Shown: positions 1-64,000 of the stretch, in pieces
Position numbering within the stretch: position 1 is the first letter of the stretch
Layout of the letters: each line of letters opens with the position of its first letter
Notes under the pieces: model-generated
What the model was told of the DNA's origin: nothing
Seen by the model: only the letters and a program-made list of their open reading frames with translations
Database searches by the model: none
Made by a program: the position numbers and the translations under genes
Origin: Umezawaea tangerina
GTDB lineage: Bacteria > Actinomycetota > Actinomycetes > Mycobacteriales > Pseudonocardiaceae
Length of the DNA stretch: 64,000 nt
Direction of reading: 5' to 3'
Assembly: GCF_003002815.1 (NCBI RefSeq)
Contig: NZ_PVTF01000022.1
Span: 62,001 to 126,000, forward strand

Positions 1-1776
1 CTGGAGCGTGATGCCGTGCGCGCCGCCCGCGGAGGCGACCGTGCCCTGGTTCTTGATGGCCACGGAGAACGTGACCGCGTTGCCGTTGGCCGGGTTGTTC
101 GGCGTCCAGCCGACGTTCGCGACCAGGTCCGAGCTGGCGACCGGGGTGACGACCAGCGGGCTGCCGCTCGCGAAGCCGTTGTTGGTCTCGTCGGACTCGA
201 CGACGACGTTGCCCTCGTCCACCTTGGCGCTCAGCGGGTAGCTGCCCGCGGTGCGGGTGCCGACGTTGGCGCTCACCGTCGCCGAGGCGCCGGGTGCCAG
301 CGCGCCGACGTTGGCGCTCACCGTCGCCGAGGCGCCGGGTGCCAGCGCGCCGACGTTGGCGGTGCCCGCCTTCGTCGAGCCGAGGTAGAAGTTGGCGGTC
401 GTGGCCCCGGAGGCGACCGCGCCCGCGTTGCGGACCACCGCCGACAGCGTGACGGCGTCGGTCTCGACGGGGGCGCTGGGCGACCAGGAGGCACCGGTGA
501 TCGTGAGGTCCGGGTTGGGCGCGGGGACGCCGATGACCTGGAACTCGGCGACCTGCCCCGCCGGGGCGCCGGTGTTGGAGGTGATCCGGAGCTGGACGTC
601 GGCCAGTGCCGCGCCGCCGACCGGGATCGTCACGATGTTGCTCGACGCCGGGGTGAAGACGTAGTCGGCCGCCGACACCACGTTCGTGAAGCCGGAGGCG
701 CTCTGCTCGCGGCCGAGCACCTGGATGTTCTGCGTGCGGGTGCCCCACGAGCTGTCCGGGTTGAGCTTCAGCACGACCGAGTCGACCGAGGCGTTCGCGC
801 CCAGGCTCACCGCGAGGGTGTTGGGGTACGAGCCGCCCGCACCCTCCCAGTAGGTGCTGGTGCTGTTGTCGTTCGCGTTGGTCGCGACGAACGTGAACAC
901 CGTCGAGGACGCGGTGATCGGCTTGCCCACGGCCAGGTTCGTGCCACCGGGGATGCTGGTCCCGTTGCGGGTCACGGTGTTGCTGTTGGCCGACTGGTTG
1001 CCCGCGGCGTCCTTGGCCCGCACGTAGTAGGACACGGTCGCGGTGCCCGGCTGCGTGTCGGTGTAGGTGAGGACGTTGCCCGCGACGCTGGTGCGCAGCG
1101 CGTTGTTGGCGTAGACGTCGTAGCCCGTCACGCCGACGTTGTCGGTGGACCCGCTCCAGGACAGCCGGATCTGCCCGGTGCCCGGCTCGGTGAAGGAGAG
1201 GTTGGCGGGCGCGCTGGGCGCCTGCGTGTCACCGCCCGACGGCCCGTAGACCTCGAGCTCGGACAGCTGGCCCGCGGGCCATCCCGTGTTGGCGGTGATG
1301 TTCAGCCGCACGTACCGGACCGTGGTGGCGGCGATGTCGATCGTCACCGAGTTCCCGGTGGCCGGGTTGAAGACGTACCCCTTGGAGGGGGCCAGGTCGG
1401 AGAAGCTGCTGCCGTTGGTGCTGCCCTGCACGGAGAGGGTCTGCGTCCTGGTCTCCCAGCCCGTCGGCAGCTTCAGGACGAGCTTGTTCGTGGCGAGCGA
1501 GGAACCGAGGTCGGCCTGGATCCACTGGGGGAAGGCGTTGCTGCCGCTCTCCCAGTAGGTGGCCTGGTTGCCGTCGTTCACGTTCGACGCCGGGTACTCG
1601 CCGTGCGAACTGCTGGCCGAGATGGAGACGGCGGCCGCGGCGAGCCGGGCACCCAGGGCGTTCGCCGCGGGTGCGGCCGGGGCCGCGTTCGCCGGGAGGC
1701 CCGGCCCGGCGAGCAGCACGAGGCTGCCCGCGAGCAACGCGGCGGTGAGCCGCGTGATCAGGCTTGTGGTTCTCAT
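1..1776 (-). CDS. Secreted discoidin/Fn3/CARDB protein (C-terminus beyond window)
   Basis: Secreted, probably polysaccharide- or surface-binding protein. The ATG at 1776 follows AGAGGAA and opens a typical signal peptide (RTTSLITR, hydrophobic core, cleavage near PANA-AP). Visible domains in order are a discoidin/CBM32-like domain (about residues 50-180), a fibronectin type III domain (195-270), a second discoidin domain (290-415), then CARDB-type beta-sandwich domains with the usual 'ALAPGASATV' and 'VDEGNVVVESDETNNG' signatures. The frame is open to base 1, so the C-terminus, and any catalytic module, lies outside the window. A 45-bp in-frame duplication sits in the first CARDB domain. Family assignments are from recognition of motifs; whether the full protein is an enzyme or an adhesin cannot be told here. 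Confidence 0.85.
   Translation of the reverse strand, partial: MRTTSLITRLTAALLAGSLVLLAGPGLPANAAPAAPAANALGARLAAAAVSISASSSHGEYPASNVNDGNQATYWESGSNAFPQWIQADLGSSLATNKLVLKLPTGWETRTQTLSVQGSTNGSSFSDLAPSKGYVFNPATGNSVTIDIAATTVRYVRLNITANTGWPAGQLSELEVYGPSGGDTQAPSAPANLSFTEPGTGQIRLSWSGSTDNVGVTGYDVYANNALRTSVAGNVLTYTDTQPGTATVSYYVRAKDAAGNQSANSNTVTRNGTSIPGGTNLAVGKPITASSTVFTFVATNANDNSTSTYWEGAGGSYPNTLAVSLGANASVDSVVLKLNPDSSWGTRTQNIQVLGREQSASGFTNVVSAADYVFTPASSNIVTIPVGGAALADVQLRITSNTGAPAGQVAEFQVIGVPAPNPDLTITGASWSPSAPVETDAVTLSAVVRNAGAVASGATTANFYLGSTKAGTANVGALAPGASATVSANVGALAPGASATVSANVGTRTAGSYPLSAKVDEGNVVVESDETNNGFASGSPLVVTPVASSDLVANVGWTPNNPANGNAVTFSVAIKNQGTVASAGGAHGITLQ
261..350. repeat. In-frame 45-bp tandem duplication in the CARDB domain
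   Basis: Bases 261-305 and 306-350 are identical. In the minus-strand gene this doubles a 15-residue stretch (VGALAPGASATVSAN). It inserts an extra beta-strand/turn into a CARDB domain that normally has only one copy. Confidence 0.9.
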
Positions 1777-2130
1777 TGCGTTCCTCTCTGCAGGGGGAGC
1801 GGGTGTGGCAAGGAGACCTCCGGACACACCGGGTGCGGGGCCGCCGGTCACGGACAGGGGGTGGCCGGTCGTCGACGGGATGGGGAGTGGGAACGGTGGT
1901 CCAGACGTAATTACGAAGCGTTGCCAGGATTTTCCAAGATCATGCAACTTTTTTGCGTCGAGTTGAGCAAGAGTTACAGACGCGCTACAGCTACGTCAAC
2001 GGTCCCGCGACCGTGGAGTTACTCCTCGCGCACGCCTGGAGCCGTTCGGCCCAGGCGGAACGGCCGAACGGCGGGATGACAGGGGGCGACACGGCCCCCG
2101 GAGGTCACGCGGACTCTTGCGATGGAGGTC
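1777..2130. other. Intergenic region with promoter of the discoidin gene
   Basis: This gap is less GC-rich than its surroundings, especially at 1900-1985, and presumably holds the leftward promoter of the gene starting at 1776. A 10-bp palindrome CGTAATTACG lies at 1906-1915. No coding frame here looks real. Confidence 0.5.
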
Positions 2131-2814
2131 CTAGGCTGGTGGGGTCCGCTTCGCGACCCGGCGGGCGACCACCGCGCCGACGACCGTCAGCACCAGCAGC
2201 GCGCCCAGCGACAGCAGGAACGCGGGCGAGGACGGGTCGTCGGCGGTGCCGCCCAGCGCGGTGTAGACGACGATGCCGGGCGCGATGCCCGCGCCCGTGC
2301 CGACCAGGAACCGGCGCAGCCCGAGGCTGGTCACCGCGAGCACGTAGTTCAGCAGTGCGAACGGTCCGAGCGGCAGCAGCCGGAGCACGAACACGGTCGC
2401 GGCGCCGTAGCGGTCCAGCAGGGAGTTGACCCCGGCCATCCGCTTGCCCGCGAGCTGCTCGACCGCGTCCTTCGACAGCCGTCGGCCGATCAGGAACGAC
2501 CCCGCGGCACCGAGCACCGCGCCGGTCCACACGACCGGGATGCCGAGCACGGGCCCGAACAGCAGCCCGGCGACGGCGCACAGCAGCGTCGCGGGCACGA
2601 AGCCCATGACCGCCACGGCGCAGACCACGACGAACACCACCGGGCCGAGGACGCCGAGCCCGTCGACCCAGCCCTTGGCGACGTCGACAGCGCCCGCCCC
2701 GTACACCAGGGCGAGGACGGCCAGCGCACCAAGGAGGAGGACGAGCGGCACGAGTCGCGCCCAGGGCGAGCGGAGCAGGCGGACGGCGCCCGGCCGGTCG
2801 ACGTCGGCACCCAT
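2131..2814 (-). CDS. TVP38/TMEM64-family (DedA-like, SNARE-associated) membrane protein
   Basis: Integral membrane protein of the TVP38/TMEM64 (PF09335) family, whose members are linked to lipid scrambling or membrane homeostasis; the substrate is not predictable here. The 227-residue product has an N-terminal transmembrane segment (LVPLVLLLGALAVLALVYG), a central family signature (GFVPATLLCAVAGLLFGPVLG) and a second conserved block (FVLRLLPLGPFALLNYVLAVT), then two C-terminal helices and a basic tail. The ATG at 2814 was chosen; an in-frame GTG at 2829 would add five residues. It stands alone: the next minus-strand gene (start 1776) is 350 bases downstream, and the gene to the right is divergent. 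Confidence 0.85.
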   Translation of the reverse strand: MGADVDRPGAVRLLRSPWARLVPLVLLLGALAVLALVYGAGAVDVAKGWVDGLGVLGPVVFVVVCAVAVMGFVPATLLCAVAGLLFGPVLGIPVVWTGAVLGAAGSFLIGRRLSKDAVEQLAGKRMAGVNSLLDRYGAATVFVLRLLPLGPFALLNYVLAVTSLGLRRFLVGTGAGIAPGIVVYTALGGTADDPSSPAFLLSLGALLVLTVVGAVVARRVAKRTPPA

Positions 2815-3097
2815 CGCACCGCCCTTCACCGCGGGTCCTGACCGCCTTCGATGCTAGTGGCGGCAAGGGCTCCCGCCCGCGTGACGCACGTCCCGCCGCA
2901 CGACGTTCCGGGGTGGTCCGGAATAACGGAAAACGGCGTCTCGATTCGGCGACACCTTCGACGACCGGACGCCGCGGCACACCCGTTGGCACCAAGGGGA
3001 GAACCACGTTCGGCGTAGCGCCCGTCCCGGTCCAGGAAACTTCGAGCGGAACCTTGACGGCCGAATTTCGGGGATGTTAACTCCACCACACACCCAT
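2815..3097. other. Divergent intergenic region
   Basis: Non-coding region between the TVP38 gene and the rightward beta-helix gene. I see no convincing RNA or repeat apart from the operator-like palindromes listed separately at 3098-3145. Confidence 0.5.
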
Positions 3098-3145
3098 GGA
3101 ACCGGTTCCGGGACCGGTTACACATCAACGAGAGAGCGCTCTCTC
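3098..3145. promoter_or_regulatory. Two palindromic LacI-family-type operators
   Basis: Two perfect palindromes lie upstream of the secreted beta-helix protein gene: GGAACCGGTTCC at 3098-3109 and GAGAGAGCGCTCTCTC at 3130-3145. Even-length palindromes with a central CG are the usual form of LacI/GalR operators. The second resembles the actinomycete CebR-type box and shares its GAGCGCTC centre with the site at 60145-60156. Their sites are 100-150 bases upstream of the start codon, a plausible promoter position. The regulator is not in the window. Confidence 0.65.
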
Positions 3146-3246
3146 AGCAGGGCCCGCCGATCATCGCGGCGGGTCGCACCGCGCCCAGAACACCCTGCCC
3201 ACCCCTCCGGGCTCCAAGCCGTCTCCTCATTCCGACAGGCAGGAAC

Positions 3247-5895
3247 ATGAGACTCGCTGTCCCCATCTCCCCGTCCCCACGCCGACGCTCCCTGCGCAGG
3301 CTCTCCGTCCTGCTCGTCGCCACCGCGACGCTGCTCGGCACCCTCTCGTCCACCGACTCCGCCCCCAGCGCGAACGCCGCCCCCGTCCTGCTCTCCCAGG
3401 GCAAGACCGTCACCGCCTCGTCGACCGAGAACGCGGGCACGCCCGCCTCGGCCGCCGTCGACGGCAACGCGGGCACCCGCTGGTCCAGCGCCGCCGCCGA
3501 CCCGCAGTGGCTCCAGGTCGACCTCGGCTCCAGCGCCACCGTCAACCAGGTGGTGCTGAACTGGGAGGCCGCCTACGCGCGGTCGTTCCAGATCCAGACC
3601 TCCGCCGACGCCTCGACGTGGACGACGGTCTACACGACCACCACCGGCACCGGCGGCGTGCAGACGCTCGACGTCACCGGCACCGGCCGCTACGTCCGGG
3701 TGCTCGGCACCGCCCGCGCCACCGGCTACGGCTACTCCCTGTGGGAGTTCCAGGTGCTCGGCTCCCAGGGCGACGCTCCGCCGTCCGCGGCCTGCGGCTC
3801 GGCGAACGTGGCGCTGAACAAGCCCGCCACGGCGTCCTCGACCGAGAACGCGGGCACGCCCGCCTCCGCGGCCGTCGACGGCAACGCGGGAACCCGCTGG
3901 GCGAGCGCCGCGAGCGACCCGCAGTCGCTGCAGGTCGACCTCGGCTCGTCGCAGTCCATCTGCCGGGTGGGCCTGAGCTGGGAGGCCGCCTACGGCAAGT
4001 CCTTCCAGATCCAGACCTCGGCCGACGCGTCGGCGTGGACGACGGTCTACAGCACCACGACCGGCACCGGCGGCAACCAGACGCTGGACGTCACCGGCAC
4101 CGGCCGCTACGTCCGGGTGCTCGGCACGGTCCGCGGCACCGGCTACGGGTACTCCCTGTGGGAGCTCTCGGTCAACACCACCAGCGGCACCGTCGACGTG
4201 CCCGTGACGGACCCGCGCAACCCGGACTTCGGCCCGAACGTGTCGGTGTTCAGCCCGTCCACGCCCGCCGGTGACATCCAGGCCAAGCTGACCGCCGTCG
4301 CGAACCAGCAGCACACCAACCAGTTCGGCCCCGAGCGCTACGCACTGCTGTTCAAGCCGGGCAGCTACAACGCCGACGTGAACCTCGGCTTCTACACCCA
4401 GGTCGCCGGTCTGGGCCTGTCCCCCGACGACGTCAACCTCAACGGCCACGTGCGCGTCGAGGCGGACTGGCTGCAGCAGGGCGACAACCCGAACAACAAG
4501 GGCAACGCGACGCAGAACTTCTGGCGCTCCGCCGAGAACCTCTCGGTGACCCTGCCCGCCGGGCAGATCGAGCGGTGGGCCGTGTCGCAGGCCGCGCCGT
4601 ACCGGCGCATGCACCTGCGCGGCCAGGTCCAGCTGTGGAACGGTGGCGACGGCTGGGCGAGCGGCGGCTTCATCGCCGACTCGAAGATCGACGGCGTCGT
4701 CGTGTCCGGTTCGCAGCAGCAGTTCTACACCCGCAACACCGACCTCAACGGCGGCTGGAACGGGTCGGTGTGGAACATGGTGTTCCAGGGCACCAACGGT
4801 TCCCCGCCGCAGAACTTCCCCAACCCCTCGCACACCGTCATCGACCAGACCCCGCAGGTGCGCGAGAAGCCGTTCCTCTACATCAACGGCTCCGGTGACT
4901 ACAACGTCTTCGTCCCGTCGCTGCGCGCCAACTCGCGCGGCACCACGTGGGGCGCGGGCGCTCCCGCCGGGTCGTCGATCTCGCTGAGCCAGTTCTACGT
5001 GGTGAAGCCGGGCTCGCCGACGTCCACCATCAACGCGGCGCTGGCCGCGGGCCGGAACCTGCTGTTCACCCCCGGCGTCCACCACCTCAGCGAGTCCATC
5101 AAGGTCACCAGGCCCGACACCGTCGTGCTCGGCCTCGGCCTCGCCACCCTGATGCCGGACAACGGCTCCGCCGCCATCCAGGTGTCCGATGTGGACGGCG
5201 TCAAGCTCGCGGGCCTGCTCGTCGACGCCGGCCCGGTCAACTCGCCGGTCCTCGTCGAGGTCGGTCCCACCGGCTCCAGCGCGAGCCACTCGGGCAACCC
5301 GACGTCCCTGCACGACGTGTTCATCCGCATCGGCGGAACGGGCACGCTCGGCCGGGCCTCGGTCAGCCTGAAGGTCAACAGCAACAACGTCATCGGCGAC
5401 CACATGTGGCTGTGGCGCGCCGACCACGGCAACAACGTCGGCTGGACGCAGAACACCGCGGCCAACGGCCTCGTGGTCAACGGCAACGACGTCACCATGT
5501 ACGGCCTGTTCGTCGAGCACTACCAGGAGTACCAGACCCTCTGGAACGGCAACGGCGGCAAGACGTACTTCTACCAGAACGAGATGCCCTACGACCCGCC
5601 GAACAACGCCTCGTGGGGCAGCGGGAACGGCAGCCAGGGCTGGGCGGCCTACAAGGTGGCCGACTCGGTGACCACCCACCAGGCGTGGGGGCTGGGCAGC
5701 TACGCGTTCTTCCAGACGAACCCGGCCGTCGTGGCCAGTCGCGGGTTCGAGGTGCCGAACAAGCCGGGCGTGCAGTTCCGGGACCTGGTGGCGGTGTCGC
5801 TCGGCGGCGTCGGCACGATCACCAACGTGATCAACAACGTCGGTGCCACGGCGAACCAGGCCAACCAGATCTCCTACGTGGTCAGCTACCCGTGA
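3247..5895 (+). CDS. Secreted twin-discoidin, right-handed beta-helix carbohydrate-active protein
   Basis: 882-residue secreted protein. A signal peptide with a twin-Arg-rich n-region (PRRRSLRRLSVLL) is followed by two nearly identical discoidin/CBM32 domains (about residues 45-172 and 185-310; both contain TENAGTPASAAVDGNAGTRW). A large domain of about 560 residues follows, with repeated short beta-strand motifs (FTPGVHHLSESIKVTRPDTV, DVFIRIGG) typical of a pectate-lyase-like right-handed beta-helix. Close relatives recalled from actinomycetes are often labelled 'adenylyl cyclase', which nothing here supports. A glucan-active GH55/GH87-like hydrolase is a reasonable guess, not a demonstrated assignment. 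Putative LacI-type operators upstream fit sugar-inducible expression. Confidence 0.75.
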   Translation: MRLAVPISPSPRRRSLRRLSVLLVATATLLGTLSSTDSAPSANAAPVLLSQGKTVTASSTENAGTPASAAVDGNAGTRWSSAAADPQWLQVDLGSSATVNQVVLNWEAAYARSFQIQTSADASTWTTVYTTTTGTGGVQTLDVTGTGRYVRVLGTARATGYGYSLWEFQVLGSQGDAPPSAACGSANVALNKPATASSTENAGTPASAAVDGNAGTRWASAASDPQSLQVDLGSSQSICRVGLSWEAAYGKSFQIQTSADASAWTTVYSTTTGTGGNQTLDVTGTGRYVRVLGTVRGTGYGYSLWELSVNTTSGTVDVPVTDPRNPDFGPNVSVFSPSTPAGDIQAKLTAVANQQHTNQFGPERYALLFKPGSYNADVNLGFYTQVAGLGLSPDDVNLNGHVRVEADWLQQGDNPNNKGNATQNFWRSAENLSVTLPAGQIERWAVSQAAPYRRMHLRGQVQLWNGGDGWASGGFIADSKIDGVVVSGSQQQFYTRNTDLNGGWNGSVWNMVFQGTNGSPPQNFPNPSHTVIDQTPQVREKPFLYINGSGDYNVFVPSLRANSRGTTWGAGAPAGSSISLSQFYVVKPGSPTSTINAALAAGRNLLFTPGVHHLSESIKVTRPDTVVLGLGLATLMPDNGSAAIQVSDVDGVKLAGLLVDAGPVNSPVLVEVGPTGSSASHSGNPTSLHDVFIRIGGTGTLGRASVSLKVNSNNVIGDHMWLWRADHGNNVGWTQNTAANGLVVNGNDVTMYGLFVEHYQEYQTLWNGNGGKTYFYQNEMPYDPPNNASWGSGNGSQGWAAYKVADSVTTHQAWGLGSYAFFQTNPAVVASRGFEVPNKPGVQFRDLVAVSLGGVGTITNVINNVGATANQANQISYVVSYP

Positions 5896-5900
5896 GCCGG

Positions 5901-5982
5901 GCGGCGCGCGTCGCGTCGTGACGCGCGCCGCTCTTCCACCTCCGGAACGCCGCGGAGCCCCCTCGGGGGGTCCGCGGCGTTC
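5901..5982. terminator. Two consecutive GC-rich hairpins
   Basis: Directly after the stop codon at 5895 is a 12-bp perfect stem (5901-5912 with 5920-5931, 7-nt loop). A second strong stem (5945-5956 with 5971-5982, continued by GCCCCC/GGGGGG) follows. Neither has a long U-tract, as is common for high-GC actinomycete terminators. Confidence 0.75.
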
Positions 5983-6029
5983 TGCTGTTCCGGGAGGTGG
6001 GGTCGGGCGGTTCGACCTACCCTGCAGCG

Positions 6030-7097
6030 ATGGACCTGCCCGTGATGCCGCCGGTCAAGCCGATGCTGGCCCGAGCCGTGCACGAGGTGCCGCGCGCGCC
6101 GGGACTGGTGTACGAGCCGAAGTGGGACGGCTTCCGGTGCGTGGTGTTCCGCGACGGCGCCGAGCTGGAGCTCGGCTCGCGCAACGACCGCCCGTTGACC
6201 CGCTACTTCCCCGAGCTGGTCGAGCTGCTGCGCGACGTGCTGCCCGAGCGGTGCGTCGTGGACGGTGAGATCGTGATGGTGACCGGGACCGGGCTCGACT
6301 TCGACACCCTCCAGCTCCGCCTGCACCCCGCCGCCTCGCGGGTGCGCAAGCTCGCCGAGGAGACCCCGGCCAGCTTCGTCGCGTTCGACCTGCTGGCCCT
6401 GGACGACCGGGACCTGACGGCGGCGCCGTTCAGCGAACGGCGGGCGCTGCTGGAGGGCGTGCTCGGCGGTGGGCTGTCACGGGTGCACCTGACCCCGCTC
6501 ACGGCCGACCCGGACGTGGCGGCGGACTGGTTCACCCGGTTCGAGGGTGCCGGTTTCGACGGCGTGATGGCGAAGCCGGACGTGCCGTACGAGCAGGACA
6601 AGCGGGTCATGTGGAAGGTGAAGCACGAGCGCACCGCCGACTGCGTGCTGGCCGGGTTCCGGTGGCACAAGGACGGTGTCGGCGTCGGCTCGCTGCTGCT
6701 CGGCCTGTTCGACGACGAGGGCGTGCTGCACCACGTCGGCGTCGCCAGCAGCTTCACCGCCGCCCGTCGCCGCGAGCTCGTCGACGAGCTGGAACCGCTG
6801 CGCGCCGACGCCCTGGACGGCCACCCGTGGCGCGACTGGGCCGAGGCGCGGGGCCGCGTGCCCGGCGCGCAGAGCCGCTGGAGCGTCGGCAAGGACCTGT
6901 CGTGGGAACCGCTGCGACCGGAGTGGGTGGCGGAGGTCCGCTACGAGCACGTGTCCGGCGGCCGCTTCCGCCACATGAGCCGCCTGGCCCGCTTCCGCCC
7001 CGACCGCACTCCCGAGTCCTGCACCTACGCCCAGCTCGAAGCGGTCGCCCCCGCCGAGCTCGCCACCCTCTTCGCCCCGGAGACCGGGACGCGCTGA
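6030..7097 (+). CDS. ligC: ATP-dependent DNA ligase, LigC type
   Basis: Stand-alone ATP-dependent DNA ligase that seals nicks using ATP; LigC enzymes in mycobacteria act as back-up ligases in end joining and base-excision repair. The 355-residue protein matches LigC length. The adenylation motif EPKWDGFR puts the nucleophilic lysine at residue 31. Motifs DGEIVM, AFDLLAL, GFDGVMAKP and the motif V block WKVKHERTADC are present, followed by a C-terminal OB-fold region. ATG 6030 was preferred over an upstream in-frame GTG (5997) because LigC proteins begin just before 'PPVKPMLA'. Two LigD-type polymerase genes lie far away at 40.0 and 45.4 kb rather than beside it. Confidence 0.92.
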   Translation: MDLPVMPPVKPMLARAVHEVPRAPGLVYEPKWDGFRCVVFRDGAELELGSRNDRPLTRYFPELVELLRDVLPERCVVDGEIVMVTGTGLDFDTLQLRLHPAASRVRKLAEETPASFVAFDLLALDDRDLTAAPFSERRALLEGVLGGGLSRVHLTPLTADPDVAADWFTRFEGAGFDGVMAKPDVPYEQDKRVMWKVKHERTADCVLAGFRWHKDGVGVGSLLLGLFDDEGVLHHVGVASSFTAARRRELVDELEPLRADALDGHPWRDWAEARGRVPGAQSRWSVGKDLSWEPLRPEWVAEVRYEHVSGGRFRHMSRLARFRPDRTPESCTYAQLEAVAPAELATLFAPETGTR

Positions 7098-7162
7098 GGC
7101 CGAGTGGTCCGGCGCCGCCACGACTCGCGGCGGCCCATCCCGAACCGCGGACGAGCCGAGGC

Positions 7163-7203
7163 CCGGTGGGTCGAGCGAACCCCTCAGTCGCTCGGCCCAC
7201 CGG
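7163..7203. terminator. 16-bp stem hairpin after ligC
   Basis: Bases 7163-7178 pair with 7188-7203 (16 bp, one G.T), loop of nine. It lies 65 bases after the ligC stop and before the convergent gene ending at 7334, so it can act in either direction. Confidence 0.75.
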
Positions 7204-7305
7204 CCCCGCGCCCGCGTGAACGGGCGGTGTCCGAGGGCGGATCGACCCCGTGCGGTCGACGTGGGCCGGTCGAGCGGAAAGGCTTGGGGCGAAGCGGAAA
7301 CGCGC

Positions 7306-7328
7306 CCGCGGTCCACACGGGACCGCGG
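7306..7328. terminator. 9-bp stem hairpin next to convergent stop
   Basis: CCGCGGTCC (7306-7314) pairs with 7320-7328, loop of five. It is 6 bases beyond the stop of the leftward 97-residue gene and is likely its terminator. Confidence 0.65.
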
Positions 7329-7333
7329 ATCCG

Positions 7334-7627
7334 TCAGGCGATCCGGTCGTCCGGCAGGTCCAGCAGCTCCTCCAGCACCGAGCACACGGGGCCGTGGGTG
7401 CGCCAGGAGAAGCGGCTGGGGGTCAGCACGTCGGGCTCGTCGGCGGGCATGCGCGTGGCGACGGCGTCGTCCTCGGTGTGCAGCCGGACCACGTCGATCA
7501 CGTTGTCGTGCGCCCGCACGCCGACGACAGCGGTGAGCTCACCGCGCTCGTCGGTGGGGTGCAGGAACTGGAAGCCGCGGGCGATCAACTCGCGCAGCCG
7601 GACCTCGGCGCCGTCAACCGAAGTCAT
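7334..7627 (-). CDS. Hypothetical 97-residue protein coupled to DUF397 gene
   Basis: Small acidic protein of unknown function with no signal peptide or membrane segment. It contains FQFLHPTDERGELTAVVGVRAHD and a C-terminal RTHGPVCSVLEELLDLPDD stretch. The ATG at 7627 lies inside the end of the upstream DUF397 gene (14-base overlap: GATGACTTCGGTTGA contains both the start and the neighbour's stop), so translation is probably coupled. Its steady co-location with DUF397 and an XRE regulator suggests a role in the same regulatory module. That is inference only. Confidence 0.7.
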   Translation of the reverse strand: MTSVDGAEVRLRELIARGFQFLHPTDERGELTAVVGVRAHDNVIDVVRLHTEDDAVATRMPADEPDVLTPSRFSWRTHGPVCSVLEELLDLPDDRIA

Positions 7628-7862
7628 CGAACTCACCGTTCTTGGCACCCGCCAGGAACGCGGTGATCTCGGCGCGGGTGTAGACCAGCGCGGGACCGGC
7701 GGGGAACCGGGAGTTGCGCACCGCGACCACGTCACCGGCCAGCTCGGCCAGCTCGACGCAGTTGCCGAGCGCGCCGCTGTAGGCGCTCTTGCGCCACGTC
7801 GCCCCGGCGAGGTGCGCCGCCGACATGCCGTTGTGGACCTCGTTCGTCACCACTGCCACCAC
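7614..7862 (-). CDS. DUF397 small protein (XRE-regulator partner)
   Basis: 82-residue protein of the DUF397 family, recognised by 'WRKSAYSGALGNCVELAELAGDVVAVRNSRFPAGPALVYTRAEITAFL' spread over the core of the protein. DUF397 proteins are abundant in mycelial actinomycetes, usually beside Scr1-type XRE regulators (WhiJ-like modules), and have been linked to developmental control and toxin/antitoxin-like pairing. The gene sits between the XRE gene (upstream, same strand) and the 97-residue gene it overlaps. The 110-base upstream gap carries three TGCAC-type palindromic sites. Confidence 0.88.
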   Translation of the reverse strand: MVAVVTNEVHNGMSAAHLAGATWRKSAYSGALGNCVELAELAGDVVAVRNSRFPAGPALVYTRAEITAFLAGAKNGEFDDFG

Positions 7863-7882
7863 CTATCGCCCCCGAGCGCATC

Positions 7883-7958
7883 TGCACGTGCATCCGACTG
7901 AGCACCGACCGTAGCACCCGGTGCCGCACGGGTAAATGCACGTGCACCTGCGAGTGCA
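7883..7958. promoter_or_regulatory. Cluster of TGCACGTGCA operator-like sites
   Basis: TGCACGTGCA occurs exactly at 7883-7892 and 7937-7946, with a variant TGCGAGTGCA at 7949-7958. All three are in the short promoter gap of the DUF397 gene. Their GTGCAC core is also found at 9017-9038 in front of the XRE and methyltransferase genes, suggesting one regulator, probably the local XRE protein. Confidence 0.6.
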
Positions 7959-7971
7959 TAGGCTGATCGGG

Positions 7972-8844
7972 TTAAATCTCCGCGCGCACCTTGCTCAGCA
8001 TCTGACGGGTGCGGTCGGGGGTCAGCGCGTCCACGGTGAGCCGGTCGAAGACCCGGCTGTAGAGCTCGACCTCGTCACGTTTGTCCAGGTAGAGGGCACC
8101 GGCGAGGTGTTCGATGTACACCAGGTCGGGCAGCTCCGGCTCACCGAACCGGAGCATGGTGAACGGGCCTTCGGCGGCGTAGCCGCTGAGCTGGTAGGGC
8201 ACCACCTGAAGGGTGATCTGCGGTTCCTTGGTCAGCTCCAGCAGGTGGTCCAGTTGGTCCAGCATGACCTCGCGTCCGCCGATCGGCCGGTGCAGGACGG
8301 ACTCGTCGATCACCGCCCACAGCCTGGGCGCACCGGACCTGTGCAGGATCTTCTGGCGGTTCATCCGCAGGCCGACCCGCCGTTCCACGTCCTGCCCCGC
8401 CGAGTCCGGCCTGCCGTGGCTCGCGATGGCCCGCGCGTAGGACTCGGTCTGCATCAGACCGGGCATGAACTGCAGCTCGTAGGTCAGGATCCGGACCGCC
8501 GCCTCCTCCAGGCCGACGTAGTCCTGGAACCAGTCCGGCATGAGGTCGTTGAAGCGGTGCCACCAGCCCGGTTGGTTCGACCGCTTGACCATCTCCAGGA
8601 ACGTCTCCCGGTCGGTCTGGTCGGTGACGCCGTACATCGTGAGCAGGTCGGCGACGTCGCGCTCCTTGAGCCCGACCCGTCCCAGCTCGAGCCTGCTGAT
8701 CTTCGACTCGGAGCCGCGGATCGAGTACCCCGCGTCGGCGCGCGTGATCTCCGCGGCTTCGCGGAGCCTCCGCAGCTGGGCTCCCAGGACGATCCGCAGA
8801 GCGGTCGGTCCACCGGATGAGGCAGCGGGATCAACCGTGGTCAT
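7972..8844 (-). CDS. Scr1-family XRE transcriptional regulator with DUF5753 domain
   Basis: 290-residue DNA-binding regulator. An N-terminal helix-turn-helix (LGAQLRRLREAAEITRADAGYSIRGSESKISRLELGRV in pieces, residues about 18-55) is followed by a DUF5753 sensor-like domain running from the 'WFQDYVGLEEAA' block to the C-terminus, typical of WhiJ/Scr1-like proteins. The ATG at 8844 is preceded by AGGAGG (8851-8856), which decides the start over the longer open frame. It is the first gene of a leftward cluster with DUF397 and the 97-residue gene, and is divergent from a DUF574 methyltransferase. Role by family: regulation of development or secondary metabolism. The ligand is unknown. Confidence 0.9.
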   Translation of the reverse strand: MTTVDPAASSGGPTALRIVLGAQLRRLREAAEITRADAGYSIRGSESKISRLELGRVGLKERDVADLLTMYGVTDQTDRETFLEMVKRSNQPGWWHRFNDLMPDWFQDYVGLEEAAVRILTYELQFMPGLMQTESYARAIASHGRPDSAGQDVERRVGLRMNRQKILHRSGAPRLWAVIDESVLHRPIGGREVMLDQLDHLLELTKEPQITLQVVPYQLSGYAAEGPFTMLRFGEPELPDLVYIEHLAGALYLDKRDEVELYSRVFDRLTVDALTPDRTRQMLSKVRAEI

Positions 8845-9016
8845 AACCGTCCTCCTGAGTTTCCCGGCACTTGCGCCCACACGTGGCAGCCGGTCCACCC
8901 GAACAGCGGTTGCGCTCAGTGATGGCGACTTCGCCTGGTCACAGAACGTACACCGCGTGGTGCCAAGGTCAACTTCGTGCCTGATGCTCGCACTTCGAGC
9001 CCATATGCTTACGCTA

Positions 9017-9038
9017 GGTGCACTGTGATCTGGTGCAC
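9017..9038. promoter_or_regulatory. Paired GGTGCAC sites in divergent promoter
   Basis: GGTGCAC occurs at 9017-9023 and 9032-9038, 15 bases apart. The pair lies just upstream of the methyltransferase start (9075) and within the 230-base gap to the XRE start (8844). The core matches the TGCACGTGCA sites near 7.9 kb. Confidence 0.5.
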
Positions 9039-9074
9039 AAACACCCTCGTTAACAACGCTCTGTGAGGCCTCTG

Positions 9075-9914
9075 ATGCCCGGTAGCACCGCCCCCACGTC
9101 GGACGTTGCCGCACCCGTATACATCGACACGACCAAGGCGAGCATCGCCAGGGTCTACGACGCCTTCCTGCACGGGAAGGACAACTACGAGATCGACCGC
9201 GAGGTCCTCCGCCGCGTCCAGCGCGTCGCGCCCGAGGCCGCCACGCTGGCCTGGGACAACCGGGCGTTCCTGATCAGGGCGAGCCGCTTCATCGCGAGCC
9301 AGACCGGGATCACCCAGTTCCTGGACTGCGGCTCCGGCCTGCCCACCGCGGAGAACACCCACCAGGTCGTCCAACGCCTCCAGCCCGAGGCCAAGGTCGT
9401 CTACGTCGACAACGACCCGGTGGTCCTGGCCCACGGCCGCGCGCTGCTGGAGGAGAACGACCAGACCCACTTCACCGCCGAGAACATCTTCGAGCCGGAG
9501 AAGATCCTGGCCAACGAGGTCGTGCGCAAGCACATCGACTTCACCAAGCCGGTCGCCCTCTTCCAGATGGGCACGCTGCACCACTACAACGGCGAACGCT
9601 CCCCCGCCGACATCATGAAGACCTACGTCGACGCCCTGCCTTCCGGCTCGTACGTCGGCATCTCGCACTTCTACGACCCGGAAACCCCCGAACACAGCGA
9701 ACTGGCCCGCCGCATGGAGGACACCTTCCTCCACAGCCCCATGGGCACCGGCCTCTTCCGCACACGCGACGAGATCCTCGCCATGTTCCCCGGCCTCGAC
9801 CTCATCGAACCCGGCCTCGCCCTCTGCGCCGAATGGTGGCCCGACGGCCCCCAGATCAAGCAGCTCGACCAGGTCTCCCACTGCATCGTCGGCGCCATCG
9901 GCCGCAAACCCTGA
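9075..9914 (+). CDS. DUF574-family SAM-dependent methyltransferase
   Basis: 279-residue protein of the DUF574/Methyltransf_19 family. It begins with the family hallmark 'IDTTKASIARVYDAFLHGKDNYEIDR' region and has a SAM-binding core (FLDCGSGLPTAENTHQVVQ; VVYVDNDPVVLAHGRALL). The substrate is unknown; members frequently lie beside DUF397/XRE modules, as here. ATG 9075 has GAGG 7 bases upstream and was preferred over an in-frame GTG at 9063. Its 3' half has a strong C bias at third positions, and its stop codon directly abuts the tandem tail of repeat copy A. Confidence 0.88.
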   Translation: MPGSTAPTSDVAAPVYIDTTKASIARVYDAFLHGKDNYEIDREVLRRVQRVAPEAATLAWDNRAFLIRASRFIASQTGITQFLDCGSGLPTAENTHQVVQRLQPEAKVVYVDNDPVVLAHGRALLEENDQTHFTAENIFEPEKILANEVVRKHIDFTKPVALFQMGTLHHYNGERSPADIMKTYVDALPSGSYVGISHFYDPETPEHSELARRMEDTFLHSPMGTGLFRTRDEILAMFPGLDLIEPGLALCAEWWPDGPQIKQLDQVSHCIVGAIGRKP

Positions 9915-10160
9915 CGCTGGAACAAAAGCCAAACGTCCCAGCAACGCTGGAAGCAGCACACACGTCACCCAGCAACGCTGGAAGCGAGCGGTGCTCGTCC
10001 GCTCGTGCGGTCGGCTTGACTTGGGGTTTTTGGGCTTAGACTTGCGGCGGCGGGCAGGCTCTACCACCTGCCCTTTTTCGCCCGACGAAGCCCAAAAAAG
10101 GGGCCCCAAGTCAAGCCGACCGCACATGGGTCCGCTGTAGCGACACCCCCGGAGACCGCG
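9912..10160 (-). repeat. Composite palindromic repeat, copy A
   Basis: Copy A of a three-copy element, reading leftward. The core is 10005-10125 with inverted arms 10005-10037 and 10088-10125 (22-bp identical outer part GTGCGGTCGGCTTGACTTGG and on). An internal GGGCAGG/CCTGCCC hairpin is followed by TTTTT on the plus strand. Beyond the core on the left are a small hairpin (9983-10004) and 2.3 tandem ~31-bp units (9954-9984, 9923-9953, 9912-9922). On the right a conserved flank includes GTCCGCTGTAGCGA (10130-10143). It lies between convergent genes and may work as a two-way terminator. There is no transposase nearby. Confidence 0.9.
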
Positions 10161-10244
10161 GCACCCATACCGGGCGACACACCGCGGCTAGAACACCCGG
10201 CGACCCCAACACCGCCGCCAATCGGGTGACACACCCCGAACCCC
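10161..10244. other. C-rich intergenic flank of repeat copy A
   Basis: Short non-coding stretch with degenerate TGTCGC/GGTGT-type repeats on the minus strand resembling the left flank of copy C. I see no gene. Confidence 0.4.
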
Positions 10245-10922
10245 TCAATCCCCCGGATACCTCTGCGCCCACCAAGCAGTCCACCGCGCATCCAGCTCCC
10301 CGAACTCCACTTCCCCCAGCCCGTACGTACTCAACACCGCCATCACCGCCGCATGCGGCTTCGCCTCCGACGGCGGCGTCCGAGCGATGACCAGCAACCC
10401 CTCCCCCCAACTCTCCACGGTCACCCCCACCTGGTTCTCCGACCGGAACCACACCTCCCCCGCCGCGGCCTCCCCCACCAGATCGACCGCGTACCGACCC
10501 TCCACCCCCGACAACCCCAACGCCTCCTCGACCCCCACCGCCCCCGCGTACCCGGCGAAGTGCAGAGTCCGCCGCGCCACCCCCGGCTGCCGTTCGAGGG
10601 CGAACCTGAGCTGCTGGAGGAACGTCGTCCAGCCCTCGGTGATGTCGTCGTAGTAGGCGTCCAGCGCCGGGTCGTCCCCGTGCGGGGCGCGGGTCAGGGT
10701 GACCAGGGTGCCCTCGCCGTCGGGTTCGACGGTGAAGCGGTCGCCGCCCCGCACGCGCAGCGCCCGGCCTTCCTCCAGCACGTCGGCGAAGAAGACCTGG
10801 TCGATCTCGTCGTCGAGACCGTGGTAGTCCCAGCCGTGCCACTGGCGGACCTGCTCCTTGTCCCGCAGGGCCTGCCACACCGCGTCGACCGGTGCGGCGA
10901 CGGTGACCTCGATCCGGGTCAT
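10245..10922 (-). CDS. SRPBCC (AHSA1-like) domain protein
   Basis: 225-residue cytoplasmic protein with the START/Bet v1-like fold of the AHSA1 group. It begins with MTRIEVTVAAPVDAVWQALRDKEQVRQWHGWD and has the helix-grip continuation VEPDGEGTLVTLTRAP and ITEGWTTFLQQLRFALE. A C-terminal extension ends in FGELDARWTAWWAQRYPGD. Such proteins bind hydrophobic ligands or act as stress-related co-factors; no ligand can be named. GGAGG lies just upstream of the ATG at 10922. It is divergent from a TetR gene 100 bases away, the likely regulator. The 3' half is markedly skewed (C-rich on the plus strand) towards repeat copy A. Confidence 0.82.
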   Translation of the reverse strand: MTRIEVTVAAPVDAVWQALRDKEQVRQWHGWDYHGLDDEIDQVFFADVLEEGRALRVRGGDRFTVEPDGEGTLVTLTRAPHGDDPALDAYYDDITEGWTTFLQQLRFALERQPGVARRTLHFAGYAGAVGVEEALGLSGVEGRYAVDLVGEAAAGEVWFRSENQVGVTVESWGEGLLVIARTPPSEAKPHAAVMAVLSTYGLGEVEFGELDARWTAWWAQRYPGD

Positions 10923-11021
10923 GAGTCCTCCGTTGTCCGTTCCAGGAGCTGTAGACAATGCCAGGTCACGACCTTCGGCGCAGGGACGCGCCGACAGGTG
11001 AGGGTCGACTAACCTGGGGTC

Positions 11022-11681
11022 GTGGAGTGCACTCCGACCTTCCTGCGCGCCCGCAGGCCCGAGCACAAGCAGCAGCGCCACGACGCGATCCGCGCCGCGG
11101 CGCGGGAGCTCGCGCTGCGCCGGGGCGTGCGGTCGGTCAGCCTCGGCGACATCGCCGCCGAGGTCGGGGTGCACAAGTCGGCGATCCTGCGGTACTTCGA
11201 GACGCGCGAGGAGATCTTCCTGCTCATCGGCGCGGAGTGCTGGCAGGAGTGGAGCACCGCCGTGCACGCCGAGCTGGAGGGCGCGTCCGGTGCGCGGGCG
11301 TTGGCCGAGGGGCTGTCGCGGACGCTGGCGGAACGGCCGTTGTTCTGCGACCTGCTGGCGCACGCGCCGATGAACCTGGAGCGGCACGTCTCGCCGGGTG
11401 CCGTGCGCGAGTTCAAGCTCGCCGCGATCGAGGCCGTCGACTCGCTGTCCGCGCTCGCCGTGCGGGTCGTGCCGGAGATCGGGGCGGACCGCGGGTTCGA
11501 GGTGATCAGCGCGGTCGGCTGCTTCGCCGCCACCGCCTGGCAGGCCTCGCACCCGCCGGAGGCGCTGGCCGCCCTCTACGCCGCGGACCCGAAGCTCGCG
11601 AAGGCGTGCCTCGACTTCATGCCCACCGTCAGCCGGTTCGCCCGCGTCTTCATCGCGGGTCTGGTCACGGGCGTCGACTAG
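11022..11681 (+). CDS. TetR-family transcriptional regulator
   Basis: 219-residue repressor-type protein. The N-terminal helix-turn-helix is clear (RHDAIRAAARELALRRGVRSVSLGDIAAEVGVHKSAILRYFETREEIFLLI in pieces, residues 17-66). The C-terminal domain is helical with a conserved 'LAHAPMNLERHVS' stretch seen in TetR_C-type regulators. The GTG at 11022 is the start. It is divergent from the SRPBCC gene, and its stop overlaps by 4 bases that of the convergent TetR gene on the other strand. Confidence 0.88.
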   Translation: MECTPTFLRARRPEHKQQRHDAIRAAARELALRRGVRSVSLGDIAAEVGVHKSAILRYFETREEIFLLIGAECWQEWSTAVHAELEGASGARALAEGLSRTLAERPLFCDLLAHAPMNLERHVSPGAVREFKLAAIEAVDSLSALAVRVVPEIGADRGFEVISAVGCFAATAWQASHPPEALAALYAADPKLAKACLDFMPTVSRFARVFIAGLVTGVD

Positions 11682-12244
11682 AGCGGGCCCGGCACGCCGA
11701 CGAGCCCGCGCACCATGTCCACCACGGCTTCCCGTCGCGCGGCGTCGCCGTCGGCGGACGGGAACGCCGTCGGTGACGCCGGGCCCCACGTCCCGGCGAG
11801 CGCGAACACCAGTGCCAGCACGATCTCCGGTGACCGGGCCGTCGTGACCCGCCCCTCGGCCTGGGCCCGCGTGACGGCGTCCACCTTGGACCGGTAGGAC
11901 GCGGCCACCGCGGGCAGCTGTTCCAGGGCACCGCGTTCGAGCCGGTGCCACGTCGCCAGGCGGGGCAGGTCCGGGTGCGCCAGGTAGAAGTCGAACAGCG
12001 CGCCCGCGTAGGACGGCAGGTCCTCGGCGGTGAACGGGACCTCGTCCATCACCTGCACCACGTGGGCGTCGAAGACCGCGTCGAACAGCCGGTCCTTGCT
12101 GGAGAAGTAGACGTAGATGAGGTTCTTGTTGGCCTCCGCCGCCGCGGCGACGCGGTCGACCCGCGCGCCCGCGATGCCGAACGCCGAGAACTCCGCCGTC
12201 GCGGCGGCCAGGATGCGGGCCTTCGTGGCCTCGGCGCGGGACAT
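11678..12244 (-). CDS. TetR-family transcriptional regulator
   Basis: 188-residue TetR regulator. Its helix-turn-helix (ATKARILAAATAEFSAFGIAGARVDRVAAAAEANKNLIYVYF in pieces, residues 5-47) is followed by a tetracyclin-repressor-like C-terminal domain (TetR_C_17 type, with YLAHPDLPRLATWHRLE). It stands alone and converges on the preceding TetR gene with a 4-base CTAG overlap of stops. The target is not evident. Confidence 0.87.
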   Translation of the reverse strand: MSRAEATKARILAAATAEFSAFGIAGARVDRVAAAAEANKNLIYVYFSSKDRLFDAVFDAHVVQVMDEVPFTAEDLPSYAGALFDFYLAHPDLPRLATWHRLERGALEQLPAVAASYRSKVDAVTRAQAEGRVTTARSPEIVLALVFALAGTWGPASPTAFPSADGDAARREAVVDMVRGLVGVPGPL

Positions 12245-12510
12245 GGCGGCGATCCTATCGGGCCGCCGGGAACGCTTGGCGCACCGGGAAAGAGCGGTCC
12301 GGTGTGGACTGTCGCGGGCCGGGCGCGAGTGGTGTTTTCCCGGCCGCCCGCGGACCCGTCACCGCCGTGGTCACCGGTTTTCCCCGCGGCTCCGCGCGTT
12401 CGGGCGCCGGACGGCCGGGCCGCGGTCGCAACCGGCTGCGCCGTTCGCCTTCGCCGCCCGGCGGGGCCCCGCGGGCGTCCTACGCTGGAAGCGACTCGTG
12501 GAGGTGGGCG

Positions 12511-13389
12511 GTGGACGTGGACCTGCGCAAGCTGCGGTACTTCGTCGCGGTCGCCGAGGAGCTGCACTTCGGGCGCGCGGCACGGGCGCTGGACATCGCG
12601 CAGCCGGTGCTGTCCCGGCAGATCAGGGCGTTGGAGGAGGACTTGCGGGCCCGGCTCCTCCTGCGGGACAAGCGGGGCACCACCCTCACCCCCGCCGGGG
12701 AGCAGCTGCTCGCCGACGCCCGGCCGCTGCTCGCGAACGCGGACGCGTTGCGCCGCAGGGTGGGGCGGGCGGCGCGCGGCGCGGACCGGTTCACCGTGGG
12801 GTCCCTGCCGGGGCTGGCCGTGTCCGCGCCGATCCGGGAGCTGGCGAGCCGCCACCCCGGACTCACCGTGGACGTGGTGCGCACCGGCTGGGACGACCAG
12901 ACCGACGTGGTCCACGACGGACGGGTGGACGTGAGCTTCGTGCGGCTGCCGGTCGACCGGCACGGGCTCCAGGTGCGGCCGCTGACGACCGAGCCGCGCG
13001 TGGTCGTGCTGCCGGTCGGGCACCGGCTGGCCGCCAGGAAGTCCGTCTCGATCACCGACCTGGCCCACGAGCACCTGGTGCGCGATCCCGCCGCCGCACC
13101 GGAATGGCGAGATGTCGCCACCGGGGTGCGCGCCGGATCGCGGCACGCGCGCACCGACGTCCGTACCGTCGAGGAGAGGCTCGAACACGTCGCCTCGGGT
13201 GCCGGTGTGGTCGTCCTGCCGCTGTCGGTGGCGACGTTCCACAGCCGCCCGGACCTGACGCACGTCCCGATCGGCGACATCGGCCCCGACCACGTCTGCC
13301 TGGTCTGGGACGCCTCCCGCCGCAGTCCGCTGATCCACGAGTTCGCGGCCATCGCGGAGGAGCGGCACCGGTCCCTGGAGACCACCTGA
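12511..13389 (+). CDS. LysR-family transcriptional regulator
   Basis: 292-residue LysR regulator. The winged helix DNA-binding domain begins right at the start (VDVDLRKLRYFVAVAEELHF, then AARALDIAQPVLSRQIRALE), and the substrate-binding domain follows. The GTG at 12511 is set by GGAGG at 12500-12504; the longer upstream frame has no LysR homology. It lies 90 bases upstream of, and in the same direction as, the molybdenum oxidoreductase genes, so it probably controls them. An inverted repeat lies between. Confidence 0.9.
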   Translation: MDVDLRKLRYFVAVAEELHFGRAARALDIAQPVLSRQIRALEEDLRARLLLRDKRGTTLTPAGEQLLADARPLLANADALRRRVGRAARGADRFTVGSLPGLAVSAPIRELASRHPGLTVDVVRTGWDDQTDVVHDGRVDVSFVRLPVDRHGLQVRPLTTEPRVVVLPVGHRLAARKSVSITDLAHEHLVRDPAAAPEWRDVATGVRAGSRHARTDVRTVEERLEHVASGAGVVVLPLSVATFHSRPDLTHVPIGDIGPDHVCLVWDASRRSPLIHEFAAIAEERHRSLETT

Positions 13390-13407
13390 GACATAAGAGG
13401 ACACTGG

Positions 13408-13427
13408 GACGTTGTTAAAGCAACGTC
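13408..13427. promoter_or_regulatory. Inverted repeat upstream of oxidoreductase operon
   Basis: GACGTTG (13408-13414), TTAAAG spacer, CAACGTC (13421-13427). The position between the LysR gene and the operon fits a LysR or other operator. An extra GTTAAC lies just after it. Confidence 0.45.
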
Positions 13428-13478
13428 GTTCCGTTAACGTGGCGAGCAAGCAGGGCACGTCACGAAGGAGCGGTTCAC

Positions 13479-13985
13479 GTGGTCGAGGTTCGGATGCGGG
13501 TCAACGGGGTCGACGAGAAGTTCGACCTCCCACCGCAGGTCAGCCTGCTCGACGCGCTGCGCGGGACGCTCGGGTTGACCGGCACCAAGAAGGGGTGCGA
13601 CCAGGGCGCCTGCGGCGCGTGCACGGTGCTCGTGGACGGGCGGAGGATCAACTCCTGCCTGGCGCTGGCCGTGCAGTACGACGACCGGGACATCACCACG
13701 GTCGAGGGCCTGGCCGACGACGAGGGCCCGCACCCGCTGCAGTCGGCGTTCGTCCGCAACGACGGCCTCCAGTGCGGCTACTGCACCTCCGGCCAGCTCT
13801 GCTCGGCCGTCGGGATGCTCGCCGAGCACAAGGCGGGCGTGCCGAGCGCGGTCACCGAGCACCTGTGCGCGACCGACGTCGAGCTGTCCGAGGCCGAGAT
13901 CCGCGAGCGGATGAGCGGCAACCTGTGCCGCTGCGGCGCCTACAACGGCATCGTGGCCTCCATCCAGGAGGTGGCGACCCGATGA
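13479..13985 (+). CDS. Aldehyde/xanthine-type oxidoreductase, 2Fe-2S subunit
   Basis: 168-residue iron-sulfur subunit of a three-part xanthine-oxidase-family enzyme (PaoA/YagT-like). It has the plant-ferredoxin cluster (KKGCDQGACGACTVLVDG) and the C-terminal four-helix cluster (QCGYCTSGQLCS ... GNLCRCGAYNGI), which pass electrons between molybdenum and FAD. Unlike E. coli PaoA there is no obvious Tat signal, so the complex is probably cytoplasmic. The stop overlaps the next start (ATGA). Confidence 0.92.
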   Translation: MVEVRMRVNGVDEKFDLPPQVSLLDALRGTLGLTGTKKGCDQGACGACTVLVDGRRINSCLALAVQYDDRDITTVEGLADDEGPHPLQSAFVRNDGLQCGYCTSGQLCSAVGMLAEHKAGVPSAVTEHLCATDVELSEAEIRERMSGNLCRCGAYNGIVASIQEVATR

Positions 13986-14977
13986 GGACGTTCGCCTACC
14001 TCAGCGCCGACGACGTGGCCACGGCCGTCCAGGCGATCTCCACCGAGCCGGGGGCGAAGTTCCTCGGCGGCGGCACGAACCTGGTCGACCTGATGCGCGA
14101 GGGCGTCGAGCACCCCGACACCGTCATCGACATCACCCGGCTCCCGTTGACCGGGGTCGAGGAGCTGCCCGACGGCGGTGTGCGGATCGGCGCGCTGGTG
14201 CGCAACAGCGACCTCGCGGGCGACCGGCTCATCCGCGGCCGCTACCCGATGCTGTCCCAGGCTCTGCTGACCGGCGCGTCCGCGCAGCTGCGGAACATGG
14301 CGACGGTCGGCGGGAACGTGCTGCAGCGCACCAGGTGCGCCTACTTCTACGACGGCACGGCGGCGTGCAACAAGCGCGAGCCCGGCGCCGGTTGCGACGC
14401 GATCGGCGGCTTCAACCGCAACCACGCGATCCTCGGCACGTCCGAGGACTGCATCGCCACGCACCCGTCGGACATGTGCGTGGCCCTCGCGGCCCTCGAC
14501 GCGGTCGTCGAGGTGGAGAGCGTGCGCGGGAAGCGCCGGATCCCGCTGGTGGACTTCCACCTGCTGCCCGGTGGCACGCCGCAGGTCGAGACGGCGCTGG
14601 AGGCCGACGAGCTGATCACCGCCGTCGAGTTGCCGCCGTCGCCGCTGGCCGCGACCTCGCGCTACCGCAAGGTGCGCGACCGGGCGTCGTACGCGTTCGC
14701 GCTCGTGTCGGTCGCCGCCGCGCTGGAGGTCGCCGACGGCACGGTGACCGGTGTCCGGCTCGCGCTCGGCGGCGTCGCCGCGAAGCCGTGGCGCGCCTAC
14801 GAGGCCGAGCGCGTGCTGCTCGGCGCCCCGGCGACCGAGGAGTCGTTCCGGCTGGCCGCCGAGGCCGAGCTGGCGCCCGCCGTCGGCCGGTCGCAGAACG
14901 AGTTCAAGATCGAGCTGGCGAAGCGGGCGGTCGTGGCCACGCTGCGGCAGCTGCTCACCGAGGGAGGCGCGGCGTGA
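13982..14977 (+). CDS. Aldehyde/xanthine-type oxidoreductase, FAD-binding subunit
   Basis: 331-residue FAD subunit (PaoB/YagS-like). The FAD-binding motifs are FLGGGTNLVDLMR and NMATVGGNVLQRTRCAYF. The block around residues 119-161 holds four cysteines (RCAYFYDGTAACNKREPGAGC and EDCIA), the arrangement that binds an extra 4Fe-4S cluster in PaoB and in 4-hydroxybenzoyl-CoA reductase. The ATG overlaps the upstream stop, and the end overlaps the GTG of the next gene, so the three subunits are translationally coupled. Confidence 0.92.
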   Translation: MRTFAYLSADDVATAVQAISTEPGAKFLGGGTNLVDLMREGVEHPDTVIDITRLPLTGVEELPDGGVRIGALVRNSDLAGDRLIRGRYPMLSQALLTGASAQLRNMATVGGNVLQRTRCAYFYDGTAACNKREPGAGCDAIGGFNRNHAILGTSEDCIATHPSDMCVALAALDAVVEVESVRGKRRIPLVDFHLLPGGTPQVETALEADELITAVELPPSPLAATSRYRKVRDRASYAFALVSVAAALEVADGTVTGVRLALGGVAAKPWRAYEAERVLLGAPATEESFRLAAEAELAPAVGRSQNEFKIELAKRAVVATLRQLLTEGGAA

Positions 14978-17265
14978 CCCAGGTCCAGAACCCACCTAAG
15001 GTCGACGTCCCCACCAGGTACGTCGGCAGGTCGATCGACCGCGTGGACGGGGTCGTGAAGACCACCGGTCAGGCGGAGTTCACCGCCGAGGTCCCCTACC
15101 CCGACATCACGCACGCCGCGATGGTGCACTCGACGATCGCCCGCGGGCGGATCACCGCCATCGACACGGCCGCGGCCTCCGCCGTGCGCGGCGTGATCGC
15201 GGTGATCACCCACGAGACCGCCCCGCCGATGAAGCCGCCCGTGCCCGTCAACATGGTGAACATGGAGACGCTCGCGTCCGGCTCGACGGTCAACTACCTC
15301 AACACCGACGAGGTGTTCTGGAACGGCCAGCCGGTCGCCGTCGTGGTGGCGGACACGCCCTACGCCGCGCACGAGGCCGCCGCGCTCGTCCGCGTCACCT
15401 ACGACGAGCTGCCGTCCACACTGGACTTCCACGCCGAGGTCCCCAACTCCGTCCCCCAGCCGAGCAGCATGATCATGCCCGTGGGGGCGGACAAGGGCGA
15501 CGCGGAGGCGGCGCTCGCCGCGGCGGCCGTGTCGGTCGACCTCCGGTTCTCCACGCCGATGCACCACCACAACGCGATCGAGCCGCACGCCACGACGGCG
15601 TCGTGGGACGGCGACCGGCTCACCGTGCACGACGCCGCGCAGGCCATCACCTGGCTGCAGAAGCACCTGGCGCACAAGTTCTCCGTGCCGGTCGAGGGCA
15701 TCCGGGTGATCGCCCCGTTCGTCGGTGGCGGCTTCGGCGGCAAGGGCATGATCTGGCCGGGCACGATCCTCACCGTCATGGCGGCCAGGGTCACCGGCAG
15801 GCCGGTGCGGATGGTGCTCACCAGGGAGGCCGTCTACCGCACGGTCGGCGCGCGCACGCCGTCCGTGCAGCGGGTGGCGCTCGGCGCGGACGCGGACGGG
15901 CACCTGACGTCGCTGATCCACACCAGCGTGACCCAGACGGGCAACGTCGGCGGCATGCCGGAACCCGTGACCTCGCAGTCCAGGTACGTGTACGCGGCGG
16001 ACAACATCCTGCTGAAGCAGGACGTCGTCCGGTTGGACCAGGTCTCCAACACCCCGATGCGCGCCCCCGGCGAGGCGATCGGCACGTACGCGCTGGAGGT
16101 GGCGGTCGACGAGCTCGCCGCCAAGCTGGGCGTCGACCCGATCGAGCTGCGCCTGCGCAACGAGCCGAAGACGGACCCGTTGCACGGCAAGAAGTTCTCC
16201 CAGCGCAGGCTGACCGAGGCCTACGCCCGCGGCGCCGAGCAGTTCGGCTGGGCAGACCGCACACCGGAGCCCGGTTCGATGCGCGACGGCAAGTGGCTGG
16301 TGGGCATGGGGGTCGCCACCGCCTTCTTCCCCCAGCTCCAGCTCGGCGCGAACGTCGTGGTGCGGCTGTCGGTGGACGGCACCGTGGTGGTGCGCAGCGG
16401 TTTCCAGGAGATGGGCATGGGCGGCGCGACCGCGCAGGCGCAGATCACGGCCGACGCGCTCGGCGTGCCCTACGAGTCCGTGCGGGTCGAGTACGGCGAC
16501 ACGACCATGCCGATCGCGCCCATGGCCGGCGGGTCGACGCAGACCGCGAGCGTCGCGGCGAGCCTGCTGACCGCGTGCGAGAAGCTGAAGAAGTCGTTGC
16601 TGGGCCTGGCCAAGAAGTCCGGCTCGTCCCCGCTGACCGGGCGGAAGCTGGAAGACCTCACCGCCCGCGACGGCGGGCTGTTCGCGGGCGGTGTCGGCGA
16701 GACCTACGCAGAGATCCTGGCCAGGGCGGGCAGGCCGTCCATCGACGCCACCGTCGGCTCGGACACCAAGCTGGGGCAGCTGGCCGGGAACCTGAGGTTC
16801 ATGTCCAAGTTCATGCTCGACCAGCGGCGCTGGGTGAAGGCGTCGTCCGGCGCCCAGTTCTGCGAGGTGCGGGTCGACTCGGAGACCGGCGAGGTGCGCG
16901 TGTCCCGCTGGCTCGGCGTGTTCGACGTCGGCACCGTGGTCAACGCGAAGATGGCGCGCAGCCAGCTGCGCGGCGGCATCGTGATGGGCATCGGCATGGC
17001 GCTGTCGGAGGAGACCCTGGTCGACCCGCGCACCGGCCGGATCATGAACCCGAGCCTGTCGGAGTACCACCTGCCGGTGCACGCGGACATCCCGCGCATC
17101 GACGTCGAGTACCTCGACGACCCGGACCCGACCATGCCGCTCGGCCTGCGCGGGATCGGCGAGGTGGGCATCACCGGTGTCGCGGGCGCCATCGCGAACG
17201 CCGTCCACCACGCGACCGGCAGGCGCGTGCGGGACCTGCCGATCACCCTGGACAAGCTGCTCTGA
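14974..17265 (+). CDS. Aldehyde/xanthine-type oxidoreductase, molybdopterin subunit
   Basis: 763-residue catalytic subunit (PaoC/YagR-like), which oxidises an aldehyde or N-heterocycle using molybdenum cofactor. Family blocks are present: the a/b-hammerhead start (GRSIDRVDGVVKTTGQAEFTAE), the MoCo region VGGGFGGKGMIWPGT, MRAPGEAIGTYALE and QEMGMGGATAQAQ, and the C-terminal GLRGIGEVGITG containing the catalytic glutamate. The GTG start overlaps the FAD gene stop. No XdhC/PaoD maturation gene is adjacent. The substrate cannot be set from sequence alone; PaoABC-type aldehyde oxidation is the best match. Confidence 0.92.
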   Translation: MTQVQNPPKVDVPTRYVGRSIDRVDGVVKTTGQAEFTAEVPYPDITHAAMVHSTIARGRITAIDTAAASAVRGVIAVITHETAPPMKPPVPVNMVNMETLASGSTVNYLNTDEVFWNGQPVAVVVADTPYAAHEAAALVRVTYDELPSTLDFHAEVPNSVPQPSSMIMPVGADKGDAEAALAAAAVSVDLRFSTPMHHHNAIEPHATTASWDGDRLTVHDAAQAITWLQKHLAHKFSVPVEGIRVIAPFVGGGFGGKGMIWPGTILTVMAARVTGRPVRMVLTREAVYRTVGARTPSVQRVALGADADGHLTSLIHTSVTQTGNVGGMPEPVTSQSRYVYAADNILLKQDVVRLDQVSNTPMRAPGEAIGTYALEVAVDELAAKLGVDPIELRLRNEPKTDPLHGKKFSQRRLTEAYARGAEQFGWADRTPEPGSMRDGKWLVGMGVATAFFPQLQLGANVVVRLSVDGTVVVRSGFQEMGMGGATAQAQITADALGVPYESVRVEYGDTTMPIAPMAGGSTQTASVAASLLTACEKLKKSLLGLAKKSGSSPLTGRKLEDLTARDGGLFAGGVGETYAEILARAGRPSIDATVGSDTKLGQLAGNLRFMSKFMLDQRRWVKASSGAQFCEVRVDSETGEVRVSRWLGVFDVGTVVNAKMARSQLRGGIVMGIGMALSEETLVDPRTGRIMNPSLSEYHLPVHADIPRIDVEYLDDPDPTMPLGLRGIGEVGITGVAGAIANAVHHATGRRVRDLPITLDKLL

Positions 17266-17335
17266 CCGTCCGCTCCGGACCGGGCAGCACCCGGACGCCC
17301 GCCCAGCCGCCGGGGAGGACGTCCACGCGGGCGGA

Positions 17336-17359
17336 GGGGCGGGCGGTACGGCCCGCCCC
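17336..17359. terminator. Bidirectional terminator hairpin
   Basis: GGGGCGGGC (17336-17344) pairs perfectly with 17351-17359, six-base loop. It lies between convergent stops at 17265 and 17361. Confidence 0.8.
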
Positions 17360-17360
17360 T

Positions 17361-18176
17361 TCACCCGCGCAGCAGGTACCTCGTGCACGCCGCCGTGAAC
17401 TCCTCCGGTGCCTCGAGCCACGGCACGTGCCCGGTGTCCAGCACCACCCGCGTCGCGTTCGGCAGCGCGCGTTCCAGCGAGTCGACCGCCGTGCGCGGCC
17501 GGACGTCGTGGGCGCCGTCGACGATCAGCGTCGGCACCTCCAGCCCTCGGCAGGCCTCGACCAGCTCGTCCTCCCGCCAGGTGCGCCGGTCCTCGGCGTC
17601 GATCGCGGCGTTGCACTCGTGGTTGACGCCGAACCACGGCGTGGCCATCCGCTCGGCGAACGCGGTCGCGGTGGTCGGGTCGACGAACTCCACCGACCAC
17701 TGGAGGACCGCGAGCTCGCGCTCCTCGGCCTCGTCGCGCGCCCGGCCGCGCAGCTCCTCCCACCGGGCGAACCCGTCCCCGAGGCGGGCTTCGAAGTTCG
17801 CGGAGAACGCCTCGCGCCAGTCCCAGCCGAGCCCGACGCCGGACACGTAGCCGAGCGCGGTGACCCGGTCCGGGTGGTCGAGCGCGTAGCGCAGGGCGAG
17901 CTGCGCGCCCCAGGAGTGGCCGAGCAGCACCATCCGGTCGAGGCCGAAGTGCTCGCGGACCGCGTCGAGGTCGGCCGCCGTTCGGGCCGTCGAGTACGGG
18001 CCGCGCCGCTGCGACCGCCCGCTCCCCCGCTGGTCCCAGCGGACCAGCCGGGCGGGCAGGTCGAGGTCGCCGAACATGTCCCACAGGCCGGGGCCGCCGT
18101 GGCACAGCACCACCGGCTCACCGGCACCCGTCGCGCTCGCCCACAGCTCGCACCCGTCGTCCGTCCGCACGCCCAT
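17361..18176 (-). CDS. Alpha/beta hydrolase, proline iminopeptidase-like
   Basis: 271-residue cytoplasmic hydrolase of the S33/proline iminopeptidase-like group. It has the oxyanion block VVLCHGGPGLWDMF, the strand LVRWDQRGSGRSQRRGPYS and the nucleophile elbow GHSWGAQLALRYA. The acid is in VDGAHDVR, and the histidine is near DTGHVPWLE. The ATG at 18176 was chosen because homology begins right there. Divergent from the MFS gene. Substrate unknown: aminopeptidase, esterase or lactonase are all possible. Confidence 0.85.
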   Translation of the reverse strand: MGVRTDDGCELWASATGAGEPVVLCHGGPGLWDMFGDLDLPARLVRWDQRGSGRSQRRGPYSTARTAADLDAVREHFGLDRMVLLGHSWGAQLALRYALDHPDRVTALGYVSGVGLGWDWREAFSANFEARLGDGFARWEELRGRARDEAEERELAVLQWSVEFVDPTTATAFAERMATPWFGVNHECNAAIDAEDRRTWREDELVEACRGLEVPTLIVDGAHDVRPRTAVDSLERALPNATRVVLDTGHVPWLEAPEEFTAACTRYLLRG

Positions 18177-18338
18177 GGTGTCGACTCTAGGGCGAACGCG
18201 GTGGCACCAAAGGGCTTCCGCGTGCAATTCGGGCAATTCGCCGTAGATCGAACCAGCCCGCCGACCAGCCGGGCGAACGTTGGCCGCATCTCGTCACAAC
18301 CACGGCTAACCAACCTGTTAGTCCAATACCCTGGACAG

Positions 18339-19748
18339 GTGACAGGACAAGTACTCGACGTCCAGCCGACCTCCGCACCGCTCGCGACCCGCTCACCCGC
18401 ACTGGTCGTCGCGGTGCTCGCCTCCGGCGGCCTGGCCGCGTCGCTGATGCAGTCGCTCGTCATCCCGCTGATCCCCGAGTTCCCCCGCCTGCTGCACGCC
18501 TCCCCCGTCGACACCTCGTGGGTGATCACCGCGACGCTGCTGGCCGCGGCCGTGATCACACCGGTCAGCGGACGGCTCGGCGACCTCTACGGCAAGCGCC
18601 GGGTGCTGCTGGTGAGCCTGGCCGCGCTGGTCGTCGGCTCGGTGGTCAGCGCGCTGACCGAGTCGGTGTGGCCGATGGTGCTCGGCCGGGTGCTCCAGGG
18701 GTGCGCCATGGGCGTGGTGCCGCTGGGGATCAGCATCATGCGCGACCAGCTCCCGGCCGACCGGGTCGGCGCGGCGATGGGCCTGATGAGCGCCACGCTC
18801 GGCGTCGGCGGCGCGATCGGGCTGCCGCTGTCGGCGGTCGTCGCGCAGCAGGCCGACTGGCACGTGCTGTTCTGGGGCTCGGCGGTGCTCGGGGTCGTCT
18901 GCGCGACCCTGGTCCGCTTCGTCGTGCCGGAGAGCCCCCGTGCTCCGCGGGCGCGATTCGACCTGCTCGGCGCTCTGTGGCTGTCGGTCGGGCTGACCGC
19001 GCTGCTGATGGCGACGATCAAGGGCGCGGGCTGGGGGTGGACCAGCGCGGCGACGCTCGGGCTGTTCGGCACGGCCGTCGCGGTCCTGCCGTCGTGGGGC
19101 CTCTACCAGCTGCGCACCACCGACCCGCTGGTGGACCTCCGCGTCTCGGCCCGGCGCCCGGTGCTGCTGACGAACCTGTCGGCCGTGCTGATCGGCTTCG
19201 CGATGTACGCCTCCGCCCTGCTGTTCCCCCAGCTGCTGCAGGCGCCGGTCGAGACCGGTCAGGGGTTCGGGCTGTCGATGCTGCAGGCCGGGCTCTCGGT
19301 GGCCCCGCTGGGACTGGTGATGATGCTGCTGTCCCCGCTCTCGGCCCGCCTGTCCGCGCGCTACGGCGCCCGGACCACGCTGCTGGTCGGCGTGCTCGTC
19401 ATCGCCGTCGGCAACGGCTCGGCGGTCCTGCTGACCACGGCCGTGTGGCAGATCGTGGTCGCCTCGGCGGTGATGGGCGGCGGCATCGGCATCGCGTTCG
19501 CCGCGATGCCCGCGCTGATCATGGGGTCGGTACCGCGGGGCGAGACCGCGTCGGCCAACGGCGTCAACACCCTCATGCGGTCGATCGGCACGTCCACCGC
19601 GAGCGCGGTGCTCGCGACGATCCTCGCCAACACGGCCACGGCCACCGGCCCGTCCAGGCTCGGCTTCCACATCAGCTTCATCACGGCCGCGGGCGCGGCG
19701 CTGGTAGGACTCCTGCTTGCCGCGTTCATCCCCCGCCGGGCGGCATGA
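18339..19748 (+). CDS. MFS drug-efflux transporter, DHA2 (14-TM) type
   Basis: 469-residue proton-driven exporter of the EmrB/QacA group. The pattern of about 14 hydrophobic helices is clear, with the A-motif region GRLGDLYGKRRVLLVSL and the C-motif-like stretch LMSATLGVGGAIGLPLSAVV. The GTG at 18339 gives a short N-terminal tail before helix 1. It is followed 31 bases later by the dienelactone hydrolase gene on the same strand, so they may be co-transcribed. A short inverted repeat CTAAC-N6-GTTAG (18306-18321) lies upstream. Confidence 0.9.
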   Translation: MTGQVLDVQPTSAPLATRSPALVVAVLASGGLAASLMQSLVIPLIPEFPRLLHASPVDTSWVITATLLAAAVITPVSGRLGDLYGKRRVLLVSLAALVVGSVVSALTESVWPMVLGRVLQGCAMGVVPLGISIMRDQLPADRVGAAMGLMSATLGVGGAIGLPLSAVVAQQADWHVLFWGSAVLGVVCATLVRFVVPESPRAPRARFDLLGALWLSVGLTALLMATIKGAGWGWTSAATLGLFGTAVAVLPSWGLYQLRTTDPLVDLRVSARRPVLLTNLSAVLIGFAMYASALLFPQLLQAPVETGQGFGLSMLQAGLSVAPLGLVMMLLSPLSARLSARYGARTTLLVGVLVIAVGNGSAVLLTTAVWQIVVASAVMGGGIGIAFAAMPALIMGSVPRGETASANGVNTLMRSIGTSTASAVLATILANTATATGPSRLGFHISFITAAGAALVGLLLAAFIPRRAA

Positions 19749-19779
19749 TCGACGCAGGCCAACCAGAACGAGGAGCACC

Positions 19780-20595
19780 ATGACCGACACCGCACCCGCC
19801 TCCGACCTGACCGGCTGGAAGCACCGGTCGTTCACCGCCGCGGGGATCACCCACGACTGCTTCGAGAAGGGCGAGGGCCCCGGCGTCGTGGTGATGCCGG
19901 AGATCCCCGGCATCCACCCCGAGGTCCTCGGCTTCGCCGACCACCTGGTCGACCAGGGGTTCACCGTGGTGCTGGTGTCGCTCTACGGCATCCCCGGCAA
20001 GGCCGTCTCGGCGGGCTACTCGCTGTCCTCGATCGGCAAGGCGTGCGTGTCCGCGGAGTTCCGGGCGTTCGCCACGAACGCCCACCGCCCCGTCACCGAC
20101 TACCTGCGCGCCGTCTCCCGCGACCTCGCCGCCCGCACGCCGGGCAAGGGCGTCGGCGTCATCGGCATGTGCTTCTCCGGCGGGTTCGCGCTCGCGGCCG
20201 CCGTCGACGACGTCGTGCTGGCCCCGGTGCTGAGCCAGCCGTCGGTGCCGTTCCCGATCGGCGAGACCCGCCGCCGCGACCTGGGCCTGGCACCGGACGA
20301 GGCGGCGCGGATCGTCCAGCGCACCAAGGACGAGGGGCTGTGCGTGCTGGGGATGCGGTTCAGCGAGGACTCCCTGGTGCCGCCCGCCCGGTTCGCCCAC
20401 CTCCGCGAACTGCTCGGCGACGCGTTCGAGGTCATCGAGCTGGACTCCTCGCCCGGCAACGCGGGCGGGTTCACGAAGAACGCCCACTCGGTGGTCACCG
20501 GCGAGGTGCGGGACGTGCCCGGCCACCCGGCGCTGGGAGCGCGCACGCGGGTGGTGGAGTTCTTCCGCGAACGGCTGACCGCGGCGGCCGAGTAG
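19780..20595 (+). CDS. Dienelactone hydrolase family protein
   Basis: 271-residue alpha/beta hydrolase of the dienelactone hydrolase family. The cysteine nucleophile elbow is GMCFSGGFALAAA, preceded by the early block PGVVVMPEIPGIHPEV. The acid/His part is in the last third (KNAHSVV). The ATG at 19780 has AGGAG upstream. Family members hydrolyse lactones in aromatic degradation, but many stand-alone copies have other esterase roles. Same strand as, and close behind, the MFS exporter. Confidence 0.88.
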   Translation: MTDTAPASDLTGWKHRSFTAAGITHDCFEKGEGPGVVVMPEIPGIHPEVLGFADHLVDQGFTVVLVSLYGIPGKAVSAGYSLSSIGKACVSAEFRAFATNAHRPVTDYLRAVSRDLAARTPGKGVGVIGMCFSGGFALAAAVDDVVLAPVLSQPSVPFPIGETRRRDLGLAPDEAARIVQRTKDEGLCVLGMRFSEDSLVPPARFAHLRELLGDAFEVIELDSSPGNAGGFTKNAHSVVTGEVRDVPGHPALGARTRVVEFFRERLTAAAE

Positions 20596-20711
20596 GCCCG
20601 TGGACCAGCCGGTCCGCGGTTTCGTCGCGGACGACGGCGAACCTCAAGGCGGTCCCGGACGTCCTTCTGGACGTCCGGGTTCGCAGACGGGGTCGGGGTG
20701 GTGGGCGTGGG

Positions 20712-21293
20712 ATGGCGGAGCTGAGGTTCGCGTTGCTGGGTCCGGTGAGGGCGTGGCGCGGGGGTGAGGAACTGCCGCTGGGCTCCCCCCGGCAGCGGGT
20801 GGCGCTGGTGCGCCTGCTGCTGGGCGAAGGGCGGGCGGTGTCGGTCGAGGAGGTCATCGACGCGGTGTGGGGCGACGAGCCGCCGCGCGGGGCTCGTGGG
20901 GCCGTGCGCACGTACGTGCACCGGTTGCGGCGGACGCTCGGGGACGGCGACGACGAGGTGATCGCGTCGGCCGGGGGCGGGTACGCGATGGCGGTGGAAA
21001 CCGGGGCGGTGGACTGGGGGCGGTTCCGGATGAGGGTGGAAGCGGCCGCGAAGGCGCGGGAGAGAGGGGCGATGGGGGCGGCGGCGGATCTGCTGCGGTC
21101 GGCGGAGGGGTTGTGGAGGGGGGAGGCCTTGGAGGGGCTGGAGGGGGCGTTCGCGGAGGGGGTTCGGGGGCGGTTGGGGAGGGCTCGGGAGGAGGCTTTG
21201 GGGATCGGGGTGGGTGCGTCGACAGCGGTTGTCGGATTCGCCGAGCTTGGCACCGGGTATCGCTACAGCGGACTCCGGGTGCGGTCGGCTTGA
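20712..21293 (+). pseudogene. Truncated SARP/AfsR-type regulator, ending in repeat copy B
   Basis: The first ~160 residues match the SARP family: a winged-helix OmpR-type DNA-binding domain (RFALLGPVRAWRGGEELPLGSPRQRVALVRLLL ... RGARGAVRTYVHRLRRTLGD in pieces) followed by the first helices of the BTAD domain (WRGEALEGLEGAF). A complete BTAD would need about 90 more residues; instead the frame runs into unrelated sequence (STAVVGFAELGTGYRYSGL). It stops at 21293, inside the left arm of repeat copy B. The gene was therefore probably cut by insertion or rearrangement at the repeat. A short functional DNA-binding protein remains possible. Confidence 0.75.
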
Positions 21294-21533
21294 CTTGGGG
21301 CCCCTTTTTTGGGCTTCGTCGGGCGAAAAAGGGCAGGTGGTAGAGCCTGCCCGCCGACCAATTTTAAGCCCAAAAACCCCAAGTCAAGCCGACCGCACGA
21401 GCGGACGAGCACCGCTCGCTTCCAGCGTCGTTGGGCGTTTGTCTTTTGTTCCGGCGTTGTTGGGTGTTTGTCTTTCGTTCCGGCGTTCTTGAGTCTGTGT
21501 GTTGCTGTTGCTGTTGCTGTTGCTGTTGTTGGG
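21260..21533 (+). repeat. Composite palindromic repeat, copy B
   Basis: Rightward copy. Conserved left flank TCGCTACAGCGGAC (21260-21273). Core 21279-21398 with arms 21279-21316 and 21366-21398. Inner GGGCAGG/CCTGCCC hairpin. Then GAGCGG/CCGCTC mini-hairpin (21398-21416) and three ~30-bp tail units (21419-21448, 21449-21477, 21478-21500). The tail ends in a GTTGCT hexanucleotide run (about 21501-21524). The core centre differs from A and C (CCGACCAATTTT in place of CCGCCGCAAGTC). Confidence 0.9.
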
Positions 21534-21550
21534 CAGTCTGATGTGGAGGG

Positions 21551-22561
21551 TTGGGTCGGGTCTTGCGGGTGGGTGAGGCGCGGGCGGCTGCGGTGGACTG
21601 GGTGGTGGGGGTGGGGAGGGGGGAGGTCGGGTATTCGGGGGCGTACTTCGCCGGGTCGACTGTGGGGATGGCGGTCGGGGATGAGTTGCCGGTGGGGTCC
21701 GATGTGGATGTGGTGGTGGTGCTGGATGTCGAGGTGGCGCCTGCCAAGGCTGGGAAGTTCGTTCATCGTGGGGTGCTGGTCGAGGTGACCTACGTGCCGT
21801 GGCACGAGGTGCGGGGGGCGTTGGGGTCCTATCACCTCGCGGGTGGGTTGCGGACGGACACGGTGATCGACGATCCGGTCGGGAGGTTGCGGCCGTTGCA
21901 GGCGGTGGTGGCCGAGCACTTCTCCGACGAGGTGTGGGTGCGGCGGCGGTGCGAAGAGGCGCGGGCGCGGGTGGAGACGCGGTTGGCGGTGGTGGACGGG
22001 ACCGCGCCGTGGCACCAGCAGGTGATGGGGTGGGTGTTCCCCACCGGGGTGGCGGCGCACGTGGTGCTGGTGGCCGCGCGGCGGAACCCGACGGTGCGGT
22101 TGCGGTACCTGGCGGCGAGGCCGGTGACGCCCGCTCCGGTCTACCGGGAGCTGCTGGAGCAGCTCGGGTGTGCGGAGTGGACGGTGGCGCGGGCCCGGCA
22201 CCACCTGGAGCGGTTGGCGGTGACGTTCGACCTGGCGGTGCGGGCGGCCAGGACGCCGTTGTCCTTCAGCACCGACATCACGGCGGCGGCGCGGCCGGTC
22301 GCGATCGACGGGAGTCGTGAGCTGATCGACGCGGGAGACCACCGGGAGGCGGTGTTCTGGATGGTGGTGACCTACGCCCGCTGCCACACCGTGCTCGCGC
22401 TCGACGCGCCCGAGGTGGACCGGGAGTTGCGGCCCGCGTTCGACGAGCTGATGGCGGACCTCGGGATCACGACGACGGCGGACCTGCGCGCTCGGGCGGA
22501 GCGGACGCTGGGGTACCTGCCGGAGCTGTGGGCGGTGGCGGAGGAGCTGATGGCGCGCTAG
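21551..22561 (+). CDS. Nucleotidyltransferase-domain protein
   Basis: About 330 residues. It has the polymerase-beta-type nucleotidyltransferase signature: AGSTVG followed by PVGSDVDVVVVLD, which supplies the glycine-serine and the paired metal-binding aspartates. A third acidic strand comes in LVEVTYV. The C-terminal part is helical and resembles substrate-binding domains of aminoglycoside-type transferases. The start is uncertain: TTG 21551, TTG 21563 or GTG 21569, none with a good ribosome site, and all lie just after the tail of repeat copy B. The 5' half uses G at third positions very strongly. Substrate unknown. Confidence 0.75.
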   Translation: MGRVLRVGEARAAAVDWVVGVGRGEVGYSGAYFAGSTVGMAVGDELPVGSDVDVVVVLDVEVAPAKAGKFVHRGVLVEVTYVPWHEVRGALGSYHLAGGLRTDTVIDDPVGRLRPLQAVVAEHFSDEVWVRRRCEEARARVETRLAVVDGTAPWHQQVMGWVFPTGVAAHVVLVAARRNPTVRLRYLAARPVTPAPVYRELLEQLGCAEWTVARARHHLERLAVTFDLAVRAARTPLSFSTDITAAARPVAIDGSRELIDAGDHREAVFWMVVTYARCHTVLALDAPEVDRELRPAFDELMADLGITTTADLRARAERTLGYLPELWAVAEELMAR

Positions 22562-22568
22562 CGGCGCC

Positions 22569-23012
22569 TCACTGGTCGGCCGCGACCTCGATCTTCTCCA
22601 GGAGTTCCCTCAACTGCGCCTGCTGGTCCTCGGACAGCGGTGCGAACAGGCTGGCCGCCGCCTCGGCGCGGGCCTCGCGGAACAGCTCGCGCGTGCGCGT
22701 CCCCTGCTCGGTCAGCTCCAGGAGCACCGAGCGGCGGTTGGCCGGGTCGACGCGGCGGCGGACCAGGTCGGCCTCCTCCAGCGCGTCGACCAGCGGGGTG
22801 ACCGCGCGCGGCACGACGTGCAGGCGGTCGGCGAGGTCGACCATCCGGGGTGGGGTGCCGCCGTAGCGGGCGATGACCTCCAGCGCGCGGGACTGGGCGA
22901 GGGTGAAGCCGAGCGGGGCGAGCCGTTCGCCGTAGGCGCGCCTGATGCGTCGGGCCTGGCGGAGGAAGAGCTCACCCAGCCCACCTGCGGTTTCGTCCGT
23001 GTCCACGAACAC
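22569..23012 (-). CDS. MarR-family transcriptional regulator
   Basis: 147-residue MarR regulator with the winged-helix core (LAQSRALEVIARYGGTPPRMVDLADRLHVVPRAVTPLVDALE in pieces) and the wing RRRVDPANRRSVLLELT. The GTG at 23012 is the start. It is divergent from the ABC exporter gene 48 bases away, and the gap contains an inverted repeat, so it very likely represses the exporter and itself. Confidence 0.9.
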   Translation of the reverse strand: MFVDTDETAGGLGELFLRQARRIRRAYGERLAPLGFTLAQSRALEVIARYGGTPPRMVDLADRLHVVPRAVTPLVDALEEADLVRRRVDPANRRSVLLELTEQGTRTRELFREARAEAAASLFAPLSEDQQAQLRELLEKIEVAADQ

Positions 23013-23036
23013 AGAATAACAGAGGTGCGTTCATTG

Positions 23037-23049
23037 TTACCCTAGGTAA
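23037..23049. promoter_or_regulatory. Putative MarR operator
   Basis: Inverted repeat TTACC-CTA-GGTAA lies in the 48-base gap between the MarR and ABC transporter starts. A second pair of arms TAACA...TGTTA flanks the promoter slightly upstream. Confidence 0.55.
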
Positions 23050-23060
23050 GAGTCAAACCC

Positions 23061-24842
23061 ATGGAGGTGTCCTTGCCGACCACCGCACAAGACCACCCGG
23101 TGAGCGTCCGCCGGATCCTGGGGCTGTTCCGGCCCTACCGGCTGCGGCTGTCCGCGGTCGCCCTGTTCGTCCTGCTGTCGTCACTGGTGTCGGTGGCGTC
23201 GCCCTTCCTGCTGCGCGAGATCCTCGACGTGGCCATCCCGCAGGGTCGGGTCGGTCTGCTGACCGCGCTCGCCGCGGGCCTCATCGCGGTCGCCGTGGCG
23301 ACCAGCGTCTTCAACGTGATCCAGACCTACGTGTCGACGGCCGTGGGCCAGGACGTCATGCACGACCTGCGCACCGGCGTCTACGACCACCTGCAGCGCA
23401 TGTCGCTGGCGTTCTTCACCAAGACCCGCACCGGCGAGGTGCAGTCGCGCATCGCCAACGACATCGGCGGCATGCAGTCCACCGTCACCTCCACCGCGAC
23501 CTCGCTGGTGTCGAACGTGACCACGGTGGTGGCGACCGTCGTCGCCATGACCGCGCTCGACTGGCGCCTGACCATCGTGTCGCTCGCGCTGCTCCCGCTG
23601 TTCGTGTGGATCAGCCGCCGGGTGGGCACCGAGCGCAAGAAGATCACCGGTGAGCGCCAGCGGCAGCTCGCCACCATGTCCACGAACGTGCAGGAGTCCC
23701 TGTCGGTCAGCGGGATCCTGCTCGGCCACACGATGGGCCGCACGGACTCGCTGACCACGTCGTTCGCGCAGGAGTCGGCGAAGCTGACCAAGCTGGAGGT
23801 GCGCGCGAGCATGGCGGGCCGCTGGCGGATGTCCACCGTGGGCATCGTCATGGCCGCCATGCCCGCCCTGATCTACTGGGCCGCGGGCGCGAGCGGCGCG
23901 CTGGGCGTGCCGATCGCCTCGCTGGGCACGCTGGTCGCGTTCGTGTCGTTGCAGCAGACCCTGTTCCGCCCGGCCGTGTCGCTGATCCAGACCGGAGTGG
24001 AGCTGCAGAGCTCGCTGGCGCTGTTCCAGCGGATCTTCGAGTACCTCGACCTGCCGGTGGACGTCGAACCGCCCGCGACACCGTTGCCGCTCAAGGACAT
24101 CCGGGGCGAGGTGCGGTTCGAGGACGTGTCCTTCGCCTACTCCCCCGAGCACCGGACGCTGACCGGCGTCGACATCATCGTCCCACCGGGCACCAGCCTC
24201 GCCGTGGTCGGCGAGACCGGCTCGGGCAAGACGACCCTGAGCTACCTGGTCCCGCGGCTCTACGACGTGACAGCGGGCCGGGTCACGATCGACGGCGTCG
24301 ACGTGCGCGACCTGGACTTCGCCACGCTGGCCGAAGCCGTGGGCGTCGTGTCCCAGGAGACCTACCTGTTCCACGCCTCCATCGCCGACAACCTGCGGTT
24401 CGCCAAACCCGACGCGACTGACGAGGAACTGGTGGCGGCAGCGGAAGCGGCGCAGATCCACCAGCACATCAGCGAACTGCCCGAGGGGTACGACACGCTG
24501 GTCGGCGAACGCGGCTACCGGTTCTCTGGCGGGGAGAAGCAGCGGCTGGCGATCGCCAGGACGATCCTGCGCAACCCGCCGATCCTGGTGCTGGACGAAG
24601 CGACCAGCGCACTGGACAACCAGACGGAACTGGCGGTGCAGGAAGCGATCGACGCGCTGTCGGAAGGGCGGACGACGATCACGATCGCGCACCGGCTGTC
24701 GACGATCCGGGACGCGGACCAGATCGTGGTGCTGGACCGGGGGGAGGTCGTGGAGAGGGGGAACCACGGGGAGCTGGTGGCTTTGAACGGGGAGTACGCG
24801 GCGTTGGTTCGGAGGGATGGGAGTTTGGAGCCGGTGGCTTGA
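23061..24842 (+). CDS. ABC exporter with fused membrane and ATPase domains
   Basis: 593-residue half-transporter (type IV exporter, MsbA/LmrA-like). Six transmembrane helices lie in residues about 20-310. The ATPase domain has Walker A GETGSGKT (near 384-391), a variant signature FSGGEKQRLAIAR (near 488), Walker B ILVLDEATSALD and the H-loop TIAHRLST. It probably works as a homodimer exporting lipid or drug. ATG 23061 gives the longest form, but TTG 23073 has GGAGGTG 5 bases upstream and may be the true start. The last ~150 bases show strong G bias towards repeat copy C. Confidence 0.92.
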   Translation: MEVSLPTTAQDHPVSVRRILGLFRPYRLRLSAVALFVLLSSLVSVASPFLLREILDVAIPQGRVGLLTALAAGLIAVAVATSVFNVIQTYVSTAVGQDVMHDLRTGVYDHLQRMSLAFFTKTRTGEVQSRIANDIGGMQSTVTSTATSLVSNVTTVVATVVAMTALDWRLTIVSLALLPLFVWISRRVGTERKKITGERQRQLATMSTNVQESLSVSGILLGHTMGRTDSLTTSFAQESAKLTKLEVRASMAGRWRMSTVGIVMAAMPALIYWAAGASGALGVPIASLGTLVAFVSLQQTLFRPAVSLIQTGVELQSSLALFQRIFEYLDLPVDVEPPATPLPLKDIRGEVRFEDVSFAYSPEHRTLTGVDIIVPPGTSLAVVGETGSGKTTLSYLVPRLYDVTAGRVTIDGVDVRDLDFATLAEAVGVVSQETYLFHASIADNLRFAKPDATDEELVAAAEAAQIHQHISELPEGYDTLVGERGYRFSGGEKQRLAIARTILRNPPILVLDEATSALDNQTELAVQEAIDALSEGRTTITIAHRLSTIRDADQIVVLDRGEVVERGNHGELVALNGEYAALVRRDGSLEPVA

Positions 24843-24903
24843 GGGGGGTGTTTGGGGGTTTTGTGGGGCTTGCTCGGTGTGGGAGGCGTCGTGGGGGTCG
24901 CCC

Positions 24904-25242
24904 AGTGTCGGTACAGCTGTCTCCGGGGGTGTCGCTACAGCGGACCCAGGTGCGGTCGGCTTGACTTGGGGCCCCTTTTTTGGGCTTCGTCGGGCGAAAA
25001 AGGGCAGGTGGTAGAGCCTGCCCGCCGCCGCAAGTCTAAGCCCAAAAACCCCAAGTCAAGCCGACCGCACTAGCGGACGAGCACCGCTCGCTTCCAGCTT
25101 CGTTGGGCGCTTGCTGGTTGCTTCCAGCTGGGTTGGGTGACTTGTGTTTCGTTCCAGCTGGGTTGGGTGGCTTGTGTTTCGGTTCCAGCTGGGTTGAGAC
25201 GTTGGCTTTGCTTTCAGCGTTGTGGGCTGGCTTGTCTGTTGG
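24904..25242 (+). repeat. Composite palindromic repeat, copy C
   Basis: Rightward and the longest copy. Left flank with two related units (AGTGTCGGTACAGCTG at 24904, TGTCGCTACAGCGG at 24931). Core 24950-25070 with arms 24950-24987 and 25038-25070. A mini-hairpin follows, then five tandem tail units (25091-25120, 25121-25151, 25152-25182, 25183-25210, 25211-25242) sharing TTCCAGC and TTGGG. The rest of the 450-base gap between the ABC and SDR genes (24843-24903, 25243-25293) is G-rich and shows nothing else. Confidence 0.9.
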
Positions 25243-25293
25243 TTCGGCGAGTCTGTGTGCGTGGGGTGGGGGTGTGGTCGAAGATCGGTGGCC

Positions 25294-26055
25294 ATGAGCA
25301 CCGTCCTGATCACTGGTTCGGCTGATGGTCTTGGGTTGATGGCGGCGGAGCTGTTGCTCGGCGAAGGGCATGAGGTGGTGTTGCATGCGCGGAGCGAGGG
25401 GCGGGCGGAGCAGGCGTTGGCGGCGGTGCCGGGGGCGGCCGGGGTGGTGGTCGGGGATTTGGCGAGTGTGGCCGAGGTCGTGGGGGTGGCGGAGCAGGCG
25501 AACGCGATCGGGCGGTTCGACGCGGTGATCCACAACGCCGGGGTGTACCTGGTGCCGGAGCGGGTGGAGACGGTGGACGGGCTGTCGGTGGTGTTCGCGG
25601 TGAACGTGGTGGCGCCGTACCTGTTGACGGCGTTGGTGCGGCGGCCGGCAAGTCTGGTGTACCTGAGCTCGGGGATGCACCTGGGTGGTAGTCCGGACCT
25701 GGGTGACCCGCAGTGGAAGCGCAGGCCGTGGCGGGCGTCGCAGGCGTACTCGGACTCGAAGCTGTTCGACGTGGCGTTGGCGTTCGCGGTGGCGCGGCGG
25801 TGGGCGGACGTGCGGTCCAACGCGGTGGACCCCGGTTGGGTCGCGACGAGGATGGGTGGGCCCGGTGCGCCGGACGACCTGGCGCAGGGGCCGGTGACGC
25901 AGGTGCGGTTGGCCGTGGACGACCTGGGCAGCGGTGGCTACTACTACCACCAGCGGATGAGCGACACGCACCCCGCGGTGTCCGACATCGAGGTCCAGGA
26001 AGGGCTGCTGGCGGTGTGCCGGGAGATCACGGGTGTGGAGATGGCGACGACGTGA
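25294..26055 (+). CDS. Short-chain dehydrogenase/reductase
   Basis: 253-residue SDR with the N-terminal cofactor motif VLITGSADGLG, the NAG strand (VIHNAGVY) and the catalytic YSDSK. After the glycine motif, HARSEGRAE suggests NADP(H) preference. ATG 25294 is the start. The first half is very rich in G-ending codons, matching the skew around repeat copy C. Its 3' end overlaps by 29 bases the convergent GntR gene. Substrate unknown. Confidence 0.87.
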   Translation: MSTVLITGSADGLGLMAAELLLGEGHEVVLHARSEGRAEQALAAVPGAAGVVVGDLASVAEVVGVAEQANAIGRFDAVIHNAGVYLVPERVETVDGLSVVFAVNVVAPYLLTALVRRPASLVYLSSGMHLGGSPDLGDPQWKRRPWRASQAYSDSKLFDVALAFAVARRWADVRSNAVDPGWVATRMGGPGAPDDLAQGPVTQVRLAVDDLGSGGYYYHQRMSDTHPAVSDIEVQEGLLAVCREITGVEMATT

Positions 26056-26683
26056 GCCGGGCCTCGGCACGGGAGAGGTGGTCGGACATCGCGCGGCAGG
26101 CGCGGTCCGCGTCGCCCGCGGCGATGACGGCCAGCAGTGCGCGGTGCTCCACGGCGAGGTCGTGGGGGCCGGGGTACGCGGAGTGCAGCTGGGCCAGGCA
26201 GAGCTGCATCTCCTCCTGCACGGCGGGGTAGATCCGGCTCAGGCGCGCGCTGCCCGCGCAGTCGACCAGGGCGACGTGGAACGCGGTGTGCGCCTCCACC
26301 CGTGCCGCCCAGCCCGCGGTCGCGGGCAACGCCTCCATCGCCACCAGGAACTCCTCGGCCCGGTCGAGCGGCAGCCCCTTCTCCACGATCTCGCGCACCG
26401 CCCGCACCTCCAGCGGAGTGCGGACGAAGAAGAGGTCGCGCACGTCGTCCTCGGTCAGCACCGGAACGGTCAGCGAACGACCGCCGCCCGCGTGCACCAG
26501 GTGGCGGGCCACGAGGACCTGCAACGCCGACCGCACGGTCGGCCGGGCGACCCCGAACGTCGTGGCCAGGCCGTTCTCGGTGAGCACCTCACCGGGAGCC
26601 AGCTCGCCGCTCAGGATCCGCCTGCGCACCTCGGCCACCAGGGCGTCCCTCGTGGTGGTCGTCTGCAGCACCGGACTCACCAC
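26027..26683 (-). CDS. GntR-family regulator, FadR/FCD subfamily
   Basis: 218-residue regulator. The winged helix (LVAEVRRRILSGELAPGEVL, then TTFGVARPTVRSALQVLVAR) is followed by an all-helical FCD ligand-binding domain with metal-type histidines (HTAFHVALVDCAGSARL, VEHRALLAVIAAGD). It is divergent from the EamA exporter with a small palindrome between them and so probably controls it. Its last 29 bases overlap the end of the convergent SDR gene. Confidence 0.9.
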   Translation of the reverse strand: MVSPVLQTTTTRDALVAEVRRRILSGELAPGEVLTENGLATTFGVARPTVRSALQVLVARHLVHAGGGRSLTVPVLTEDDVRDLFFVRTPLEVRAVREIVEKGLPLDRAEEFLVAMEALPATAGWAARVEAHTAFHVALVDCAGSARLSRIYPAVQEEMQLCLAQLHSAYPGPHDLAVEHRALLAVIAAGDADRACRAMSDHLSRAEARLTSSPSPHP

Positions 26684-26706
26684 CCCAGCGTACTCGATTG
26701 AGTTAT

Positions 26707-26719
26707 ACGGTCATACCGT
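26707..26719. promoter_or_regulatory. Putative GntR operator
   Basis: ACGGT-CAT-ACCGT, a perfect 5-bp-arm dyad, lies in the 50-base divergent gap between the GntR (start 26683) and EamA (start 26734) genes. Confidence 0.6.
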
Positions 26720-26733
26720 CTACCTTCACCTCC

Positions 26734-27627
26734 ATGCCCCGTCTCGCCGTGCTCAGCGCGATGGCGGGAGCCGCGCTCTGGGGCACGATCGGCCCGGTGG
26801 CCAGCCTGTTCACCGACCGGGAACGCCTCGCCTACGGCGGGATCCGGCTGGCGATCGGCGCCTGCGCCCTCTTCGCCCTCGGCGGCCGCCCCTTCACCCG
26901 CGCCTGGCGGCGGCACGACGTCCTGCCGCTGCTCGCCGCCGCCCTCGGCCTGGCCGGGTTCCAGCTCTCCTACTTCGCCGCGGTGGGCACCAGCGGCGTC
27001 GCCATCAGCACCGCCGTCGCCATCGGACTGGCGCCGGTCCTCACCGGAGGGTGGACGGCGACCGCGGGCAGGCAGCGCCCCACCGGCTGGTGGCTCGCGG
27101 GGACGGCGCTGGCCGCGTTCGGCCTCGCGCTGCTGATGCTCAGCGGCAGCGCGGACGTCAGCCTGTCCCCCAAGGGTCTCGCGCTGTCCACAGTGGCCGC
27201 CGCCTGCTTCAGCCTCCAGGCGCTGTCGATCAAGCACCTCACCGACCGGCACGCCGACACCGTCGTGCTCACCGCCATGTTCGCCATCGCGGCCCTGCTG
27301 CTCACCCCGATGACCATCGCCCACGCCACCCCCAGCCTGCTCACCGGCAAGGCCGTCCTCAGCCTGCTGTACCTGGGCACCGTCACGGCGGGCGTCTCGT
27401 ACTGGCTGTTCGCCTACGGCATCCGGCACCTCGGCGCACCGGCGGCGGTCACGATCAGCCTGCTGGAACCCGCCTGCGCGACCGCGATCGCCGCACTGCT
27501 GCTGGGCGAGCACATGACCGCGAGCCAGTGGGTGGGCATCGGTCTGGTCTGCGGGGCGATCGTCCTCACCACCATTCCCACCAGGACGAACGAGCCGGTC
27601 GCGGTCCTGGTCCGGAGCGCGCCGTAA
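26734..27627 (+). CDS. EamA/DMT-family metabolite exporter
   Basis: 297-residue membrane protein with ten predicted helices arranged as two EamA repeats (AGAALWGTIGPVASL opens the first; FSLQALSIKHLTDRH opens the second; SLLEPACATAIAALLLGE is the typical second-repeat end). Members export amino acids, nucleosides or other small metabolites. ATG 26734 starts at helix 1. Likely regulated by the divergent GntR gene. Confidence 0.9.
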   Translation: MPRLAVLSAMAGAALWGTIGPVASLFTDRERLAYGGIRLAIGACALFALGGRPFTRAWRRHDVLPLLAAALGLAGFQLSYFAAVGTSGVAISTAVAIGLAPVLTGGWTATAGRQRPTGWWLAGTALAAFGLALLMLSGSADVSLSPKGLALSTVAAACFSLQALSIKHLTDRHADTVVLTAMFAIAALLLTPMTIAHATPSLLTGKAVLSLLYLGTVTAGVSYWLFAYGIRHLGAPAAVTISLLEPACATAIAALLLGEHMTASQWVGIGLVCGAIVLTTIPTRTNEPVAVLVRSAP

Positions 27628-27691
27628 CCCGCCGACCCGTCGCGCCGACAACCCCTACGACCAGTGCGCGACCGCATCAGGGAGACCCAGC

Positions 27692-28291
27692 GTGACCAGC
27701 TCCTCGGACCCGGCGGGTCCGTCGCCCGGCACCACCAACCGCGTGGACGGCGTGGTGAACGGTCCCTCGGTGCAGGCGGGCACCATCCACGGCGGCGTGC
27801 ACTTCCACACCACGCCCCCGCCTCCCCGGCCGCTCTACACGCCGACCCACCCCGTCCGGATCTCCGGCACCGGGCCGTTCCTGCGGAGGTGGGGCGTGGC
27901 CCTGCTCCCGCCGCTGCTGGTCGGCGTGGTCGTCGGCGGGGCGGTCGACACAGTGCTGGGCGGTACGCCGCTGGGCGTGCGGCTCCTGGTCGACCTGGCG
28001 GTCCTCGCGGCCGCGGCGCTCGTGGTGTCGGCGGTGGGCAGGACGTCGCCGGGCATCACACTCGACGGCGTCCTCGGGCGGTGCACCTCGAAGGCGCTGG
28101 CCGCCCTGTCCACCACCGCGCTGTGGTGCTGGCTCGGTTTCACCGCCGCGCTGTTCGGCACCGGACTGGGCCGCGAGCTGGCCCGCGCGCCGGGCGACCC
28201 GAAGGCCGCGGGCGCGAACGGGGCGCTGGTGGCGGTGGCGATGCTCGGCGTCCTGCTCTGCCGACTTCTGGCCCGGCGCCTGCGGAAGTAG
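27692..28291 (+). CDS. Four-helix membrane protein with amyloid-signalling-like N-terminal motif
   Basis: 199-residue protein of unknown function. Residues 16-39 read N-R-V-D-G-V-V-N-G-P-S-V-Q-A-G-T-I-H-G-G-V-H-F-H in sequence. That resembles the RHIM/BASS-like motif (G-x-V-x-G-x-x-V-Q-A-G-x-I-x-G-G-V-H-x-H) recalled at the ends of actinobacterial NLR-type and effector proteins. A Pro-rich linker leads to four hydrophobic segments (about 67-91, 94-116, 135-160, 175-196) and a basic C-terminus. GTG 27692 is the start. It is convergent with, and directly abuts, the methyltransferase-like gene ending at 28292. The motif match is from memory, so the effector idea is tentative. Confidence 0.65.
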   Translation: MTSSSDPAGPSPGTTNRVDGVVNGPSVQAGTIHGGVHFHTTPPPPRPLYTPTHPVRISGTGPFLRRWGVALLPPLLVGVVVGGAVDTVLGGTPLGVRLLVDLAVLAAAALVVSAVGRTSPGITLDGVLGRCTSKALAALSTTALWCWLGFTAALFGTGLGRELARAPGDPKAAGANGALVAVAMLGVLLCRLLARRLRK

Positions 28292-28831
28292 TCAGGCCTC
28301 GCGCCGGAACACGTACCCCGCCGCCGCCCGGTCCAGCCCGTCGGTCACCAGCCGGTACTTCCCCTTCGACAGCAGGACCGCGGCGTCCAGCCGGTACCCC
28401 TCCCCCGGCTCGCGCCCGGCCGCCAGCAGCCAGCCGCCCGGCTTCAGGCAGCGCGCGGCGTTCGCCCCCACCGGGCCCGCGTGCAGCGAGATCACCAGGT
28501 CCCAGCTCGCCACCGGCAGCGCGCCCAGCACCCGGTCGTACTCCCCGCCCAGGAACCGGATCCGCGGCTCGCCCTCGTAGGTCTTGTGCTGGTCGGCCAA
28601 CCGGACGGCCGACGCCGTGTCCGCGAACGCGACCCGCGCCCGCTGGTCGGTGTCGACGTAGGTGACGTCCGGCCACACGTAGGACGGCGTGACGTCCAGC
28701 GACGACACCGCGTAGACCACGCGCCGGGCACCCGTGTGGGCAGCGACGGCGGAGTACATGCCCCTGCGATCGGTCGCCTCGCCCAGGTAGTCGGTGAACG
28801 TGCGGGTCGACGGCGTGGCACGGCGGGACAA
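28292..28831 (-). CDS. SAM-methyltransferase-like protein
   Basis: 179-residue protein with a Rossmann-like methyltransferase pattern: RRVVYAVSSLDVTPSYV resembles the first strand and an adapted glycine loop, VTYVDTDQRARVAFA the acidic second strand, and SWDLVISLHAGPVGANAARCLKPGGWLLAAG the central strand plus post-motif loop. The classical GxGxG is missing, so it may be divergent or inactive. The start is a TTG at 28831 with AGGAG a few bases upstream; no better start exists in the frame. Divergent from a MarR gene. Confidence 0.65.
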   Translation of the reverse strand: MSRRATPSTRTFTDYLGEATDRRGMYSAVAAHTGARRVVYAVSSLDVTPSYVWPDVTYVDTDQRARVAFADTASAVRLADQHKTYEGEPRIRFLGGEYDRVLGALPVASWDLVISLHAGPVGANAARCLKPGGWLLAAGREPGEGYRLDAAVLLSKGKYRLVTDGLDRAAAGYVFRREA

Positions 28832-28903
28832 GGCAGCTCCTGGATCTCCGAGGGGACCGGGGCAGCGTAACCACTCGGCCGGACGGGCACCCACACGTGC
28901 TGT

Positions 28904-28915
28904 TTCGAATTTGAA
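28904..28915. promoter_or_regulatory. Putative MarR operator
   Basis: The dyad-like sequence TTCGAATTTGAA (10 of 12 positions symmetric) lies in an AT-rich patch just upstream of the MarR start at 28937. It is placed to affect both divergent genes. Confidence 0.5.
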
Positions 28916-28936
28916 CAATAAGGTAGAGTCCCGACC

Positions 28937-29398
28937 ATGGCGGAACCGAAGTGGCTCGACGCGCGGGAACTGGCGGCCTGGGAGGGCTACCTGGAGGTGA
29001 GCACCATGCTCAACCGCCGCGTCGAGCAGCAGCTCAAGGACGACGCCGGACTGTCCCACCCGCAGTACGAGGTGCTCGCCCGGCTGTCGGGCGCGCCCGG
29101 CGGGGAGCTGCGGATGACCGAGCTGGCGGGTGCCGCGCTGACGTCGAAGAGCGGCCTCACCTACCAGGTGGCGCAGCTGGAGAAGAGCGGCCTGGTGAAG
29201 CGCCGCACCTGCGAGTCCGACGAGCGCGGGGTCATCGCCACGCTCACCGAGGCGGGCTGGCGGAAGCTGCGCGAGTCCGCCCCCGGCCACGTGGGGCTGG
29301 TGCGGGAGCTGTTCCTCGACGGCCTGACCGGCAAGCAGTTCACCGCGTTCGCCGAAGGTCTCGACGCGATCCGCAGACGACTGCGCGACAAGGACTGA
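28937..29398 (+). CDS. MarR-family transcriptional regulator
   Basis: 153-residue MarR regulator. The N-terminal dimer helix (WLDARELAAWEGYLEVSTMLNRRVEQQL in pieces) is followed by a winged helix (HPQYEVLARLSGAPGGELRMTELAGAALTSKSGLTYQVAQLEKSGLVKRR in pieces). ATG 28937 is the start. Divergent from the methyltransferase-like gene, which may be its target. Confidence 0.9.
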   Translation: MAEPKWLDARELAAWEGYLEVSTMLNRRVEQQLKDDAGLSHPQYEVLARLSGAPGGELRMTELAGAALTSKSGLTYQVAQLEKSGLVKRRTCESDERGVIATLTEAGWRKLRESAPGHVGLVRELFLDGLTGKQFTAFAEGLDAIRRRLRDKD

Positions 29399-29416
29399 GC
29401 GACAAGGGGCGAACGG

Positions 29417-30013
29417 CTAGCCGCGGACGATCGCGACCCGCGCGGACCCCGTCATGTCGGCCACGGTGGGGCGGACGCCGGTCAGCCTGCACAGCAGTTC
29501 CAGGTCGCCGTCCGCCTCGAACGCACCGGGGTCGTGGACGCCCATCTCGGCCAGCGCGGTCTTCAGCACGCCGAGGTCGGCCCCCGTGGCCGTGCCGTCG
29601 AGCCGGGCCAGCACCACGCCGTCCCGGCTGACGACGAAGTCCGCCTGGGCGTTGACGCTGCGGTAGGAGGACACGGCGAACGTGCCCGCGGACAGGTCGG
29701 GCCGCCGCACGCCTTCGCGGCCGTTGTCCTCGACCAGCAGGACGTGCGGGCCGAGCGCGAACGCGGCGACGACGTGGTCGTCGAGGTCGGCCTCCTCGAC
29801 GTTGGCCCGCTCCAGCAGCTCCGGCCAGGTCGCCGTGGTGATGTCCCGCGCGCCGAACCGGCGCAGCGCCTCGTCCGGCGTGACGTCCTTGATCAGCGTC
29901 ACGCAGTAGACGCCCTCCATGCCGAGACCCTCGTCGATCCACGCGTCCGGGATAGCGGAAACCGGGCAGTCGTCGTCCGGCGAAAGGCCGTTGTCGCGCG
30001 ATTCGCCAGACAC
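29417..30013 (-). CDS. DUF6461-type hypothetical protein
   Basis: 198-residue soluble acidic protein that I match to the DUF6461 family seen in Streptomyces-like genomes: AWIDEGLGMEGVYCVTLIKDVTPDEALRRFGA at the start, a central HVLLVEDNGREGVR and a repeated-half pattern. No catalytic residues are recognisable. The GTG at 30013 with GGGGAG upstream gives a start just before the conserved part. It probably stands alone. Function unknown. Confidence 0.65.
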   Translation of the reverse strand: MSGESRDNGLSPDDDCPVSAIPDAWIDEGLGMEGVYCVTLIKDVTPDEALRRFGARDITTATWPELLERANVEEADLDDHVVAAFALGPHVLLVEDNGREGVRRPDLSAGTFAVSSYRSVNAQADFVVSRDGVVLARLDGTATGADLGVLKTALAEMGVHDPGAFEADGDLELLCRLTGVRPTVADMTGSARVAIVRG

Positions 30014-30146
30014 GCCCGAGCTCCCCTGGTCCCGTTCGGTGATGTGGTTCGACCGTAGGCGAACCCGCGTCGGTCGAGAAGCGCGACGACGCGGGTGTGG
30101 ACGTTCGGGAGGCATTTCCTGTTCGAACGCGCACCGCCGGTCGCAC

Positions 30147-30377
30147 TCACCGCGGCACCTCGGCCACCCGTTCGGGCAGACCACCGGACACCTCTGGACG
30201 ATCCGGCGCCCACGTGCTCGCCACCAGCGCGAACAGCACGATCCCCGCGGACGCCCACACCTTCACCCGGTCCCCCATGCCGTGTTCGTACCAGTCGGCG
30301 GCGTTGTCCACCGCGTTCTCCCGACGCCTCACGACAACGTCCGCACAACGCGGTGTGACCGGACGTCCGTTCCACAT
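30147..30377 (-). CDS. Possible small membrane protein
   Basis: A 76-residue frame whose C-terminal half (VKVWASAGIVLFALVASTWAP) could be one membrane helix followed by a short polar tail. The best start may be an internal ATG near 30278, giving about 43 residues. There is no recognisable family and no clear ribosome site. It may not be a gene. Confidence 0.3.
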   Translation of the reverse strand: MWNGRPVTPRCADVVVRRRENAVDNAADWYEHGMGDRVKVWASAGIVLFALVASTWAPDRPEVSGGLPERVAEVPR

Positions 30378-30394
30378 TCTTGCGGATTGGGATA

Positions 30395-30408
30395 TTCCCG
30401 TTCGGGAA
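30395..30408. promoter_or_regulatory. Perfect dyad upstream of aminotransferase-fold gene
   Basis: TTCCCG-TT-CGGGAA lies in the AT-richer region (30370-30560) that must hold the promoter of the gene starting at 30570. Possible operator. Confidence 0.45.
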
Positions 30409-30569
30409 CGCCGGATACGAACTGTGGGCCTGATTACAACGCCCGCGAGTCGTCATGATCGAACTTATTCTGCGTGTATGTTTCGAACACGCCGTCGCAC
30501 GAGGTCAGCAGGCCCGTATTCCCATTCGGCGAATTGATGCCAACGTCATCTCGACCGCGGGGAGCAAAG

Positions 30570-31928
30570 ATGACCTCACGCCACACCGACATCCGTCCGG
30601 CGATACGACCCGCCGGTGAACCGTCCGCGTTCCTGGCCGCCTACCCCGGCTACGAGCTGACCCGCGGGCTGGACCGGTTGCGCCGCACGGAGTTCGCCTA
30701 CCTCGACGAGCAGAACCACCTGTACCTGGACTTCGCCGGGTCGGGTCTCGCCGCCACGGCGCAGCACCGCGCGCACCAGCACCGCGTGTCCGGTGTGGTC
30801 CCCGGTGGTCCGAGCACGACCGCCGCCGCCGTCGACCACGCGCGCCGCGCCGTGCTGCGGCACCTGAACGCCTCCCCGCAGGAGTACTCCGTCGTCTTCA
30901 CCGCCAACGCGACCGCCGCCGCCAGGCTGGTCGGCGAGCGGTACCCGTTCTCGCGCCACGGCAGGCTCGTGCTCACCTCCGACAACCACCAGTCGGTCAC
31001 CGCCCTGCGCGGTTTCGCCAAGGCGGCGCACGCCGAGACCACCGTGATCTCCACCCAGCGCCCGGATCTGCGCATCTCGACCAGCACCGTCATCGCCGCC
31101 CTCGGCCGCAAGCGCCCCGAGCGCAAACGCGGCCTCTTCGCCTTCCCGGCCCAGAGCGGGTTCTCCGGTGTCCAGCACGCGCTGGGCTGGATCGACATCG
31201 CCCGCGACCGCGGCTACGACGTCCTGCTCGACGCGGCCGCCTACCTCCCCACCAACACCCTCGACCTCAGCCTCGTGCGCCCCGACTTCGTCACCGTCAG
31301 CTGGTACAAGGTCTTCGGCTACCCCACCGGCGTCGGCTGCCTCGTCATCCGCAACGACGCCCTCTCCCGCCTCACCAAGGCCCCGCTCGAGGAAGGCGTC
31401 GACCTCCACTCCGTCCCCGACGTCGAAGTCGGCCTGTCCTTGCTGGCCGACAACGGCGTCGAGCTCATCTCCCGCCGCGTCCGCTACCTCACCGGCTGGT
31501 TCCTCGACCGCCTCACCACCCTCCGCCACGGCAACGGCACCCCCATGACCCGCGTCTACGGCCCCACCACCACCCTCGCCAGGGGCGCCACCGTCAGCTT
31601 CAACCTCCTCGACCCCGCAGGCCACGTCATCGACCTCAAGATCGTCGCCGACGAAGCCGCCTCCGCGGGCATCTCCCTCCACACCGGCCCTTCCGGCACC
31701 CCCAACGCCGGCACCAACGCCTCCGAACTCTGCCCCCGCTCCCTCCGCGCCCTCCTCAAGCACGGCACCAAACACGTCGGCGAACCCATCGACACAGCCG
31801 GCCTCCCCACCGACGGCACAATCCGCGTCTCCTTCGGCGCCCCTTCAGCAATCCGCGACGTAGAACGCTTCATCGCATTCCTCGAACGCCACTACGAAGA
31901 CCGCTTCACCGGCGACCTCACAACCTGA
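30570..31928 (+). CDS. Class V aminotransferase-fold PLP enzyme, MOCOS-like
   Basis: 452-residue PLP-dependent enzyme. The cofactor lysine is in SWYKVFGYPTGVGCLVI, closely like the N-terminal domain of molybdenum cofactor sulfurases, and other class V blocks are present (LYLDFAGSGLAATA, VVFTANATAAARLVG, DVLLDAAAYLPTNTLDLS). At the position where MOCOS proteins carry the persulfide cysteine (around TGCFCNPGA) this protein reads LHTGPSGTPNAG, with the nearest cysteine several residues later. It may therefore not be a sulfurase. ATG 30570 has GGAG at 30561-30564. C-ending codons dominate its second half. Confidence 0.8.
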   Translation: MTSRHTDIRPAIRPAGEPSAFLAAYPGYELTRGLDRLRRTEFAYLDEQNHLYLDFAGSGLAATAQHRAHQHRVSGVVPGGPSTTAAAVDHARRAVLRHLNASPQEYSVVFTANATAAARLVGERYPFSRHGRLVLTSDNHQSVTALRGFAKAAHAETTVISTQRPDLRISTSTVIAALGRKRPERKRGLFAFPAQSGFSGVQHALGWIDIARDRGYDVLLDAAAYLPTNTLDLSLVRPDFVTVSWYKVFGYPTGVGCLVIRNDALSRLTKAPLEEGVDLHSVPDVEVGLSLLADNGVELISRRVRYLTGWFLDRLTTLRHGNGTPMTRVYGPTTTLARGATVSFNLLDPAGHVIDLKIVADEAASAGISLHTGPSGTPNAGTNASELCPRSLRALLKHGTKHVGEPIDTAGLPTDGTIRVSFGAPSAIRDVERFIAFLERHYEDRFTGDLTT

Positions 31929-31996
31929 AGAACAAGAACAAAACCCAAGCCACAGCACCAGCAAACCCACCAACCCCACCAAGCCCACCCCGTTGG

Positions 31997-32169
31997 GCGA
32001 AGCCCGCCAGCGCGCATCCGGCGCGAAGCGCCTGGGGCCTTGTCCGCCGCGCAGCAAGGATGCCCTGTCCGACGCGAAGCGCGGATGCCCCGCCCAACGG
32101 CGAAGCCGAGGATGCTTGGTCAGGCGAAGCCTGATGCCTGAGTCGAGCGCAGCTCGATGCTGGCGAAGC
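31997..32169. repeat. Periodic array of eight GCGNAGC mini-hairpins
   Basis: GCGAAGC or GCGCAGC starts at 31997, 32023, 32049, 32074, 32100, 32124, 32147 and 32163, a spacing of 23-26 bases except for the last. Flanking arms differ yet stay complementary in most units (GG/CC, CGG/CCG-type, CAG/CTG, TCGA/TCGA, TG/CA). Between several units lies (G)GATGC. GNA-loop hairpins of this sequence are exceptionally stable as DNA. The array lies in a 443-base gap between convergent genes. Confidence 0.88.
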
Positions 32170-32206
32170 CAGACTTCCCCTCTGCCCCCGATCCACAGCG
32201 CCCTCC

Positions 32207-32261
32207 TGCCCGATCTTCGTTGTCAAGACAGCTTTATCGTCTTGACAACGAAGATCGGGCA
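32207..32261. repeat. 23-bp perfect stem-loop
   Basis: Bases 32207-32229 and 32239-32261 are perfectly complementary with a 9-base loop (AGCTTTATC). The stem is less GC-rich than its surroundings. It follows the mini-hairpin array and lies before the stop of the leftward response regulator. It could be a bidirectional terminator or a small-RNA precursor. The remaining bases to 32371 contain only minor GC-rich dyads. Confidence 0.88.
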
Positions 32262-32371
32262 TTGAGACAATCGCGCGCCGGGGGCCGGGCTTCACCAGTT
32301 GGTGGGACGGCTGATAGCCGCGCTTCGCACGGTGAGAGGGCCGGAAACCGCGCCCCACCACAGGGAACCCC

Positions 32372-33022
32372 CTACCGCGCCACCAACCCATTCAAATGCG
32401 CGTAAACCACCGCATGCACCCGATCCCTCAACCCCAACTTCGCCAAGATCCGCGACACATGCGTCTTCACCGTCTCATCCCCCACGTGCAGCTCCGCCGC
32501 GATCTCCGCATTCGTATAAGCCGCCGCCACCAGCAGCAGCACTTCCCTCTCCCGCACCGTCAACTGCTCCAACCCCGGCGCACTCGTCGCAGGCGCGATG
32601 CTGCTCGCGAACCTTGCCACCAACCTCTGCGTCACCGAAGGATCGATCAACGCGTCCCCCCGCGCGGCCACCCGGATCGCCCCGATCAGCTCTTCCGGCG
32701 GCAGGCTCTTGAGCAGGAACCCGCTGGCCCCGGCGTTGAGCGCCCGGTACACGTACTCGTCGCTGTCGTAGGTCGTCAGCACCACGACCTTCGTCCGGTT
32801 GTCCGGTGCCGCCAGGATCGCCTCGGTGGCGCTGAGCCCGTCCAGTTTCGGCATCCGGATGTCCAGCACGGCCACGTCCGGTCGCAGCCGCGCCACTTCG
32901 GCGACCGCCGCCCGCCCGTCCGCCACCTCGCCCACGCAGTCCAGGTCCGGCTGGGTGTCCAGGATCGCCCGCATCCCGGAGCGCAGCATCGCGTGGTCGT
33001 CGGCGAGCAGCACGCGCAACAT
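32372..33022 (-). CDS. NarL/LuxR-type response regulator
   Basis: 216-residue response regulator. The receiver domain has the acidic pair (LLADDHAMLRSGM), the phosphoacceptor aspartate in DVAVLDIRMPKLDG, and the T/K switch residues (VVVLTTYDSDEYVYRAL, FLLKSLPPEEL). The C-terminal LuxR helix-turn-helix is LTVREREVLLLVAAAYTNAEIAAEL and so on. The ATG overlaps by one base the stop of its kinase gene, so the two form a coupled pair. The 3' part is C-rich on the plus strand, continuing the skew of the repeat gap. Confidence 0.93.
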   Translation of the reverse strand: MLRVLLADDHAMLRSGMRAILDTQPDLDCVGEVADGRAAVAEVARLRPDVAVLDIRMPKLDGLSATEAILAAPDNRTKVVVLTTYDSDEYVYRALNAGASGFLLKSLPPEELIGAIRVAARGDALIDPSVTQRLVARFASSIAPATSAPGLEQLTVREREVLLLVAAAYTNAEIAAELHVGDETVKTHVSRILAKLGLRDRVHAVVYAHLNGLVAR

Positions 33023-34221
33023 CAAGCTCCTGCCTCCAGGGGGAACGCCACGGCGGTCCGCCACGTCCGGCCGTCCGCTTCGAGTCCGCAGGTGGTCACC
33101 CCGGCGAACAGCCGGGCCCGGTTCCGGATCCCCTCCAGGCCCCTGCGGTGCCCGCCGTCGGGGTGCCCACCTCCGGGGCGCGGTACCACCGCGTCGGGCA
33201 TCCGGTTCGTCGTCGTCAGTGCCAGCGAGGTCGTCCGGTAGGCCAGTTCCACGTCGACCCCGGACGGGTCGCCGTGCCGCAGGGCGTTGGTCAGCATCTC
33301 CTGCACGATCCGGTACACCGTCACCCCCAACGACTCCGGCAGTTCGCACGGCACCCCGGACGTGGTGAACCTGGCCGGTATCCCCGCCGCCCGCACCCCG
33401 TCGAACAGCTCGTCGAGGTTGTCCAGCCCCGGTTGCCGGGTGCCGTCGGTGTCGTCGCCGTGCAGCAGGTCCAGCAGGTGCCTCAGGTCCACCATCGCCG
33501 CCCGGCTCGCGGTCTCCACCGCGCTCAGCGACGTGGCCAGCCGGTCGTTGCCGGGCTCCAGCCCGAGTCTGGCCGCGCCCGCGTGCAGGTTGATCGCGCT
33601 CACGTGGTGCGCGATCACGTCGTGCAGGTCGCGGGCGATCGAGCTGCGCTCGGCGGCGAGCGCGTTGGCCAGCGCCTCCTGGGCGTCCCGGCGCTCGCGT
33701 TCGGACCGCTGGTCCAGCTCGGCGAGGTAGTTGCGGTGGGCGGAGGTGTAGCGGCCGACCATCCACGGCAGCAGGGCGGTGGTGAGGCCGCCGACCAGCA
33801 GGACCCTGGGGTTGGCCAGACCGTGGTTGACCGCCAGGTACGCGCCGACCACGCCCGCCAGCAGCGCGCCCAGCGCGGCGAACGCGGGCGGTCCCAGCAG
33901 CCAGGCGCCTGCCCGGTAGCCGGCGATCATCATGCCCGCCTCGTTCGAGCAGCACTTCAGCGGCCGGTCCAGCAGCACCGGGATCCCCGCCTGGACGACG
34001 GCGTGCGCGACGGCCACCACTCCCGACAGCCGCGCCGGACCGGCCAGCGCGAGGTCGACGACCGCGATCGCGCCGACGCACGCCCACTGCAGGGCGGTGA
34101 GCGGACCCGTCGCCCTGAGCAGGAAGTGGGACACGTCCGCGACCACGCACACCAGCGCGACCAGCAGCGTCTGCCGGGTCAGCGACAGCATCGGGTCGTC
34201 CGAGCGCATCAGTCCCCCCAT
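33022..34221 (-). CDS. Sensor histidine kinase (HisKA_3 type)
   Basis: About 399-residue membrane kinase. Five to six N-terminal helices carry little extracellular sequence. A cysteine pair (RPLKCCSNEAG) lies between helices and could be the sensing element. The phosphoacceptor is in SSIARDLHDVIAHHVSAINLH, and the ATPase N-box is VQEMLTNALRHG. ATG 34221 or 34209 is likely; the frame extends to 34284. It probably phosphorylates the regulator encoded immediately downstream. The pair is divergent from the envelope operon at 34377, a natural target. Confidence 0.9.
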   Translation of the reverse strand: MGGLMRSDDPMLSLTRQTLLVALVCVVADVSHFLLRATGPLTALQWACVGAIAVVDLALAGPARLSGVVAVAHAVVQAGIPVLLDRPLKCCSNEAGMMIAGYRAGAWLLGPPAFAALGALLAGVVGAYLAVNHGLANPRVLLVGGLTTALLPWMVGRYTSAHRNYLAELDQRSERERRDAQEALANALAAERSSIARDLHDVIAHHVSAINLHAGAARLGLEPGNDRLATSLSAVETASRAAMVDLRHLLDLLHGDDTDGTRQPGLDNLDELFDGVRAAGIPARFTTSGVPCELPESLGVTVYRIVQEMLTNALRHGDPSGVDVELAYRTTSLALTTTNRMPDAVVPRPGGGHPDGGHRRGLEGIRNRARLFAGVTTCGLEADGRTWRTAVAFPLEAGA

Positions 34222-34376
34222 CACAGCGGCGATTCTGCGCCACCACCCGCCGCGCACGAGTCCCCCGCCAGGGGGATCCACCACCCCCCAGGGTCGGGGG
34301 TCCCTCTCACGGGGGAGGCCCGTTCACCCGGCACCGTGACGCCTCCCCGGTGCTCCCGGCCCTAGGTTCATCCGCG

Positions 34377-35723
34377 ATGAGAACACTCCTGGTGGTCCTC
34401 TGCGCGATCGGTCTCGCTTGGGGCACAACACTTCCCGCCTCGGCCGACGGCGCGCAGGACGGCGCCGACGTGCAGGTGGCGCAGACGCTCGGCGCGCGGG
34501 AGCTGACCGTGGTCATCCGGCGGGTCGAGCCCGTGCCGGGTCCGGTGCACGTCGAGGTGGTCACGCACGCGGGCACGCCGGCGGGTGAGCTGGCGCTGCG
34601 GCTGAGCCAGGACGGCGCGGTGGTCAGCGAAGCGAAGGTCGTGCTCGGCGCGACCCCCGGTTTCCACGGCGCGACGCTGCGGGTCAGCGGCCCCGGTCCG
34701 TGGGAGCTGGCGGTCGACGACGGCGTGCGGGTCGCGACGATCCCGTTCGTGGTGCCCGCGCGGGTGATGTCGCCGTGGCAGAACGCCGCGTACGGCGGGT
34801 TCGTGGCCGCGGGTGTGCTCCTGCTGGTGTCGCTGCTGGTCGCGGTGCGCGGTCACGGCCGCGCGGCGCTCGTGCCCGCGGGCGGGGTGGTCGCGGCGCT
34901 GGCCGTGGCGGTCACCGCCGCGCTGCTGTCCGCGAGCATCCCGCCGCCCGCCCCGCCGGGCCGCGACCTGGACCCGACCGTGGACAACGTCACCGACCCC
35001 TACGCGGCGACGCCACCGTCCACAACGGACTACTCCCGACCGCCGGTGAACCTGGTGGCCACCAGGGACGGGGACCTCCGGCTGACCATGACCGACGGGT
35101 CGACCGGCCGTCCGGTCGACGACCTGCTGGTGCACGACAACGCGCTGGTGCACCTCGGGGTCGTGTCGCCGTCGGGCAGGCTGTGGCACCTGCACCCGGT
35201 CCGGGTCGGGCCGGGCGACTACCGGGTCGCCCTGGACACCCCGGAGACCGGCCGGTACGCGGTGGCCGCCGAGATCGCCCGGCGCGGCGGCGGCAGGCAG
35301 CTGCTGCGGACCACGATCGCCCTCGACGCCACCGGCACGTCCGCGCCCGCCACCGAGTCCGTCGAGCTGGTCAGGAAGATCGCCGAGGCGGGGTCGCCGA
35401 GCACCATCACCGCCAGGTTCGGCACACCGGACCTCCAGCCGTGGCTGGGGATGGTCGGCCACATGATCGTCACCGGTCCGGTCACCGGCGAGGTCGCGGA
35501 CGCGCCGGTGTGGGGGCACGTGCACTCGATGGCACCGCCGACGCCGGGGCGCCCGGACCGGCCGGACGAGAGCGTCGCGGCGTTCGGGCCGGACGTGCCG
35601 TTCACCTACACGTTCCCGCTGCCCGGCCGGTACCTCGTGTGGGTGCAGGCCGAACGCGGCTACTCGGTGCGCACCGTGCCCGCCGTGGTCGACGTGCCCG
35701 CGGCCGAGGGGGCGACCAGGTGA
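34377..35723 (+). CDS. Exported/membrane protein with His-Met-rich C-terminus
   Basis: 448-residue envelope protein. A signal peptide (LLVVLCAIGLAWGTTLPASA) precedes a beta-rich domain of about 110 residues, then two membrane helices (about 145-165 and 175-195) and a large extracellular domain. The latter carries RLWHLHPVRV, LGMVGHMIVTG and WGHVHSMAPP, a His/Met pattern like periplasmic copper-handling proteins. First gene of a tightly coupled four-gene operon; the stop overlaps the next GTG. Metal handling is inferred from residues only, and I know no named family for the whole. Confidence 0.65.
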   Translation: MRTLLVVLCAIGLAWGTTLPASADGAQDGADVQVAQTLGARELTVVIRRVEPVPGPVHVEVVTHAGTPAGELALRLSQDGAVVSEAKVVLGATPGFHGATLRVSGPGPWELAVDDGVRVATIPFVVPARVMSPWQNAAYGGFVAAGVLLLVSLLVAVRGHGRAALVPAGGVVAALAVAVTAALLSASIPPPAPPGRDLDPTVDNVTDPYAATPPSTTDYSRPPVNLVATRDGDLRLTMTDGSTGRPVDDLLVHDNALVHLGVVSPSGRLWHLHPVRVGPGDYRVALDTPETGRYAVAAEIARRGGGRQLLRTTIALDATGTSAPATESVELVRKIAEAGSPSTITARFGTPDLQPWLGMVGHMIVTGPVTGEVADAPVWGHVHSMAPPTPGRPDRPDESVAAFGPDVPFTYTFPLPGRYLVWVQAERGYSVRTVPAVVDVPAAEGATR

Positions 35724-36124
35724 ACCGGAACGCGATCTTCGGGGCGGCCGCGCTGGTGGCGCTGGCCGCCGTGCTGGCGGTGGCCTTCTGGCCCGCCGCC
35801 GACGTCCCGGCCACCGCCAAGGCCTCCACCGCGCGGTACACCGTCCGGCTCTCGGTGGACGACCCGCGCAGCGGCCCGAACTCCATCGGGCTGGAGGTCA
35901 CCGACCCGGACGGCGGACCCGCGGCCCCGCAGGAGGTCACCGTCGAACCGGTGATGCCGCAGATGGGCCACGCCTACCCGCCCGTCACGGCCACGGCCGA
36001 GGGGCCGGGCCGGTTCCGCGCCGCCGCCACCGACCTGCCGATGGCCGGGGCGTGGCAGATCACCGTCTCGCTGCGCGACGCGGGCGGTGTCGACCAAGTC
36101 GTCCTACCGCTGCTGGTGAAGTGA
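35720..36124 (+). CDS. Membrane-anchored YtkA/FixH-like domain protein
   Basis: 134-residue protein with an N-terminal signal-anchor helix and one extracellular beta-sandwich of the YtkA/FixH-like type: RYTVRLSVDDPRSGPNSIGLEV, the Met/His loop EPVMPQMGHAYPPVTATAEG, and LPMAGAWQITVSLRD. The MPQMGH-type loop is seen in domains that accompany copper proteins such as CopC/PCuAC neighbours. GTG 35720 overlaps the upstream stop by four bases. Confidence 0.75.
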   Translation: MNRNAIFGAAALVALAAVLAVAFWPAADVPATAKASTARYTVRLSVDDPRSGPNSIGLEVTDPDGGPAAPQEVTVEPVMPQMGHAYPPVTATAEGPGRFRAAATDLPMAGAWQITVSLRDAGGVDQVVLPLLVK

Positions 36125-36138
36125 CAATGGGGAGAGAG

Positions 36139-37290
36139 ATGGATCTGACAGCTCCGGGGGCCACCGCGGCCACCCGAGTGGAACCCGCCAAGACCAGGAC
36201 CGCGCGCCGCGGCGTGCCCGCGGCGGCCTTCGTGCTCGGCGGCACGGTGCTCTCGCTGGTCGGGCTGACCTGGGACGTCCAGTGGCACAACGACGTCGGC
36301 CCGGACACGTTCTTCACGCTGCCGCACCTGCTGCTGTACTCCGGCAGCGCGTTCTCCGGCCTGGCGAGCCTGTTCGTCGTGCTCGCGACGACCGCCGCCG
36401 AACGCGCGGGACGCCCGGTGGACCCGCTCGTCGGCGGTCGGGCGGTCGGCGTGTTCGGCCGCACGTTCGCGGCACCGGTCGGCTACCTGGTCTCCGGCAT
36501 CGGCGCGGCGTCGTTCCTGCTCTACGGCCTGTGGGACCAGTGGTGGCACAGCCTGTACGGGTTCGACGCGGTCATCTCGTCGCCGCCGCACATCGGGCTG
36601 CTGCTGTCGATCACGATCACGATGGTCGGCACCGTCATGGTGTTCGCCACGGTCCGCGCGCGGCGCTGGGGCGCGGGCTGGACGCTGGTCGCCTTGGCGG
36701 TCCTGCTCGTGTTCAGCATGGTCACCACGCTCGGCCTGCAGCAGGTGAACGGCGGCGCCGTCGACGCGGTCACGGTCGGCGGGGCGTTCGTGGGCGTGCT
36801 GTTCGTGGTCATGGGCGCCCGCGTGCTCGACCGACCGGGCGGCGCCCTGGGCGTCACCGTCGTGGTGGCGCTGGTCCAGGCCGTGTTCTGGTGGTTCTCG
36901 CCGTGGGCCTCGCGGGTCTACGCGGAGGCCATCGGACTGCCGATGCGCGACAAGGTCTCGCTCGCGCCCTCGTTGCCCTCGCTGATCCCGATGTGCCTGC
37001 TCGCGGTGGGCGTGCTGGTCGAGGTGGTGTTCCTCGTCGCCCGGCGCGGCGGCCGGTCGCCGAAGCTGTTCGGCCTCCTCGCCGGTGGTGCCGGCGGCCT
37101 GCTGGTGGCCGCGCTGGCACCCGTCCAACGCGGGTGGCTCTACTCGATCGGCCTCCCCCCGGTGTCCGGTGTGGTCGCCACGGCGGTCGCGGGCGCGGTC
37201 TTCGGCGCGGTGGCGGGCTTCCTCGGCATGCGGTTCGGCGGGATGCTGCGGCACCTCGCCCCGGTTCAGGACAGGGCGGTGGCGGCATGA
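36139..37290 (+). CDS. Polytopic membrane protein with conserved His pattern
   Basis: 383-residue membrane protein with about nine to ten helices. Conserved-looking histidines sit at helix edges (WDVQWHNDVGPDTFFTLPHLLLYSG in pieces, DQWWHSLYGFDA, SPPHIGLLLS), a pattern seen in uncharacterised integral proteins next to copper or cytochrome-oxidase genes. ATG 36139 follows GGGGAG at a normal distance; ATG 36127 is the alternative. Third gene of the operon; its stop overlaps the next ATG (ATGA). Function unknown. Confidence 0.7.
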   Translation: MDLTAPGATAATRVEPAKTRTARRGVPAAAFVLGGTVLSLVGLTWDVQWHNDVGPDTFFTLPHLLLYSGSAFSGLASLFVVLATTAAERAGRPVDPLVGGRAVGVFGRTFAAPVGYLVSGIGAASFLLYGLWDQWWHSLYGFDAVISSPPHIGLLLSITITMVGTVMVFATVRARRWGAGWTLVALAVLLVFSMVTTLGLQQVNGGAVDAVTVGGAFVGVLFVVMGARVLDRPGGALGVTVVVALVQAVFWWFSPWASRVYAEAIGLPMRDKVSLAPSLPSLIPMCLLAVGVLVEVVFLVARRGGRSPKLFGLLAGGAGGLLVAALAPVQRGWLYSIGLPPVSGVVATAVAGAVFGAVAGFLGMRFGGMLRHLAPVQDRAVAA

Positions 37291-37808
37291 GGAAGACCGT
37301 GGTGGCGTTGCTGGGGGTGGTCGGGCTGCTGCTCGGCACGTCCGGGACCGCGCTGGCCTACGAGCCGGTGAACGTCGTGCACACCGAGCAGGTGCAGGTC
37401 GGCCCGTACGCGCTGACCGTCGGGTTCAGCACGTGGCCGGTGAAGGCGCTGCAGTCGCTGGACTTCACCTTCGTCCCCGAGGGCGGGATCGAGGGCAGGA
37501 CCGGCACGCTCGCGCAGGGCAAGCCCGGATCGCAGGTCCGGAAGATCAACCCGCTCGTCCGGCACCCGCGCAAGCTGGAGGTGTGGGGCCTCGACGTCAA
37601 GTCGCTGTCCGTGCCGGGCGACTGGAGGTTCGAGTTCACGATCGACGGGGCCGACGGGCCGGGCTCGGGTGTGCTGGTGCTGCCGGTCCACGAGCAGCCC
37701 GGTCCCCCGATGGGGTTGAGCTGGGCGATCAGCTCGCTGCCGCTGTTCGGGCTGGTGGCGCTCGTCGTGGTCGCGTGGCGACGCACACGTGAGGACACCT
37801 CGGTTTAG
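37287..37808 (+). CDS. Secreted beta-domain protein with C-terminal anchor
   Basis: 173-residue envelope protein. A signal peptide (VVALLGVVGLLLGTSGTALA) precedes a single beta-sandwich (VGPYALTVGFSTWPVKALQSLDFTF, EFTIDGADGPGSG) resembling the YtkA/FixH group, then a membrane helix (LPLFGLVALVVVAW) and a short basic cytoplasmic tail. Last gene of the four-gene operon. It probably acts with the two other exported proteins. Confidence 0.7.
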   Translation: MRKTVVALLGVVGLLLGTSGTALAYEPVNVVHTEQVQVGPYALTVGFSTWPVKALQSLDFTFVPEGGIEGRTGTLAQGKPGSQVRKINPLVRHPRKLEVWGLDVKSLSVPGDWRFEFTIDGADGPGSGVLVLPVHEQPGPPMGLSWAISSLPLFGLVALVVVAWRRTREDTSV

Positions 37809-37880
37809 TGCTGGGCGGCCTCCTGGGGAACACTGGTGGGGTCACCCCGACCGGCAGACAACCCCAGGAGGCCACCACTC

Positions 37881-39032
37881 GTGCGACGCCGGAGCATTGC
37901 GACGACGCTGGCCGCACTGGCCCTGGGCGCGATGCTCGCCGCCACGTTCCACCAGGAGGTGGCGCCGAAGCTCGGCATACCGGACATCGCCGCACCCCCC
38001 GCGGCCGGACCGGGTGGCACGCCGCAGGCCGCCGTGCCCACGGACCCGTGCTCGCCCGCCATCGCGGGACTCACGCCCCGGCAGCAGCTCGCCCAGCTCA
38101 TCCAGGTCGGGGTGAAGCCGGAGAACGCCGACGACGCGCTGGCGGTGGTGAACGCCGAGCAGGTCGGCGGCATCTTCATCGGCGGTGACGCGCCCGGTCT
38201 GCTGACCGGTGGCGCGCTCGCGCTGGTCAGGGCCGCGTCCAAGCTCCCCATCACGGTCTCGGTCGACGACGAGGGCGGCCGGGTGCAGCGGATCGACGAG
38301 CTGGAGGGCAACCTGCCCAGCGCCCGCGCGCTGGTCGCCGCGAACACCCCCGAGCAGGTGCGCGAGCTGGCCAAGACGCGCGGCGCCCAGCTGCGCGCCA
38401 GGGGCGTGACGATGGACCTCGCGCCGGTCGTGGACACCAGCTCGCAGCCCGACGACACGGTCATCGGCGACCGCTCGTGGAGCGACGACCCGGTCGTGGC
38501 CCGCAAGTACGCCGAGGCGTTCGCCGCCGGGCTGCGCGACTCGGGCGTCCAGGCCGTGCTCAAGCACTTCCCCGGTCACGGCGGTGCCAGCGGCGACTCC
38601 CACCAGGGGCTCGTCACCACCGCCCCGCTGGCCGCCCTCAAGGCCAAGGACCTGATCCCCTACCAGGACATCAAGACCTACGGCAAGGTCGCCGTGATGG
38701 TCGGCCACCTCGACGTGCCCGACCTCACCGCCGGCCAGCCCGCCACCCTGAGCCCGGCCGCCTACCAGCTGCTGCGCAAGGACTACGCGTTCGACGGCCT
38801 GGTGATGACCGACGACCTGGGCGCGATGAAGGCCGTGACGAACCTGGTCGACCTGCCCGAGGCCGTGCGGACCGCGCTGGCCGCGGGCGCCGACGTGGCG
38901 CTGTGGTCGACCGGCGGCCGGGTCGGCGAGGTGCTCGACGGGCTGGAGAAGGCCGTGGCCGACGGCGGGCTGCCCAAGGACCGGGTGGCGGAGGCGCTGC
39001 ACCGCGTGCTGCGTTCCAAGGGCCTGTGCTGA
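37881..39032 (+). CDS. Exported GH3 beta-N-acetylhexosaminidase (NagZ-like)
   Basis: 383-residue secreted or membrane-anchored glycosidase. After an N-terminal helix, the GH3 barrel shows VSVDDEGGRVQRI, the NagZ-type catalytic loop KHFPGHGGASGDSHQG with the Asp-His dyad, and the nucleophile in LVMTDDLGAM. Such enzymes cleave N-acetylglucosamine from cell-wall muropeptides or chitin fragments. AGGAGG (37866-37871) fixes the GTG at 37881. Its end overlaps by 7 bases a kinase-like gene. Confidence 0.9.
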   Translation: MRRRSIATTLAALALGAMLAATFHQEVAPKLGIPDIAAPPAAGPGGTPQAAVPTDPCSPAIAGLTPRQQLAQLIQVGVKPENADDALAVVNAEQVGGIFIGGDAPGLLTGGALALVRAASKLPITVSVDDEGGRVQRIDELEGNLPSARALVAANTPEQVRELAKTRGAQLRARGVTMDLAPVVDTSSQPDDTVIGDRSWSDDPVVARKYAEAFAAGLRDSGVQAVLKHFPGHGGASGDSHQGLVTTAPLAALKAKDLIPYQDIKTYGKVAVMVGHLDVPDLTAGQPATLSPAAYQLLRKDYAFDGLVMTDDLGAMKAVTNLVDLPEAVRTALAAGADVALWSTGGRVGEVLDGLEKAVADGGLPKDRVAEALHRVLRSKGLC

Positions 39033-40033
39033 CCCGGTCGCGACGCCACGCGGCGGTCTCGGCCGCGTTGTCGGCCCTCAACGACGACGGGCTCACCGAC
39101 CTGCTGGTGGGCGCGACACCGCTGGGGACCGGCATCGGTGGCACGGCGCTGGCGCTGGACGTGGCGGGCGCGCGGGTGTTCGTGAAGAAGGTGCCGCTGA
39201 CCGAGCGGGAGCTGCGGCCGGAGAACGTCCGGTCCACCGCGGACCTGTTCGGGCTGCCCGCGTTCTTCCAGTACGGCATCGGGTCGGCCGGGTTCGGCGC
39301 CTGGCGGGAGCTGGCCGCGCACACCACGACCACCGGGTGGGTGCTGGCGGGCGACTACCACGGGTTCCCGCTGATGCACCACTGGCGGGTGCTGCCGGGG
39401 GCGTCGCCGACCCCCGACGAGCACGACGACCTGGAGCGCGTGGTCGGGTACTGGGGCGGTTCGGCGGGCGTGCGGGACCGGTTCGAGGCGCTGCGCCGGT
39501 CGCCCGCGCAGCTCGTGCTGTTCCTGGAGTTCCTGCCCCGGACCGTGCACCAGTGGCTGCTCGACCGGATCGCCGACGGCGGCGAGGTGCTGGACGCGGC
39601 GCTGGGGATGGTGCACCGCGAGCTGCTGGCGGGCACGCGGTTCATGGCCTCGCGCGGCCTGCTGCACTTCGACGCGCACTTCGACAACGTCATGACCGAC
39701 GGCGAACGGCTGTACTTCGCCGACTTCGGCCTCACCACGAGCTCGGGCTTCGCGCTGTCGCCCGCGGAGGAGGAGTTCTTCGCGGCGCACCGCGACTACG
39801 ACCGCTGCTACACCGCCGCCCACTTCCACGGCTGGTTCGGCCGGAACTTCACCGACCTGCCGGACTCGGCCGCGTCGCTGGTCGAGCACTACGCGCCGAT
39901 CGCCGAGGTGCTGGACCCGTTCTTCCGCGAGCTGCACCGGCACGACCGGACCACCCCGTACCCGACCGCCGAGCTGGACCGGGTGCTGGCCGGGTTGCCC
40001 CCGTGGCGCGGTGCGGGGAAGGTGGGCCGATGA
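39026..40033 (+). CDS. Phosphotransferase/kinase-like protein
   Basis: 335-residue protein with a protein-kinase-like fold of the aminoglycoside phosphotransferase/Mph type. A strand with lysines (ARVFVKKVPLTEREL) leads to the catalytic loop LLHFDAHFDNVMTD (His at about residue 214) and the metal-binding DFG (FADFGLTTSS). It therefore probably transfers phosphate to a small molecule or protein. The GTG overlaps the GH3 stop by 7 bases, and its end overlaps the LigD-polymerase ATG (ATGA). I do not recognise the precise family. Confidence 0.7.
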   Translation: MLTRSRRHAAVSAALSALNDDGLTDLLVGATPLGTGIGGTALALDVAGARVFVKKVPLTERELRPENVRSTADLFGLPAFFQYGIGSAGFGAWRELAAHTTTTGWVLAGDYHGFPLMHHWRVLPGASPTPDEHDDLERVVGYWGGSAGVRDRFEALRRSPAQLVLFLEFLPRTVHQWLLDRIADGGEVLDAALGMVHRELLAGTRFMASRGLLHFDAHFDNVMTDGERLYFADFGLTTSSGFALSPAEEEFFAAHRDYDRCYTAAHFHGWFGRNFTDLPDSAASLVEHYAPIAEVLDPFFRELHRHDRTTPYPTAELDRVLAGLPPWRGAGKVGR

Positions 40034-40980
40034 GCGCTGCGGAGGAGCGGGACGGGGTGTCGCTGACGAACCTCGACCAGCCGCTGTTCGACGGGTCCGG
40101 GGCGACGAAGCGCGACCTCGTCGACTACCTGGACGCGGTGCGGGACAAGATCGTCCCCGTGCTGCGCGACCGGCCGCTGTCGGTGATGCGGGTGCGGCCC
40201 GGACAGGCGCCGTTCATGCAGAAGAACCTGCCGAAGTACACGCCGGAGTGGGTGCCGAGGCTGCCGATCTGGGCCGAGGCCTCGAAGCGGGAGATCTCCT
40301 ACGGGCTGTGCGACGACCGCCGGACGCTGCTGTGGTTCGCGAACCAGCGCGCGGTCGAGTACCACCCGACGCTCTACCCGCGCGACCGGTGGGACCACCC
40401 GACCCACCTCGTGCTCGACCTCGACCCGCCGGAGGACAACGCCTTCCCGCTGGCCGTCGAGGCCGCCCACCTGGTCCGCCGCGCGCTCGCCGACGAGGGT
40501 CTCGCGGGTGCGGTGAAGACCAGCGGCGCCAAGGGTGTGCACGTGTTCGTGCCGATCGAGGACACCCCGGCGGACGACGTCGCCGCCGCGACCCGTGCGA
40601 TCGCGGCCCGCGCCGAACGCCTCGGTCCGGAGGTGGCGACGTCGGCGTTCATCGTGGAGGACCGCGGCGGCAAGGTGTACCTGGACTCCACCCGCGCGGG
40701 CGGCGCCACCGTGGCCGCCGCGTACAGCCCGCGGCTGCGGCCGGGGACGCCGGTGTCGTTCCCGGTGACGTGGGACGAGCTCGACCGGGTGTCGCCCGCC
40801 GACTTCACCCTGCGCACGGCCGCGGAACTGCTCGGCGACCGCGACCCGTGGGCCGAGTCGATGCCCGCGCCGCAGAAGCTGGGCGCGGACCTGATCGCCG
40901 AGGGCCACACGATCCCGGTCGCCCGCGTGCAGGCGATGCACGAGGGCAAGCGGCGGGCTCGCGCCAAGCGCGGCGAGTAG
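40030..40980 (+). CDS. LigD-type polymerase/primase domain protein (stand-alone)
   Basis: 316-residue archaeo-eukaryotic-primase-fold polymerase like the LigD POL domain and mycobacterial PolD/PrimPol proteins. It starts with LTNLDQPLFDGSGATKRDLVDYL and has the catalytic DLDP (HLVLDLDPPEDNAFP), the TSGAKGVHVFVPI loop, and VYLDSTRAGGATVAAAYSPR. Such enzymes add ribonucleotides in gap filling and end joining. It is coupled by a 4-base overlap to the kinase-like gene, an unusual partner. Convergent with, and abutting, the gene ending at 40981. Confidence 0.9.
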   Translation: MSAAEERDGVSLTNLDQPLFDGSGATKRDLVDYLDAVRDKIVPVLRDRPLSVMRVRPGQAPFMQKNLPKYTPEWVPRLPIWAEASKREISYGLCDDRRTLLWFANQRAVEYHPTLYPRDRWDHPTHLVLDLDPPEDNAFPLAVEAAHLVRRALADEGLAGAVKTSGAKGVHVFVPIEDTPADDVAAATRAIAARAERLGPEVATSAFIVEDRGGKVYLDSTRAGGATVAAAYSPRLRPGTPVSFPVTWDELDRVSPADFTLRTAAELLGDRDPWAESMPAPQKLGADLIAEGHTIPVARVQAMHEGKRRARAKRGE

Positions 40981-42024
40981 TCAGCCGCCCCTGGCCCGGC
41001 GGGCCTTCCGGCAGACCTCCGCGCGGAACCGGAGGTGGGCCAGCCTGGGCGACTCGTGGGCGTCCCACGGCGGGCACAGCACGTTCGGCCCGAGTCGCCG
41101 CAGCTGCTCGACCGCCTCGGCGTGGCGCCCGGTGGCGGCCAGCGCGACCGCGGCGGGACCGGGGGCGGCCCCGGTCGCCAGCACCCGGTCCAGCGCTCGG
41201 CGCACGGGGTCGGACCGCCACACCGCCGGATCGTCGTGGGCCACCTCCAGCGCCGCCAGCAGCGGCAGGTGCGCCAACGACGGCGCGGACCCCGCGGCCG
41301 CCGACGCGAACAGGAGCACCAGCTCGTCCGATCCCCGCCACTTGGCGCACCAGTACTGCAACGCCCGCTCGTGCCCCGTGACGTGGTGCGGGTCGCGGGC
41401 CACCAGCTCGTCCCACAGCGCCCCGAACCGCCCGTGGTCGTACCCCAGGGCCGTGGCCGCGGTGATCCGGGTGGCCCACGGCGTCGGGTCGGCGGGCAGC
41501 AGCCGCGCCGCCTCCTTGGCCGCGGTCTCGGCCAGCGCGATCACCCGGTGGAAGCCGTCGAACTGCCCCCGCGTCGTGGCGGCCGCGCGGGCGGGTCCCC
41601 TGATCTGCCAGGCCAGTCGCGCCAACGACTCGGCGTGCACGACCGCGGCGTCACCGTCATCGGGCCTGGCCTCGCGCCACGCCGTGAGCCACCCGTCGTC
41701 GTCCGCGGCGAGCCGCGCCAGCTCGTCCACGACGGCGGCGCGGCGCCCCCACTCCCCCCGCGCGGCACCGACCAGCCCGGCCGCCGGTGACCAGCGCCCC
41801 TCCTGCGCGGCCCGCACCGCGTCGGCGACCTCCGGGGCGACCACCCGGTCCGCCGTGATCCCGGCGTCCGGCGGCAGGCCCCAGCGGGTGGCGTCGAACC
41901 CCGGCGCGAGCTTGGCCATCACGACCTCGTCCGGCAGGTCGTCGACGCCGACGCCGAGGCGGTCCGCCGCCCGCCGCAACGCCGCTGTCCGGATGAGGGT
42001 CCTCGACGTGCCGAGGATGGACAT
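40981..42024 (-). CDS. Hypothetical helical-repeat protein
   Basis: 347-residue soluble protein, rich in Ala, Arg and Asp, that looks entirely helical, with TPR-like helix pairs (LLPADPTPWATRITAATALGYDHGRFGALWDELVARDPHHVTGHERALQYW in pieces). No catalytic motif. It lies 15 bases downstream of the M48-like gene on the same strand, so the two probably act together. Function unknown. Confidence 0.6.
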   Translation of the reverse strand: MSILGTSRTLIRTAALRRAADRLGVGVDDLPDEVVMAKLAPGFDATRWGLPPDAGITADRVVAPEVADAVRAAQEGRWSPAAGLVGAARGEWGRRAAVVDELARLAADDDGWLTAWREARPDDGDAAVVHAESLARLAWQIRGPARAAATTRGQFDGFHRVIALAETAAKEAARLLPADPTPWATRITAATALGYDHGRFGALWDELVARDPHHVTGHERALQYWCAKWRGSDELVLLFASAAAGSAPSLAHLPLLAALEVAHDDPAVWRSDPVRRALDRVLATGAAPGPAAVALAATGRHAEAVEQLRRLGPNVLCPPWDAHESPRLAHLRFRAEVCRKARRARGG

Positions 42025-42039
42025 CGTCGCGTTCGCTCC

Positions 42040-43341
42040 TCAGTGGACTTCGGGTCGGTAGTCGGGCGCGACCCCCGCGTCGGCCAGCGCGGCGCGCAAC
42101 GCGCCGGTGTCGCCCCGGTCGGCGGTGGCGGCGGCGAGCAGGTCGTCCAGCCCGTCGCCGTGCGGAGGGCGGACGACCAGGCTCCGCAGCCCGGACCAGG
42201 ACAGCTGCCACCTGGCCAGCCCGTGGTCGGCCAGCGCCAGCCCCACCAGCGCCGCCAGGTCCGCCCGCACGGGTCCGCGGACGCACTCGCGGAGGGCGCG
42301 GGGACCCGCGTGCCGGTCACCGGGCCGGGCGTCGGGTGGGCCGAGCTCGGCGATCCGGCCCGCGTCGAGCGCGTCGAGCACCGCGCCGAGCGTGCCCTCG
42401 CGTGCCATCACGGCGCCCGCGGCGTCGAGCAGCCGCGCGGTGGCCAGGACCGCGGCGTGGCGCCCGGCGACGTGGCCGAGGGTCAGCCAGTCGACCCGCG
42501 TCTTGGTGTCCGCCTCGTCGACCATGGTGAGCCGCACCGCCTCGTCTAGCAGGGTCCGCGGGTCGACCAGCAGGTCCGTGCACGAGTCGGCGGACTCCGA
42601 GTGCTCCGCCCAGAACAGCGCGAACCCCTCGACGCAGGAGGTCGGCAGGTAGCCCGCGGCCCAGCCGGGGGTCAGGTGGTCGTCGACGAACTCCCGCCAG
42701 GCCCGCTCGACCCACGCCAGGTCCGCCCCGCCGGAGGGCCGGTCGTGGCGCAGGCACAGCGGCCGGACCAGCGCGAGGTAGGCCGCGGCGCAGAGCCGGA
42801 ACACGTACCACCGGCGGGTGCGCGGGTGCGCCAGCACGCGCACCAGCAGGTCGCGGCCGACCAGGGCGGTGTCGCGCGGGGCGAGCACGCGCGCCAGCAC
42901 ACGGGCGAGGCGTTCCTCGCCCAGGCACAGGAACAGCGGGGCGCCGACGTGCAGCTCGCGGCGGGTCACCCGCAGACCGGGCAGCCCGGCGCGGTGGGAG
43001 ACACCGGCGGAGGCGGAGGCCAGGACGCGGATGCCGTCCGGCGGCGCGGCCCCGACCCGTTCGCACACCTGGTGCACCAGTCCCCACAGCCCCGGCTGCT
43101 CCCGCGGCGCGACCGGGACGCCCGGCACCTCCTCGAAGGCGAGCCGGTCGAGCAGGCGGGGGCGGCGGGCCAGCAGCACGAGCAGCGGCAGGACCGGGAC
43201 GCACACGCCGATCCCGGCCCACGGCGACGATCCGAACGCGAGCACGACCAGCACCACGAGCGCGGTCGCGACCACCGGCAGCAGGACGGAGTACGCGCGG
43301 AGCACCGCGACCGCCAAGGCGGCGCGCACGGTTGTGGACAC
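42040..43341 (-). CDS. M48-peptidase-like membrane protein lacking HExxH
   Basis: 433-residue protein. Two N-terminal helices (VLLPVVATALVVLVVLAFG, IGVCVPVLPLLVLLA) are followed by a region laid out like M48 peptidases (RRELHVGAPLFLCLGEERLARVLARVLAPRD corresponds to the active-site helix, in pieces). The zinc motif HExxH is absent, with R-V in its place. A long helical C-terminal domain follows. It is probably a catalytically dead homologue that binds rather than cuts. The GTG at 43341 is the start. First of a two-gene unit. Confidence 0.65.
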   Translation of the reverse strand: MSTTVRAALAVAVLRAYSVLLPVVATALVVLVVLAFGSSPWAGIGVCVPVLPLLVLLARRPRLLDRLAFEEVPGVPVAPREQPGLWGLVHQVCERVGAAPPDGIRVLASASAGVSHRAGLPGLRVTRRELHVGAPLFLCLGEERLARVLARVLAPRDTALVGRDLLVRVLAHPRTRRWYVFRLCAAAYLALVRPLCLRHDRPSGGADLAWVERAWREFVDDHLTPGWAAGYLPTSCVEGFALFWAEHSESADSCTDLLVDPRTLLDEAVRLTMVDEADTKTRVDWLTLGHVAGRHAAVLATARLLDAAGAVMAREGTLGAVLDALDAGRIAELGPPDARPGDRHAGPRALRECVRGPVRADLAALVGLALADHGLARWQLSWSGLRSLVVRPPHGDGLDDLLAAATADRGDTGALRAALADAGVAPDYRPEVH

Positions 43342-43543
43342 GGACGAGCGACCCCTCCCCGGTGCCGCGGAAGCGCGACGAGGGCAGGAGTGTGCCGCAC
43401 CCGCGGACCGGGCGTCAGCGGTTTGGGCGGACCCGGATCGGGGGTCCGAAGACCGGGTGCTCCGGGACCGGCGTCAGCCGGACGCGCCTACCGGGCCCGC
43501 CCTCGTGGCCACGCCGCCGTCCGATCCACAAAGGACGGTCGTC

Positions 43544-43999
43544 TCACACGGGCAGCGGGGCGCGGCTCGTGACGGACAGCCGGTTCCACGCGTTGATGAC
43601 GACGATCGACCACAGCAGCGCCTGGTACTGGGGCTCGGTGAACGTCGAGGTCGCGCGGTCGTACACGTCGTCGGGCACGTCCTGCGTCTCCGAGAGCCGG
43701 GTGACGGCCTCGGTCAGCTCCAGCGCGGCGCGTTCCTCGTCGGTGAACAGGTCGACCTCGCGCCAGGCGTCGAGCACGAAGATCCGGCGCGGGCTCTCGC
43801 CCGCCTTGACGGCGTCGGCGGTGTGCATGTCGAGGCAGAACGCGCACCCGTTGAGCTGGGACGCCCTGATCTTGACCAGTTCGAGGAGGAGGTGGTCGAG
43901 CCCGTTGTCCTCCGCCGCGCGGGCGGCCTCCGCGGAAAGGGCGAGCATGGCTTTGCGGGGTCCGGTCAGGCCGGAGCTCATCTGGATTCGCTTGGTCAC
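43544..43999 (-). CDS. AhpD/carboxymuconolactone decarboxylase-family protein
   Basis: 151-residue protein of the AhpD-like group: LVKIRASQLNGCAFCLDMHTADAVKAGE contains the redox CxxC and the conserved histidine (in pieces). Such proteins act in peroxide or disulfide reduction. GTG 43999 or ATG 43981 may be the start. Divergent from a MocR regulator with a perfect inverted repeat between them; this pairing (MocR controls AhpD-like) is common in actinomycetes. Confidence 0.9.
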   Translation of the reverse strand: MTKRIQMSSGLTGPRKAMLALSAEAARAAEDNGLDHLLLELVKIRASQLNGCAFCLDMHTADAVKAGESPRRIFVLDAWREVDLFTDEERAALELTEAVTRLSETQDVPDDVYDRATSTFTEPQYQALLWSIVVINAWNRLSVTSRAPLPV

Positions 44000-44015
44000 G
44001 GCACCGACGCTACCC

Positions 44016-44045
44016 GGAACTGGTTCACGGGTATGGTCCAGTTCC
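44016..44045. promoter_or_regulatory. MocR operator, inverted repeat abutting start codon
   Basis: GGAACTGG (44016-44023) and CCAGTTCC (44038-44045) form a perfect dyad with a 14-base spacer that itself contains TTCA/TGGT half-site-like sequence. It ends at the base before the MocR ATG (44046) and lies 17 bases from the AhpD start, fitting joint control of both genes. Confidence 0.75.
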
Positions 44046-45410
44046 ATGGCGGATTCATGGACCAGTTCGGTCGACGCGCACCTCGACTGGACACCCGGCG
44101 GCGGGCGGGCCGCACTGGCCAGCGCGGTGCGCGCGGCCATCCGCGACGGGCGGTGGCGGCCCGGCGCCGTCGTGCCGTCGACCCGCGCCCTCGCGCACGA
44201 CCTCGGCGTCGCGCGCGGCACCGTGACCAGGGTGTACGCCGACCTGAGCGCCGAGGGCTACCTGTCGACCAGCCAGGGCGCGCCGACCCGCGTGGCCACC
44301 GCGGGCACCGAACCCCGCTCCGGGCCACCGGTCGTGAGCACCGACCGGGCGCCCCGGTGGAACCTGATGCCCGGCCGCCCCGACCCGTCGCTGTTCCCGC
44401 GCGAGGCGTGGCTGGCCGCGACCAAGCGGGTCGTGCAGCGCTCGCCCAACGAGGTGTTCGGCTACCACGACCCGGCGGGCGCACCCGCGCTGCGCGAGGC
44501 CCTCGCCGCGTACCTGGGGCGCAGCCGCGGCGTGCGCGCGGACCCGGCGCGGATCGTGGTGTGCGCGGGCTTCACCCAGGCCGTCGCCGTGCTCGGCCGG
44601 GCGCTGCGCGACCTCGGCAGCACCCGGATGGCGTTCGAGGACCCGTCGTTCCACCTGTTCCGCGACATCGCCGCGGCGTCCGGCCAGCAGGTGGTCGTCG
44701 TCCCGGTCGACGACGACGGCCTGCGGGTGTCCGAACTGGACAGTCCGGCGGTCGTCGTCACGCCCGCCCACCAGTCCCCGCTCGGCGTCACGATGGCACC
44801 GGCCCGGCGCACCGCGCTGGTGCGCTCGGGCGCGGTCGTCGTCGAGGACGACTACGACGGCGAGTTCCGGTTCGACCGCCAGCAGGTCGGCGCATTGCAA
44901 GCGCTTGCGCCCGAGCAGGTCGTGTACACGGGCACCGCCAGCAAGACGCTCGCCCCGTCACTGCGCCTGGCCTGGATGGTCCTGCCCCGCTCGCTGGTCG
45001 ACCCGGTGACCGAGGCCCTGACCTCCAGCGGCGCCCGCCCGTCGGCCCTCGACCAGCTGGTGCTCGCCGACCTCATCTCCTCCGGCGCCTACGACCGCCA
45101 CGTCCGCCGCTGCCGCCTCGAGTACCGCTCCCGCCGCGACCGCCTCGTCGCCGCCCTCCCCCGCGACCTGCCCATCCGCGGCATCTCCGCGGGCCTGCAC
45201 CTCGTCCTGCCGCTACCGCTCGACGCCGAGACCCACGTCCCCGCCGCGGCCGCCCGCCACTCCCTCGCCATCCAGCCCCTGAGCCGGTTCTGGGTCGACC
45301 CCGCCCACCGCGAGGGCGGCGTGGTCGTCGGGTACGGCGCGTCCACGAAGCACGCGTTCGGCGGCGCCCTGGCCGCCCTGCTGGCGATGTTCCACGAGCT
45401 GACCAGCTGA
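44046..45410 (+). CDS. MocR-family (GntR-aminotransferase) regulator
   Basis: 454-residue regulator. The GntR winged helix (ALASAVRAAIRDGRWRPGAVVPSTRALAHDLGVARGTVTRVYADL in pieces, residues 22-66) is joined to a class I aminotransferase domain. The PLP lysine lies in VYTGTASKTLAPSLRLAWMV, and the partner blocks EDDYDGEFRF and FGYHDPAGAPALREALAAYL are present. MocR proteins sense PLP or amino acids. The operator abuts its start codon, leaving almost no 5' leader, so the mRNA may be leaderless. Probably controls the divergent AhpD gene. Confidence 0.92.
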   Translation: MADSWTSSVDAHLDWTPGGGRAALASAVRAAIRDGRWRPGAVVPSTRALAHDLGVARGTVTRVYADLSAEGYLSTSQGAPTRVATAGTEPRSGPPVVSTDRAPRWNLMPGRPDPSLFPREAWLAATKRVVQRSPNEVFGYHDPAGAPALREALAAYLGRSRGVRADPARIVVCAGFTQAVAVLGRALRDLGSTRMAFEDPSFHLFRDIAAASGQQVVVVPVDDDGLRVSELDSPAVVVTPAHQSPLGVTMAPARRTALVRSGAVVVEDDYDGEFRFDRQQVGALQALAPEQVVYTGTASKTLAPSLRLAWMVLPRSLVDPVTEALTSSGARPSALDQLVLADLISSGAYDRHVRRCRLEYRSRRDRLVAALPRDLPIRGISAGLHLVLPLPLDAETHVPAAAARHSLAIQPLSRFWVDPAHREGGVVVGYGASTKHAFGGALAALLAMFHELTS

Positions 45411-45431
45411 TTCCGGGTTAGGTTGGCCCGC

Positions 45432-46400
45432 ATGGCTGGTAAGAGCGGGTCTCCGGCGGTGGAACTGGAAGTCGGCGACCGGACCGTGCGGATCTCCAAC
45501 CCGGACCGCGTGTACTTCCCCGCGCGCGGTGAGACCAAGCTCGACCTGGCCCGCTACTACCTGGGCGTGGGGGACGGGATCGTGCGGGCCCTGCGGGAGC
45601 GGCCGTGCATGACGCACCGGTACCCGGAGGGCGTGGGCGGGGAGAAGGTGCACCAGAAGCGGTTGCCGAACGGGGCGCCGCCGTGGGTGCAGACGGTGCG
45701 GGTGACGTTCCCCCGGTACAACCGGCACGCCGACGAGCTGTGCGTCACCGAGGTCGCGGACGTGGTGTGGTCGGTGCAGATGTCGGCCGTGGAGTTCCAC
45801 CCGTGGAACTCGCGCCGGGCGGACACCGAGAAGCCGGACGAGTGGCGGATCGACCTGGACCCGATGCCGGACTGCGACTTCGCCACGGTGCGCCGGGTCG
45901 CGCACGTGGCGCACGAGGTGCTCGACGACCTGGGCGCGGTCGGCTGGCCGAAGACGTCCGGCGGAAACGGGCTGCACGTGTACGTGCGGATCGAGCCCGA
46001 GTGGGGGTTCGCCGACGTGCGGCGGGCGGCGCTGGCGTTCGCCCGCGAGGTCGAGCGGCGGGCGCCCGACGACGTGACGACCACGTGGTGGCGCAAGGAC
46101 CGCGACCCGGCGAAGCTGTTCGTCGACTACAACCAGAACGCGCGCGACCACACCATCGCCGCCGCCTACTCGGTGCGCGGTGTCCCCGAGGGCACCGTGT
46201 CGACCCCGATCACGTGGGCCGAGGTCGACGACGTCGACCCGCGCGAGTTCACCATCGCCACCGTGCCCGCCCGATTCGCCGAGCTCGGCGACCTGCACGC
46301 GGGCATCGACGACACCGCGTTCTCGCTGGCCCCGCTGCTGGAGTGGGCCGAGCGGGACGAGCGCGACGGCGCGGCCGACCCCGGTGGTGCCGACGAGTAG
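45432..46400 (+). CDS. Second LigD-type polymerase/primase domain protein
   Basis: 322-residue stand-alone LigD-POL-like protein, closer to the Prim-PolC/PolD group: RTVRISNPDRVYFPARGETKLDLARYY (in pieces), the catalytic RIDLDPMPDCDF, the TSGGNGLHVYVRI loop, and FVDYNQNARDHTIAAAYSVR. By family it performs gap filling and ribonucleotide insertion in repair. It differs much from the 40-kb copy, so the two are not recent duplicates. The ATG at 45432 lies 21 bases after the MocR stop. Confidence 0.9.
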   Translation: MAGKSGSPAVELEVGDRTVRISNPDRVYFPARGETKLDLARYYLGVGDGIVRALRERPCMTHRYPEGVGGEKVHQKRLPNGAPPWVQTVRVTFPRYNRHADELCVTEVADVVWSVQMSAVEFHPWNSRRADTEKPDEWRIDLDPMPDCDFATVRRVAHVAHEVLDDLGAVGWPKTSGGNGLHVYVRIEPEWGFADVRRAALAFAREVERRAPDDVTTTWWRKDRDPAKLFVDYNQNARDHTIAAAYSVRGVPEGTVSTPITWAEVDDVDPREFTIATVPARFAELGDLHAGIDDTAFSLAPLLEWAERDERDGAADPGGADE

Positions 46401-46511
46401 ACGTCAGGTGGAGCCCAAGTTTCACCCCGGACCGTAGAACTCACCGGCCGCCGGAGCCGACTATGGCGCGGCGGCGCGACGAGGCGCCCAGTGCCATCAG
46501 GAGGTCCTCCC

Positions 46512-47882
46512 GTGAGAGCCGTACTGGCCGGATCGCTGAGCGTCGTGCTCGCCCTCGGCCTCACCTCCCCCGCCGCCGCGGCCACCGGCCCCGAGGTCAC
46601 CGCGTGCCCGGCGGCGCTGCCCGCCGACACCACCTGCTACGGCGGCCAGGACGCGAACGGCGCGTTCTACGCGATCGCCATCCCCAAGGCGTGGAACAGG
46701 TCGTTGGTCGTCCACTCCCACGGCGGCCCCGACCTCGGCCCGCCGACACCGGCCCGCACCACCGACGACCTCACCCGCTGGTCCGTCATGGTCCGCGAGG
46801 GCTACGCCTGGGCCGGTTCGTCCTACCGCCGCGGCGGCTACGGCACCCGCATGGCCGCCGCCGACACCGAGAACCTGCGCAAGCTCGTCGTCGCCCGCTT
46901 CGGCCAACCCCGCAAGACCTTCCTGCACGGCCAGTCGTGGGGCGGCGACGTCGCGGCGAAGACCGCCGAGCTCCACCCCCGGTCCTACGACGCCGTCCTC
47001 CTCACCAGCGGCGTCCTGGCGGGCGGCTCGCGCGGCTACGACTACCGCGTCGACCTCCGCGTCGTCTACCAGTACTACTGCGGCAACCACCCCAGGCCCA
47101 CCGAGCCCCAGTACCCGCTGTGGATGGGCCTGCGCGCCGACTCCACCATGACCAGCGCGGGCCTGCGCGCCAGGCTGGAGGAGTGCACCGGCTACCAGTC
47201 GGCCACCCGGACCCCGGTGCAGCAGCGCAACCTCGACGACATCCTCGCCGTCACGAAGATCCGGGAAAGCGCTCTCGCGTCCCACCTGAACTTCGCCACG
47301 TTCACCTTCCGCGACATCGTCCACAACGGACTCGGCGACCGGAACCCGTTCGGCAACAAGGGCGTCCACTACTCCGGCTCCCACGACGACGCCGCGCTCA
47401 ACGCCGGCGTGGAGCGCTTCGACGCCGACCCCACCGCCCGCCGCGACCTGTCCTACGACAGCGACATCACCGGCGCGGTCTCGGTTCCCGTGCTCACCAT
47501 GCACGCCATCGACGACCCCACCGCGTTCGTCGAGCACGAGTCCGCCTACCGGGCCTCGCTCGGTCCGCGGCGGAACCTCGTGCAGACCTTCACCACCGAG
47601 GCCGAGCACAGCGCCCTCAGCGACTCCGAGTACGCCAGCGCGCTCCAGGCACTCGCGGGCTGGGAGCGCACCGGCCGCAAACCCACCCCGGCCTCCGTCG
47701 CCGCCGCCTGCCCCGCCAACGACGGCAGGTACGGCACCGGCTGCTACTTCGACCCGCGGTACACCCCCGCGCCCTACGCCTCCCGCGTGAACCCCCGCCC
47801 CGGCGGCACGCACTGGCCCGCCCTCACCCCGCTCCAGTCGAAGATCTGGGAGTGGCAGGGCGTCAAGGGCATCGCCCCGTGA
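46512..47882 (+). CDS. Secreted alpha/beta hydrolase
   Basis: 456-residue exported hydrolase. The signal peptide ends at SPAAAA, and the nucleophile elbow HGQSWGGDVAAKTAEL lies in an alpha/beta-hydrolase domain. The acid is in MHAIDDPTAFVEHE and the histidine near TTEAEHSAL. Two or three cysteine pairs (CPAALPADTTC, YYCG...EEC, CPANDGRYGTGC) suggest extracellular disulfides. AGGAGG at 46499-46504 sets the GTG at 46512. It may be a peptidase or esterase; the substrate is unknown. Confidence 0.82.
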   Translation: MRAVLAGSLSVVLALGLTSPAAAATGPEVTACPAALPADTTCYGGQDANGAFYAIAIPKAWNRSLVVHSHGGPDLGPPTPARTTDDLTRWSVMVREGYAWAGSSYRRGGYGTRMAAADTENLRKLVVARFGQPRKTFLHGQSWGGDVAAKTAELHPRSYDAVLLTSGVLAGGSRGYDYRVDLRVVYQYYCGNHPRPTEPQYPLWMGLRADSTMTSAGLRARLEECTGYQSATRTPVQQRNLDDILAVTKIRESALASHLNFATFTFRDIVHNGLGDRNPFGNKGVHYSGSHDDAALNAGVERFDADPTARRDLSYDSDITGAVSVPVLTMHAIDDPTAFVEHESAYRASLGPRRNLVQTFTTEAEHSALSDSEYASALQALAGWERTGRKPTPASVAAACPANDGRYGTGCYFDPRYTPAPYASRVNPRPGGTHWPALTPLQSKIWEWQGVKGIAP

Positions 47883-47883
47883 G

Positions 47884-47921
47884 CGCCGGGGCCTGCCGGA
47901 CCACCCCGGCAGGCCCCGGCG
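47884..47921. terminator. Bidirectional terminator, 16-bp perfect stem
   Basis: Bases 47884-47899 pair perfectly with 47906-47921, loop of six. It fills the whole gap between convergent stops at 47882 and 47922. Confidence 0.85.
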
Positions 47922-48503
47922 TCACCCGTGCCGGCGCCGCGGCCGGCCGTGCAGCCACCAGTCCAACCGCCGGGTGACCCAGGGCAGCAGGAGGTACGTC
48001 ATCACCGGCGTCAGCACCAGCGTCGTGACCATCACCCGCGGCACCACGTGCACGTCCGCCAGCAGCCGTCCCAGCGTCACCGTCGCCAGCAGGTTCAGCG
48101 GGAAGAACACCACCCAGATCGTCGTGGCCTGCTTCCACCGCGGCGGCGCCGACGCCGTGTGCTCGACCAGCGACCGCTCCTCCGGCGGGTCGAACCAGCC
48201 CTCGATCCCCGTCCGCCGCTCGGTCCGGGTGTGCTCCACCAGCCCCTGCGCCGTGTGCAGCCACCACTGCCGTTGCGGCGAACCCTCCCAGGCCGCCAAC
48301 GACGACGCGTCGGCGAACCGGTAGAGCATGTGCCACTCCCCGGAGCCGACCCCGGACCGCACCCAGCCGCCGCCGAGGTACCCGTCGAACTGCTGCGCCA
48401 TCGTCATGCCCGCCTGCACCCACGCGTGCATCTCGGTGCCGTGCGCGGGATCGGCTCGCCGGGTGATCGCCACCGTCACCGGGCCGTCGGGAGTACCGGT
48501 CAT
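47922..48503 (-). CDS. ABM-domain membrane protein
   Basis: 193-residue protein. The N-terminal antibiotic-biosynthesis-monooxygenase-like fold (VTVAITRRADPAHGTEMHAWVQAGMTMAQQFDGYLGGGWVR in pieces, then GEWHMLYRFADASSLAAWEGS) is followed by two membrane helices (TTIWVVFFPLNLLATVTLG; VMVTTLVLTPVMTYLLLPWV) and a basic tail. This domain order matches a known family of ABM-superfamily membrane proteins with no assigned reaction. ATG 48503 was preferred; an ATG at 48515 is possible. Confidence 0.82.
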   Translation of the reverse strand: MTGTPDGPVTVAITRRADPAHGTEMHAWVQAGMTMAQQFDGYLGGGWVRSGVGSGEWHMLYRFADASSLAAWEGSPQRQWWLHTAQGLVEHTRTERRTGIEGWFDPPEERSLVEHTASAPPRWKQATTIWVVFFPLNLLATVTLGRLLADVHVVPRVMVTTLVLTPVMTYLLLPWVTRRLDWWLHGRPRRRHG

Positions 48504-48557
48504 GCGGGCCAGCATGCCCGCACGACCGGCGTCCCACCGTCCGGAGTGGTCAGCGCC

Positions 48558-52154
<3,597 letters not shown>

Positions 52155-52241
52155 GGGCAGCCTCCACGAGTGGAGGCGCCCTTGCTCGACCGGAGTGCGG
52201 GTCGAGCGTGGCGGACACGTGGTCCGTTGCAGCGCCTCTCG
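52155..52241 (-). ncRNA. SAH-riboswitch-like leader of metH
   Basis: On the minus strand the leader reads GAGGCGCUGCAACGG, then a stem GCUCGAC/GUCGAGC (52201-52207 with 52184-52190), then AAGGGCGCCUC. The pair GAGGCGC/GCGCCUC (52232-52238 with 52173-52179) closes the motif. This matches my memory of the S-adenosylhomocysteine riboswitch consensus. The final CCUC also belongs to CCUCCAC (52170-52176), which can instead pair with GUGGAGG (52161-52167) holding the metH ribosome site. Folding the aptamer would therefore free translation: an ON switch, as known for this class. Confidence 0.75.
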
Positions 52242-52283
52242 ACCCGTGACCGAGATTACCGGAAGCGGCGGTAGATTGCGGCC

Positions 52284-52778
52284 GTGGACCAGATCGTGGA
52301 CATCTACACCGACGGCGCCTGCTGGACCAACCCCGGCCCCGGCGGCTGGGGTGCCGTGCTCCGCTACGGCGAGCACGAGAAGGAGCTGTGCGGCGGCGAG
52401 GCCACCGAGACCACGAACAACCGGATGGAGCTCACCGCCCCCATCCGCGCCCTGGACCACCTGAAACGCCCCGTCACCGTGCGGCTCTTCACCGACAGCA
52501 CCTACGTCCGCAACGGCATCACGTCGTGGATGGCGAAGTGGAAGGCCAACGGCTGGCTCACCTCCGCCAGGCAACCGGTCAAGAACGCCGACCTGTGGGT
52601 GCTGCTGGAGAAGGCCGTCGCCCGTCACACGGTCGAGTGGCACTGGGTGAAGGGCCACGCCGGCGATCCGGGCAACGAACACGCCGACCGCCTCGCCCTG
52701 CGCGGCCTGGAGAACGCCCTCCGCGAAGCCGGCTTCGACCCGGCCACGTACCGCTCCGCCGGCCGGACGACCGTCTGA
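52284..52778 (+). CDS. rnhA: Ribonuclease HI
   Basis: 164-residue RNase HI, which removes RNA from RNA-DNA hybrids. The catalytic acids are D10 ([19 protein letters not shown]), E49 (TTNNRMEL), D71 (LFTDSTYV) and D135 (GNEHADRLA), with H125 in [11 protein letters not shown]. Length fits the stand-alone bacterial enzyme. GTG 52284 is the start; it is divergent from metH. Confidence 0.96.
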
Positions 52779-52797
52779 CCGGAAACGGCTTACCCCC

Positions 52798-54006
52798 TTA
52801 CCCCTCCCGCAGCCGCGCCGCCCGCGTCACCAGGTAGTTCCGCTCCGGCGTGCTCGTCGTCCGGGCCGCCGCCTCCCGGTAGCTCTCCACCGCCGCCCCG
52901 ACGTCCCCCGCCATCTCGTGCAGGTGCCCCCGCACCGAGGCCAGCCGGTAGTGCCCGGCCAGCCGGGGTTCCAACGCCCGCAACAACTCCAGCCCCGCCT
53001 GGGGACCGTGGACCACGGCGACGGCGACGGCCCGGTTCAACGCCACCACCGGGTTGCCGGTCATCCGTTCCAGCAGCCCGTACAGCCCCAGGATCTCGGC
53101 CCAGTCGGTGTCCTCGGCGGTGGCCGCGTCGTCGTGCACCGCGGCGATCGCGGCCTGCAGCAGGTACTCCCCCACCGATCCCCTGGACAGCGCGCTGGTC
53201 ACCAGCGCCACACCTTCGACGATCAGCGCCCGGTCCCACAGCGCCCGATCCTGCTCCGCTAGCGGCACCAGCGACCCGTCCGCGCCGGTCCGCGCGGGCC
53301 GCCGGGCGTCGGTGAGCAGCATCAGCGCGAGCAGCCCGGCGACCTCGCCCTCGTCGGGCAGCAGCGCGTGCACGACCCTGGCCAGCCGGATCGCCTCGCC
53401 GGACAGCTCGCCCCGGTGCAGCTCCTCGCCCACGCTGCTCGTGTACCCCTCGTTGAACAGCAGGTACAGCACCCGCAGCACGGACCGCAGCCGGGGCGCG
53501 CGGTCGTCGCCGACGGGCATCCCGAACGGCACGCCCGACGCCTTCACCTTCTGCTTGGCCCGGCTGATCCGCTGCGCCATCGTCGCCTCCGGCACCAGGA
53601 ACGCGTTCGCGATCTCCGCCGTGGTCAGCCCTCCCGCCGCCCGCAGCGTCAACGCGATCGCCGACGCGGGCGTGAGCGCCGGGTGGCAGCACAGGAACAG
53701 CAGCACCAGCGTGTCGTCGTGGTCGTCGACGTCGGCGGGCGGCGGTTCCAGCGCCAGCACGGTCTCCTCGCGCCGCCGTCGGGCCTGGTCGCTGCGGAAC
53801 TGGTCGGTGAGCCTGCGCTGCGCGGCGTGCAGCAGCCAGCCGCGCGGGTTGTCCGGCACCCCTTCACCCGGCCAGTGCAGAGCGGCGGCGAGCAGTGCCT
53901 CCTGCACGGCGTCCTCCGCGGCGGGGAAGTCGCCGAACCGGCGCACGAGCACGCCGAGGACCTGCGGCGCGAGGTCGCGCAGCAGGCCTTCGACGCGGCC
54001 GGTCAC
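52798..54006 (-). CDS. ECF42-type RNA polymerase sigma factor
   Basis: 402-residue sigma factor of the ECF42 group. The sigma2 ([45 protein letters not shown] in pieces) and sigma4 ([29 protein letters not shown] in pieces) regions are followed by a long C-terminal domain with TPR-like helices (DUF6596), typical of this group. It has no anti-sigma factor; members are paired with DGPF/YCII proteins, exactly as here. The GTG at 54006 overlaps the DGPF gene stop by four bases. Confidence 0.93.
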
Positions 54007-54404
54007 TGCTCGGTGCTGGGCGCGCCCATCACTTCGCGCACCTCGATGGGCTGGCCGATCGGCCGACCGCCGGGGCCGGGGGCGGCCGAGGCCTGGGCGG
54101 CGATCTCCAGCGCGCGGTCGAGGGTCTCCACGTCGACCGTCCAGTAGCCCGCGAGGAACTCCTTGGCCTCGGGGAACGGCCCGTCGGTCACGACCGGCGC
54201 GCCCTCGCCCTTGAACACCACGATCCTCGCCAGCTCGGGGCCCGCCAGGCCCTGGCCGTCGACGAGCTCGCCCTTGTCGGTGAGCTCCTGCCCCAGCGCG
54301 TGCTGGAAGTCGATGTGCGCCTTGATGTCACCGGGCGCCCAGCTGGTGATCGGCTCGACACCCTCGATCCTCGCGTAGCTCATCAGCAGCATGAACTTCG
54401 GCAT
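54003..54404 (-). CDS. DGPF/YCII-domain protein
   Basis: 133-residue YCII-like protein with the family signature VVTDGPFPEAKEFLAGYWTVDVE. DGPF proteins are encoded beside ECF42 sigma factors and are thought to act with or be controlled by them; the chemistry is unknown. ATG 54404 was chosen with GAGGAG upstream. First gene of a two-gene unit with the sigma factor. Confidence 0.93.
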   Translation of the reverse strand: MPKFMLLMSYARIEGVEPITSWAPGDIKAHIDFQHALGQELTDKGELVDGQGLAGPELARIVVFKGEGAPVVTDGPFPEAKEFLAGYWTVDVETLDRALEIAAQASAAPGPGGRPIGQPIEVREVMGAPSTEQ

Positions 54405-54548
54405 CACAGACTCCTCGTCGTCCGCCGCGCCGGTTCCGGCGCCGTCATGGGTAGGACGGGGCCGGCGGCGAGTTCTCTACATCCCGCGCGACCGGCGCCA
54501 TCCTGACCCGCTCGGCGGTTCACCGCGAGTCCACCACCTGCGGCGACG

Positions 54549-55403
54549 TCAGAGGACGAGGTCGGCCAGCCGGGCGATGTCGTCGGGGTCGTCGGTACCG
54601 GGGTTGAAGATCAGCTCGTCCGCGCCGATCCCGTCGAACGCCCGGACGGCCTCCCGCACGGCGTCGGCGGTGCCGTGGAGCCCGGCGGCGATACCGCCCG
54701 CCATCTCCTCGCCGAGGTTGGCGTAGTAGTCGCCGACATTGCGACGCCCCTGCTCGGTGTCGCCGAGGGCGAAGTAGGCGATGGCGACCAGACGCGGCTC
54801 GCCCTCGCGGCCCGCCTCCCGCCACGCGGCGCGGGCGCCGTCGAAGGACTGGGCGACCATCGACGCGGGCATGGACGCGCCGATGTAGCCCTCGCCCCAC
54901 TTGGCCATGCGGGCGAGGGCGGCGGGCGCGAAACCGCCGAACATCAGCGGGATCTGCCTGCTCCCCGACGTCACGGCCGGGTTGGCGCCCCCGCCGACGG
55001 GCTTGCCGCCCCACACCGACCGGTACACCTCCAGGTCGTGGTCCATGCGCTTGCCCAGGCCGCGCGGGCCGAGGCCGTCGACGACGAAGTCGTCCTCACG
55101 GCCGCCGATGCCCGCCCCGAGGGTCAGCCGGCCGCCGGAGATCCCGTCGATGCCCGCGAGCTCCTTGGCCAGCAGCACCGGCGGCCACACCGGGGCGAGC
55201 ATGACGTTGCTGAACAGCCCGATCCTGCTCGTCACCGCCGCCGCGGCGGCCAGCGCGACGGTGTCCAGCACACCGGGGTAGGCGATCCTGCCCACCGTGC
55301 CGAGGGTCGAGAACCCGGCTTCCTCGGCCTGCGACGCCCACCGCGGGAGTACCGCCGGGGTGACGTCGCGAACCTGGTTGGGCAGTCCGATACCGATCTT
55401 CAC
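54549..55403 (-). CDS. LLM-class flavin-dependent oxidoreductase
   Basis: 284-residue luciferase-like monooxygenase/F420 reductase-type TIM barrel. It starts KIGIGLPNQVRDVTPAVLPRWASQAEEAGFSTLGTVGR (in pieces) and has the core ALAAAAAVTSRIGLFSNVMLAPVWPPVLLAKELAGIDGISGGRLTLGAGIGG (in pieces). The cofactor may be FMN or F420. The GTG at 55403 is the start. Next to another LLM gene on the same strand. Confidence 0.9.
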   Translation of the reverse strand: MKIGIGLPNQVRDVTPAVLPRWASQAEEAGFSTLGTVGRIAYPGVLDTVALAAAAAVTSRIGLFSNVMLAPVWPPVLLAKELAGIDGISGGRLTLGAGIGGREDDFVVDGLGPRGLGKRMDHDLEVYRSVWGGKPVGGGANPAVTSGSRQIPLMFGGFAPAALARMAKWGEGYIGASMPASMVAQSFDGARAAWREAGREGEPRLVAIAYFALGDTEQGRRNVGDYYANLGEEMAGGIAAGLHGTADAVREAVRAFDGIGADELIFNPGTDDPDDIARLADLVL

Positions 55404-55478
55404 CAGTGCCTGCTTCCGTCGAGTCGGGATGACATCTCAACCCAACGTAGCAAGGTCACGAGCGGGCGTGCGACGACG

Positions 55479-56315
55479 TCAGCGGCGAAGTTCCGCCACG
55501 GCCGCGGCGACCGCGCGGAGGCCGCCGACCACGTCGCCGCCCAGCACGGTGACGCCGACGTGGTCCGCGCCCGCGTCGAGGTGCGCGACGAGACCGGCCG
55601 CGATGGTGGCGACGTCGCCGTGCAGGGCGAGCGCGTCCACGAGGCGGTCGCTGCCGGGGTCGGTGAGGTCATCCTCGGTGAACCCGGCGCGCCGCAGGTT
55701 GTTGGCGATCTCGGGGATGTGCAGGGCCGGGAACGCGACGGCGGCCCGACCGGTCGCCCGCGCCCGGTCGGCGTCCACGTCGAGCACGACGTGCTGGCCG
55801 ACCGCCACCAGCGCGTCCGCGCCGACGATCTCCCTGGTCCGCCGGGCGTGCGCGGGCGTCACCAGGACGGCGAGCACGCCCGCCGAGCGCTCGGCCGCCA
55901 ACCGCAGCGCCCGCGGCCCGAGCACGGCCAGCGCGACCCGGTCCGCGGGGAGACCGGCGGCCGCCAGGTCGTCCAGGTACTCCACGTGCGCGTCGTAGGG
56001 CAGCGCGTACCCGGCGTCGACGTTGCGGCGACCGGCGCCGATGCCCAGCAGGAACCGGCCGGGGTGCTTCTCCTCGACGCGGTGGCACGACTCGGCGACG
56101 ACCTTCGCCTCGGCTTCCCAGATGTTCACGATGCAGGTCGCGACCGCCACCCGCTCGGTCGCGTCCAGCACCCGCTCGACCACGGCGAGGTCCGCGGGCG
56201 GCGAGCCGATCAGCCACACCGCGCCGTAGCCCGCCTTCTCGATCTCCACCACCAGTTCTGGGGTCGCGGCCTGGTAGTGCAGGTGGACACCGAGCGCACC
56301 GAGCGCGATAGTCAT
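55479..56315 (-). CDS. LLM-class oxidoreductase (TIGR03620-like)
   Basis: 278-residue LLM-family protein of the F420-linked type I match to TIGR03620: GALGVHLHYQAATPELVVEIEKAGYGAVWLIGSPPADLAVVERVLDAT (in pieces), then VATCIVNIWEAEAKVVAESCHRVEEKHPGRFLLGIGAGRR (in pieces). ATG 56315 begins right at the homology. Probably uses F420; the substrate is unknown. Same strand as the preceding LLM gene, 75 bases apart. Confidence 0.88.
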   Translation of the reverse strand: MTIALGALGVHLHYQAATPELVVEIEKAGYGAVWLIGSPPADLAVVERVLDATERVAVATCIVNIWEAEAKVVAESCHRVEEKHPGRFLLGIGAGRRNVDAGYALPYDAHVEYLDDLAAAGLPADRVALAVLGPRALRLAAERSAGVLAVLVTPAHARRTREIVGADALVAVGQHVVLDVDADRARATGRAAVAFPALHIPEIANNLRRAGFTEDDLTDPGSDRLVDALALHGDVATIAAGLVAHLDAGADHVGVTVLGGDVVGGLRAVAAAVAELRR

Positions 56316-56400
56316 CCGGGCGTCACTCTCATCAGTCGGAACGGCGGGCGGGGACGCGCCGCCGTAATGATCGACTACGCCGCCCCGGCCGTCCATAGAC

Positions 56401-57312
56401 CTACGCCAGCGACCGCACCGCCTCGCGCAGCGAGTCGTCGATCGGCCGCGGCTTGAGCCCGAACACCTCCGTGGTCTCGCCGGAGTCGAGGACGAACGGC
56501 CGGGCGAACTGGTAGGCGGTGGTGCGCAGTTCCTTGACCATCGGGGAGAACAGGCCGATCGCGCGCAGCGCCGGGGTCGGGATCCGGCCCAGCTTCGGCG
56601 CGGCCACACCTGCCACGGCGGTGAACCGGGTCGCGAGCTCGCGCACCGTCAACGGCGGCTCGGTCGGCACGGCCCACGCCCGGCCCCACGCCCGTTCGTC
56701 GGTGGCGGCGGTGGTCAGCGCCGCCACGACGTCGGCGATCGACGTCCAGCTGTGCGGCACGTCCAGCGGCGCGGGCGACCACGCCTTCCGGCCTGCCAGC
56801 AGTGGCTTGCCGAGGCCGAAGGTGAAGATCGAGTTGGCCTCGATGTAGTCGCTGCCGCGGACCTCGGTGGCCCGGATCCGGCCGGCCTCGTGGGCGGCCA
56901 GCGCGGCGCGCCACATGTCCGCCTTGAGCTTGAGCTTCGGGTGGGTCGCGGCGAGCGGCGTGGCGGCGGTCATCGGCCCGTCCACCTCGCCGTAGCCGTA
57001 GAGGCTGCCGGTCATCACGTACACCGCGCCGGAGCGCTCGGCCGCGGTGAGCAGCGCGGACGCGATCGGCGGCCAGTCGGTGAGCCACTGGTGGTAGGCG
57101 GGGTTGACGCAGTTGTAGAGCGCGACCGCGCCCTCGGCCAACGCGCTCAGCCTGCCGGCGTCGGTCGCGCTGGCGGCGACCCGTTCGACGTTCGGGTGGT
57201 CCGGTCCGCCGCCGCTCCGGCTGACCACCCGGACCCGCTCGCCGCGCGAGGCGAGCAGCGAGGCAGTGCCGGAACCGACGGGACCGGAGCCGACGACCAC
57301 GTGCAACGACAT
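56401..57312 (-). CDS. NAD-dependent epimerase/dehydratase-family protein
   Basis: 303-residue extended-SDR-like protein. The Rossmann start is HVVVGSGPVGSGTASLLASRGERVRVVSRSG (in pieces). The region ALYNCVNPAYHQWLTDWPPIASALLTAAERSG (in pieces) and the YGYGEVDGP block resemble nucleoside-diphosphate-sugar epimerases. The classical YxxxK is not obvious. AGGAGG precedes the ATG at 57312. Divergent from a TetR gene with two operator copies in the gap, so it is probably the regulated target. Confidence 0.87.
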   Translation of the reverse strand: MSLHVVVGSGPVGSGTASLLASRGERVRVVSRSGGGPDHPNVERVAASATDAGRLSALAEGAVALYNCVNPAYHQWLTDWPPIASALLTAAERSGAVYVMTGSLYGYGEVDGPMTAATPLAATHPKLKLKADMWRAALAAHEAGRIRATEVRGSDYIEANSIFTFGLGKPLLAGRKAWSPAPLDVPHSWTSIADVVAALTTAATDERAWGRAWAVPTEPPLTVRELATRFTAVAGVAAPKLGRIPTPALRAIGLFSPMVKELRTTAYQFARPFVLDSGETTEVFGLKPRPIDDSLREAVRSLA

Positions 57313-57331
57313 GGGGATCCTCCTCAGGGAA

Positions 57332-57377
57332 AGAGCAGTGCTCTCTAAGTAGAGCACACTTCCGAGAACAGTGCTCT
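57332..57377. promoter_or_regulatory. Two TetR-type operators
   Basis: AGAGCAGTGCTCT (57332-57344, perfect) and AGAACAGTGCTCT (57365-57377, one mismatch in the arms) lie 33 bases apart in the 88-base gap between the epimerase-like and TetR starts. The spacing is about three helical turns, which would put both on one face of the DNA. Confidence 0.8.
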
Positions 57378-57400
57378 CGAATTTGTGCGACACTCTCGGC

Positions 57401-58096
57401 ATGACAGCAGGCGGCCTGCGCGCCCGTGTCCGCGCGGAGATGACCGAGGAGATCAAGGCGACCGCGCGCCGCCACCTGGCGACCGACGGGGCCAACCTCT
57501 CCCTGCGCGCCGTGGCCAGGGACATGGGCATGGTGTCGTCCGCGCTGTACCGCTACTTCGCGAGCCGCGACGACCTGCTGACCGCCCTGATCCTCGACGG
57601 GTACAACGCGCTGGGCGCCGCGGCGGAGGCGGGCGACGCCACCGTGGCCGACCGCGCCGACCTGCGCGGCCGCTGGCTCGCGACCTGCCACGCCGTGCGC
57701 ACCTGGGCGTTGGGCACGCCCGCCGAGTACGCGCTGCTCTTCGGCAGCCCCGTCCCGGACTACCGCGCCCCCCAGGACACCGTCGCCGCAGCCTCCCGGA
57801 CCCCGACGACCCTGATCCGCATCCTCAAGGACGGCTTCGACGCGGGCGTCATCACCGAGCCCCCCGCCGACGGCGTGCCCGCCGACGTCCGCACCGACAT
57901 GGCCCGCCTGCGCGACCGCGCCGTCCCGGACCTCCCCGAGGTGCTGCTGGCCCGCGGCAGCATGGGCTGGATCCAGCTGTTCGGCGCGGTCAGCTTCGAG
58001 CTCTTCGGCCAGCTGGACAACGTCGTGGAGGCGCGGGAGGCCTACTTCGGGTACCAGATGGGCCAGGTCGCCACCGCCATCGGCATTCCGGAGTGA
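57401..58096 (+). CDS. TetR-family transcriptional regulator
   Basis: 231-residue TetR repressor. The helix-turn-helix (EEIKATARRHLATDGANLSLRAVARDMGMVSSALYRYFASRDDLLTALI in pieces) is followed by a WHG/TetR_C_13-type ligand domain. ATG 57401 was chosen; the frame extends 30 bases upstream without a ribosome site. Twin operators in the divergent gap indicate autoregulation and control of the epimerase-like gene. Its stop is directly followed by the iron box of the next gene. Confidence 0.92.
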   Translation: MTAGGLRARVRAEMTEEIKATARRHLATDGANLSLRAVARDMGMVSSALYRYFASRDDLLTALILDGYNALGAAAEAGDATVADRADLRGRWLATCHAVRTWALGTPAEYALLFGSPVPDYRAPQDTVAAASRTPTTLIRILKDGFDAGVITEPPADGVPADVRTDMARLRDRAVPDLPEVLLARGSMGWIQLFGAVSFELFGQLDNVVEAREAYFGYQMGQVATAIGIPE

Positions 58097-58115
58097 TGAG
58101 GCTAGCCTAACCTGA
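58097..58115. promoter_or_regulatory. Iron box (IdeR/DmdR site)
   Basis: The 19-bp sequence TGAGGCTAGCCTAACCTGA differs at only a few positions from the IdeR/DmdR consensus (TTAGGTTAGSCTAACCTAA on either strand). It begins one base after the TetR stop and 25 bases before the siderophore-interacting protein gene. Confidence 0.85.
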
Positions 58116-58139
58116 CCAAAGCGGTCAGGGAGGCACATC

Positions 58140-58982
58140 GTGGGTACCCGCACGGCGCTCGACCAGCTCCGGACCAGGGTCGTCGGCAAGGTGACGGCGC
58201 TGGTGATGGCGGCACCCAACCGGCGCGACGAGTTCGAGCAGTTCCCGATGACGGTGGTCCGGACGCTGGCCGTGCACGCGCACCTGCGGCGGATCACGTT
58301 CCACGCGCCCGAGTTCGCGTGGTGGCGGACCAGCGGGGCGGACGAGTACTTCGGTCTGCTGATGCCGCGCGGCGGCGAGCTGGTCATGCCGGAGGTGGAG
58401 CGGGTCAGCGTGCGGGCGGCGATGGCGCGGCTGCCCGAGGCGATCCGGCCGGACCTGCGCTGGTACACCGTGCGCGCGCTGCGCCCCGAGGAGGCCGAGA
58501 TCGACGTGGACTTCGTGCTGCACGACGGCGACTCGGCGCACGGGCCGGGGTCGACGTGGGCCGCGGCGGCGGAAGTCGGCGCGGTGGCGGGGTTCCGGGC
58601 CTGCGGGTCGGCCTACCGCGACCGGCCCGCGACCGCGTCCCGGCTGCTGGTCGCCGACGAGACCGCGCTGCCCGCGTTGTCGGCGATCCTGGAGAGCGCG
58701 CCCGCCGACCGCGTCCTGGCGTTCGTCGAACTGCCGGACGAGTCCTACGCCGCACCCGTCCCCGCCGGGGTGGAGCTCGTGTTCCGCGGTGCCGACCGGC
58801 CTGGTGACCACGTCCTGCGCGCGGTCGCCGCGGCCCCCGTCGAGGACGTCGACCACGCCTGGGTGTGCGGCGAGTCCGGCCTGGCGACCTCGGTGCGCAG
58901 GCACCTGGTGGGGGAGCGGGGCGTCGACCGCCGCAGGATCGCGTTCTCCGGCTACTGGAAGGTCGGGCAGGCCCGGACCTGA
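58140..58982 (+). CDS. Siderophore-interacting protein (ferric-siderophore reductase)
   Basis: 280-residue FAD/NAD(P)H reductase of the SIP family, which releases iron from ferric siderophores in the cytoplasm. The N-terminal FAD barrel carries LRRITFHAPEF and RWYTVRALRPEEAEIDVDFVLH, with HGPGSTWAAAAEVGA following. The C-terminal NAD(P)-binding half ends in AWVCGESGLATSVRRHLVGERGVDRRRIAFSGYWKVG (in pieces). The GTG at 58140 has AGGGAGG upstream. The iron box in front means repression when iron is plentiful. No siderophore-synthesis genes lie in the window. Confidence 0.95.
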   Translation: MGTRTALDQLRTRVVGKVTALVMAAPNRRDEFEQFPMTVVRTLAVHAHLRRITFHAPEFAWWRTSGADEYFGLLMPRGGELVMPEVERVSVRAAMARLPEAIRPDLRWYTVRALRPEEAEIDVDFVLHDGDSAHGPGSTWAAAAEVGAVAGFRACGSAYRDRPATASRLLVADETALPALSAILESAPADRVLAFVELPDESYAAPVPAGVELVFRGADRPGDHVLRAVAAAPVEDVDHAWVCGESGLATSVRRHLVGERGVDRRRIAFSGYWKVGQART

Positions 58983-58985
58983 CCG

Positions 58986-59816
58986 TCAGCCGGGCAGCCC
59001 GAGCAGCTCCCCCGTGCGGCACCACAGCTCCCGCGCCAGCCGGGCGTCGCACGCCTTGCGCCCCAGCGGTTCGCGGCGGTTCATCCGGTGCAGGTACGCG
59101 CCGTTGAACGGGAGCGGGTCGGCGACGGTGGCCAGGTGCACGAGCGGGTCGGCGCCGCGGTCGGGGGTGACCGACACCAACCGGTGCAACGGGGACCGCA
59201 TGACCACCGAGATCAGGTCGCCGTCGCGGAACATGTCGCTCGCCACGATGCCGGGGTGGAACGCGCAGGCGGTGACGGTGGTCCCGGCGGCGCGGCGGGC
59301 CAGCTCGCGGGTGAACAGGATCATCGCCAGCTTCGCGGAACCGTAGGCGCGCAAGGCGCTGTGCCTGCGGTGCACGCCGTCGAGGTCGTCGAGGTCGACC
59401 CACCCGACCGCGTTGGACGAGCTGCTGGTGGTGATCACCCGGCCGTCCGGTGCCGCCGCGAGCCGGTCGAGCAGCAGCCGGGTGAGCAGCACCGGGGCCA
59501 GGTAGTTGACCTGGAAGATCGCCTCGAACCCGTCCCGCGTCACGGTCCGCGGCCGCACCTGCCCGCCCGCGTTGTTGGCCAGCACGTCGATCACCGGGTG
59601 GCGCTCCGCCAGCACCCGCGCCAGGTCCCGGACGTCGGCGAGACTGGCGTAGTCGACGGTGTGCGCCTCGGCCCCGACGTCGGTGGCGACCGCGGCGGTC
59701 TTCCCCGGCGACCGGCCGACCACGACGACCCGTGCGCCGAGATCGGTGAACCGGCGTGCGGCCGCCGCGCCGATGCCCGCGCTGGCACCGGTGACCACCA
59801 CGGTGCGCCCGCCCAT
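58986..59816 (-). CDS. Short-chain dehydrogenase/reductase
   Basis: 276-residue SDR, retinol-dehydrogenase-like: VVVTGASAGIGAAAARRFTDLG, the NNAG strand (VLANNAGGQVRPR), the serine in VITTSSSSNAVG and the catalytic YGSAK. ATG 59816 was preferred over a GTG at 59825. Convergent with the SIP gene (3 bases between stops). Substrate unknown. Confidence 0.92.
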   Translation of the reverse strand: MGGRTVVVTGASAGIGAAAARRFTDLGARVVVVGRSPGKTAAVATDVGAEAHTVDYASLADVRDLARVLAERHPVIDVLANNAGGQVRPRTVTRDGFEAIFQVNYLAPVLLTRLLLDRLAAAPDGRVITTSSSSNAVGWVDLDDLDGVHRRHSALRAYGSAKLAMILFTRELARRAAGTTVTACAFHPGIVASDMFRDGDLISVVMRSPLHRLVSVTPDRGADPLVHLATVADPLPFNGAYLHRMNRREPLGRKACDARLARELWCRTGELLGLPG

Positions 59817-59997
59817 GACCCCCACACCCGCACCATGCCGGCTCGCGGAGCACGACGGCGCGCGGTCAACCCGTTCGGCCCACCGCCATCCGGCGCAACA
59901 CCCCGAGTGATGACCACCAGGGCTATGGTCACCCTGAGGATACGGCCGGTCACGCGGAGTCCAAGGTCGCCGCTCGGCGACAGGTCACCCACATCGC
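59817..59997. other. Intergenic region left of the 24-bp palindrome
   Basis: The 375-base divergent gap between the SDR and GH97 genes. This part shows no gene and no clear structure; the palindrome at 59998-60021 and the operator at 60145-60156 are listed separately. Confidence 0.5.
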
Positions 59998-60021
59998 TCC
60001 ACTGTGGACGTCCACAGTGGA
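59998..60021. repeat. 24-bp perfect palindrome
   Basis: Bases 59998-60009 are the exact reverse complement of 60010-60021 (outer TCCACTG, centre GGACGTCC). It lies about 180 bases upstream of each flanking gene start. Possible high-affinity regulator site or cruciform. Confidence 0.8.
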
Positions 60022-60144
60022 CGCCCTTAATACCGCACTGATCATGGAACGTCAACCGCCGGAGGCGGATTCGGCCGGACAAAAGCTGTCCTGGTAATAA
60101 GCATCGGCGATCTTGACCGGCACCGGGCCGCGACACACGATCAA

Positions 60145-60156
60145 GGGAGCGCTCCC
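60145..60156. promoter_or_regulatory. CebR-like LacI-family operator
   Basis: GGGAGCGCTCCC, a perfect palindrome 35 bases upstream of the GH97 start, matches the core of the actinomycete CebR box (TGGGAGCGCTCCCA). It shares GAGCGCTC with the site at 3130-3145. Confidence 0.8.
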
Positions 60157-60191
60157 ACCATCCCTGCCGAGGTGCGTCCGGAGGACTGACA

Positions 60192-62825
60192 ATGCCGTCA
60201 CCGTCCCGTCGATCGAAGTGGTCGCTAGCCGTCACGGGGGTCCTGCTGGCCTCCGGCGCGCTGACACCGGTCGCAGCACAAGCGCAACCCGCCGATCGGT
60301 GGGTGGTGTCCGGTCCGTCGCTGACCGCCACCGTGGCGCTCGACCAGACCACGGGCACCCTGTCCCTGGGGGCGACCCGGAACGGGCGGGCGGTGCTCGC
60401 GCCCGCCCCGGTCGGCCTGCGCACGACCGGGGCCGACCTGAGCCGGGGGCTGCGGTTCGTCAGCCGGGCGGACCGGACGGTCTCCGAGCAGTACGCGATG
60501 ACGACCGGCAAACGGCGCAACCGCACCGTGAGCGGCACCGAGGCAAGGCTGGCGTTCGCGACGGCCGCGGGCGCGCGGGTGGACCTCGTGGTGCGGGTCG
60601 CGCCGGACGGGGTCGCCTACCGGTACGTCGTGCCGGGGCCGGTCACGGTGACCGGTGAGGCGTCTGCGTTCACGGTGCCGACCGGCGCGTCGGCCTGGCT
60701 GCTGCCCTACAACGCCTGGTACGAGGCGAACCGGGTGCAGACCACGGCGGGCGGCGCGGCGGCGGGCGACTACGGCAACCCGTCGCTGTTCCAGAGCGGC
60801 GAGGACTTCGTGCTGCTGTCCGAGTCCGATGTGGACGGCCGCTATCCCGGCTCGAAGCTCCGGCACACCGCGGGTTCCGGCACCTACCAGGTGGTGCTCG
60901 CCGACGAGCAGGTCACCGCGACGGGCGAGCTGCGGACGCCGTGGCGGACGGCGGTCATCGGGGACCTGGCGACGGTCACCGCGTCCACGCTCGTCGACGA
61001 CCTCGCGCCGCCCTCGAAGATCTCCGACACGTCGTGGGTCAAGCCGGGCAAGGTCGCGTGGTCGTGGCTGAGCGAGAACTCGAGCCCCGGCAACTTCGAG
61101 CGGCAGAAGGCCTACGTCGACTTCGCCGCCCGCAACGGGTGGCCGTACGTGCTGGTCGACGAGGGCTGGAGCGCGAGCTGGGTGCCGGAGCTGGTCCGCT
61201 ACGCCCGCGCCAAGGGCGTCGACATCCTGCTGTGGCTGCACTGGAGCAACCTCGACACGGCCGCCGAGCGCGACACCACCCTGCCGCGGATCCGGGACTG
61301 GGGCGTGAAGGGCGTGAAGCTGGACTTCATGGAGTCCGACTCGCGCGAGCGCTACCAGTGGTACGACGCGGTGCTGGCGAAGACCGCCGAGCTGCACCTG
61401 ATGGTGAACTTCCACGGCTCGACCATCCCGCACGGCCTGGCGCGGACGTGGCCGCACGTGATGAGCATGGAGGCCGTGCGGGGCGCGGAGAACCAGCCGC
61501 CCGCGGCGAACAACCCGGTGCAGGCGTTCACCCGCAACGTGGTCGGCTCGATGGACTACACCCCGGTGTCGCTCGACGTCGGCCCGAAGGAGGCGTCCGT
61601 CGCGCACGAGGTGGCGCTGCCGGTGGTCTACGAGTCGGGCTGGACGCACTTCGCGGACAAGCCCGAGGCCTACGAGGCGCGCCCGCAGGCGTTGCGGTTC
61701 CTCGACCAGGTGCCGACGGTGTGGGACGAGACCAGGCTGGTCGGCGGACACCCCAGCAGTGGCGCGACCATCGCCCGCCGCGCCGGGACCCGCTGGTTCC
61801 TCGGCGCCATCGCCTCCGGCGACGCCCGCACCCTCAGCGCCCCGTTGAGCTTCCTCGGCAGCGGTGACTGGCTGGTCGAGGTCGTCCGCGACACCACGTC
61901 GTCCGCCCGCGGCGACGTGGTCCGCGACAGCTCGGTGCGCCGGTCGACCGACGTGCTGTCGGTCGCCGTGCCGCGCAACGGCGGGTTCGCCGCGGTCATC
62001 TGCCCGGCCCAGACCGGCCGGACCACCTGCGACGAGCCGGTCAAGCAGGTCCCCACGACCTCGCTGGCGATCACGCCCGCGCAGGAGCTCGACGCCGCCA
62101 GGGGCACGTCGTTCGAGGTGACCGGCTCGTTCACCGCCACCGGCAGCAGCGCGCTGACCGACGTGGTGCTCACCACCACCGCCCCGGCGGGCTGGACGGT
62201 GACCGGCCTCCCGGTGCGCCGCGGGATGCTGGCGCCCGGCGAGACGATGACCGGCCGCTGGACCGTGCGGGTCGGCGACAGCAGCCCGAGCGGGTACACC
62301 GACGTGCCGGTCTACGCCGAGTTCAACGGCGAGCGGGTGCACGTCGAGAAGGCGGTGCGGGTGTTCGTGCCGCCGGACGTGCCGTCCGGGACGCCGTACG
62401 TGAGCGACCTGCAGTTCATCGGGGAGGAGAACGGCTGGGGCCCGGTGGAGCGCGACCGCTCCAACAACGAGAACACCGGCGGCGACGGCAACCCGCTGCG
62501 CGTCGGCGGGGTCGCCTACGCCAAGGGCCTGGGCGTGCACGCCACGTCCGAGGTGTCGGTCTACACCGGGCGCAGGTGCTCCCGGTTCACCGCGGGCATA
62601 GGGCTGGACGACGAGACCACGGAGACGGGATCCGTGGTGTTCCAGGTGGTCGGCGACGGCCGGGTGCTGTTCGACAGCGGCGCCGTCCGGGCGAAGGGCG
62701 CGGCCCGCGCGATCTCGGTGGACACCACCGGTGTGCGGATGCTCGCCCTGCGGGTGACCGACGCGGGTGACGGCAAGAACTTCGACCACGCCGACTGGAC
62801 CGAGGCGAGGGTGACGTGCGCCTGA
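60192..62825 (+). CDS. Secreted GH97 glycoside hydrolase, retaining alpha-galactosidase-like
   Basis: 877-residue secreted enzyme. The signal peptide is followed by the GH97 N-terminal beta-sandwich, then the barrel (LSENSSPGNFERQKAYVDFAARNGWPYVLVDEGWS in pieces). The motif VKLDFMESDSRERYQWY places an aspartate (about residue 378) where retaining GH97 alpha-galactosidases have their nucleophile; SusB-type inverting enzymes differ there. After the GH97 C-terminal sheet come a NEW3-like alpha-galactosidase-associated domain (about 620-710) and an NPCBM sugar-binding domain (about 735-877). GGAGG and a CebR-like operator lie upstream. The end overlaps the GH105 gene by ten bases. Confidence 0.9.
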   Translation: MPSPSRRSKWSLAVTGVLLASGALTPVAAQAQPADRWVVSGPSLTATVALDQTTGTLSLGATRNGRAVLAPAPVGLRTTGADLSRGLRFVSRADRTVSEQYAMTTGKRRNRTVSGTEARLAFATAAGARVDLVVRVAPDGVAYRYVVPGPVTVTGEASAFTVPTGASAWLLPYNAWYEANRVQTTAGGAAAGDYGNPSLFQSGEDFVLLSESDVDGRYPGSKLRHTAGSGTYQVVLADEQVTATGELRTPWRTAVIGDLATVTASTLVDDLAPPSKISDTSWVKPGKVAWSWLSENSSPGNFERQKAYVDFAARNGWPYVLVDEGWSASWVPELVRYARAKGVDILLWLHWSNLDTAAERDTTLPRIRDWGVKGVKLDFMESDSRERYQWYDAVLAKTAELHLMVNFHGSTIPHGLARTWPHVMSMEAVRGAENQPPAANNPVQAFTRNVVGSMDYTPVSLDVGPKEASVAHEVALPVVYESGWTHFADKPEAYEARPQALRFLDQVPTVWDETRLVGGHPSSGATIARRAGTRWFLGAIASGDARTLSAPLSFLGSGDWLVEVVRDTTSSARGDVVRDSSVRRSTDVLSVAVPRNGGFAAVICPAQTGRTTCDEPVKQVPTTSLAITPAQELDAARGTSFEVTGSFTATGSSALTDVVLTTTAPAGWTVTGLPVRRGMLAPGETMTGRWTVRVGDSSPSGYTDVPVYAEFNGERVHVEKAVRVFVPPDVPSGTPYVSDLQFIGEENGWGPVERDRSNNENTGGDGNPLRVGGVAYAKGLGVHATSEVSVYTGRRCSRFTAGIGLDDETTETGSVVFQVVGDGRVLFDSGAVRAKGAARAISVDTTGVRMLALRVTDAGDGKNFDHADWTEARVTCA

Positions 62826-64000
62826 CCACCGCACTGGTCGCCGCGCTCGCGTCGACGGCGCTGGTGGTCGCGCCCGCGGCGGCCGCGACCACCAGGTACG
62901 AGGCCGAGCAGGCGACGCGGTCGATGGCCGTGGTCGAGTCGAACCACGTCGGGTTCACCGGGTCCGCGTTCGTCAACTTCGACAACACCTCCGGTAGCTC
63001 GGTCGCGTTCGCCGTGGACGCGGCGGTCGCCGGGAACCACGACCTGGTCCTGCGCTACGCCAACGGGACCGCGGTCGACCGTCCACTGAGGATCGAGGTG
63101 AACGGCACCGTGGTCACCGCCGCGCTGCCGTTCCCCGGCACCGGCGCGTGGACGACGTGGGCCACCCGGCGCACGACGGCGGCGCTCGTCAAGGGCCGCA
63201 ACACGATCCGCGCCGTCTCCACCACCGCGGACGGCGGTCCGAACCTCGACTCCCTGGTCGTCGACAACGGCGTCGCCGCCCCGGCGCCCGCCGACTGGTC
63301 CACGGCGGTCGTCGACGCCACCATCGCCCGGCGGCCCGCGGCGTCGCTCGGGCTCGGCTACACCGACGCGCTGTTCCTCTACGGCACCCACCTCGTGCAC
63401 GACCGCACCGGCGACCCCCGTTACCTGGACTACCTCAAGGCGTGGGGCGACGCGCACGTCGCGGCCGACGGCGGCACCGGCAGCTCCTACGACAACCTCG
63501 ACAGCATGCTCGCGGGCAACGTGTTCCTGGCGCTGGCGGCCAAGACCGGCGAGCAGCGCTACACCCTGGCGGCCACCAGGATCCGGCAGCGGCTGACCAC
63601 CTACCCGCGCACCACCGACGGCGGGTTCCTGCACAACGTCTCGTTCACCGGGCAGCTGTGGTCCGACGGCGCGTTCATGGCCCAGCCGTTCCTGGCCCGC
63701 TACGGCGCGCAGGTCGGTGACAGCGCCTACGCCTTCGACGAGGCGACCCGGCAGCTCGTCACCTACTTCGGCCACCTGAGGTCGCCGGACGGCATGCTGT
63801 TCCACGCCTACGACGAGACGCGGAAGCAGGGCTGGGCGAACCCGACCACGGGCCTGTCGCCGGAGGTGTGGTGCCGGGCCGTCGGCTGGTTCGGCATGGC
63901 GACCGTGGACGTGCTGGAGGTGCTGCCGCGCGACCACCCGAACCGGGCCGCGCTGGTGGGCATCGTCGAGCACCTGGCGTCCGGGTTCCAGCGCTGGCAG
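62816..64000 (+). CDS. Secreted GH105 unsaturated glucuronyl/galacturonyl hydrolase with CBM (partial)
   Basis: The gene runs past the right edge; 395 residues are visible. The GTG at 62816 overlaps the GH97 stop by ten bases. A signal peptide (ALVAALASTALVVAPAAA) is followed by a CBM35/CBM6-like domain (RYEAEQATRS ... about residues 23-130). The GH105 alpha/alpha barrel then shows SYDNLDSMLAGN, the catalytic-aspartate block LWSDGAFMAQPFLARYG and SPEVWCRAVGWFGMA, as in YteR/YesR. Such enzymes act on unsaturated ends left by pectin or rhamnogalacturonan lyases. Together with GH97 this points to plant pectin side-chain use. Confidence 0.88.
   Translation, partial: MRLTTALVAALASTALVVAPAAAATTRYEAEQATRSMAVVESNHVGFTGSAFVNFDNTSGSSVAFAVDAAVAGNHDLVLRYANGTAVDRPLRIEVNGTVVTAALPFPGTGAWTTWATRRTTAALVKGRNTIRAVSTTADGGPNLDSLVVDNGVAAPAPADWSTAVVDATIARRPAASLGLGYTDALFLYGTHLVHDRTGDPRYLDYLKAWGDAHVAADGGTGSSYDNLDSMLAGNVFLALAAKTGEQRYTLAATRIRQRLTTYPRTTDGGFLHNVSFTGQLWSDGAFMAQPFLARYGAQVGDSAYAFDEATRQLVTYFGHLRSPDGMLFHAYDETRKQGWANPTTGLSPEVWCRAVGWFGMATVDVLEVLPRDHPNRAALVGIVEHLASGFQRWQ

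Follow-up and report, generated by a model that had tools for sequence, protein, structure and literature searches.

Background

Palindromic repeats are common in bacteria. The VCR/attC sites of integrons are imperfect palindromes of approximately 125 bp that are homogenised per species and sit at gene 3' ends, the complementary-strand origin of M13 is a folded single strand primed by RNA polymerase, and the Frpo/ssi single-stranded DNA promoters are reportedly the subject of Masai and Arai 1997. According to the sections of PMC11541004 drawn on here, Frpo/ssi of conjugative plasmids is folded single-stranded DNA that mimics a duplex with a -35 and a -10 and is used by RNA polymerase; sso of rolling-circle plasmids is, in the corresponding sections of PMC5703833, a large one-strand fold that is RNA-polymerase-primed and orientation-dependent, with ssoA being ≈160 nt long. 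As far as the excerpts used here describe them, REPs are palindromes of 20-40 bp with a tag at one end (PMC3733652), REPs and REPINs are high-copy, intergenic, palindromic and non-coding (PMC3116915, PMC2817692, PMC3733652), and MITE-like sequences are short, intergenic inverted-repeat sequences that look non-autonomous (PMC2229807, PMC2759123).

We report on a palindromic element of Umezawaea tangerina, three copies of which lie in a stretch of 64,000 bp (the window; contig NZ_PVTF01000022.1, positions 62,001 to 126,000) to which all coordinates refer. The element resembles Frpo/ssi, as characterised in the source above, in that its -35 and -10 likewise lie within secondary structure, its activity being only predicted. 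It differs in being chromosomal, actinobacterial and present in more than 100 copies, where Frpo/ssi occupies the leading region of plasmids, and in pointing into the apex of its hairpin and carrying a terminator-like hairpin. With sso and the M13 origin it shares, in general description, a large folded structure of one strand, but it is scattered in the chromosome. The element would work like Frpo/ssi and sso, yet we do not class it as a member of either because its copies are scattered in the chromosome and its activity is only predicted.

Like the REPs and REPINs of those reports the element is high-copy, intergenic, palindromic and non-coding, but it has a promoter-like fold and a surrounding mutation field, and no Y1 transposase was found in its genome. 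Like the MITE-like sequences as there described, it is short, intergenic, gained and lost, and bounded by terminal inverted repeats (its 22-nt arms), but neither a target-site duplication nor a parent transposase was found and the arms covary across genera. The imperfect palindrome of ≈125 bp, the homogenisation per species and the location at gene 3' ends are shared with VCR/attC sites; the element is, however, dispersed and forms no array.

Architecture of the three window copies

The plus strand of the element is taken as the strand whose first arm carries an extra CCCCT, and its parts are ordered as 22-nt outer arms, a left extrahelical CCCCT, a second stem of ≈11 pairs, an asymmetric internal loop and an apical hairpin. 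The first-pass annotation had described three copies with one architecture, i.e. 22-bp identical outer arms, an inner GGGCAGG/CCTGCCC hairpin, a conserved flank, a mini-hairpin and a tail of ≈30-bp units, and we recovered each of these parts in every copy. The folded cores, scored with the covariance model R1, are located at 10003..10127 (copy 1, 125 bp, minus strand, 128.6 bits), 21277..21400 (copy 2, 124 bp, plus strand, 137 bits) and 24948..25072 (copy 3, 125 bp, plus strand, 131 bits), copy 1 being oriented opposite to copies 2 and 3. The outer arms (10005-10026/10104-10125, 21279-21300/21377-21398 and 24950-24971/25049-25070, respectively) are perfect over 22 nt with 76-77 nt between them. 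The extrahelical CCCCT, which in copy 3 follows GGGG in the left arm (24972..24976, plus strand), is near-constant within the genus and has variant forms in other genera. The conserved left flank, TCGCTACAGCGGAC, is present beside each copy (10130..10143 on the minus strand for copy 1 and 21260..21273 on the plus strand for copy 2), that of copy 3 (24905..24945, plus strand) including two degenerate left-array units; this flank likewise has the form of a degenerate array, whose units measure 24 bp at one locus. The GAGC..GCTC mini-hairpin and the right-hand tail units of ≈30 bp cover 9937..9996 in copy 1 (minus strand, the mini-hairpin at 9986-9996), 21407..21477 in copy 2 and 25079..25225 in copy 3 (both plus strand).

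In an Rfam 15 search of the window the element had no match above the gathering score, and the sole match was a SAH riboswitch at 52167-52246 (minus strand, 37.8 bits). An open frame to the left of copy 2 (20712-21293) ends within the left arm of the element with an overlap of 14 bp; no element copy was found in the part of the congener G002 that matches this frame, so that the element may have truncated or lengthened the frame. A segment with the ABC transporter gene, located between copies 2 and 3 (22579-24836), is inverted relative to G002 (L089:4272-6528), one end of the inverted segment being ≈110 bp from copy 3.

Copy number, genomic placement and distribution

A strict half-site pattern gave 56 forward and 55 reverse matches in the U. 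tangerina genome (10.68 Mb, 34 contigs) and 0 + 0 matches genome-wide for its reversed control, while the left 47-nt half occurred 86 times, 84 of these without mismatch (control 0). Further U. tangerina copies comprise 5 indel variants, 12 members of a third subfamily and 5 more, and with the sets compared by hand the 125-bp core is present at at least 108 places. The expectation in the first-pass annotation of a dispersed intergenic family with many copies in the genome is borne out by this number, and the case it had named against itself, three copies only or a local segmental duplication, does not apply. Copies are spread over many U. tangerina contigs, and in G002 over its one contig of 11.8 Mb.

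Context and skew were determined for 59 of the at least 108 U. tangerina copies, which were fetched with 4-kb flanks, and the gene calls came from a home-made codon-usage caller. Not one of these 59 copies is inside a called gene, and the same holds for the 43 copies of G002, the 28 rows of the congener G001 (2 of which repeat the same places, L177 and L062) and 56 copies from other genera. The 3' end of the right-hand neighbour faces the element in 47/59 U. tangerina copies; 29/59 are between co-directional genes, 25/59, the commonest single setting, between convergent genes and 5/59, the rarest, between divergent genes, and 21/43 G002 copies are between convergent genes. With the copies between called genes on many contigs, a transferred or rolling-circle element is not indicated as their carrier.

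Both congeners searched (G001 and G002) carry the element in versions of their own. When the search was widened to related Pseudonocardiaceae, as had been proposed, a first covariance model built from 24 sequences of the genus detected it in 33/297 family genomes (10/46 genera). A second model, built from other genera, detected it in 12/397 genomes from the order, a single one of which, a 78%-complete assembly with 45.8 bits, is from outside the family, and across the phylum in 1/396 genomes, that of the window itself. Since scoring was confined to 8-12 candidates per genome, under strict filters, the numbers given for genomes beyond the genus are minima. A neighbouring gene has named relatives in Solihabitans, Actinosynnema, Lentzea and Amycolatopsis, among others. 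When GuaB1 was used to locate conserved sites in named genomes, no strong element was found in the 38 loci scanned out of 80, and there was one weak match (24.9 bits) in L246.

Clustering of neighbours covered the genes within 1.5-4 kb of fetched copies. DUF222 genes adjoin the element at 6/6 loci of genus g34 (L325-L330), on the element's plus strand and with starts 107-147 bp to the right, and are beside it at 3/15 loci of g8 (L203, L207 and L209), one of them having an HNH domain. A DUF222-HNH nuclease was rejected as a required partner, since U. tangerina, G001, G151, G200 and G227 carry the element without a DUF222 match.

Covariation of the predicted fold

The predicted DNA fold of copy 3 has an energy of -52.4 kcal/mol (z = -11.1 against 200 dinucleotide shuffles). 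Across genera 28/32 pairs of the arms have changed on both sides, 96.0% of 1106 cells are paired (shuffled mean 67.4%; slid 30-47%), double changes are present in 283 cells and the covariation score is 0.698 versus 0.07-0.12 when slid, all in an alignment that was fitted to the structure and hence favours covariation. The alignment of the genus (MAFFT), unfitted to the structure, has double changes at 12/32 pairs. Judged by these substitutions, the fold is under selection across genera. One-sided G-T/G-U steps amount to 10 cells in the two main helices, and RNA helices usually show more of them. Because such steps are nearly absent from the covarying arms, it is probably as DNA that the paired form acts.

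A promoter-like pair and a terminator-like apex

The minus strand of 134/169 distinct copies, which are kin by descent and hence not 169 independent events, carries TTKAYN and TANNNT separated by 14-18 nt (nearly always 15-16); the pair is present on the plus strand of 0/169 copies and in 231/3240 shuffled spacers. It points into the hairpin and was found in 8/10 genera. In the window, TTGACT is followed after 15 nt by TAGACT in copy 1 (10016-10021 and 10037-10042, on the plus strand of the window and so opposite to the element's plus strand), by TAAAAT in copy 2 (21387-21382 and 21366-21361, minus strand) and by TAGACT in copy 3 (25059-25054 and 25038-25033, minus strand). Downstream and on the same strand, all three copies have a terminator-like apical hairpin followed by TTTTT (10052..10078, plus strand; 21326..21352 with the stem at 21352-21331, minus strand; 24997..25023 with the stem at 25023-25002, minus strand). 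The strict motif is absent from 35/169 copies (20/42 in G002, 6/15 in g8, all 5 in g17 and the one of g3), and among the misses listed many differ by one base, e.g. TGCAAT in G002.

In the predicted DNA fold of 128 copies the -35 hexamer and the spacer are paired, the third -35 base being unpaired where the -35 reads TTTAC, and the first base of the -10, T-12, is mostly paired. Positions A-11 to T-7 are mostly open (mean probability ≈0.65-1.0) in U. tangerina, G002, G001, g30, g45 and g8, less cleanly so in g34, g27 and g28, and not in g22. As modelled, a paired -35 and spacer together with an open -10 is the arrangement of a pre-melted promoter, and the -35 and -10 are located in a stem formed from one strand, as in Frpo/ssi and sso, with the strict motif missing from the 35/169 copies given above. 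A standard promoter scan returned no promoter in the window copies because it requires a spacer of 16-18 nt and that of the element is 15-16 nt, the usual spacer being 17 nt. The failed scan counts against an ordinary duplex promoter, and the short spacer with a bulge opposite may fit a special geometry.

A strand-specific mutation field

The flanks of 59/59 fetched U. tangerina copies have a positive skew, i.e. the plus strand of the element is G-rich; the mean GC skew over 500 bp to the left and 1000 bp to the right is 0.25, which was matched in 0/10000 orientation flips, and T exceeds A on the same strand. In the window the fields cover 9000..10750 for copy 1 (minus strand, seen as G + T excess on the element's plus strand), 20500..22250 for copy 2 (plus strand, GC skew up to +0.55) and 24750..26250 for copy 3 (plus strand, GC skew up to +0.47). 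The field extends ≈0.5-0.75 kb to the left and 1.5-2 kb to the right of U. tangerina copies and somewhat less far to the right in G002, the right-hand field being the longer one in both. Third codon positions show the field most strongly, and its sign does not depend on the strand of the gene: to the right of the element the third-position skew is +0.66 in minus-strand genes versus 0.10 far away, and +0.41 (250-500 bp) in plus-strand genes versus -0.03 far away, and the third codon positions of G002 follow the same pattern.

In G001 the field is mainly to the left, with no field beyond 250 bp on the right side; two copies are present in inverted order at five loci, so right-side skew would be expected to cancel there. 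In other genera the field is mostly to the left and within ≈250 bp, with little or no field seen in g30 (none beyond 100-250 bp) and around the single copies of g28 and g3. The five copies of genus g17 (L331-L335) have a GC skew of 0.16-0.25 across the whole 2.4 kb to their left.

At convergent junctions of genes the mean absolute skew is 0.088 where the element is absent (n=32) and 0.299 where it is present (n=27; p = 5e-9). A replication-strand effect was rejected as the cause, since the skew follows the orientation of the element as in the flip counts above, and so was coding-strand bias, since third positions of plus- and minus-strand genes agree in sign; an origin in break resection appears disfavoured by the identical sign of the skew on both sides. 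That any intergenic palindrome has this effect was likewise rejected on the basis of another repeat family, for which the mean GC skew per bin is ≤0.10 in size over 12 loci. This second high-copy repeat is present in the window at 31985-32345 (310-360 bp), with a palindrome at 32209-32259 whose arms read CCCGATCTTCGTTGTCAAGAC and with small GCGAAGC palindromes in an array; of 230 candidates in the U. tangerina genome 40 places were scored, and 8/12 loci are between convergent genes. The window also has a C- and A-rich stretch (31250-32250) that contains no element of the hairpin family, with a GC skew of -0.43 and a TA skew of -0.32 in 31500-32000; it is perhaps the trace of a lost copy.

Filled and empty sites

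Among the U. tangerina sites queried in G002, 19/21 could be placed; four are filled in both genomes and some are rearranged. Sites at which G002 has no trace of the element were taken as clean empty sites, and five of these entered the final count; they are the empty sites in relatives for which the first-pass annotation had advised looking. At one reciprocal site it is G002 that has the element and the window (17265-17361) that has none. Within 0-250 bp of the five clean sites, C of the empty site is T or G in the filled one at 121/303 positions, while G is A or C at 8/360 (odds ratio 29, p = 6e-38). The corresponding numbers for changed C and changed G are 198/730 versus 36/773 at 250-500 bp, 321/1692 versus 146/1857 at 500-1000 bp and 338/3215 versus 227/3319 at 1-2 kb, and beyond 2 kb the bias is gone (260/3680 versus 262/3604). 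C>A is not raised at filled sites, and the reciprocal site has the mirror-image bias. L152 and L146, where G002 keeps remnants of the element, were left out of the five-site count; their inclusion leaves the bias unchanged in kind, and taken alone they have little bias.

From the near-neutral composition of the empty sequences, and not from an outgroup, we infer that the change follows gain of the element. The neighbour preference of the changed cytosines is weak (5' rates 0.19-0.30; 3' A 0.34 versus 0.20-0.23, with codon position uncontrolled), and a motif-specific deaminase is therefore not indicated. As a sequence pattern, loss of C from one strand around the copies suggests that single-stranded DNA has been exposed locally and repeatedly.

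These comparisons support the gain and loss of copies at sites, remnants of lost copies being present at 2 sites. The 6 junctions shown (2 with remnants), whose flanks have diverged, revealed no visible target-site duplication. Gene-scale insertions or losses are located directly beside several copies. At L107:3838-6023 a U. tangerina element and two ABC-transporter genes are present between a PhoH-like gene and GuaB1 (names assigned by eye), and G002 is without them.

Homogenisation within genomes

Over the core and 25-bp flanks the mean identity is 0.931 among U. tangerina copies, 0.779 among G002 copies and 0.755 between the two. At 15 shared sites the U. tangerina and G002 copies are 0.64-0.83 identical and the partner at the same site is the best G002 match in 1/15, while the best U. 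tangerina paralogue is 0.88-0.99 identical and the flanking DNA ≈80-96% identical. The shared-site copies follow the version of their own genome, and homogenisation therefore acts without new insertion sites; it would proceed via gene conversion or copying. Each genome has several subfamilies, and each of the two main outer-stem types is found with the four commonest inner types, which suggests exchange of sequence among copies.

Discussion

Computation shows a dispersed element with a covarying fold, a promoter-like motif whose -10 is mostly open, and an apex resembling a terminator; its copies are gained, lost and homogenised, and C is lost around them. Of these features the first-pass annotation had included neither the promoter-like motif nor the skew of the flanks by strand, nor had it recognised the polarity. 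As the best explanation, to which we give roughly an even chance, each copy would be a DNA hairpin with a pre-opened sigma70-type promoter, that is, a folded-DNA promoter or priming site dispersed on the chromosome. The mechanism that we infer would have RNA polymerase bind the folded minus strand, either in a cruciform or as single-stranded DNA, and make a short RNA from it through the apex. RNA-primed DNA synthesis would then proceed to the right with the minus strand as template and the plus strand being displaced, and the exposed plus strand would lose cytosines, probably through deamination and subsequent error-prone bypass. Such a priming model specifies the exposed strand and the stronger side, and its exposed strand and longer side agree with the footprint in U. 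tangerina and G002, an agreement that was noticed post hoc; displacement to the right does not directly predict the field on the left.

A reading as a non-autonomous mobile element of the MITE or REPIN type, with the palindrome as its ends and the skew as a by-product of nicking, excision or repair by a hypothetical mover, is rather unlikely in our judgement. Of this proposal, which was among those of the first-pass annotation, the dispersal and the gain and loss stand, with 5 filled sites whose G002 counterparts are clean, 1 reciprocal site, remnants at 2 sites, several subfamilies per genome and an intergenic location biased to gene 3' ends. The mover did not come to light: a profile search for the Y1 transposase (PF01797), the parent RAYT that was to be looked for, gave 0 matches in the U. 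tangerina genome and control matches in 5/14 named genomes, and at the 6 junctions a target-site duplication was not visible. REPIN/RAYT was set aside given the missing Y1 transposase. By eye, no short tagged palindrome was noticed in the arms, which form one 22-nt perfect outer stem with no within-arm palindrome at a minimum length of 12. Moreover, the ends of a mobile element need neither covariation nor a promoter-like motif or an open -10, and the 15 shared-site copies follow their own genome's version, having been homogenised without new insertion sites. A priming site and a mobile element may nevertheless hold together, because a replicating single-stranded intermediate would need such a site.

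We regard as distinctly unlikely a small-RNA gene on ordinary duplex DNA, producing a terminated RNA of ≈35 nt with a CACCU-type loop while the left arm insulates or stops read-through. The promoter-like pair followed on one strand by a terminator-like hairpin with a T-run would suit such a gene, as would an apical loop that is alike within the genus, but a duplex promoter would not need the covariation seen between the left arm and the promoter region, G-U steps are nearly absent and the spacing is 15. The skew would also be unexplained, as the exposed strand would be the template and not the displaced strand.

A transcription terminator or insulator between convergent genes, in line with the structured terminator suggested earlier, is very unlikely. 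The element does contain a terminator-like hairpin with a T-run, and the convergent setting accounts for 25/59 U. tangerina and 21/43 G002 copies; against it, 5/59 U. tangerina copies are between divergent and 29/59 between co-directional genes, and the conserved polarity, the promoter-like motif with its covarying arms and the mutation field are unexplained, while the other repeat family, with 8/12 loci between convergent genes, is without comparable skew. An attC-like recombination site that ends gene cassettes is hardly credible, for although the imperfect palindrome of ≈125 bp with extrahelical bases, the location at gene 3' ends in one main polarity, the homogenisation per species and the gene-scale indels beside copies are reminiscent of it, the copies are dispersed and not arrayed, and no attC-type end boxes were noticed by eye.

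Among the matches listed from the full-text literature searched, which leaves most subscription papers outside, none describes a chromosomal repeat whose fold presents an open promoter, or a repeat surrounded by strand-specific cytosine loss. If the folded-DNA promoter reading is extended, the dispersed hairpins could represent a new class of chromosomal element, i.e. local single-strand priming sites at which one strand is repeatedly displaced over 1-2 kb, giving programmed strand-specific cytosine hypermutation and a zone of gene flux at ≈100 loci; this we put forward tentatively and consider somewhat doubtful. The footprint makes predictions of strand, side and distance, so that the question is directly testable. 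If the reading is true, folded-DNA promoters would occur outside plasmids and phages as well, and the U. tangerina chromosome would have about a hundred sites that are recurrently single-stranded; the flanks of the element would then hold a natural, readable record of single-strand exposure, and the element would be a local source of mutation beside ordinary metabolic genes.
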